Source: Aeropyrum sp. (GTDB lineage: Archaea > Thermoproteota > Thermoprotei_A > Sulfolobales > Acidilobaceae). Taken from it: a stretch of DNA of 32,018 bases. The notes beneath the pieces are model-generated. The model ran no database searches, was not told the origin of the DNA, and saw only the letters and a program-made list of their open reading frames with translations. A program made the translations under genes and the position numbers. Shown one piece after another: positions 1 through 32,018 of the stretch. Position 1 is the stretch's first letter. The number at the start of each line of letters is the position of its first letter. The stretch spans positions 1 through 32,018 of the forward strand of contig WAKF01000037.1 in the NCBI GenBank assembly GCA_015523465.1. The letters run 5' to 3'.

Positions 1-39
1 CTATAGGATTAACTACCACCCCCACCCTCCTAGGGCTAC

Positions 40-846
40 TCACGTGAAACCTACACCTCGCGGCCCTACACTTCTATAGTGTTTAAGGGCGAGCCTGTAG
101 AGGCTAAGCTCTGCTAAGGCTAATACTGCTATGCTGGCAAGGGATGCTAGGACCTCCCCCCAGAGGCCCAGGTATGGGGGGTTACCTGTGGCCGCGTATC
201 TCAGCAGTTCTGCAGGGTGGCTGTAGGGTATGATCAGCGCTATAGACCTGAAGGGGTGGGGTAGGAGGCTAAGGTCTACTCCTACGCCGCCTCCAGCGAA
301 TAAAGCTAGGTTCATGATATCGAGGATGGGCCCTGGAACCTCTAGTCTCAAGCCGATCCAGGCTAGAGATAGGCTGTAGAGGACTGCCATGACGACTATA
401 GCCGTCAGGGAAGCTAGTAGTAGAGGCGGGTCCTCTATGGTTGCAGGCCAAATGCCTGTTGAAGTATAGAGTATGGGGGCTGCTATTGCTGCAATAGTCA
501 AACTTACTATGACGGATGGTAGGACCCTGAGCGCTAGGAAGAGCTTATGGCTAACGCCTGCAACTTCATTAGCGTCCATAAGACCGAGGAAGATATAGGA
601 TTTAACCCAATTCCCGATGACCCAGGTCGGCGAGCTTACGAGACTCCAAGCCACGACACTCCAGAACGCTAAAGGCACGGCTTCCCCATACTCACTTGGA
701 TCCGTGAAGGCTAGGATGGCATAGATAATGAGTAGTATCCAAAGAGCGTCGGTAACAGCCCAGTTAACAAGCTGAATCCGCATCCTCCAGGTTCTAAGCA
801 TGTGAGCCCAGGCAATTGCTAACACTATCCTCACGCTATCCTTCAT
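40..846 (-). CDS. ABC-2 type transporter permease (second permease of operon)
   Basis: Integral membrane subunit of an ABC-2 type exporter, 268 aa. About six hydrophobic segments are visible, including one near residues 30-47 and others around 100-125, 140-165 and 230-255. A short basic/aromatic N-terminus (AHMLRTWRMR) precedes the first segment, as in ABC-2 (CcmB/NatB-like) proteins. The ATG start at 846 overlaps the stop of the upstream permease by 4 nt (ATGA), so translation is coupled. It is the last gene of a three-gene minus-strand operon headed by the ATPase at 2676. The substrate is unknown and nothing here identifies it. Two different permeases with one ATPase suggest a heteromeric membrane domain. 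I see no motif beyond the family fold, so the call rests on hydropathy and operon context. Confidence 0.8.
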   Translation of the reverse strand: MKDSVRIVLAIAWAHMLRTWRMRIQLVNWAVTDALWILLIIYAILAFTDPSEYGEAVPLAFWSVVAWSLVSSPTWVIGNWVKSYIFLGLMDANEVAGVSHKLFLALRVLPSVIVSLTIAAIAAPILYTSTGIWPATIEDPPLLLASLTAIVVMAVLYSLSLAWIGLRLEVPGPILDIMNLALFAGGGVGVDLSLLPHPFRSIALIIPYSHPAELLRYAATGNPPYLGLWGEVLASLASIAVLALAELSLYRLALKHYRSVGPRGVGFT

Positions 847-1664
847 GCCGCCGAGCCCCTCAAATATATGGACCTTTCAAGCCTTAGAGAAGATATTAGA
901 CCCACGAGATTATAAGCTACAGCCATAAGGCCGAGGATATACATGATACTATAAAGCCTACCTCCCCAAGCAGCCTCAAAAGCCGCTGCTATCTTGGAGG
1001 CCTCAACTATGTAACTTATAGGCACTAAAGCGGCTACAACCTCCAAGATATCTGGAAGCAGTGCTATAGGATAGAAGACTCCTGAAAGAAGAAGCAGCAA
1101 GGGGTTTATGAAGCTAAGGACGTCAGACTCAACCTTGACCATGACAGTCAACATAGCAGCTACAACAGCAAGCCCCACGAGAGGAATCATCCCCGATATG
1201 AGCACTCCAATCACAATAATCATCCTAACTCCAGACTCCAATCCACCAAGCAAGATTACAGCCGGAGTTATCGATACGTAAGTTAAAGCCACGTTGAGCA
1301 GAGACCGTGCAAGCCCACTTGCGGCCAAATACGCTGGAAGACTCGGAGTCCCAGCTACTATATATGGTAGTACGCCAAGCCACCTATACCAGGCCGCAAA
1401 TGAAGCCCCATAGTCAACTATACTCACAGCCGTGAAGGCTATCCCGCTTGCTGCAAAAAGGAAGAATATGGGATTCGTGACTCCCAAGCTTCTGGAGAAT
1501 TCATCGAGGCTACCATAAGAAGACCCTAGGACTAATATTACAAACACCATGAGATAAGGCCATGTAAGGCTAGTGAATAACATAGAAGGGTTATTTTTAT
1601 ACACTCTCACGCTCATATAAACCTCGGCTGCAAACGATAGCAGTGCGGCCCTAACCGCCTCCAT
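843..1664 (-). CDS. ABC-2 type transporter permease (first permease of operon)
   Basis: Membrane subunit of the same ABC-2 exporter, 273 aa from the ATG chosen here. Hydrophobic segments include a pair near residues 25-50, others through 100-180, and one near 240-260. The segment around MLFTSLTWPYLMVFVILVLG matches the first TM region typical of ABC-2 permeases. An in-frame TTG at 1685 would lengthen it by seven residues. ATG at 1664 is preferred because GGTGGT lies just upstream (about 1671-1676) and it leaves a modest 14-nt overlap with the ATPase gene. Its stop overlaps the next permease start by 4 nt. The substrate is not deducible. Confidence 0.8.
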   Translation of the reverse strand: MEAVRAALLSFAAEVYMSVRVYKNNPSMLFTSLTWPYLMVFVILVLGSSYGSLDEFSRSLGVTNPIFFLFAASGIAFTAVSIVDYGASFAAWYRWLGVLPYIVAGTPSLPAYLAASGLARSLLNVALTYVSITPAVILLGGLESGVRMIIVIGVLISGMIPLVGLAVVAAMLTVMVKVESDVLSFINPLLLLLSGVFYPIALLPDILEVVAALVPISYIVEASKIAAAFEAAWGGRLYSIMYILGLMAVAYNLVGLISSLRLERSIYLRGSAA

Positions 1665-2676
1665 CTTTACCACCAGAACTCGCAACCACGATAAAGACGT
1701 CCTCTAGACTGGGTTCTAGCACCTTAGCCTCCACAACCCTCAGCCCCCGGGACTGGGAGACCCGTAGGACCTTCTCCACAACCCTTTCCTCCTCTCCGGG
1801 CTCTACAACAATCCTAACTTCCAGAATGTCGTTGTCACGTGAGAATTTGAGATATACGGGTCTCCCTAACACCTTAACTAGGTCCTTCCTCACCCCCTCG
1901 CCTCCATCGTAAATGGTACCTCTAAGCTTAACCTCCACAGGCACTTTCTTAGCGACTATCTTCTTCAATTCCTGTGGCGTCCCTTCAATAACAATCCTTC
2001 CCCCAACTATCATCGCAACTTTATCACTAACGATCTCGGCTTCATACATGTTATGGGTGGTCAGTATCACGGTCTTCCCCTTCTCAGCAAGGCTTCTCAG
2101 AAGCTTTCTCACATAGACCGAGCTGGGTGGATCAAGGCCTAGAGTCGGCTCGTCTAGCAGTAGGACCTCGGGGTCCCTGAGAAGAGCCCTAGCTAGGCCA
2201 AGCCTAGCTTTCATTCCTAGACTCATCTCTTCAAATAGTTTATCACTAGCTCCGAGGTCATTAAGCCCCACAACGTCTAGAACCTCGTCAACCCTCTCCC
2301 TCAAATCCTTCCCGCTAAGACCATAAACCATACCAAAGTAGATTAAGTTCTCCCTAGCAGTAAGCTTCCAAAAGAAACCTCTCTCAACACTCAATAAGAC
2401 TCCAATCCTCTTCCTAACCTCCCACCGCTCCCTTACAACGTCAAAACCAAGAACCCTAGCCTCGCCGCCGTCAGGCTCTAGTAGTGTCGCTAATATGTTA
2501 ATCGTTGTAGTCTTACCAGCCCCGTTAGGGCCTAAAAGGCTAAACACTATACCTTTCGAAACCCTAAAAGAAACTCCCCTCAGAGCCTCAACTACCCTTT
2601 TAGGCCGCATTAAGCCCCCTACAACATACCTTTTAACAAGCCCTTCAGCTTCTACAGCATAGACAGAGCTACCCAC
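1651..2676 (-). CDS. ABC transporter ATP-binding protein (ABC-2 exporter ATPase)
   Basis: Cytoplasmic ATPase of the exporter, 341 aa. Walker A is GPNGAGKT (residues 49-56), the ABC signature is degenerate (MSLGMKAR, about 151-158), and Walker B is LLLDEPT with D175/E176. The switch histidine lies in ILTTHNMYEAE. The Q-loop region (about 92-102, GVLLSVERGFF) shows no glutamine at the expected place, as in several CcmA/DrrA-type exporters. Residues about 245-335 form a C-terminal extension common in DrrA/NatA-like ATPases. The start is GTG at 2676; a TTTATG box at 2695-2700 on the minus strand suits a nearly leaderless transcript. First gene of the three-gene operon. Drug or lipid export is possible but not shown. 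Confidence 0.88.
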   Translation of the reverse strand: MGSSVYAVEAEGLVKRYVVGGLMRPKRVVEALRGVSFRVSKGIVFSLLGPNGAGKTTTINILATLLEPDGGEARVLGFDVVRERWEVRKRIGVLLSVERGFFWKLTARENLIYFGMVYGLSGKDLRERVDEVLDVVGLNDLGASDKLFEEMSLGMKARLGLARALLRDPEVLLLDEPTLGLDPPSSVYVRKLLRSLAEKGKTVILTTHNMYEAEIVSDKVAMIVGGRIVIEGTPQELKKIVAKKVPVEVKLRGTIYDGGEGVRKDLVKVLGRPVYLKFSRDNDILEVRIVVEPGEEERVVEKVLRVSQSRGLRVVEAKVLEPSLEDVFIVVASSGGKDGGG

Positions 2677-2973
2677 TACCCAGGCTCCCTACTACATAAA
2701 CTGTAGGGTAGAGAACCTAAGAAGCCCTCAAGAAGGATCACAACGTCAAGTCACTTACGATTTTTATCTGCATTGGGGGCTAAATGGGGGTTAGCTACTA
2801 AGAATTCTTTCTTTGTCTACTCAACGCGCATAGTAGTTATCGGGAGGAGCGGGACATTATAGACTCACCCTCTTAACGCCTTGTTAAGTCCCTGACATGC
2901 TTTCCCTTGACGAGTTTATGGGATAGAAGAGATAATCTTTCGTCCGAGCGGCGTAGAGAGGAGGCGGCGCGCT
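2677..2973. promoter_or_regulatory. Divergent intergenic region between ABC exporter operon and gyaR
   Basis: About 297 nt with no convincing gene or tRNA. It should hold two promoters. For the minus-strand ABC operon, the minus strand reads TTTATG at 2700-2695, about 24 nt before the GTG start. For gyaR, GAGTTTATGGG at 2911-2921 can serve as box A about 55 nt before the TTG start. A 6-bp perfect inverted repeat (CTTAAC at 2872-2877, GTTAAG at 2883-2888) lies upstream of the gyaR box and could be an operator. This is by eye only. Confidence 0.4.
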
Positions 2974-3993
2974 TTGTCAGGAAAGCCCCGTCTATTCATG
3001 ACCAGGAAGGTTTTCGATGAAGTTATTGATAGGCTCAGGGAGAAGTTTGAAGTTGAGGTATGGGATAGGTATCAGCCTCCGCCCTACGAGGTCCTGCTAG
3101 AAGAAGCTTTGAAGAGTGACGCTCTCTACACGCTTTTAACGGATAAGATAGATTGTAGTCTTCTAGAGAAGGCTTCTCCGAGACTGAGGATTGTCGCTCA
3201 AATGGCTGTAGGCTACGATAACATAGATGTCGAGTGCGCCACGAAGTATGGCGTGTATGTTACTAATACTCCAGGGGTCCTTACGGATGCAGTAGCGGAG
3301 CTCACCTGGGCTTTAATACTAGCTGTTACGAAGAGGATAGTCGAGGCAGACGTCTTCGTTAGGTGGGGCGAGTGGAAGAGGCTAGAAACTGGATGGCACC
3401 CGATGATGATGCTGGGTGTGGAGCTTAAGGGGAAGACGCTGGGTATTCTGGGTATGGGAAGAATCGGGAAGCGTGTAGCCGAGATCGGTAAAGCGTTCGG
3501 CATGAAGATAATCTATCATAGCAGAAAGAGGAAGGAGGATGTAGAGAAAGAGCTAGGAGCTGAGTATAGGAGCTTGGAGGACCTGCTAAAGGAGTCGGAT
3601 ATTCTCAGTATACACGTACCACTCTCGCCCGAGACAAAACATTTGATAGGAGAGAAGGAACTTAGGATGATGAAGCCCACAGCAATATTAATAAACACAG
3701 CTAGGGGCCCTGTAGTAGATACTGAAGCCCTAGTAAAGGCTTTAAGGGAAGGATGGATAGCGGGTGCCGGGCTAGACGTGTTCGAAGAGGAGCCTCTAGA
3801 CCCTAATCACCCCCTTACAGCCTTCAAGAACGTAGTCCTAGCACCACACATAGGTAGCGCCACAAAGGAAACTAGGATGAAAATGGCTATGATGGCGGCT
3901 GAAAACCTAATAGCCTTCTCCGAAGGTAAGGTACCACCTAATCTAGTTAACAAGGATGTAGTAAAGATCAGGCCTCCGGGATTTGAAGACTAA
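2974..3993 (+). CDS. gyaR: Glyoxylate/hydroxypyruvate reductase (D-2-hydroxyacid dehydrogenase)
   Basis: Soluble NAD(P)H-dependent reductase that converts glyoxylate to glycolate and/or hydroxypyruvate to D-glycerate, 339 aa, the usual size. The N-terminal substrate domain carries the family sequence AQMAVGYDNID and then NTPGVLTDAVAELTWAL. The Rossmann motif is GILGMGRIGKRVAEIGKAFG, followed by YHSRKRK after the second strand, whose basic residues would favour NADPH. The catalytic triad is visible: R244 (INTARGPVVD), E273 (DVFEEEPLDP) and H292 (APHIGSAT). The start is TTG at 2974, with GGAGG at 2960-2964 about 9 nt upstream. It appears monocistronic, with AT-rich sequence after the stop. Substrate preference within the GyaR/GRHPR group is inferred. 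Confidence 0.92.
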   Translation: MSGKPRLFMTRKVFDEVIDRLREKFEVEVWDRYQPPPYEVLLEEALKSDALYTLLTDKIDCSLLEKASPRLRIVAQMAVGYDNIDVECATKYGVYVTNTPGVLTDAVAELTWALILAVTKRIVEADVFVRWGEWKRLETGWHPMMMLGVELKGKTLGILGMGRIGKRVAEIGKAFGMKIIYHSRKRKEDVEKELGAEYRSLEDLLKESDILSIHVPLSPETKHLIGEKELRMMKPTAILINTARGPVVDTEALVKALREGWIAGAGLDVFEEEPLDPNHPLTAFKNVVLAPHIGSATKETRMKMAMMAAENLIAFSEGKVPPNLVNKDVVKIRPPGFED

Positions 3994-4107
3994 TACCATA
4001 ATTATTTATATTTCTCATACATTTTAATATATAAATATTAAATCGTATAAAGGTGTTGCACTAGCATACAAAAACACGTTTCTCTCGGACCCCCACCCCT
4101 AGCTACC
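3994..4107 (+). promoter_or_regulatory. AT-rich intergenic region: gyaR terminator and methylase promoter
   Basis: Just after the gyaR stop come T-rich runs (ATTATTTATATTTCTC, from about 4009) that fit an archaeal terminator. An 8-bp perfect inverted repeat follows: TTTAATAT at 4023-4030, spacer ATAA, ATATTAAA at 4035-4042. GTATAAAGG at 4045-4053 is a good box A candidate about 55-60 nt before the ATG at 4108. The repeat abuts the box and could be a repressor site, but in sequence this AT-rich it may be chance. Confidence 0.45.
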
Positions 4108-5934
4108 ATGAGACTGAAGCTGGGAGGGGGTTATACCTTGCCAATACCATCATGCGGCGACAGCTTACTAGAATCTATGCGAAAGAATACAGTACACTCT
4201 ATTTCACGTATCGGGGTTGAAAGGGAGAAAGGAAGGAGGGAGGGTATCTATAACGTCTTTAAGTGGTGGGGTCGAAGATTTGCATCTATAATTAGGGGTC
4301 TCTTAGCGGCTGTAGTGCTCCGCGAAGGTGATGATGCCCTAGCTATAGAGGCTGCTGAGGGGAGAGTGCCACTTAAGGTTATCGAGAGCGCTAGAGGGCT
4401 TACTTTGCTTGACGCTTATTCAGGCTCAGGGGTAGCGTCTATAGAGGCTGCGCGTTTAGGCTATAATGCCGTCGGAGTCGATATAGAACCCGCAGCATAC
4501 TATACGTCAACGGCTACATGGAGCATAGCATCGTGTAAGTGCAACGAGAAGATCATGTGCTTGGAAAGAGCTTTGATGAAGGCTTGGGCTGAAACTTCGA
4601 GTCTCTGGTGCATAACACCCTCTATCTGCATAGTCCACGTGCTAGCCTCTAGATGCCCGCCTTGCAGAGCCCCTATCTGGCTCTATACTAAGAAGGTTAA
4701 TGGTAGGAAGGTCCTCGGCGTTATAGACGATGATGGCAGTATACACGAGGTTAGTGTGGACGACTTAGCAGTATCCCCGTTAAACCCCTCGTTAAAGCTA
4801 AGTGGAAAGTCGCTCCCCGAGGTTGCTCCAGGCATAGTGGCTTACGCCGTCGAACTCTATAGTTTAGACGGGAAGAATAGAAGGTGGGTAAGCCTCCTTA
4901 ACGATACCAGTGAGTCCAAGGACATAAGGTTCTTTCTCGAGGAGTCTCTGGATAGGGCTAAAAAACTAGTAGGCTCTCTTAACCTTGGAGACGTATCAAT
5001 ACCGGAGGGTAGGGAGACTAGGAAGCTACTAAAGATGGGGATTAAACGAGTAGGAGACCTTTTAACCGAGAGGCAGAAAGCCTCTCTCCATGCTTTCATT
5101 AAGTGGTCCGGCATTAAATGTAGAGTTGAGGCTTCTCTAATAGTCGCTGGTGCCATGAGGTCTTCCAGTCTATTAGCGTTCTACTACCAGCCCGCCGGCA
5201 GGGTTAACCCGGGACTGGTAGTAAAGAGCTATTGGATGCCACCCAACCCGGTAGAGCTAAATCCTTTAGCAGGCACTATGAAGCCGTACCTCAAGCCTCT
5301 CGGGAGAGGAGGCCTTATGGGCTACGTGAAAAGGTACTCTAGAATTTGCAGAACCTGCTTTAAGGAGCCTCCGGGAAAGGCGTTATTCCTTATGAAGGAC
5401 CTAGCTAGGGTTAACGTGAGAGCAGACGTCTCCATAGCAGACCCTCCATATCCTAGAGGGTTCCGCTATTCAGAGACACTCCTACTACATAGATATGCTC
5501 TGAAAATAGCAGGCTTAAATCACGAGCCTGATAATGGAAGCTATGTTGACGGGCTTACCACTCATAAAAGATACTTAAATGCCATAAAGCCTAGCTTCGA
5601 GAAACTTTTAAAAACACTTCGCAAGGGAGCACCAGTTATATTGCTTGTAGGTGTTTACAATGAAGAGGCTGCCAAAGCCGTGATGGGGTTAGTAGACTTA
5701 ATGAGGAAGAATGGAGTAGGGATAGCTGGAATATATCCTTTTCTGGGGGAGGCCCCAGGGGCTTTGGGTAGGAGCAGAAGCAGGGTTGTCTTGGCTATTG
5801 CTGGGAGAAAGGGGTGCGGCTTTGATGATCCTAGAGTATATAAGCCCGGGGAGGTGATAGGGGCTGGATTGGAAAGGGAGGACGCTCTAGTATCCTCCAT
5901 AGCCAGCGCTATCACCTGTGAGAAGGGCATGTGA
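4108..5934 (+). CDS. Zn-ribbon-containing adenine-specific DNA methylase-like protein (COG1743/DUF1156 type)
   Basis: Predicted SAM-dependent N-methyltransferase, 608 aa. The N-terminal HSISRIG...KWWGRRF block (about 31-60) corresponds to the DUF1156-type start of COG1743. Motif I (SAM binding) is LLDAYSGSGVASIEAARLG, around D102-G108, followed by an acidic VDIEP strand end. The catalytic motif is DPPY at 445-448, in ADPPYPRGFRYSE. Between them lies a roughly 340-residue insert with clustered cysteines (C143, C145, C151, C168, C174, C183, C186, then C414/C417), a likely metal-binding ribbon. No restriction or defence gene adjoins, so this is an orphan. Its stop codon overlaps the GTG of the next ABC ATPase (ATGTGA). 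DNA adenine is the family's expected substrate; RNA or another target cannot be excluded. Confidence 0.75.
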   Translation: MRLKLGGGYTLPIPSCGDSLLESMRKNTVHSISRIGVEREKGRREGIYNVFKWWGRRFASIIRGLLAAVVLREGDDALAIEAAEGRVPLKVIESARGLTLLDAYSGSGVASIEAARLGYNAVGVDIEPAAYYTSTATWSIASCKCNEKIMCLERALMKAWAETSSLWCITPSICIVHVLASRCPPCRAPIWLYTKKVNGRKVLGVIDDDGSIHEVSVDDLAVSPLNPSLKLSGKSLPEVAPGIVAYAVELYSLDGKNRRWVSLLNDTSESKDIRFFLEESLDRAKKLVGSLNLGDVSIPEGRETRKLLKMGIKRVGDLLTERQKASLHAFIKWSGIKCRVEASLIVAGAMRSSSLLAFYYQPAGRVNPGLVVKSYWMPPNPVELNPLAGTMKPYLKPLGRGGLMGYVKRYSRICRTCFKEPPGKALFLMKDLARVNVRADVSIADPPYPRGFRYSETLLLHRYALKIAGLNHEPDNGSYVDGLTTHKRYLNAIKPSFEKLLKTLRKGAPVILLVGVYNEEAAKAVMGLVDLMRKNGVGIAGIYPFLGEAPGALGRSRSRVVLAIAGRKGCGFDDPRVYKPGEVIGAGLEREDALVSSIASAITCEKGM

Positions 5935-6842
5935 AAAGGGGGTTGAGTGTGTCTGAAGGCTACGTACTCACCCTAGAAGATGTGCATAAGACTTATCCTG
6001 GGGGAGTAAAGGCTCTTAAAGGTGTTACGGTTAGGGTTGAGAAGGGCGAAGTTGTAGGGCTTGTAGGTGCTAATGGTAGCGGAAAGAGCACACTAATTAA
6101 GATAGCACTAGGCATTCTCGGCAGGGATAAGGGCAGTGTAAGTCTCAATGGGCGAGACCCTTTCAGGGATCCTAGGGCTAGGGAAGGAGTTGGAGTGGTT
6201 TTTGAAAGACCTACGCTACCTGGAGGGCTGAGCGTGAGGAGGCTACTAGAGAACACTGCGAGGGTATATGGAGTTCCAAGGGACTATGTAGACGAGGCCA
6301 TTGATCTAGCGGGCTTGAGAGGGCACGAACACAAGACATTCCCCCAGTTAAGCGCTGGGTTAAAACAGAGGGCTGCTATCGCTCACGCGCTTGTAGGGCA
6401 ACCCGAATTCATTATAGCTGACGAGCCTACTAGTAACCTTGACCCTATAGAACGCTCTAAGATCCTTGAGATGCTAGCTAGGTTGAACAGGGAGAGAGGC
6501 GTTACACTCCTTATATCGAGCCATGTAATCTACGAGGTCATGAAGGTGGCTACCAGGATAATAGCCCTCAGAAGAGGGGTTGTTGTAAGGGATGGGCCTG
6601 TATCGCAGGTCCTAGCCTCTAATGTTAAAGTTAGAATTAGGGCTGCAAACCCCGAAGTAGTGGCAAAGACTCTCGAAGAAAGGGGGTTTGAAACGGTAAT
6701 TGCAGGGGCTTCGGTCTATACAAGGCTTAAGAGTGATAGGAGAGAGCTTATTGAAGCTCTTCTAGAAGCTGAGAAGAGGGGTGCCTTAGTACTATCCTTT
6801 GACACAGCCGAACCTAGCATAGAGGAGGTGATATCTGAGTGA
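5931..6842 (+). CDS. ABC transporter ATP-binding protein
   Basis: ATPase of a second ABC-2 type exporter, 303 aa. Walker A is GANGSGKST (46-54). The Q-loop position holds glutamate (VVFERPTLPGG, about 89-99). The signature is LSAGLKQRAAIAHAL (140-154), and Walker B is FIIADEPTSNLDP with D164/E165. The switch histidine lies in LLISSHVIYE. A C-terminal accessory region (about 220-300) resembles the regulatory end of CcmA-type proteins. The GTG start at 5931 overlaps the upstream methylase stop. In-frame TTG (5943) and GTG (5949) are alternatives, the latter with AGGGGG upstream. It is followed by its permease with a 4-nt overlap. Confidence 0.88.
   Translation: MKRGLSVSEGYVLTLEDVHKTYPGGVKALKGVTVRVEKGEVVGLVGANGSGKSTLIKIALGILGRDKGSVSLNGRDPFRDPRAREGVGVVFERPTLPGGLSVRRLLENTARVYGVPRDYVDEAIDLAGLRGHEHKTFPQLSAGLKQRAAIAHALVGQPEFIIADEPTSNLDPIERSKILEMLARLNRERGVTLLISSHVIYEVMKVATRIIALRRGVVVRDGPVSQVLASNVKVRIRAANPEVVAKTLEERGFETVIAGASVYTRLKSDRRELIEALLEAEKRGALVLSFDTAEPSIEEVISE
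6824..6832 (+). promoter_or_regulatory. Shine-Dalgarno site for the permease at 6839
   Basis: GGAGGTGAT is a perfect match to the archaeal anti-SD complement. It lies six nucleotides before GTG 6839, inside the end of the ATPase gene. It supports this GTG over the in-frame ATG at 6851. Confidence 0.75.
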
Positions 6843-7588
6843 GGCAGATTATGGGGAGGCTAGTAACTCTTACCGCACTAGACCTAGCAGATACTCTTAA
6901 ACCGCCGGGCTTCGACATAATGATAGTGCTGCTGGCAGCCCTCGGAGGGTCTCTAGCAGTAATCCAGCCCCTCACTCAGGGCTATGTGATCGTGTTTAGT
7001 GTTCTCGAGATAACAATGATAGCTATAACCATTTACCTAGCTCTTAGAGGGGCTGCAGGTATTACATCCCTTATTGAAAGCGGTATAATGAACGTCTATC
7101 TATCCTACCCAATTCCCAGGGAAGGCATTGCAGTGGTTCTTTTGATCAGCAGGGTGCTAGTACCTAGCATACTTCTATTAGGCGCCCCTACGCTGGTAGC
7201 CGTAATAATACTCTGGAGAAACGTTATAGACCATCCCCTGGAAGTTGTTGCCATGTATTCCTCATACCTTATCCAAGCCTTCTTCTACGGCTCCGTCTTC
7301 GCCTTGATATCGCTTAAGGCGAAAACCCCCGGTGCTAGTGGCGTCATAAGTGTAGCCTTCTACTTCGTCTACAACGTGGCGGCGGTACTGCTAGCCCATA
7401 TAGGCGCTTCCCGGGGTCTCGAGGAGCTCACTAAAATTGCCAATAGCATGATACTGCATATAGCCCTCTATAACATGTACTCGGGAGCGTACAACTTAGA
7501 TCTATGGAATCTAGCCTTCGTCCCGCTAGCAGCAGGGTTAACAGCCTCGGCTTTCATAGTATACTTCACAGTGAGGTTCGAGCCTTGA
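6839..7588 (+). CDS. ABC-2 type transporter permease
   Basis: Membrane subunit of the second exporter, 249 aa, with about six hydrophobic stretches (near residues 25-45, 50-70, 95-128, 140-160, 170-190 and 225-245). The GTG start at 6839 overlaps the ATPase stop by 4 nt (GTGA) and follows a perfect SD. The stop TGA (7586-7588) overlaps the TTG start of the downstream gene, so all four genes from the methylase to 8229 are translationally linked. The substrate is unknown. No catalytic motif is expected. The assignment rests on hydropathy and on pairing with the ATPase. Confidence 0.8.
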   Translation: MRQIMGRLVTLTALDLADTLKPPGFDIMIVLLAALGGSLAVIQPLTQGYVIVFSVLEITMIAITIYLALRGAAGITSLIESGIMNVYLSYPIPREGIAVVLLISRVLVPSILLLGAPTLVAVIILWRNVIDHPLEVVAMYSSYLIQAFFYGSVFALISLKAKTPGASGVISVAFYFVYNVAAVLLAHIGASRGLEELTKIANSMILHIALYNMYSGAYNLDLWNLAFVPLAAGLTASAFIVYFTVRFEP

Positions 7589-8229
7589 AGCCCCCTGTGC
7601 ACTTGCCCCTTTATTCTAGGATAGCTATAGCGATAGCCGCTGGCGTCATAGTAGCGGCGTTGCTAGGCCAATTCTTCGGGGCTAAGACCGAATCTTCCTT
7701 TAGCGGGGCCATAGGGGTTAGCGAAGGCAATGCAGCCCTTATCGCAGTACTCTCTGTTTCCTCTAGCGGAGAAGTGGAAATTAGTGTTGAAGGCGCTAGA
7801 AGCGTATACTACTTGGAGATAGCTGGTAGCCCACTAACAGCTATAAACCAGGTTACAGCCCTAGGAGTCCAAGTCGAGAGCCAGCGGTTCTTCTACGACG
7901 TCAGGTCTGGGCTAGGCTATGGCGATGCCCTTCTCAAAGCCGACCCGGCACTCCTAGCAGTATTACCCAGGCTCTCAGGCAACGTGATGGAGGCTGGAAA
8001 AGCCGGGAAAAACTCATTCCTAGTCAGAGAGGAAGTCGAGGCCGGCCAGGGCCTCGCTGTAATAGCTATACCAGGGAGCGATAGAATCGAGTACTCAGGG
8101 GTATTCAGGGTAGAAGGATATTATAGGATGAACCTGGAGACGGCGTTACTAATAGCCTCAGCAATAACCCTTGCATCCCTGGTGCCAACCCTAGCAGGCA
8201 GGGCCCTCCAAAAACTTTCGCAAAGCTAG
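7585..8229 (+). CDS. TM-anchored extracytoplasmic protein linked to ABC-2 exporter (unknown function)
   Basis: I do not recognise this family. From the TTG start chosen here it has 214 aa. A single N-terminal hydrophobic helix (IAIAIAAGVIVAALLGQFFG, about 12-31) is followed by a polar, mostly beta-rich domain of about 140 residues, and then a second hydrophobic segment near the C-terminus (TALLIASAITLASLVPTLAG, about 187-206). This predicts a domain outside the membrane between two anchors. The open frame reaches back to 7504, inside the permease. TTG at 7585 is preferred because it gives a 4-nt overlap (TTGA) like the rest of the operon, and because the upstream extension is polar and unrelated to a membrane start. 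A role as accessory or substrate-receiving subunit of the exporter is inferred only from linkage. Confidence 0.65.
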   Translation: MKPPVHLPLYSRIAIAIAAGVIVAALLGQFFGAKTESSFSGAIGVSEGNAALIAVLSVSSSGEVEISVEGARSVYYLEIAGSPLTAINQVTALGVQVESQRFFYDVRSGLGYGDALLKADPALLAVLPRLSGNVMEAGKAGKNSFLVREEVEAGQGLAVIAIPGSDRIEYSGVFRVEGYYRMNLETALLIASAITLASLVPTLAGRALQKLSQS

Positions 8230-8310
8230 AATGAAGTTTCGGGGCCCAGCGTGGGTCAAGGTAACTGGGGTCCCGAGGAGGTTAATAGGCCCCGAACTAG
8301 GATTCATCAT

Positions 8311-8318
8311 GGGAGGGG
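8311..8318 (+). promoter_or_regulatory. Shine-Dalgarno site that sets the radA start
   Basis: GGGAGGGG lies ten nucleotides before TTG 8329. It argues for that start rather than GTG 8251, which would add 26 polar residues with no counterpart in typical RadA proteins. A weak box A candidate (TTAATAG, about 8283-8289) lies about 40 nt before the start. Confidence 0.6.
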
Positions 8319-8328
8319 ATTGAAAGAA

Positions 8329-9294
8329 TTGACGGAGGGAGCGGAGAGGAAAGTGATATCTGACATAACAGACCTTCCGGGCGTAGGACCTTCCACAGCC
8401 CAGAAGCTAATAGAAGCAGGCTACACAACGGTCGAAGCAATAGCAGTAGCCACCCCTCAAGAACTAAGCCAAGTCACGGGCATACCCATAGTAACGGCCC
8501 AGAAGATAATAGAGGCCGCACGGGAAGCCCTCAACATAGACTTCAAGACAGCATACGACTTAAAACTAGAAAGCATAAACAGAAGGAAAATAACAACGGG
8601 AAGCAGAAACCTCGACGAACTACTAGGCGGAGGCATAGAGACAAAAACCATAACGGAACTCTTCGGCGAGTTTGGAAGCGGAAAGACCCAAATATGCCAC
8701 CAGCTTGCTGTTAACGTGCAACTGCCTGAAGATAAGGGTGGCCTAGAGGGCAAGGCCGTCTATATTGATACTGAAGGCACCTTTAGGTGGGAGAGGATCG
8801 AGCAGATGGCACGTGGAGTCGGTCTAGACCCTGATGAGGCTATGAGAAACATCTATTGGATCAGAGCTATCAACAGCCACCATCAGATAGCCATTGTTGA
8901 TAAGCTCTTCGACATGGTTAAGAAAGAGAATATAAAGCTTGTAGTTGTAGACAGCGTTACCGGGCATTTCAGAGCAGAGTTTCCAGGGCGTGAAAACCTA
9001 GCGATGAGGCAGCAACTACTAAATAGGCACTTACACCAGCTTATGAGGCTTGCCGACATATTCAATATAGCAGTTGTAATCACCAATCAGGTTATGGCTA
9101 GACCCGACGTATTCTACGGAGACCCCACACAAGCTGTCGGCGGCCATGTACTAGGTCACGCTCCCGGGGTTAGAGTACAACTTAAGAAGAGCAGAGGCAA
9201 TAAGAGGATCGCTAGAATAGTTGACGCGCCTCACCTACCCGAAGGGGAAACTGTATTCGTTATAACCGAATGGGGCATTAGAGACCCCGAGTAA
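8329..9294 (+). CDS. radA: DNA repair and recombination protein RadA
   Basis: Archaeal RecA/Rad51-family recombinase. It forms ATP-dependent filaments on single-stranded DNA and catalyses strand exchange in homologous recombination. It is 321 aa from TTG 8329, the normal crenarchaeal length. The N-terminal helix-hairpin-helix domain ([20 protein letters not shown], then [17 protein letters not shown]) is followed by the ATPase core. Walker A is GEFGSGKT (113-120), Walker B is KLVVVDSV with D208, and the C-terminal half carries [16 protein letters not shown] and [18 protein letters not shown]. An in-frame GTG at 8251 would extend it to 347 aa. Codon usage is odd: within 8401-8700 almost no codon ends in T, then this changes abruptly (see findings). 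Confidence 0.97.
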
Positions 9295-9342
9295 CTTTTC
9301 CAGAGAGCTTCAAGACCCCTGATAGCAATCGAAGAGAGCTTA

Positions 9343-10056
9343 ATGCAACCTAACGCTAATACTGCTCGTAGCAAGAAAGACACCTTTCGGGCGGCAATGG
9401 AGATTGAGCCCCTCCCGGGGCCTCTCAGGGCGGAGCATTACTATACGCTAATCATACTAGTGCTTGCAGGCTTATTTGACGTGGTCTACAGGGAAGTTGA
9501 CCCCCTATACTGGTACTTGGCCGGTAAAGCCGGGTTTCTACTCTCGCTAGCAGACGCCATTAACATGGGCATTCCTCCTAAAGTCTACATGACCCTAATA
9601 GCAATCTCTCTAGCCCCAGCCCTCGGCGCATTTCTACTTTATAGACTTTGCCTTCTCGGAGGCTCTGACGTCTGGGCCCTAGCGTTCATAGCGGTCTCAT
9701 CCCCGTTACCAGTAACACCTTACCTGCCGATACCACCTTCCATAGCTGCTGCAGGACTGGGAGGTGTAGTAGCGCTAGTCTACTATATTTTCAAGCTTTT
9801 ATCGGCCTGCGGGATCCCATGCCTTCTTAGAGGTAGCGTGAAGGTCTCTTCCAGGGAGCTAGTTTACAGTAGCTTCTATAGGTGGTGGCTTCCTAAGGCG
9901 TCTAGCGGGGGTTCTTGTACTATAGAACAGAGCGCCCCCGAAGTAGCTGCTTCCAAGGGAGGCTACGTTGAAGCGTCCCCCGGCATACCATTGGGCGCAG
10001 GCATAGCTTTAGGCTATGCAATATACCTAGTCTTGACGGCCTTCTTTAGGGTGTAG
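9343..10056 (+). CDS. pibD: Archaeal prepilin/preflagellin peptidase (class III signal peptidase, PibD/FlaK-like)
   Basis: Membrane aspartyl protease of the A24 family that removes class III signal peptides from archaellins, type IV pilins and sugar-binding proteins, 237 aa. Both catalytic aspartates are visible: D46 in LAGLFDVVYREVDPLYWY, matching the usual D-x-(R/K)-x-R-E pattern after TM1, and D109 in LLGGSDVWALAFI, a GGxD form of the GxGD motif at the start of a helix. Hydrophobic segments precede and follow each motif; the last (IPLGAGIALGYAIYLVLTAFF) is the typical final helix. Residues 150-210 form an unusual soluble insert. The ATG at 9343 is used; ATG 9397 (MEIEPLPG) would also fit. 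No pilin or archaellum gene lies nearby. Confidence 0.75.
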   Translation: MQPNANTARSKKDTFRAAMEIEPLPGPLRAEHYYTLIILVLAGLFDVVYREVDPLYWYLAGKAGFLLSLADAINMGIPPKVYMTLIAISLAPALGAFLLYRLCLLGGSDVWALAFIAVSSPLPVTPYLPIPPSIAAAGLGGVVALVYYIFKLLSACGIPCLLRGSVKVSSRELVYSSFYRWWLPKASSGGSCTIEQSAPEVAASKGGYVEASPGIPLGAGIALGYAIYLVLTAFFRV

Positions 10057-10066
10057 AGATGAGGGG

Positions 10067-10591
10067 ATGGTAATGGAGGGGTGGCCCGAGCCCTGGTATA
10101 GGATTCTCTGGGCTCCCTGGAGGATGAAGTATATTCAAAGCGCCTCCGAAACTGCGAGAGGGTGTATATTTTGCATTGCCCCGTCGATGAGCGATGAAGA
10201 GGCACTGATAGTCTATCGAGGTAGAAATGCTTATATCATACTTAACAAGTACCCGTACAATACAGGCCACTTAATGATAGTCCCCTACAGGCACGTCCCC
10301 TCACTTGAAGACCTCAATACAGAGGAGCTTCTCGAACTTTCCGAGCTAGTTAAGGCTTCTCTTAAGGCTTTAAGAGAGGTATATAGGCCTCATGGATTCA
10401 ACGTAGGGGTGAATATAGGCGAGGCGGCAGGGGCTGGAGTTGCTGGTCACGTGCATGTACATATCGTACCTAGGTGGAGAGGCGATTCTAATTTTATGTT
10501 GACTGTGGGGGGCGTTAAGGTCCTACCTGAATCGCTCGACGCCACGTTTAAGAAGGTAAAGCCTGCCATAGAAAAGGCTTTAACGGAGTAA
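10067..10591 (+). CDS. HIT family nucleotide hydrolase/transferase
   Basis: Histidine triad protein, 174 aa. The catalytic HxHxH motif is H128-V-H130-V-H132 in GHVHVHIVPRW, with H130 the expected nucleophile. An N-terminal GCIFC (C33, C36) and a following histidine form the zinc site seen in many archaeal and Fhit-like members. ILNKYPYNTGHLMIVPYRH is the family's first beta-sheet block. Likely activity: hydrolysis or phosphorolysis of dinucleoside polyphosphates (Ap4A) or AMP conjugates. The exact substrate is not shown. It starts 11 nt after the peptidase stop, with GAGGGG close upstream. Start ATG 10067 or ATG 10073 are equally possible. Confidence 0.9.
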   Translation: MVMEGWPEPWYRILWAPWRMKYIQSASETARGCIFCIAPSMSDEEALIVYRGRNAYIILNKYPYNTGHLMIVPYRHVPSLEDLNTEELLELSELVKASLKALREVYRPHGFNVGVNIGEAAGAGVAGHVHVHIVPRWRGDSNFMLTVGGVKVLPESLDATFKKVKPAIEKALTE

Positions 10592-10617
10592 GTGATGCAT
10601 TAAGAGGATGGAGTATC

Positions 10618-11637
10618 ATGGAGGAGCAGAAAATGGAATTCAACCACCTTTTCATAGTAACACATACTGATCTAGACGGTATAGGTTCTGCTGCAGCAAC
10701 ACTTAGACTACTTAGTAGAAGCGAAAGTGACTCCACAATCCTCTTTGCCGAACCCTATAACATAGGTGACGTTCTCTCAGATATCAAGGACTCCGTTGAT
10801 AGAGGCGACTTGCTAATTATAGCTGATTTAGGCGTTAATAAAAATGCCTTCGAGAAAGCACTGGGCATCATTAAGGACCTGGCTAGACGTGGCTCAATTA
10901 TAGAATGGTACGATCATCATGTATGGTCGCCTGAAGAGATTAATTCTTTAGAAAAGCTTGGCGTTAAAGTTGTTATAGATAGATCTACATGTGCCACCGG
11001 AGTAGTAGCTAGATATTTAAAAGGTCTTGAGGCTTTCGAATCAGACAAGCTATTAATAGAGCTAGAATCCGTAGTGTGCTCGGCAGACCTATGGAAGTGG
11101 GACCATCCCCTTTCACCTAAGCTCTTCAGGGTTGTAGGAGAACGAAGGGAAGGTGAGGAATGGAAGAGGAAGCTAGCTTATAAGATGGCGAAAGGAGTGC
11201 TCTGGGACGAGGAAATGGAGGCTAAACTCGAGGAGTATGTTAACCTTGAACTCAAAGGCTTTTCTAGAGTTTTGAATAACGCATATACTTCCAACTCGAA
11301 CGGAGCCATAATCGCAGTAACTTACAAGAACTTCTCAGGACCTCCAAGCAGTAGCATGATAGGAGCACTCCTTCTTTCGCGCTTTAATGCTGATATAGCA
11401 GCTATTGTACGAAGCGATGGAGGCTTAAGCCTTCGAAGTAAAAATTTTAACGTCCAAGCTTTAGCGAAGGCGTTAGGAGGTGGAGGTCACCCCAAAGCGG
11501 CTGGAGCTAAAATTAGAATTCCTATCTACATTAAGTTACTCTCCCTCATATACCCCAAGATTACCTCATACTATACATTTAAGATAGTGTCTTCTACACT
11601 TAAATCTATAACTATTAATAATTTTATACAACAATAA
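10618..11637 (+). CDS. DHH family phosphoesterase
   Basis: Mn-dependent phosphoesterase of the DHH superfamily, 339 aa. Motif I is THTDLDGIGSA (H16, D18, D20), motif II has the aspartate in LLIIADLGVN, motif III is YDHH (D99-H101), and the DHHA1-like C-terminal domain ends in GGGGHPKAAGAKI. This architecture is found in archaeal nanoRNases, cyclic dinucleotide phosphodiesterases and RecJ-like proteins. At this length, without OB-fold or S1 additions, an oligoribonuclease/pAp-phosphatase-like role is more likely than GINS-associated nuclease. ATG 10618 follows GAGGATGG. The last about 35 residues are unusually rich in I, K, S and T and may be a lineage-specific tail. Confidence 0.85.
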   Translation: MEEQKMEFNHLFIVTHTDLDGIGSAAATLRLLSRSESDSTILFAEPYNIGDVLSDIKDSVDRGDLLIIADLGVNKNAFEKALGIIKDLARRGSIIEWYDHHVWSPEEINSLEKLGVKVVIDRSTCATGVVARYLKGLEAFESDKLLIELESVVCSADLWKWDHPLSPKLFRVVGERREGEEWKRKLAYKMAKGVLWDEEMEAKLEEYVNLELKGFSRVLNNAYTSNSNGAIIAVTYKNFSGPPSSSMIGALLLSRFNADIAAIVRSDGGLSLRSKNFNVQALAKALGGGGHPKAAGAKIRIPIYIKLLSLIYPKITSYYTFKIVSSTLKSITINNFIQQ

Positions 11638-11745
11638 TACTTCATTATAGTGTAGCTGAGGGGTCTAAACGTGTTATGTAACTAAAGTAAAGTAGGTTTA
11701 GGAGGTTGTATTAACCTAAGGCCGGCCTACCTATGGGTGTAAGCT
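11638..11745. promoter_or_regulatory. Intergenic region upstream of the MoxR operon
   Basis: 108 nt without a gene. It holds a possible box A (CATTATAG, 11643-11650) and a 10-bp perfect palindrome AGGCCGGCCT (11719-11728) about 20 nt before the first start of the operon. TTG 11746 has GGGTGT (11735-11740) as a weak SD. An in-frame TAA at 11740-11742 excludes any earlier start. Confidence 0.35.
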
Positions 11746-13113
11746 TTGCCTTCAAAATCTCACTTAACTAGGATAGTCGTCGCTACTCTCTTATTAATAC
11801 TACCTTTAGCTTCTATCCCTGCTAATGCAGCCCAACCTATACCTAGACACCCTATTGATAGTGAAGGCCTAATCCAGAATCTCCCTGGCATTAAAATACC
11901 GTATCCCGAATACCAATGCCTCCTTTATGATACTGCTAGATCCCTTATAGCAAGCGCAGTCTTCACGCAGTTCTCCGGAGTATCACGCGACGCTGCCTAT
12001 ACCTCTCTAAGGGTAGCCGATATGCTATCAGCGGTTGCCCAAGGCGGCGATCTCTCAGAAATTAGGAGAGAGTACCAAGGTTACTTGCTCAAGGCTCTAG
12101 TCTACACGGTATCGGGGAACCCCGTATTTACTAAGCAAGTTAAAATTGAATGCGAATCGATTCGAGTTCAAGGCAGGCTTGGTTCTATAGCGTTAACCCT
12201 AGCCCTAGCTAACCCTTCGATCGAAGGATTTGTGACGCTACTTCCCATAGACGACGAGGTCAAATTCTACGTTAAGAAGGGCGAAAACTGGGAGTATAGA
12301 GATGTTAGAGCGGGGTCTAGGATAGCTGAAGAGAGGATTAAGTTTGACGAGATACTACCCCAAGAAGAGCCTGAAGCTGGCAATGACGTCTTAAGAGGCT
12401 CGATAGGAGCTGAAGATAGGAGTTTACAGGAAATCGTATCAAGCCAGTCCATTAAGGCTGGAGCTAGTGTCGCGGCTGTGCCGAGAGTCGATATTAGAGG
12501 GCAGATAGAGAAGATTCTGGGCACTATAATTCCCGGGAGAGCTAGCGCCGGGGACTCTAAAGATGGAGGGGCTCCGCCGCCCCTTGCAGCTCCTCTAGCC
12601 CTTGGAGAAGCTGTAGCGGATATAGTCATTGATTACCGCCTCCTTGCAGGACTAGCTAGCGTCTTAGGCGAAGATGTTATGGGTCTTGAAGGTGGGAGCG
12701 TAAAAGTGGGCTTGTATACTCCAGTTACTCCACGCGGCGAAGTTAATGCTAGCTTTAAGGCTCCTCTCGCCTTCATGGTATTGACCTTAGCTGCAATGAT
12801 AGCCTATGTACGCAGGGACATGCTCTATAAGGCCCTTTACAGTATCGGGTTAAGGAGTGGTCCTCCTAAACACCCGATAGCCGAGTGCTACTCTGAAGCG
12901 TTAGGAATGCTCGAGAAGAAGGGTTTAGGCAGGATGCCCTGGGAGACTCCTAGGGAGCATCTCGAGAGGATTAAGGAAATCTTAGATGAGAGAGGATACG
13001 AAGCTATGAACTATGTCGTAACCCTATACGAAGTCTATGCTTACTCGGATAGGGAACCGGATCCTTTAGAGGCTTCAGCATGTTTCTCAAGTCTAGAGGT
13101 GCTAAAAGAGTGA
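11746..13113 (+). CDS. Secreted/membrane protein with C-terminal DUF4129-like domain
   Basis: 455 aa. An N-terminal signal peptide or anchor (about 8-28, ending PANAA) precedes a long extracytoplasmic region (about 30-335). One TM helix follows (LAFMVLTLAAMIAYV, about 343-358), then a cytoplasmic C-terminal domain of about 90 residues with CYSEALGMLEKKG and TPREHLERI. That tail matches the DUF4129 pattern commonly encoded beside MoxR and transglutaminase genes. The extracytoplasmic region has a Gly/Ala/Pro-rich stretch near 270-285 and no motif I recognise. First gene of the MoxR operon; it overlaps the next frame. Start TTG is forced by a stop just upstream. Confidence 0.7.
   Translation: MPSKSHLTRIVVATLLLILPLASIPANAAQPIPRHPIDSEGLIQNLPGIKIPYPEYQCLLYDTARSLIASAVFTQFSGVSRDAAYTSLRVADMLSAVAQGGDLSEIRREYQGYLLKALVYTVSGNPVFTKQVKIECESIRVQGRLGSIALTLALANPSIEGFVTLLPIDDEVKFYVKKGENWEYRDVRAGSRIAEERIKFDEILPQEEPEAGNDVLRGSIGAEDRSLQEIVSSQSIKAGASVAAVPRVDIRGQIEKILGTIIPGRASAGDSKDGGAPPPLAAPLALGEAVADIVIDYRLLAGLASVLGEDVMGLEGGSVKVGLYTPVTPRGEVNASFKAPLAFMVLTLAAMIAYVRRDMLYKALYSIGLRSGPPKHPIAECYSEALGMLEKKGLGRMPWETPREHLERIKEILDERGYEAMNYVVTLYEVYAYSDREPDPLEASACFSSLEVLKE
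13096..13100 (+). promoter_or_regulatory. Shine-Dalgarno site for the gene at 13110
   Basis: GAGGT lies nine nucleotides before GTG 13110, which overlaps the upstream stop as GTGA. This supports GTG 13110 over ATG 13080. Confidence 0.5.
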
Positions 13114-14243
13114 TAGATAAAAGGCTTCTAATAATTGCCTTCATAGTCATAGCGATTTTAGCCAGCATGGATGCAAGACCTAGGACGATAGTACTTTCTA
13201 TAGCTATGAGCGAGGATAGTCCGAGTCCCCTTAATACTGGTGACCTCGGCTCGTCTATTTTCGCATCTAAACTCGAAGAAAGAGGATTTAACGTAGTCAT
13301 AGTTCCTTCACCTTTAGACTTAAGCCTGGCCCTTTCAAAATACGATAAGGCTGTGATAGTAATCCTCGGCTCTGAATACCTCTCTGTAAAGACTATTAGA
13401 GAAACCGTGAAAGCAATTAAAGCTTCTAGCGGCAATCTTTCATGGATAGGCTTTCTCTTAGCCGATGAAGCGCCTTCCCAAGCCTTCAACACGATGTTAG
13501 AAGAATCTCAAAACGTGGTCTGCGGCGAAAAGGTCCTGAGTATTGGTAAGACTTACTTAGCGCCAAGAACTATCATCAAGTTAATGCTCCCTTCGGGGAC
13601 TTATACACTACTTACAGGTTACACGGCACCAGTATACTTTACTAGCCTAGCGTCGCCAGGCTTTGCCATAGTAGCCCCTGAAAACCCAACACCACTTAGC
13701 AATCCACCTTCCCCCGAAGTTGAAGCTTGGATGGTCGGCTATGCTTGGCCCTCGACAGAGCCTCCTAGAGGCCTCTGGTACCCTATTGCAGGTTACTGTG
13801 AGTCTAGCCGAGGTAGAGTTGTTGTAGTAGGCGATACTACAATGTTCATAAACATGACGTTATCCGAGAGTCCTGAAGCCCTAGAAGCCGCCTTAGGGCT
13901 TACAGAGCTAGCTGCTGGAGGCAAAGACGCTGCCATCATCTTCGTGCAGGAACACTATGTGGGTGAGGAGGCGCTTGCAAGTATAGCATTCAAGATCTTA
14001 CCTTCCGTCGTGCTAACTTACATAGCCTCTCTCTATAGCTCTGCGGAAGATACTGTAATGAAGACTATTGCCTCTAGCGGTCCTCTAGCAGCAGCATTCG
14101 CTGCAAGCCTGGCTTTCATAGCCTGGGCCTTGATGCCGCTTCCTTATTCAGGGGAAAGGGTGAAGGGTACCGGGGCTAGTGGTAAATTTAGGGTTAGAGT
14201 TTGGGTATTACGGCTGGGGAAGCGTCTAAAGCGAGCCAGATAA
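13110..14243 (+). CDS. DUF4350-like membrane-anchored protein of MoxR operon
   Basis: 377 aa from GTG 13110; an ATG at 13080 would add ten residues but lacks an SD. An N-terminal TM helix (LLIIAFIVIAILASM) leads into an extracytoplasmic domain of about 300 residues. Alternating strand/helix patterns there (VIVILGSEYLSVKTIRETV, RVVVVGDTTMFINM) resemble the glutamine-amidotransferase-like fold of DUF4350. A C-terminal hydrophobic region (about 285-345) contains one or two TM helices and is followed by a strongly basic tail (RVRVWVLRLGKRLKR). DUF4350 next to DUF4129, MoxR and DUF58 is a recurring arrangement. It overlaps the MoxR frame by 43 nt. The family match is by overall pattern, so it is moderate. 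Confidence 0.6.
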   Translation: MIDKRLLIIAFIVIAILASMDARPRTIVLSIAMSEDSPSPLNTGDLGSSIFASKLEERGFNVVIVPSPLDLSLALSKYDKAVIVILGSEYLSVKTIRETVKAIKASSGNLSWIGFLLADEAPSQAFNTMLEESQNVVCGEKVLSIGKTYLAPRTIIKLMLPSGTYTLLTGYTAPVYFTSLASPGFAIVAPENPTPLSNPPSPEVEAWMVGYAWPSTEPPRGLWYPIAGYCESSRGRVVVVGDTTMFINMTLSESPEALEAALGLTELAAGGKDAAIIFVQEHYVGEEALASIAFKILPSVVLTYIASLYSSAEDTVMKTIASSGPLAAAFAASLAFIAWALMPLPYSGERVKGTGASGKFRVRVWVLRLGKRLKRAR

Positions 14244-15157
14244 TCCGCTCCGTTTTAAGGGAGGTTTCAAAGGTCATAGTTGGAAAGGAAGAAGAAGTAA
14301 AGGTTATATTAGCATCCATGATCGCGGGCGGACACGTAATAATAGAGGGAGTTCCCGGCGTAGCCAAGACCACGATAGCTAAGTCTATAGCGGCAGCCTT
14401 TAGACTTAGCTTCTCTAGAATACAGTTCACCCCGGACGTGCTTCCCAGCGACGTCCTGGGAACACACGTGTACGTAGGCGATAAATTTGTATTTAGGAAA
14501 GGCCCTATATTCGCCAATATTGTATTAGCCGACGAGATCAATAGAGCTAATCCTAGGACCCAGTCAGCGTTTCTAGAGGCTATGCAAGAAGGCCAAGTGA
14601 CTATATGGGGAGAAACTTTTAAGCTACCTAAACCTTTTATAGTGCTAGCCACTATGAACCCTGTAGAACTTGAAGGCGTGTATCCCTTACCAGAGGCCCA
14701 GCTAGACAGGTTTATGACGTCTATAAGGCTAGACTATCCTGATAGAGACGAGGAGATATCAGTACTCGAGCGAAGCGATTTCATAGAAGAATTGCCCGTG
14801 AACCCTGTAGCTTCTGCCGAAGATTTACTAATGTTGCAGAAAATCGCCTTAAAGATACACGTAGAGAAGAATATTATTGGATATATAGTTGATATTATTA
14901 GGGCTACGAGAAGAGACGATGATGTGAGTCTGGGTGCATCGCCTAGAGCTGGAGTACATCTTCTTAAGGCTTCTCGAGCGCTCGCCTTAATAGAAGGCAG
15001 GAACTACGTAATCCCCGATGATGTCAAGTACATGGCACCTAAGGTCCTAGCCCACAGGATAATATTGAAGAAGAAGGCCCTCGCTTCCGGCCTAACGACG
15101 TTAGACATTTTAGAGAGAGTGCTTAAAACTGTTAAACCTCCAATGCCGGGGGTGTAG
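14201..15157 (+). CDS. MoxR family AAA+ ATPase
   Basis: Cytoplasmic AAA+ chaperone-like ATPase, 318 aa, full length for MoxR. Walker A is GVPGVAKT (50-57) and Walker B is VLADEINRA with D111/E112. Sensor 1 lies in IVLATMNPVELEGVYPLPEAQLDRF, and sensor 2 in SLGASPRAGVHLLKASRA. MoxR proteins remodel or load cofactors into partner complexes, usually vWA-containing clients. Here the DUF58 protein directly downstream is the expected partner. The start is TTG 14201, inside the end of the preceding gene. No good SD is visible, so translational coupling is likely. Confidence 0.93.
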   Translation: MGITAGEASKASQIIRSVLREVSKVIVGKEEEVKVILASMIAGGHVIIEGVPGVAKTTIAKSIAAAFRLSFSRIQFTPDVLPSDVLGTHVYVGDKFVFRKGPIFANIVLADEINRANPRTQSAFLEAMQEGQVTIWGETFKLPKPFIVLATMNPVELEGVYPLPEAQLDRFMTSIRLDYPDRDEEISVLERSDFIEELPVNPVASAEDLLMLQKIALKIHVEKNIIGYIVDIIRATRRDDDVSLGASPRAGVHLLKASRALALIEGRNYVIPDDVKYMAPKVLAHRIILKKKALASGLTTLDILERVLKTVKPPMPGV

Positions 15158-15206
15158 AAACCTGGCATCAGGGTCTAGCCACTGGCTGTTATTCTCGGCT
15201 GCGGCA

Positions 15207-16301
15207 ATGTCTGTAGGCTACATGTTTACAGGGAACCCCGCTTATCTAGTCCCCCTAGCCGTAACTGCCGGCCTCTCACTAGGAGGCAGAATTTACACTA
15301 TCCTCTCAACCCTCTCTGCAGGGGAATCACTTACTGTAGAGAGGAGGATTCTTGGAGCTAAAGTTGAAGGGATCTATAGCACTATAGAGCTAAACATAGT
15401 TAACATGAGTAGAATTCCATATTATCTTAGGGAAGTAAAAGACTCCCCTCCCCCCTTGCTAGAGGCTGAAATAGTGAGCAGAGATGTAGAGGTTCCTCCT
15501 AGAGGCACAGCGTCGATATCATATAGAGTCAAAGGGAGACTTGGAAGGTGGTGTTTTGGCGGGGTCTCAGCAAAAATCTATGACCCCCTAGGATTTTCAA
15601 GGCACGATGTAAAACTTAAAGTTTCCAAAGACGACTGCTTTACATTTACACCTAGGTTACTAGTTGTCGAGCCTCTAAAGTCTCGAGTTCTTGGAGGGCT
15701 TGCTGCGGCTGCTGGAAAGGGCGTTTTATCTCGAGGCGAAGGGATAGACTACTATAGTTTTAGAGATTATCAACCCGGCGATGATCCTCGCTTCATAGAA
15801 TGGAAGATATCCTCTAGAAGAGGATCTCTCGTAGTAAAAGAGACTGCAAGTGAAGGGAGGGGATCCACAGTCAGCATTATTGTGGCTTCGAAAAAGGAAG
15901 ACTGGATACCCTGGAAGAGTGAAGAAACAGAGTATGAACTCGCCGCTAGAACCGCATATAATCTTTTCGCCGCAGCTATTGCATCGGGGATCTCAGCTTC
16001 TTTAATAGTTACCGGAGAAAAAGGCATTGTAAAGGTGAGAGATCTAGTTTCTGCAGGTGAAGTTCTAGCCGAGGCTTCATTGCCTGGAGAAAAGGAGGCA
16101 CCCGCACGAGCACTTGAAGCTGTCTCCGAAGCTGAGGGGTTTACGATTATCGTTACAACTTTAGATGGAAAGTTCCTTCCTGAGAGAGTGGAACCTAAAG
16201 TTCTTGTTGTTTCGACAAAGGAATGGGGAGACTACGTGGTTCGCAGGGATAGGGATATTATAAGTTTAGTGAGGGAGTTAAGTAGTGAGAATCGAGAATA
16301 A
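15207..16301 (+). CDS. DUF58 family protein (MoxR partner)
   Basis: 364 aa. A hydrophobic N-terminal segment (YLVPLAVTAGLSLGG) anchors the protein. The open frame continues upstream with more hydrophobic residues, but no ATG, GTG or TTG occurs before 15207, so ATG 15207 is used. The middle part is a beta-rich domain. The DUF58 core motif RDYQPGDDPRFIEWKISSRRGSLVVKE lies near residues 189-215. The remainder fits the degenerate von Willebrand A-like fold of the family, with SIIVASKKE as its first strand. It almost always accompanies MoxR and is thought to be its client or adaptor at the membrane. Confidence 0.9.
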   Translation: MSVGYMFTGNPAYLVPLAVTAGLSLGGRIYTILSTLSAGESLTVERRILGAKVEGIYSTIELNIVNMSRIPYYLREVKDSPPPLLEAEIVSRDVEVPPRGTASISYRVKGRLGRWCFGGVSAKIYDPLGFSRHDVKLKVSKDDCFTFTPRLLVVEPLKSRVLGGLAAAAGKGVLSRGEGIDYYSFRDYQPGDDPRFIEWKISSRRGSLVVKETASEGRGSTVSIIVASKKEDWIPWKSEETEYELAARTAYNLFAAAIASGISASLIVTGEKGIVKVRDLVSAGEVLAEASLPGEKEAPARALEAVSEAEGFTIIVTTLDGKFLPERVEPKVLVVSTKEWGDYVVRRDRDIISLVRELSSENRE

Positions 16302-17343
16302 AGCTGTAAAGCTCCTTATAACACTCCTATTAATACTGATTGCATTAGTAGTTGTCTATAGCTTCTATAGCGCCCTCATTGATGCTGGATACGGAGTTGC
16401 CCCGGAAACATTGGCTGCGGCTCGTTCACTATCTGCAAGCTTAGCATTATTGATAATGCTTTCTATTAGATTTAGCACGCAACTATTGGTAGCACTTTCA
16501 ACTGCATACGTTCTTCTAGAGCTAACCCTTATCCCCACCCCTTCTCTAACTAGGATGACTGCGTTCACAATGTCACTCTACCTTTTAGCAAAAACTAGGG
16601 AAGGCCTCGATGTCAGAGGTTTAAAACCTCTCATAACATCCTCAACAGCATATATAATAGGAATATTAATAGGCGTCTCGTGTTTACTTGTACTCGGCTA
16701 TCTTATAAGTCTTCCACTCAACTTCCTTAGAGGCGACGTAGCTTTATTTTACAGCTATCTATCAGTTACGCGAGCTTTAAGCTTTATAGCCTTTATATCA
16801 CTCCTAGCCATAGTTTCACGCACTATAGTGTCCCTCGTCGAGTTAATAGCTGCTTTAAAATACCAGAATAGCTATTCCACTATGGCTATTGAAGGCTTCA
16901 TCAAAGATGAGAGTAGTGATTTAACTCGACCCTTAAGCAGAGCTGAAAGTCTAGGGTTATGGTTGGCTTCAACCATGATGTCGTTACTCGTAGTAACTTT
17001 AGCATATGAACTTCTCCAAGGAGGAAGGCCTCCTACATTAGCCGGTGCAATATTAACAGGTATAACATTGACGCTATTCATCGCCATCGGCAGGATTATA
17101 TTAGCTAGGTTAATGGCGGGAAACTGGGCCCCTATTACGATAGCATCGCTCGCAATAGGTTTAGCAATACTATCCATTTTAGGTCCCATGCCTCTCTACG
17201 AAGCAATAGGCATCGCTAGAAACTCCTACAAAGACCCTCTTTCGCCCATAGCAATGAAGGAGCTAGGACTAAACGTGGAGGAGGCACTGCATAACGCAGA
17301 AGTCCTAGCTAAGATACTAATTAAGTTATTCTGGGGAGGATAA
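16285..17343 (+). CDS. Polytopic membrane protein of MoxR operon (unknown function)
   Basis: 352 aa with about eight to nine predicted TM helices spread over the whole length, the first at about 9-31 and the last near 292-310 (ITIASLAIGLAILSILGPM). I do not recognise a named family. GTG 16285 lies inside the end of the DUF58 gene (17-nt overlap) with GGGAG upstream, so it belongs to the operon. It may be the membrane component that the MoxR/DUF58 pair acts on. That is inference from linkage. Confidence 0.7.
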   Translation: MRIENKAVKLLITLLLILIALVVVYSFYSALIDAGYGVAPETLAAARSLSASLALLIMLSIRFSTQLLVALSTAYVLLELTLIPTPSLTRMTAFTMSLYLLAKTREGLDVRGLKPLITSSTAYIIGILIGVSCLLVLGYLISLPLNFLRGDVALFYSYLSVTRALSFIAFISLLAIVSRTIVSLVELIAALKYQNSYSTMAIEGFIKDESSDLTRPLSRAESLGLWLASTMMSLLVVTLAYELLQGGRPPTLAGAILTGITLTLFIAIGRIILARLMAGNWAPITIASLAIGLAILSILGPMPLYEAIGIARNSYKDPLSPIAMKELGLNVEEALHNAEVLAKILIKLFWGG

Positions 17344-17405
17344 AATAGCAGCACCCTATAATAAACCCTTTGACAGCCATCTTTTTTGGAGGTTAGTGCG
17401 TAGCG
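17344..17405 (+). promoter_or_regulatory. Promoter and SD for the coiled-coil gene
   Basis: CTATAATAA at 17356-17364 is a good box A about 45 nt before TTG 17406, and GGAGG is at 17388-17392. The next gene therefore probably has its own transcript rather than belonging to the MoxR operon. Confidence 0.45.
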
Positions 17406-17984
17406 TTGACCAGCGGTAAGAAACTTGACGAATATTTGGGCCAAAGCCGAGGATCACGGCGATTGGGAGTCTCGTCAATAAGCTCTTCGGCCTCCGAGCT
17501 ACGAGAGGTTAAGGAGAGGCTTAAGGTTATAGAGGCTAAAGTTAGCCTGCTAGAAGATCTTTTAAGTGAAGCCTTAGAGACCCTTAAGTCGATAGAAGCT
17601 AAGCTTGAAAAAATAGAGAGGGCGTGGAAGCCTCAGAGATTTAGTAGTGGTAGAGGCCGCTTTTTCAAGGATCTGCTGGAAAAGGAAGGTGTTATACTTG
17701 CTAGTGACTCTAAACAAAAACTTGGAATAAGCCCTCAGAGAGCAGTGACATTAGCGAGGGAGTTTGGAGCTATAGTTTTAGACTTAGACGGTGATGCAGC
17801 TCTTATGACTGAAGACGCTTATAGAGAGTTCCTCGATAAACTATCTAGTGTGAAGACAAGTGACCCGGAGGAAGCTGCTAAAATGATGGGTAAGTACTCT
17901 AAGGTGTTTCTTCTCTTAAGAAGAAAAGGTGATGTTTACTATGACTCAAAGGGGAGAAGGTGGAGGTTAATTATAGAACCTTAA
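17406..17984 (+). CDS. Coiled-coil protein with possible winged-helix-like C-terminal domain
   Basis: 192 aa, not a family I can name. A Ser-rich N-terminus (about 1-30) is followed by a clear heptad coiled coil (about 30-75: LREVKERLKVIEAKVSLLED and so on). A basic linker (WKPQRFSSGRGRFF) leads to a compact domain (about 85-192). GISPQRAVTLAREFGAIVL looks like a helix-turn-helix, and the end (VFLLLRRKGDVYYDSKGRRW) looks like a beta wing. A dimeric nucleic-acid-binding or structural protein is a reasonable guess. It precedes a DUF424 gene by 43 nt. Start TTG 17406 lies 13 nt after GGAGG. Confidence 0.6.
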   Translation: MTSGKKLDEYLGQSRGSRRLGVSSISSSASELREVKERLKVIEAKVSLLEDLLSEALETLKSIEAKLEKIERAWKPQRFSSGRGRFFKDLLEKEGVILASDSKQKLGISPQRAVTLAREFGAIVLDLDGDAALMTEDAYREFLDKLSSVKTSDPEEAAKMMGKYSKVFLLLRRKGDVYYDSKGRRWRLIIEP

Positions 17985-18027
17985 ACTCTTCACACGCGAC
18001 TATACTAAACTGCGAAGACGGGTTTAG

Positions 18028-18351
18028 GTGGTTCTTGTGGGACTTTATTATGCTAGAATTATGATGACGCCTGAAGGGTTACTAATGGTAGCTATAGCTG
18101 ATGAGGAGGTTATAGACAAGGCTGTGAGAGATGAAGAGAGAGGGCTACAGATAATAGTTTCGCGTGAATTCTATGGAGAGAGAGTTATAGACGAGTTGGA
18201 GGCTATACGCCTTATAGAAGAGGCAGATGTTCTAGTATTAGCTGGTGACAGGATAGTGTCCAAGGCCATAGAACTAGGCTACGTACATCCGGACTCCATA
18301 CTAGAGGTCAAGGGCTTAAAGCACGTTCAAGTGTTTAAGTTCATGTACTAA
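18028..18351 (+). CDS. DUF424 family protein
   Basis: Small conserved archaeal protein, 107 aa, of unknown biochemical role (COG2412 type). Recognised from the order of blocks: YYARIMMTPEGLLMVAIADEE, then IVSREFYGERVIDELEAIRLI, then an alpha/beta turn ADVLVLAGDRIVSKAIELGYVHPDSIL, and a final strand block HVQVFKF. It probably forms an operon with the coiled-coil gene 43 nt upstream. GTG 18028 is used; GTG 18037 is also in frame. No catalytic residues are evident. Confidence 0.8.
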   Translation: MVLVGLYYARIMMTPEGLLMVAIADEEVIDKAVRDEERGLQIIVSREFYGERVIDELEAIRLIEEADVLVLAGDRIVSKAIELGYVHPDSILEVKGLKHVQVFKFMY

Positions 18352-18484
18352 ACCTAGCATTAACCGGGGCTTCTAGATTTCTAGATTCAAAGCACTTATA
18401 CGACCTTAGTACCTCGATTCTGCGTGTATTTGCATCATAGATATAGTCTCTGCAACCGATGGTAACGTAGCTTGGGGGCAGCGT
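18352..18484. promoter_or_regulatory. Promoter region of the etf operon with tandem 8-bp repeat
   Basis: 133 nt without a gene. A perfect tandem duplication TTCTAGAT TTCTAGAT occupies 18371-18386, each copy containing the palindrome TCTAGA. Downstream are two box A candidates, ACTTATAC (18394-18401) and a GATATAG-centred site (about 18440-18446). GGGGGC at 18474-18479 is the probable SD for TTG 18485. The repeat sits where an operator would lie for the first box. Confidence 0.4.
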
Positions 18485-19285
18485 TTGAGCGTTATAGCTG
18501 TCTTGGTTAAAGCATCCTTAAACCCTGACATGGTTAGAGCCGAGCCTGACGGCTCTATAGACGTGTCGGCAATACCATTGAAAATTTCGGATATTGATAG
18601 GAACGCTATAGAGGAGGCTGTGAGGCTTAAACAGAGGCTTGGATGGAAGCTGGTTACAGTCTCTGTAGTTACCTGGGGACCCGTAAGCGCTAGAATGAAG
18701 GACGTAAGGTTAGCGGTTCAAGAAAGCCTTGCAAAAGGCTCTGATGAAGCCATAGTAGTTGCAGACGATGCCTTAACTCCCGGCGATCAGACGCTTACTG
18801 CCAAAGCTATTAAGGCTGCGCTAGAAAGAAGTGGCATTAAGCCTCAACTGATCTTAGCCGGCGAAGCCACTATTGATGAGGTCACTAGCCAAGTACCGGG
18901 GAGACTTGCAGCCCTTTTAGGCTATAGTTACGTAAGCTTCGCAAGAAAACTTGAAGTTGAGGACGGCAAGGTAATAGCGGAGAGAGACCTAGAGGACTAT
19001 GTAGAAGTGGTTGAAGCTCCTCTACCTGCTGTAGTAAGCGTCACTCAAGAAATAAACGAGCCTAGACCGCCTACGCTTCTTCAAATAAGAAGAGCGTCTA
19101 GAAAACCGATAAAGACCTTTGGTCTCCGTGAATTAGGTGATATAGGTAAACCGTCAAGGAAGCTCCTCGAGATTAAGGCTATACAGGCTAGGAGAAAGCA
19201 AGTTATTATTGAAGGCGAGACCCTAGAAGAAATAGCTGAGAAGCTTATAGAAGCGCTGGCTAAGGAGGGAGTCTTGCAGTTATAG
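18485..19285 (+). CDS. etfB: Electron transfer flavoprotein beta subunit
   Basis: Beta subunit of the FAD-containing electron transfer flavoprotein, 266 aa. With EtfA it carries electrons from acyl-CoA dehydrogenases or NADH-linked partners to quinone or ferredoxin. Visible blocks: ISDIDRNAIEEAVRLK near residue 34 (the usual N-P-x-D/D-x-x-A-x-E-x-A pattern), and GSDEAIVVADDAL...GDQTLTAKAIKAAL at about 88-118, the AMP/FAD-binding region. LILAGEATIDEVTSQVPGRLAALLGYSYVS and then PAVVSVTQEINEPRPPTL follow, with the family's recognition-loop surroundings. Start TTG 18485. It lies directly upstream of etfA. Confidence 0.93.
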   Translation: MSVIAVLVKASLNPDMVRAEPDGSIDVSAIPLKISDIDRNAIEEAVRLKQRLGWKLVTVSVVTWGPVSARMKDVRLAVQESLAKGSDEAIVVADDALTPGDQTLTAKAIKAALERSGIKPQLILAGEATIDEVTSQVPGRLAALLGYSYVSFARKLEVEDGKVIAERDLEDYVEVVEAPLPAVVSVTQEINEPRPPTLLQIRRASRKPIKTFGLRELGDIGKPSRKLLEIKAIQARRKQVIIEGETLEEIAEKLIEALAKEGVLQL

Positions 19286-19298
19286 GGGGGTGTTAGAA

Positions 19299-20219
19299 GT
19301 GAAGGTCCTAGCTATAGCATATGAAGTTAAAGATGCTGGAGAACTAGCGAAAGCTGTTAAAGAATTTAACGGTGAGGCGGACATACTCGCAGTAAGCCGA
19401 GCGGCGGAGCAGGTAAATGAGGTTGCTCGGTACTCTAAGCGGGTCTATAGACTAGCTTCTAAGAGCCCCTATGCTATCTACAAGGCCCTTGAAAACCTTG
19501 TTGAGAGGGGAGGATATCAGCTTTTAATAGCAGAGGGATATCGCAACCTGCGAGATGCTCTTTCACGGCTCGCAGGTAGTCTAGACTTGCCTATGATCAC
19601 AGATGCATACACGATAAGAATTCTAGATGGAGAGAAGGTCCTCGTGGAAAGAGGTTTCCTAAGCGAAAGAGCTAAAATGAAAGTTGAAGTTCCGCTACCT
19701 GCCATAGTATTATTTATACCAAGATTTACTGAGCCTTTAGAGCCTGGGGAGGAAGGCGAGGTAATAGAACTAGCTCCCACTGAAGGACCTGAAAAAGTGT
19801 TAGACGTAAAGCCCAAGGCTATGGGTGACGTCAACCTTGAGGAGGCAGATATAATCGTAGGGGTGGGTAGGGGGTTTAAGGCTAAGGAGGACCTGCATCT
19901 TGCATTTGAACTCGCAGAACTCCTTGGAGGCCAGGTGGGTTGTACTAGGCCTATAGCTGCAGATCTGAAATGGCTCAGCGAGGATAGATGGATAGGGATC
20001 AGTGGTAAACGCGTCGCACCGAAACTCTATATAGCTATAGGGATCAGTGGTAGCCCCCAGCATATGTCTGGGGTGCAAAATGCTAAGATAATAGTAGCTA
20101 TTAACAAGGATAAAAGCGCTCCTATCTTTAAACAGGCAGATTACGGTGTAGTAGCCGACCTCTACCAGTTCGTGCCAATACTTATACAGAAGCTAAAAGA
20201 GAAGAAGGCTAAAGGCTAG
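19299..20219 (+). CDS. etfA: Electron transfer flavoprotein alpha subunit
   Basis: Alpha subunit of ETF, 306 aa from GTG 19299. The C-terminal FAD-binding domain is clear: VGCTRPIAADLKWL, then KRVAPKLYIAIGISGSPQHM (the conserved SGAIQH-type block), then KIIVAINKDKSAPIFKQADYGVVADLYQ. The N-terminal half is the variable Rossmann-like domain. An in-frame GTG at 19290 would add three residues. GTG 19299 is preferred because GGGGGTG (19286-19292) sits six nucleotides before it. It follows etfB by 13 nt. No fixC or fixX gene follows, in contrast to the usual archaeal bifurcating ETF operon. Confidence 0.93.
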   Translation: MKVLAIAYEVKDAGELAKAVKEFNGEADILAVSRAAEQVNEVARYSKRVYRLASKSPYAIYKALENLVERGGYQLLIAEGYRNLRDALSRLAGSLDLPMITDAYTIRILDGEKVLVERGFLSERAKMKVEVPLPAIVLFIPRFTEPLEPGEEGEVIELAPTEGPEKVLDVKPKAMGDVNLEEADIIVGVGRGFKAKEDLHLAFELAELLGGQVGCTRPIAADLKWLSEDRWIGISGKRVAPKLYIAIGISGSPQHMSGVQNAKIIVAINKDKSAPIFKQADYGVVADLYQFVPILIQKLKEKKAKG

Positions 20220-20275
20220 AACTTAGCATATCCCCCTCAAAAAACTCTGCTTTGAAAGGATTCAGGGTGCATGGA

Positions 20276-21415
20276 ATGGCTGTGGAGAAGGTAGTAGTTA
20301 TCCCTGAAGAGCCTATAATGGGCGTTACTTTAGGCCTCACATTAATCTTACTTTTGGTATTAACTCTTCCTTTCAAAGTCAGAATAGTTGAGGAAAACCT
20401 TGAAGTATTCTTTTTCGTAATGGGGCTCCTTGCTGTAGGACTAAATTTCTACTATGGTATAATCCCTGGCTTCGAAGAGCTGATTTCACTATTCAAGACT
20501 GCATTCACAACACCACTAGCCATAGCACATGTAGCAGGCATACCGATTGGGATAGTGCAAGCGGTAATATTCTTTGGACTCCTCTTTTACTACTTCCATA
20601 GACACATATATACTGTTATAGGTAAGGCCATAGCAGTCTTAGGGATCCCGATATTTGCCTTCAGCTTGTCACTAACATTGGGGCTAACTTCGAGCATTAT
20701 CTCAGTCATAGTAGCCTCCGTAATACTCTCCGAGGTCCTAGCAGCAATTAAAGTTGATAAAGAGACTAAGGTTAAACTTGCAGTGTACGCATGCTTCTCA
20801 TTAGGGTTAGGAGCTGCATTAACGCCTATAGGAGAACCCCTCTCAACAATAGCAGTATCAAAGCTAAACGCTCCCTTTGATTACCTTTTAAGGCTTTTGG
20901 GAGCCTATGTTATACCAGGCGTTATAATTTCTTCTCTAGCTGCAGCCTTAGCGGCTAGGAAAGCTGTAGGGCGAGGAAAGAGCATTGAGATCGATCTCAC
21001 CTATGAGGAGACGCTAAGAGGAGTGCTAGAAAGAGGTTTCAAAGTATTTCTTTTCGTAGCCGCCCTTGAACTATTGGGAGCGTCTTTCGAGCCTATGGTT
21101 AAGTGGTACTTTTCGAAGCTACCCAGTTGGGGTTTATACTGGATCAACACTGTATCGGCAGTTCTCGATAATGCAACCCTGACAGCGGCAGAGATTAGTC
21201 CTTTCCTAACAGAAGAGCAGATAAGAAGCGCCTTAATGTCACTATTGATAAGTGGCGGCATGTTAATACCTGGAAATATACCTAACATAGTATCTGCTAG
21301 CAGACTGAAGATAAGCAGCGGCGAGTGGGCTAGGGTGGGTATACCTTTTGGCGTATTACTTTTACTAGCCTATTTCATAGTGATAGAGGTCTTGGGAATA
21401 CACATAACTTTTTAA
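20276..21415 (+). CDS. DUF1646 family membrane transporter (putative cation/ion transporter)
   Basis: Polytopic membrane protein, 379 aa from ATG 20276, with about ten to eleven TM helices. It resembles the DUF1646 branch of the ion transporter superfamily. LPFKVRIVEENLEVFFF is near the N-terminus, a re-entrant-like segment with LTPIGEPLSTIA is near the middle, and a symmetrical one, WINTVSAVLDNATLTAAEISPF followed by GGMLIPGNIPNIV, is near the C-terminus. Those helix breaks are the usual substrate sites of NhaD/ArsB-like carriers. The substrate (Na+, H+ or an anion) is unproven. An in-frame TTG at 20252 lacks an SD, whereas AGGGTG (20264-20269) precedes ATG 20276. Located between etfA and a universal stress gene. 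Confidence 0.75.
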   Translation: MAVEKVVVIPEEPIMGVTLGLTLILLLVLTLPFKVRIVEENLEVFFFVMGLLAVGLNFYYGIIPGFEELISLFKTAFTTPLAIAHVAGIPIGIVQAVIFFGLLFYYFHRHIYTVIGKAIAVLGIPIFAFSLSLTLGLTSSIISVIVASVILSEVLAAIKVDKETKVKLAVYACFSLGLGAALTPIGEPLSTIAVSKLNAPFDYLLRLLGAYVIPGVIISSLAAALAARKAVGRGKSIEIDLTYEETLRGVLERGFKVFLFVAALELLGASFEPMVKWYFSKLPSWGLYWINTVSAVLDNATLTAAEISPFLTEEQIRSALMSLLISGGMLIPGNIPNIVSASRLKISSGEWARVGIPFGVLLLLAYFIVIEVLGIHITF

Positions 21416-21445
21416 CTATACTACCAGGCGTAAGGGTGACGCTTA

Positions 21446-22318
21446 TTGGGCGGCTCAGAGCCGCTAAGTAAAGTTCTTATACCTGTCGACTTGAGTAAGT
21501 CGTCTGATGCCCTAATAAGGTATGTAGCTACTATAAAAAAGCCTAAGTTCGATATAGTTCTTTTTCATGCCATAGAGGAATCTATAGTACTGCATGCAGG
21601 GGGAGGCTATGATGTTACGGGTTTAATAAGATGGCTTGAAGATAGAGCTAAAGCAAAGATAGAGGAGTTTAAGAATCTACTCGAGGAGGCCGGATTTAGG
21701 GTCGAAGTTTATCCTGAGATGCCTGTGGCGGATCCCGGAGGAATTATACCTGAAGTAGCCGCCTCTATCAATGCTACAGAAATATTCATCGCTAGTAAAG
21801 GTATGGGTTTAGCTAGGGTTATACCTTTAGGGTCTACTATCAACGCGGTAGTAAAGCTCTCTAGAGTCCCTGTAGTTAGGTTTAAGGTGTTTCACGACAA
21901 GAAAAGAGATGAAGCCTCCATCCTAGGAGGTAGAGAGCCCTTCTCTAAAATACTAGTCGGTGTTGACGTGAACGTGTCTAAAGAGATGATCGAGTACTCT
22001 GTTCGCCTCGCCTCAAAGGTTGGGGGTAAAGTTGTATATACGCATGTAATAGAGCATGGAGAGTCCCCTCCGCCACAGGTTAAAAATGCGTTTAGACTAG
22101 CGGATAAGCTAACTTCAACCCTCAGCGTTGACTCGGAGTTCATAGTCGTTAGCGGTCACCCGCCTAAGGTCCTGCTGCAGCTTGCCTCGCATCTAGAAGT
22201 TACGTCTATTCTAGTCGGTAGAACTGTTACTAAAACCCTCGGCGAGATAATCCTAGGAAGTACTCTCGATAAGCTGCTAAAGACCTCGCAGCTCCCCTTA
22301 ATAGTATACCCTCTTTAA
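21446..22318 (+). CDS. Tandem universal stress protein (two UspA domains)
   Basis: 290 aa, two UspA domains in one chain (about 7-150 and 165-290). The first opens with KVLIPVDLSKSSDALI and carries the nucleotide-binding loop region SKGMGLARVIPLGSTINAVV. The second opens with KILVGVDVNVSKEMI and carries VGRTVTKTLGEIILGSTLDKLL, a good G-x2-G-x9-G(S/T)-type ATP-binding end. The second domain therefore probably binds ATP and the first is slightly degenerate. TTG 21446 follows GGGTGA (21434-21439). It begins 30 nt after the DUF1646 gene, so co-transcription is likely, and USPs are often regulators of adjacent transporters. Confidence 0.88.
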   Translation: MGGSEPLSKVLIPVDLSKSSDALIRYVATIKKPKFDIVLFHAIEESIVLHAGGGYDVTGLIRWLEDRAKAKIEEFKNLLEEAGFRVEVYPEMPVADPGGIIPEVAASINATEIFIASKGMGLARVIPLGSTINAVVKLSRVPVVRFKVFHDKKRDEASILGGREPFSKILVGVDVNVSKEMIEYSVRLASKVGGKVVYTHVIEHGESPPPQVKNAFRLADKLTSTLSVDSEFIVVSGHPPKVLLQLASHLEVTSILVGRTVTKTLGEIILGSTLDKLLKTSQLPLIVYPL

Positions 22319-23514
22319 CGCTTAAATCCATCCTTATCTAACTTTAGAAACGCTCCTTTAAGGTAATCGAGGTGTTCCTCGCCTCTCAGAGTATGATCAG
22401 GGCCTGCTCCCCTAAGAGACCCAAATAATCTATATCTCCACCTTTTGGCTGTAATCACCTCGTTTACCAGTTTTAGGAACATATCTCTCTTCATGAAGTA
22501 ACTACAACTGCTCAGGTAGACTATAGAGTTGGGTGACGCCCTATTCAGCGACCACAGATAGGACCTGCGGTATGCTCTTAACCCTTTCCTAATAGACTCG
22601 CTGTCGCCGCTTTGTATGAATGCTGGAGGATCTACTATTACCACGTCGAATGCATTCTCTTCCACATCACCTTCAATTTCCCAAACACTCTTATTTATAA
22701 CCCTATAATTGTTTAACCCATTCAATCTAAGATTTCTTACTAGCACTGCAGCAGCCTTAGGGTCTTCCTCAATAAAGACTACTTGTCGGGCACCAGCTAA
22801 TGCTGCATGAATGCCAAAGGCTCCGGTATAAGAGAATACGTCTAAAACTCTCTCACCGCCATTCACGTATCTTGATAATTCTAGCCTGTTAGGCCTCTGG
22901 TCAAGGAAGAAACCCGTCTTCTGCCCTTCAACCACGTTAACGTAGAACCTAGCGGAACCCTCTGTTATCACAACTTCACTCTTACCTCCCCTAAGCCACC
23001 TCCTCCTAGGCTCCAATCCTATGTCAAGACGACTCCTCTGAGTACTCTTCTCGTATACGTGCTTAACACCTAGCTCCCTCGAAAGAAAACCCACTACAAC
23101 CCCCAAATGACGGTCTATAGCAGGACTGCTAGACTGGATCACTGCTACATCAGAATACACATCAACTATAAGGCCTGAAATCATATCGCCATCACTATTT
23201 ACTAGTCTAAAACTATCAAAGGAGCGCAATATCCCAGAGGCTTCTCTAGCTTTTAAGGCTTCTCCTAACAGGTCCTCTAACGCCTCTATAGCCGAGGAGT
23301 GAAAGCACTCGCCCTGGTAAAACACTCTCACAGCAACAGGGGTACCCTCCTCCCATACCCCACATGCTATTATTTCGCCTTTGGAGGATTCCAGCTCTAC
23401 TAAATCGCCCGCCTTGAGGGGGGTTAAGGGCTTAACCCACTTATTATAAATGATGGAAGAGCCCCTTAACGCCTTCTCTTCCCCTTCACCTCTAACTCTA
23501 GCCTTTCCCGGCAA
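22315..23514 (-). CDS. RlmI/RlmK-type class I SAM-dependent 23S rRNA methyltransferase
   Basis: Predicted rRNA cytosine-C5 methyltransferase, 399 aa. The N-terminal PUA-like domain (about 1-75) is followed by an EEHE-like middle domain and a Rossmann SAM domain. FYVNVVEGQKTGFFLDQRPNR and LDVFSYTGAFGIHAALAGA (motif I) are diagnostic for COG1092. The catalytic motifs are VDPPAF and SSCSYFM, the latter with the nucleophilic cysteine. The open frame extends to ATG 23541, but TTG 23514 is preferred. It has GGAGG at 23521-23525 six nucleotides upstream, and the protein then starts as RlmI does. It overlaps the upstream DtxR-like gene by 17 nt and convergently meets the USP gene. The target nucleotide in archaea is inferred. 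Confidence 0.88.
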   Translation of the reverse strand: MPGKARVRGEGEEKALRGSSIIYNKWVKPLTPLKAGDLVELESSKGEIIACGVWEEGTPVAVRVFYQGECFHSSAIEALEDLLGEALKAREASGILRSFDSFRLVNSDGDMISGLIVDVYSDVAVIQSSSPAIDRHLGVVVGFLSRELGVKHVYEKSTQRSRLDIGLEPRRRWLRGGKSEVVITEGSARFYVNVVEGQKTGFFLDQRPNRLELSRYVNGGERVLDVFSYTGAFGIHAALAGARQVVFIEEDPKAAAVLVRNLRLNGLNNYRVINKSVWEIEGDVEENAFDVVIVDPPAFIQSGDSESIRKGLRAYRRSYLWSLNRASPNSIVYLSSCSYFMKRDMFLKLVNEVITAKRWRYRLFGSLRGAGPDHTLRGEEHLDYLKGAFLKLDKDGFKR

Positions 23515-24004
23515 CCTTAGCCTCCTGGAATGATATTCCACAGCAGAGGGCTATCTCTAAAGCCCTTTCCGGCTTAAGGTCGCGTGGGTGTATTATGGGT
23601 CTATTGTGGGGGCATACCTTAGGTCTCCCTAGCGCATTATATATCTCTTCAGCGCTCTCCATGTCTAGGTTCTCGGCTAGCTTACCCGCTAGCTTTTTAC
23701 ATATATCAATCCTCAGCCCCATTTTATACAACATTACTTCTAGTATAGCGGCCTTCCATAGATGTTCTGCGAGCAGCTTAAACCCTCTCTCCGTAAGCTT
23801 TACGCCAACATTATCCTCAACTTTAAGAAGACCTTTACCTTCAAGCCTCCTACACATTATGCTTACTGTAGAGACTGTTATCCCCAGAGTCTTAGCTATA
23901 TCGCTAAACCTGGCATAACGGTTACTATGAGGAAGCCCTCCACATACAAATACTGCTTTTAAATAGTCTATCATGCGGCCTGTATACTTAGTCTTATCTC
24001 TCAA
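23498..24004 (-). CDS. DtxR/MntR family metal-dependent transcriptional regulator
   Basis: 168 aa from TTG 24004. The winged helix-turn-helix (about 25-70: ARFSDIAKTLGITVSTVSIMCRRLEGKGLL) is followed by a dimerisation/metal-binding domain. That domain contains WKAAILEVMLYKMGLRIDICKKLA and GRPKVCPHNRPI, the CPHGxPI-type block characteristic of DtxR proteins. It probably senses Mn or Fe and represses uptake genes. An ATG at 24022 is in frame. However, the only good box A (TATATAAT, minus strand 24034-24027) would start transcription near 24005, so TTG 24004, leaderless or nearly so, is preferred. Co-transcribed with the rRNA methyltransferase downstream. Confidence 0.82.
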   Translation of the reverse strand: MRDKTKYTGRMIDYLKAVFVCGGLPHSNRYARFSDIAKTLGITVSTVSIMCRRLEGKGLLKVEDNVGVKLTERGFKLLAEHLWKAAILEVMLYKMGLRIDICKKLAGKLAENLDMESAEEIYNALGRPKVCPHNRPIIHPRDLKPERALEIALCCGISFQEAKVAGKG

Positions 24005-24199
24005 CGCCCCCCACCCATCCATATTTATTATATACTAAGCCCGCTTTCTAATAGAAACCAGTGTTTAACAGCGTTTAAATTTTAATGAGGACTGGGAATA
24101 TTAAGTAGGGTTGAGGCGATAGTGAAAGCGTTAAGATGCAATTTAAGAAGAAATTTATTGATAAAAAGCATATTGTGAGAAGGGAAACAAGGCCGAGAG
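24005..24199. promoter_or_regulatory. Intergenic region with the DtxR-like gene promoter
   Basis: The minus strand reads TATATAAT at 24034-24027, a near-ideal crenarchaeal box A. The rest, to the end of the ESCRT-III gene at 24200, is AT-rich. It holds no open frame with a recognisable product and no tRNA-like fold that I could see. Confidence 0.55.
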
Positions 24200-24874
24200 C
24201 TACTTTTCCTGTTGAGGGTTGACGTGAGCAGTTCTTGCAACCTCGTGCTCCTTCTCCAGTGTTGGCAGCTCGGGGAAGTGCTCCTTTAGCCTTTGCTCTG
24301 CTACTATGCTTGCATCCTTTAGTATCTTCTGTGCCTCCTCAGTTACGTATGTGCTATCCAGAGCCACCGGTACCTGAGCAGTCATCTGCATCATAGCAGC
24401 TTGCAGGGCTTCATCTATCTCCATTAGCTCCGTGAAGACGTCAGGCATCATGCCCTTAAGGTAGCCCGCCACTTGCTTTAGTGCAACTACGGCTGGAGCC
24501 AGATTAGCATTTACATCTCCAAATATCAAAGCCGTCTCCAGCCTTAGCCTAACCCTCTCTAATGCATACTTTACAGTTATTATTATCTTGGCCATCTTCC
24601 TGACTTCAGCTACCTCGTTTGCATACATAGTAGCCTTAGCCTTATCACCCTCCACTAGTGCATTTACTGTTCTTTCAAAGAGCATCCTATCGTAACTCTG
24701 AAGCTTACTCAGGCTGTAATCCAGCTTACTTATTTGACCCTGAATCCTATATATAGCCTGTATAATCTGATTTCTAACTGGCGGCGGAGGGTTTATGAAA
24801 TTCCTTATCTTTTGGCCTATGGTCTCACTGTTATCCGGCCCGCTCCACCTCTTAGCCCATCCCTCTAGCCCCAT
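24200..24874 (-). CDS. ESCRT-III/Snf7-like cell division protein (CdvB paralogue without winged helix)
   Basis: 224 aa ESCRT-III family protein of the crenarchaeal cell division machinery. The core (about 15-185) is almost wholly alpha-helical: NPPPPVRNQIIQAIYRIQGQISKLDYSL is the first hairpin helix, LFERTVNAL and KMAKIIITVKYALERVRLRLETAL are the second and third, then LKQVAGYLKGMMPDVFTELMEID. After the core comes HFPELPTLEKE, similar to the MIM2-type motif that recruits CdvC/Vps4. There is no room for the C-terminal winged helix that full-length CdvB uses to bind CdvA. It therefore corresponds to CdvB1/B2/B3-type paralogues. Divergent from cdvA across a 121-nt region. Confidence 0.85.
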   Translation of the reverse strand: MGLEGWAKRWSGPDNSETIGQKIRNFINPPPPVRNQIIQAIYRIQGQISKLDYSLSKLQSYDRMLFERTVNALVEGDKAKATMYANEVAEVRKMAKIIITVKYALERVRLRLETALIFGDVNANLAPAVVALKQVAGYLKGMMPDVFTELMEIDEALQAAMMQMTAQVPVALDSTYVTEEAQKILKDASIVAEQRLKEHFPELPTLEKEHEVARTAHVNPQQEK

Positions 24875-24995
24875 TGGCTAAGCACCATCATACCCTTAGC
24901 CCTATTCAGCATAGATAGGCTGGGTAGCCCGGTACTACGGGCTACTCCCCTTAAATCAAGTATGGTACTAACCAGCCGTTGAGGAGGGGTAAGCC
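24875..24995. promoter_or_regulatory. Shared divergent promoter region of ESCRT-III paralogue and cdvA
   Basis: 121 nt. A perfect 8-bp inverted repeat, GTAGCCCG (24924-24931) and CGGGCTAC (24938-24945) with a 6-nt spacer, lies at the middle. CTTAAATC (24950-24957) just beyond it is the best box A for cdvA, and GAGGAGGGGT (24981-24990) is its SD before TTG 24996. No equally clear box A is seen for the minus-strand gene. Confidence 0.5.
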
Positions 24996-25742
24996 TTGGC
25001 TTTAAGGGTTGACAAGTTCTTTAACATTACTGGGTCTACAGTCATAGACGACTACGATAGAAATGTAGGAGTGATAGTGAGCTTTATAAGCAGTGTTGAC
25101 GGGGAGATCAAAGCTATCGAAGTTAAGATCGCTGATAGAGGCGTTGAGAGAATACCTGGCGAGAGAGTTAAGCTCATCGAGGGAAAACTTATAGTCACTC
25201 CCGAGTGGAAATACGAGGCACTCAAGGTGATAGACGCCCTTGAAAGGGCTTATAAAAGGAGGAAAGCACTAGAGAGTATTATAACTCAGAGCGACATACC
25301 TTCCGAGATTGTAGAGTCAATGAGGAGGAACCTCTCGGAGGAGATAAAGAAGCTTAAGCTGAGGGCGGAAGAGGCAAAGAAGAGGGTTAAAGCTAGGATT
25401 AGCGAGATTGAGAATGAAATGCTACATGTGGCTAGTGCCATAGCAAACCTCCAGATGCTATACTTCAGCGGGGAGATAAGCGATAAGAGCTATACAAGCG
25501 GTATGAACCACCTTAGAAAGCTAAAAGACTCATTAGCCAAGGAAAAGCAGGAAGCTAAGCATATACTAGATAAGCTGGAGAAGACTTTTGAAGCTGCAAG
25601 TGGCCTAGCTGAGAAGGCTAAAGAAGAGAAAACAGCGCCTCCACAGCCTAAAAAGCCACTGGAAGTAAAACCCCCAGCGGCACCTCCAGAAGCCCCTAAG
25701 GCAAGTGACGGCGAGGAGATAATAGTTAAGATCGCTGACTAA
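24996..25742 (+). CDS. cdvA: Cell division protein CdvA
   Basis: 248 aa, the membrane-associated scaffold that positions ESCRT-III at mid-cell in crenarchaea. Domain order matches CdvA. An N-terminal beta-barrel (PRC-like, about 1-70: FFNITGSTVIDDYDRNVGVIVSF and so on) is followed by a long charged coiled coil (about 75-205). A Pro/Lys-rich linker (about 208-237) and a short hydrophobic C-terminal strand, EEIIVKIAD, complete it. The last matches the ESCRT-III-binding (E3B) peptide that pairs with the CdvB winged helix. Start TTG 24996 with a strong SD. Unlike the classic cdvABC order, the next gene is aIF5A. The assignment rests on architecture rather than on one motif. Confidence 0.82.
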   Translation: MALRVDKFFNITGSTVIDDYDRNVGVIVSFISSVDGEIKAIEVKIADRGVERIPGERVKLIEGKLIVTPEWKYEALKVIDALERAYKRRKALESIITQSDIPSEIVESMRRNLSEEIKKLKLRAEEAKKRVKARISEIENEMLHVASAIANLQMLYFSGEISDKSYTSGMNHLRKLKDSLAKEKQEAKHILDKLEKTFEAASGLAEKAKEEKTAPPQPKKPLEVKPPAAPPEAPKASDGEEIIVKIAD

Positions 25743-25895
25743 ACCTGCAATGTAGCCCTCCACGTAACACGATTTTTAAAGTCCATTGAAAGCCTAGTGT
25801 AGGTCCTGAGCCACACTACGTCTAAACTCTCTATTAAATGTCAACCACGCCTTTATACCCTCTCACGGGTAGTGTCTAGTGGAGGGTGGTTAATA
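25743..25895 (+). promoter_or_regulatory. Promoter and SD of aIF5A
   Basis: Box A candidates are ATTTTTAAA (25772-25780), CTATTAAATG (25831-25840) and CTTTATAC (25851-25858). GGAGGGTG at 25881-25888 lies seven nucleotides before GTG 25896 and sets that start over GTG 25872. The last box would leave a very short leader. Confidence 0.45.
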
Positions 25896-26312
25896 GTGAG
25901 CGTGAACTATGCTACACTAGGAGAGCTTAAGAAGGGTAGCTACATAGTAATTGACGGCGAGCCTTGCAGGATCGTTGAGATCTCCAGGGCTAAGACAGGT
26001 AAACACGGAAGCGCTAAGGCTCACGTGGTGGCTATAAGTCTATTTACAGGTCAAAAGAAGACCATGATAGCTCCCGTAGACACTAGAGTACAAGTTCCGG
26101 TTATAGAGAAGAGGGTAGGCCAGATCTTGGCGGATATGGGCGATATGGTTCAAATAATGGACTTAGAGACGTATGATACATTTGAAGCTGAAAAGCCGAA
26201 GGACGATGAAAAGTTAGCTGCAAGACTCCAACCGGGAGTTACTGTGGAATACTGGCTTATAATGGGTAAACCTAAGATAATGAGGATTAGGAGTGGAAGT
26301 GGCGAGTCTTAA
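25896..26312 (+). CDS. eif5a: Translation initiation/elongation factor aIF5A
   Basis: 138 aa from GTG 25896, the normal archaeal length. It binds the ribosome and relieves stalling at difficult peptide bonds. The N-terminal SH3-like domain has the loop [13 protein letters not shown] with K36 as the expected deoxyhypusine/hypusine site. The C-terminal OB domain (about 72-138) contains [15 protein letters not shown]. An in-frame GTG at 25872 lies upstream of the SD and would add eight residues. Convergent with ttuA, six nucleotides apart. Confidence 0.95.
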
Positions 26313-26318
26313 CAGGGC

Positions 26319-27302
26319 TTAGAGTCTTCTAGGGATTAAGCCTAGTTTTAGAGCTTTACTTCTGATGTACTCCCTCACTTTAGGGCCCATAGGCTCTCCT
26401 AACGCTTTTTTAGTGAGCCTGCAAAAACTACATACATCGCCACCAGTTATTAAACCACAGTATTTACACCTACCTATTTTACCCTGGGGTTTTGGATAAT
26501 CTTTTATCCTGAGGGCTAGTTTACTCATCATCTGAATCTTCATGCCAGGCCTCTCCTCCTCAAGACTGTTAACTACTTCTTTAAGCTTCACCTCCATCTG
26601 CCTGTGGTCTACGAACGGGCATTCTTCATGAAGGAACGGGAGTCCCTTTAGGTAGGCATACAGGAATGATTCCTTCTCGTAGACCAGGTAAAGGGGCCTT
26701 ATTCTGCCTATGGCAGCTTCCTCTACGCTTTCAGTTTTAGGTCCTAGCTTACTTATAGCCTCTAGGTCCTGCGACAGAAATGATTTGAGATTGTATACTG
26801 CCAGGTCGTCTGCATTATGGCCTAAAGCTACAGCATCCGCCTCCACTTCCACTGCTGCAGCATTAGTTATGTACCTCTTAACCATACCGCATACGCTGCA
26901 TGGAGGCCTCCTACCCTTATTAGCGAGTTCGGGTATGGTAGTCCCTAAGACCTCTGATAGCGGAACTTCTATTAAAGGTACTTCAAGCTTTTTCGCTAGT
27001 TCTTCAGCGGCCATCTTACTCTTAACTGAGTACTCGTATATTCCCAAGTCGATGTGGACTGCTACTAGCTCGTACCCGAACTCGCTTCTAAGGGCGGCTA
27101 AAGCTCCAAGAAGCGTTGAGCTATCTTTTCCGCCTGACAAAGCTACTAGTATCCTGTAGCCCTTACCCACCATTTTATATTTTCTAAGAGCCCTCCTAAC
27201 CTTATCCTCAATAAACTCTATGTAGTGATCCCTGCAGAGATACTTGCGCTGGTATCTTATATAGGCTATAGCAGGCTTACTGCAAATACTACACCTTGGC
27301 AC
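26319..27302 (-). CDS. ttuA: tRNA 2-thiolation protein TtuA (Fe-S PP-loop sulfurtransferase)
   Basis: 327 aa enzyme that thiolates U54 (or U34 in Ncs6-like relatives) of tRNA, using sulfur from a ubiquitin-like carrier. An N-terminal zinc finger (C4, C7, C23, H26) comes first. The PP-loop SGGKDS is at 56-61. The Fe-S cysteines are C135, C138 (PPCSVCG) and C228 (HEECPF), the TtuA triad. The C-terminal zinc finger is CKYCGLITGGDVCSFC. GTG 27302 is required to keep the first zinc cysteines. It overlaps the preceding ubiquitin-like gene by 14 nt, which supplies its carrier. The TtuA assignment is favoured over NcsA by the terminal zinc fingers. The exact tRNA position is inferred. Confidence 0.88.
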   Translation of the reverse strand: MPRCSICSKPAIAYIRYQRKYLCRDHYIEFIEDKVRRALRKYKMVGKGYRILVALSGGKDSSTLLGALAALRSEFGYELVAVHIDLGIYEYSVKSKMAAEELAKKLEVPLIEVPLSEVLGTTIPELANKGRRPPCSVCGMVKRYITNAAAVEVEADAVALGHNADDLAVYNLKSFLSQDLEAISKLGPKTESVEEAAIGRIRPLYLVYEKESFLYAYLKGLPFLHEECPFVDHRQMEVKLKEVVNSLEEERPGMKIQMMSKLALRIKDYPKPQGKIGRCKYCGLITGGDVCSFCRLTKKALGEPMGPKVREYIRSKALKLGLIPRRL

Positions 27303-27522
27303 CTCCGGATAGCACCCTTACAATCTCAACTCTCTCTCCAGGCTTAACAACGTCCGTTTCTAAAAGTGGGGTTCCGTCCCTAATCACCACAGCAGTTTCA
27401 GAGCTAAGCCCAGCCATTTTAAGCAAATCAGAGACCTTCACAGGCTTTTCAACCTCAAATTCGACTTCCTTACCTTCAGGCAGCATCTTAGCCTTGATTA
27501 GCCCCCGAGCCACACAAACCAC
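27289..27522 (-). CDS. Ubiquitin-like sulfur carrier (ThiS/MoaD/TtuB-like) with residues after GG
   Basis: 77 aa beta-grasp protein, the likely sulfur donor to TtuA. It has the usual pattern: strand, strand, then helix VSDLLKMAGLSSETAVVIRDGTPL, then VVKPGERVEIVRVLSGG. Unusually, the expected C-terminal GG is followed by AKV before the stop, so processing would be needed to expose the thiocarboxylate-forming glycine. The GG codons (GGA GGT) form a Shine-Dalgarno-like GGAGGTG that includes the ttuA GTG start, so the overlap imposes the extra residues. Start GTG 27522; GTG 27513 or ATG 27486 are alternatives. Confidence 0.82.
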   Translation of the reverse strand: MVCVARGLIKAKMLPEGKEVEFEVEKPVKVSDLLKMAGLSSETAVVIRDGTPLLETDVVKPGERVEIVRVLSGGAKV

Positions 27523-27579
27523 CCATAGCTACTCATTATTAATCTCGGAGGCCTAGAAAGTGTAGCTGGGAGCGGGCTA
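27523..27579. promoter_or_regulatory. Divergent promoter region between sulfur-carrier/ttuA and PMDh genes
   Basis: 57 nt. ATTATTAATCT (27536-27546) is AT-rich and reads GATTAATAAT on the minus strand, a plausible box A for the sulfur-carrier operon. It may also serve the plus-strand gene, whose TTG start is at 27580. Both leaders would be very short. Confidence 0.35.
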
Positions 27580-28782
27580 TTGCATCTAACTCGTGAGGAG
27601 GAGAGGATACTCGCTGGTGAGCTCGGCTGGGCTAAGGCTAGGGCTTTAGAAGTTATAGTTAAGGTTGGAGAAGCTGTTGGCGCTGAAAAGCTAGTGAAAA
27701 TAAGTCATGCCCACGTCTCTGGAGCCAGTTATATGACTATAGGTGAGGCTGGTAGGAGGTTCTTGGAGGAGCTAGCTAAGGCTGGAGCGCGGGTTGAGGT
27801 GCCTACTACGGTAAATCCTGTGAGCTATGACATAGAGGATCCAGAATCTATACCCTATACGAGAATAGACTCTAAAGTCTTAAAAGGGCAACAAGCTATA
27901 ATGAAGGCTTTAGAGTCTATGGGGGTTAAACTCACCTTAACGTGCACTCCCTATTACCTAGACGAGCTTAAAAGAGTGGTGAAGCAAGGGGAACATGTAG
28001 CTTGGGGGGAATCTAACGCTGTCGCCTATGCTAATAGTGTACTGGGTGTATGGACTAATAGGGAGGGCGGCCCCTTGGCATTATTAGCAGCCATAGCTGG
28101 TAGGACCTACTACTACGGCCCTCATGTGCCCGAATGGAGGAGACCTGTAGCAGCATTTAGATTATCAAGGTATAAGCCTTTAGACTCGGCTGAGGCTGGT
28201 GTACTAGGCTATATTGTAGCTAGAGAGCATAAAAGCGAGAGACCTCCCCTTGTCGACGCTTGGTTTGGAGGTGAAGGGCCCCTAAAAGAATTCTTAGCAG
28301 CAATAGGCACAGCAAGTAATTTAGCAATGGCTTACATACCCGGCATAACTCCTCTCGAACCCGGAAATGAATTCGAGGAGGTAATAGACCTGAGCGAGGA
28401 GGACCTGAAAAGAGAAATGGAGAGACTAGCTCCCCCCGGAAAGCCTGAGATAATCTATATTGGATGCCCCCACTCAAGCACACACGAATTAAGAGAGCTG
28501 CTTTTAGCGTTAAAGAGCCGAGGTAAGCCTAAAGTTGAGATCGTTGTGTCAATTTCACGAGGTCTCTTCACAAAAGCCCTTAAGGAAGGATTAGTTGACG
28601 CTCTTAGAAGCTATAGAGTAAGATTTATTAAAGATACTTGCTTAATTGTAAGCCCCTTCTCAAAATACGGGAAGGATGTAGTTATAGCTACCAATAGCTA
28701 CAAGGCTTACCATTATCTTTCGAGGAAGGGAGTTAAGGTTGGAATTGCAAGTATAAAAGATATGGTAGCTATGGCCCTTTGA
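27580..28782 (+). CDS. Phosphomevalonate dehydratase large subunit (aconitase X catalytic domain)
   Basis: 400 aa AcnX (DUF521) protein. In archaea this large subunit, with a small swivel subunit, dehydrates mevalonate 5-phosphate to trans-anhydromevalonate 5-phosphate. This is the step that starts the archaeal mevalonate pathway to isoprenoid lipids. Three cysteines that can hold the [4Fe-4S] cluster are visible: C122 (TLTCTPYYL), C296 (YIGCPHSS) and C354 (KDTCLIVSP). Other family blocks are ISHAHVSGASYMTIG and AWGESNAVAYANSVLGVWTNREGGPLAL. The small subunit follows immediately. Start TTG 27580. The specific reaction is assigned from the archaeal split-subunit context; other AcnX enzymes act on cis-3-hydroxy-L-proline. 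Confidence 0.88.
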   Translation: MHLTREEERILAGELGWAKARALEVIVKVGEAVGAEKLVKISHAHVSGASYMTIGEAGRRFLEELAKAGARVEVPTTVNPVSYDIEDPESIPYTRIDSKVLKGQQAIMKALESMGVKLTLTCTPYYLDELKRVVKQGEHVAWGESNAVAYANSVLGVWTNREGGPLALLAAIAGRTYYYGPHVPEWRRPVAAFRLSRYKPLDSAEAGVLGYIVAREHKSERPPLVDAWFGGEGPLKEFLAAIGTASNLAMAYIPGITPLEPGNEFEEVIDLSEEDLKREMERLAPPGKPEIIYIGCPHSSTHELRELLLALKSRGKPKVEIVVSISRGLFTKALKEGLVDALRSYRVRFIKDTCLIVSPFSKYGKDVVIATNSYKAYHYLSRKGVKVGIASIKDMVAMAL

Positions 28783-28798
28783 AGCTGGGGTGGTTTGC

Positions 28799-29179
28799 TT
28801 GAAGACATTTAAGGGTAGGCCAATAGTTCCCGGCGATGTTGAGGGTGAAGCTATCGTTTTAGACTCTATAAGTTTCTATGGAGATGTAGACCCTGAAAAG
28901 GGGGTCTTATATGACGGTAGAACTATAGTTAATAAGATCCTAGTTGCACGGAAAAGTAGGGGTAGCACTGTAGGCTCCTACGTAATATATTCGCTCAAGC
29001 TTCACGGGAAAGCCCCTAAAGCTATACTTCTAGGTAGAAGTGAGCCTATAGTCATAGCTGGTGCCGTGCTTGCCGGTATACCCCTATATAATGGTTTACC
29101 TGAGGATTTTTTCAAAATAGTTAGTGATGGAGCTAAAATTAAGGTTCGAAGAGATGGCTTTATAATCCTAGATCTTTAG
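28799..29179 (+). CDS. Phosphomevalonate dehydratase small subunit (AcnX swivel domain, DUF126)
   Basis: 126 aa from TTG 28799. It is the swivel domain that completes the AcnX active site. The beginning FKGRPIVPGDVEGEAIVLDSISFYGDVDPEKG and the block LVARKSRGSTVGSYVIYSL, whose serine-rich loop contacts substrate phosphate or carboxylate, are diagnostic of DUF126. An in-frame GTG at 28790 is also possible, but GGGGTGG (28787-28793) overlaps it and suits the TTG better. It begins 16 nt after the large subunit and ends with a 4-nt convergent overlap with the ROK kinase gene. Confidence 0.9.
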   Translation: MKTFKGRPIVPGDVEGEAIVLDSISFYGDVDPEKGVLYDGRTIVNKILVARKSRGSTVGSYVIYSLKLHGKAPKAILLGRSEPIVIAGAVLAGIPLYNGLPEDFFKIVSDGAKIKVRRDGFIILDL

Positions 29180-30129
29180 GGCTCGTATATATAATTCTTT
29201 AAAGTAGGAGGAGTCCTTACGGCTATCGCTAAAGCCCCCCATATTCCTTCGTCGTCACCAAAACTAGCTGCATCAATTCTAGCTTTTAGACCCGCCATAA
29301 GGTATCTAGGAAGATATTTCTCTATCAAGGGGTCTAATAGATCTTTATTCTTAAGATAAACTGAGCCTCCAAGGAGTAGGACCTCCGGGTCGTAGGAGGC
29401 TATGACGCTTGCAATGCCTGCTGCTAATAGCTTACCCACCTCATTAATGATTCCAACGGCAAAACTGTCTCCACCTCTAGCACTATCAAATATCTTCTTA
29501 GCGTCTACTAAACCCTCTCTAGCTTCCTTAACTAGGCCTTCACCATTATACTTCAACGACCATAGCCTGGCAAGCCTTGGTATGCCGGTTCCTGAAGCTA
29601 GTGCTTCCCAGTGACCATAACCTCCACAACCACATCTAATGGACGAAGTATAATCCACTACTATGTGTCCTACTTCGTGGGCGTTGCCTCTACTTCCAAG
29701 TAGAAGGTTACCATCAACAATAAAGCCCCCTCCAATACCCGTGCTTATCGTTATGAACCCCATGTTAGCCGTACCTCTATATTTCCCGTAAACATATTCG
29801 CCCCACACCGAGGCTACACAGTCATTAGCTAAGACAGTCCTAGCCTTCAGCCTCCTACCCACTTCATCCCTAAGCCTAAGCCTCGTGAAAGGAAGGTTTG
29901 GAGGATTTACTATTTCTCCCTTCTCAAGATCTAAAGGGCCTATGCTAGCTATCCCTACCCACTCTACATCGTCTCTGGAGGCCAGCTTAGAAGCAACTGA
30001 GACTATAGTTTCAACTATTCTCTCGGGCTCTCTAGGAGTTCGTAACACGGTCTTCCCGACCAGACGTTCTTCCCGGAAAAAGGCTACTCTTAAATTAGTA
30101 GCGCCGAGGTCTACAGCTACAACTCCCAT
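29176..30129 (-). CDS. ROK family ATP-dependent hexokinase/glucokinase
   Basis: 317 aa sugar kinase. The ATP phosphate-binding N-terminus is VVAVDLGATNLRVAFF, the catalytic base is D103 in VLANDCVASVWGEYVYG, and the second glycine-rich loop is ITISTGIGGGFIVDG. The ROK zinc motif is H155 (HEVGHIVVDY), C166, C168 and H173 in CGCGGYGHWEALASG, where the last cysteine of bacterial ROK proteins is replaced by histidine as in crenarchaeal hexokinases. It probably phosphorylates glucose and related hexoses or N-acetylated sugars. ATG 30129 has GGAGGTG further upstream (30142-30148). It stands alone, divergent from the HerA-like gene. Confidence 0.9.
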   Translation of the reverse strand: MGVVAVDLGATNLRVAFFREERLVGKTVLRTPREPERIVETIVSVASKLASRDDVEWVGIASIGPLDLEKGEIVNPPNLPFTRLRLRDEVGRRLKARTVLANDCVASVWGEYVYGKYRGTANMGFITISTGIGGGFIVDGNLLLGSRGNAHEVGHIVVDYTSSIRCGCGGYGHWEALASGTGIPRLARLWSLKYNGEGLVKEAREGLVDAKKIFDSARGGDSFAVGIINEVGKLLAAGIASVIASYDPEVLLLGGSVYLKNKDLLDPLIEKYLPRYLMAGLKARIDAASFGDDEGIWGALAIAVRTPPTLKNYIYEP

Positions 30130-30207
30130 AGCCCTTACACCTCCTCAACTTATAGATACGGCAAGCCCTCCCTCCAAGCCTCAATTAACCCTAGGAGAGG
30201 TGGGGTC

Positions 30208-31806
30208 TTGACTGTTAAACGATTCCTCTCTGAAGCCCCCTTAAAGTTTAGGCTAGCTGCTACTATAGCAAGTGCTTCACTCGTAGCAGGGATCCTAGGC
30301 TCCCCCGAACCCCTTGCAGCGGGCTTAATAGTCGCCGCAGCTCTATCATTACCCGTTTACCGTAAGCTATCGTTACCGTCGTCGAAATCTATTCCTTCAA
30401 AGCTTAAACTGCCTAGAATAGGGCCTAGCCGCAAGTCTTCTTACAACGCCCTAGGATTTGAAATAGACCTAGCAAAGACCTCCAGATCGTCGATACAAGA
30501 AATATCCAAGTTTATCGCTGACAGGGCTAAGCTTGGGTCTAGTAGGCTTATTGTAGCCTCTATACTTGAAGGAAGTAGAAGCAGAGTGGTCGTCGCACTT
30601 TCCTCAACAGACGAGAAGAGGTTGAAAGTTGACTATGAAGTGCTGAAGACCTTAATATCTTCTACGGTAGAGGGGGTAAGAATTAGAGATTTAAGCGTGG
30701 AAGAGTCCGAGAATTTAGCGCGCATAGCTGAAAAGCTCACCCCTGCTAGTAGGTCCTACCCCCTCATAATAGGGATTGAAGATAAGGAAGGCGAGAAAGG
30801 GCTATTCCTAGGGTATAAGACGGGGAGTATTGCCCCCGAGAAAATATATCTTTCCCTTAACGATGTCGAAGGCCACATATCCATATTCGGTGCAACGGGC
30901 ACAGGTAAGTCGACTACCTTAGCAAGGATAGCGTGTGGATCAGCAGAAAGCTTTGGGCTACACTCTATAATACTAGACTGGACCGGAGAACACGGCGAGA
31001 AAGCAGCTTCTATAGGATGTAATCCCCGCTCATTAGACCCGCTTAAGGACCTACCACTTAACCCTCTAATAGAGGCCGACTCGGAGGATGACATTGTCAC
31101 AGTTGTAGACGCTCTAAGCTCGTCCTTGAACCTCACAGAACCACAAGAATATATGTTACTTAAGGTTATAGAGCAAGGAAAGCCGAAGAGTTTCACAGAG
31201 CTTGAAGCACTTATAGAATCAGCTTTCGAACAGTCTCGTTGGGATAGGGAAGTTAAGAAAGCCCTCTTAAGGAAGATAGCTGTGCTCACGCGAGGAGCTA
31301 GTAAAGAGGCTTTCTCGGGGGATAGGTTTGCAAGGCTAGAGTATGCTCCGGGCTCCGTAACTATAGTCGATGTGTCTAGGATACCCTCCCAGCCAGCTAG
31401 AAGGGCTTATACTCTCCTAACCCTATGGCTAGCCCACAAGTCTTCTAAAAGTACTGGCAAGAAGATCTTAGTTGCCGTAGATGAAGCTCATAACATAGCA
31501 GGGGGGGAAGATGGACTGCTTTCTAGGCTAGCCGCTGAAGGGAGAAAGGATGGTTTATACTTAGTTATAGCAACCCAGTCGCCGTCGCTTATACCTGTGA
31601 GGCTCATAGCAAACACCAATACTAAAATAATACATGCAATAAGGAGCCATAGAGACCTTGAAGTCGTAAGGAGCGCAATATACCTCCCAGATAGCCAAGC
31701 GCAAAGGATTCCTAGCCTCGACAGAGGGGAAGCTTTGCTACATTCTCCTTCACATCCCCAACCTATATTCATCAAGGTCTCGCTGGGCGGAAAGCCTGGC
31801 TACTAG
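30208..31806 (+). CDS. Membrane-anchored HerA/VirB4-family ATPase (candidate CedB)
   Basis: 532 aa. Two closely spaced hydrophobic segments near the N-terminus (about 13-29 and 33-51) form a membrane hairpin. A linker and a beta-rich domain (about 85-210) follow, then a HerA/FtsK-superfamily motor. Walker A is GATGTGKS (228-235), Walker B is KILVAVDEAHN with D425/E426, and sensor region YLVIATQSPSLI follows. GLLSRLAAEGRKDG is typical of HerA/VirB4. No nurA, rad50 or mre11 gene adjoins, so the end-resection HerA is unlikely. TM-anchored HerA-like ATPases in Crenarchaeota include CedB of the Ced DNA-import system. TTG 30208 follows GAGGTGG (30197-30203). Confidence 0.78.
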   Translation: MTVKRFLSEAPLKFRLAATIASASLVAGILGSPEPLAAGLIVAAALSLPVYRKLSLPSSKSIPSKLKLPRIGPSRKSSYNALGFEIDLAKTSRSSIQEISKFIADRAKLGSSRLIVASILEGSRSRVVVALSSTDEKRLKVDYEVLKTLISSTVEGVRIRDLSVEESENLARIAEKLTPASRSYPLIIGIEDKEGEKGLFLGYKTGSIAPEKIYLSLNDVEGHISIFGATGTGKSTTLARIACGSAESFGLHSIILDWTGEHGEKAASIGCNPRSLDPLKDLPLNPLIEADSEDDIVTVVDALSSSLNLTEPQEYMLLKVIEQGKPKSFTELEALIESAFEQSRWDREVKKALLRKIAVLTRGASKEAFSGDRFARLEYAPGSVTIVDVSRIPSQPARRAYTLLTLWLAHKSSKSTGKKILVAVDEAHNIAGGEDGLLSRLAAEGRKDGLYLVIATQSPSLIPVRLIANTNTKIIHAIRSHRDLEVVRSAIYLPDSQAQRIPSLDRGEALLHSPSHPQPIFIKVSLGGKPGY

Positions 31807-32018
31807 CTCTCCAACACTTTCTAGAGAGAGCCAGTCTATATTTATACCAACACTCCAAGAATCGATCTTATTTAACAGTTCTTCATACACTTTCCTAGGG
31901 TTTTTGCCACTCGTATCAACCTCAAAAGTGGAATGCCACCAAGGCTCAAGCTCCTCCGCTATAACACCAAACGCCTCTGCCATGACGTTTTCCACGATCT
32001 TACCCTTCCTCCAACCCC
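31750..32018 (-). CDS. AK6/Fap7-type adenylate kinase, C-terminal part (runs off right edge)
   Basis: Partial gene: the stop is at 31750 and the frame stays open to the end of the window, so the N-terminus lies beyond it. About 89 codons are seen. The sequence GWRKGKIVENVMAEAFGVIAEELE, then STFEVDTSGKNPRKVYEELLNKI, fits the C-terminal LID-and-helix region of archaeal COG1936 adenylate kinases (hCINAP/Fap7), where ENxxAE and D-T-(S/T)-G-K are conserved. These proteins have adenylate kinase/ATPase activity and help small-subunit ribosome maturation. The P-loop is not visible. The 3' end overlaps the convergent HerA-like gene by 57 nt. A GTG at 31995 inside the frame is not the true start. Confidence 0.7.
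   Translation of the reverse strand, partial: GWRKGKIVENVMAEAFGVIAEELEPWWHSTFEVDTSGKNPRKVYEELLNKIDSWSVGINIDWLSLESVGELVARLSAQRDLDEYRLGM

Follow-up and report, generated by a model that had tools for sequence, protein, structure and literature searches.

An Aeropyrum sulfur carrier joined to ttuA extends past its diglycine and is a candidate capped precursor for a JAMM protease

The gene for a SAMP2/ThiS-type ubiquitin-like sulfur carrier in Aeropyrum sp. encodes three residues beyond its diglycine, and the carrier is rather probably a capped precursor that a JAMM protease would open before adenylation and sulfur loading. The gene is located at 27289..27522 on the minus strand of the window (the whole 32,018-nucleotide stretch analysed, contig C37 of genome G000) and overlaps by 14 nt the gene for TtuA, a tRNA 2-thiouridine synthetase (26319..27302, minus strand, 327 aa, GTG start). 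Its 77 aa product (VVCVARGL...VRVLSGGAKV) may start at GTG 27522 or GTG 27513, a choice that leaves the C-terminus, SGGAKV, unaffected. The codons of Gly73 (GGA, 27306-27304) and Gly74 (GGT, 27303-27301), together 27301..27306, are internal rather than C-terminal and are followed at 27289..27300 by Ala (GCC), Lys (AAG), Val (GTG) and the stop TAG (27291-27289). The GTG start of ttuA (27302-27300) consists of the GT of Gly74 and the following G, and both glycine codons with this start read GGAGGTG (27300..27306), so that the GG-AKV end, the overlap and the inclusion of the ttuA start in GGAGGTG described in the original prediction are all borne out. Retention of GGAGG as a Shine-Dalgarno ribosome-binding site for the window ttuA was ruled out, as GGAGGTG includes the start codon itself; at the related loci L032 and L033 described below GGAGG may serve ttuA in this way.

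The carrier scored 41 bits against Pfam SAMP2 (PF21965, cut-off 27) and 23.7 bits against ThiS (PF02597, cut-off 22.5). Its phmmer matches among solved structures included SAMP2 (5LDA_B) and TtuB (5ZTB/5GHA), and its closest solved relatives by sequence were P. furiosus PF1061 and SAMP2 (1RWS, 5LDA) and Thermus TtuB. The AlphaFold model was a beta-grasp (mean pLDDT 83.6), and its Foldseek matches included the TtuB chain of a structure with TtuA (5gha_F; TM-score 0.80, normalised by target length). Both family profile and fold are those of SAMP2/TtuB carriers. Residues 74-77 had pLDDT below 50, and this disorder, expected of a cleavable tail, argues for a capped precursor. TtuA has the N-terminal zinc finger and PP-loop thiolase domain of its family (Pfam TtuA_LIM_N and ATP_bind_3, PF22082 and PF01171, both above cut-off) and matched PH0300 TtuA (5MKO, E 3e-60) and also Thermus TtuA by phmmer. 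The carrier gene thus adjoins a thiolase gene in a genome that also encodes an E1. The primary product, with AKV after GG, lacks the terminal diglycine of this carrier type while the processed product would have it. Other genes between 22315 and 31806 of the window encode Snf7/ESCRT-III-like, CdvA-like and eIF5A-like proteins, the large and swivel subunits of aconitase X, a ROK kinase and a HerA-type ATPase.

In a TtuA tree the window (GGAKV) and its three nearest relatives, L031 (GGG), L032 (GGCMSLG) and L033 (GGRVG), formed a single clade (support 99/98). The sister group consisted of the same-genus genomes G027, G075 and G087 (support 100/98), in which the tail codons are missing and every carrier is GG-stop. 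Judged from the tree, the tail arose recently and is specific to this lineage, and its confinement to one clade beside a GG-stop sister argues for the capped precursor. L031 has an extra glycine codon (GGC GGT GGC TAA) with its last two residues still GG; it looks like an intermediate and, since its terminal GG is intact, may be uncapped and need no processing. The window shares this extra codon and its ttuA starts one glycine codon later than usual, but the stop-forming bases of ttuA codons 2-3 have been lost (GCT AAG to CCA AGG) so that reading runs on to the TAG. In the GG-stop loci L005, L006 and L085 a TAG is already present two codons downstream. L032 and L033 have longer insertions and a single C-terminal glycine, and among the four clade members only the window lacks a glycine at the C-terminus. 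The contigs of G104 hold two ttuA loci (GGG and GGRVG) and the bin may mix two species.

The comparison covered 104 distinct carriers (model E-value of 1e-9 or below), nearly all from Thermoproteota. Among 60 distinct ttuA-adjacent carriers, 48 were GG-stop, seven had residues past GG and five ended in SG or AG (RSAG-stop at L023, L025 and L211, RSSG-stop at L088 and L090), while the end motif GGTGGNTA[AG] occurred in half of them (30/60). Clear caps elsewhere in the phylum were found at L153 (LGEV), L164 (RVRI) and L012/L014 (L). An overlap of this kind is also present in at least 24 GG-stop relatives, with the ttuA alignment starting 2 nt ahead of the end of GG. The start codon of these relatives is within the glycine codons and the carrier stop arises from ttuA codons 2-3, where GTG GCT AAG is read in the carrier frame as GGT GGC TAA. 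Since the GG-stop relatives share it, the overlap is a widespread layout in which the carrier stop normally falls inside the shared bases, and it leaves the extension unexplained. A role of the overlap in forcing the tail was therefore rejected, and the original suggestion that it may hold the extension in place did not stand.

The carrier body is under purifying selection according to the substitution rates, with a dN of 0.06 and a dS of 0.61 between L032 and L033 and a dN of 0.21 for the window against L031, a pair for which dS was close to saturated. All four clade members retain SGG, the residues that follow it vary, and the GG pair was invariant in a 16-row carrier alignment. The first glycine codon differs among the four (GGA, GGC, GGG and GGG), which indicates that the amino acid is kept rather than the base sequence. 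Conservation of SGG ahead of differing residues, and a dN well below dS, argue for a capped precursor. No second ThiS-, SAMP2- or Urm1-type protein was found in the 97% complete genome, so ubiquitin-like (Ubl) sulfur transfer of these families, if operating, must use this carrier, and its standing as the only ThiS/SAMP2-type protein found points in the same direction.

A search of the genome for an E1-like enzyme and a JAMM protease, as originally proposed, found both. A full-length E1-like protein with the conserved motifs is encoded at G000:C32, and a JAMM at G000:C23:35471-35764 has the complete E...HxH...S..D signature (Glu, both His, Ser and Asp). The best solved relative of this JAMM was PfJAMM1 (5LDA chain A, E 4e-22). 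The carrier and the JAMM thus match two chains of a single crystal structure, SAMP2 with JAMM1, with SAMP2 among the two best matches of the carrier. The presence of an E1 with conserved motifs and a JAMM with all catalytic residues, and the match of both partners to 5LDA, argue for the capped precursor. The same JAMM is present in same-genus species without the cap. It is therefore probably older than the cap, which agrees with a scenario where the cap could be tolerated because a JAMM able to cut SAMPs was already there. Its presence in uncapped species also argues that the enzyme is not specific to capped carriers.

For SAMP2-type carriers alone, JAMM accompanied 5/8 carriers with a tail versus 33/72 without (p=0.47, not significant). 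With all Ubl tails pooled, JAMM was found in 14 of 18 tailed and 24 of 62 other genomes (p=0.006), a value that counts related genomes as independent and includes incompletely surveyed MoaD-like proteins and that is not taken as proof. No JAMM was found in G103 (tail CMSLG), a genome only 76% complete, and G360 (tail RVRI) had a weak JAMM match only. These two genomes, the non-significant association and the still GG-ended L031 count against the capped precursor. A second JAMM (G000:C1:45-512) occurred among 48 family genomes only in G000 and G104, both with extended carriers. It was set aside as a dedicated cap protease, since the genes around it point to a different function and G000 and G104 are closely related. 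At L069:45-3428 (G000:C1) and L070 (G098/G104) this gene adjoins a kinase-like protein and two proteins without a Pfam match, which we guess to be PP2C-like and vWA-like.

Capped carriers processed by JAMM proteases have been described. The Streptomyces carriers PtmS2 (GG-MV) and PtmS3 (GG-C) depend on the JAMM PtmS1 for their use, and the same paper cites QbsD as the earlier case (PMC6006322), while CsJAMM of Caldiarchaeum cuts its own SAMP precursors in vitro (PMC6043591); both precedents argue for the capped precursor. QbsE/QbsD of thioquinolobactin synthesis are grouped here with PtmS2/PtmS3 as capped bacterial sulfur carriers. Like PtmS2/PtmS3 and QbsE, the window carrier has a ThiS-like fold and a few residues past GG, and an intact JAMM is encoded in the genome. 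The bacterial carriers serve natural-product synthesis whereas the window carrier gene overlaps ttuA, and ptmS1 lies in one cluster with ptmS2 whereas the JAMM here is located elsewhere (C23, with the window on C37). Clustering of JAMM with the carrier is frequent in bacterial cases and is not essential. As in Caldiarchaeum, an archaeal SAMP appears as a precursor with a JAMM in the genome, although cleavage of the window carrier is a prediction; the gene number of CsJAMM adjoins that of one SAMP (C0702/C0703), and the window cap is instead a recent gain within a GG-stop lineage. The closest solved relatives of the carrier, JAMM and TtuA are P. furiosus SAMP2-JAMM1 (5LDA) and Thermus TtuB-TtuA (5GHA, 5ZTB); in the SAMP2 and TtuB chains the match reaches GG at or next to the C-terminus with no cap, unlike the window carrier. 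A 2010 survey of archaeal Ubls placed GG at the C-terminus, and the portion consulted says nothing of tails (PMC2948915). In the literature searched, mostly outside subscription journals, capped carriers linked to ttuA were not described for this group. What is new is this instance, with the recent origin and fast change of its tail and its link to ttuA, while the kind is already known.

Under the capped-precursor explanation, the open reading frame would make the organism's TtuB/SAMP2-type sulfur carrier in capped form, and a JAMM metalloprotease, most likely the PfJAMM1-like enzyme at G000:C23, would cut behind Gly74 and remove AKV. The exposed glycine would be adenylated by the E1-like enzyme and then thiocarboxylated, and the carrier would pass its sulfur via TtuA to tRNA. 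Removal of the tail by a JAMM is inferred, and so is delivery of sulfur to TtuA by the trimmed carrier. The cap itself would have originated by the gain of a codon at GG and loss of the stop from ttuA codons 2-3, so that the frame stays open until the next in-frame TAG. The original interpretation thus holds for a real extension that covers GG and for the presence of both enzymes, and fails for the overlap as what keeps the extension.

Several other explanations were weighed. The original prediction could have fallen to an error hiding a stop directly after GG; the genome is split into 92 contigs, but a sequencing or assembly error is extremely improbable, as three relatives on other contigs also run past SGG with different residues in each, the ttuA frame stays open across the same bases and, with GCC after Gly74, any stop would take three base changes. 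A different peptidase such as a carboxypeptidase might trim the tail, with JAMM acting only in deconjugation. A disordered tail of three residues would be an easy substrate for such an enzyme and JAMM is found whether or not the cap is present, yet the enzyme would have to halt exactly at GG, as a Ubl-binding JAMM does by design, and precedents for cap removal exist for JAMM; we consider this alternative unlikely.

The free GG might no longer be needed if, in a habitat rich in sulfide, TtuA draws on sulfide itself and the carrier persists as a TtuA partner or is decaying. In vitro, Thermus TtuA can work with sulfide when TtuB is missing, and tRNA thiolation in a methanogen proceeds without Ubls (PMC11323500), while the dN well below dS, the kept SGG and the retained E1 speak against a carrier independent of a free GG. 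Because GG and the carrier body stay conserved, this appears the less likely course, with a chance as small as that of the other peptidase. Acceptance of the extended C-terminus by the E1 is conceivable in this clade, where the last residues are GG in L031 and one glycine in L032/L033 and the E1 pocket could be altered. The window carrier, however, ends in Val and has no C-terminal glycine at all, and known E1-like enzymes adenylate a C-terminal glycine, which makes this reading highly improbable.

Related loci carry further variants. At L086:1501-2694 (G123:C33) the carrier frame continues into that of TtuA (SGG-SARCGKC..., about 400 residues) across a junction one base shorter than the usual carrier/ttuA overlap. 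Either a real deletion has produced a Ubl-TtuA fusion in nature, or the assembly is wrong at this point; G123 encodes an intact JAMM, and if the fusion is real a cut after GG would be needed to release both proteins. A second, MoaD-like Ubl (...VMPHISGG) of the same archaeal family has a variable tail of 2 to 17 residues past GG in all seven copies (L091, L092, L093, L097, L098, L099 and L100). A eukaryote-like ubiquitin operon was present in a Desulfurococcales archaeon MAG (L072:1753-4105, G100/G125), with an E1 (ThiF), a ubiquitin-family protein ending in GG, an E2 (UQ_con above cut-off) and a JAB/Rpn11-like protease. L071:1730-3948 (G016:C5) encodes in a row a JAMM protein, a weak E2-like protein and an E1 whose N-terminal stretch may be a Ubl domain.

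Eukaryotes make ubiquitin as fusions to ribosomal proteins that are cut apart, to which the G123 arrangement can be likened. A tentative and rather doubtful extension is that the clade gained a zymogen-like step in tRNA thiolation, its only carrier being inactive until a JAMM acts, with G123 carrying a carrier-TtuA polyprotein cut at GG. If true, the switch would be recent enough for capped and uncapped species to be compared within one genus. A cap within a genus beside GG-stop sisters, on what is apparently the only carrier, would offer a natural before-and-after comparison and opens the question of which role of the archaeal JAMM came first, deconjugation, which rendered caps harmless, or maturation. 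The JAMM is thereby given a predicted job that may be tested with two small proteins.
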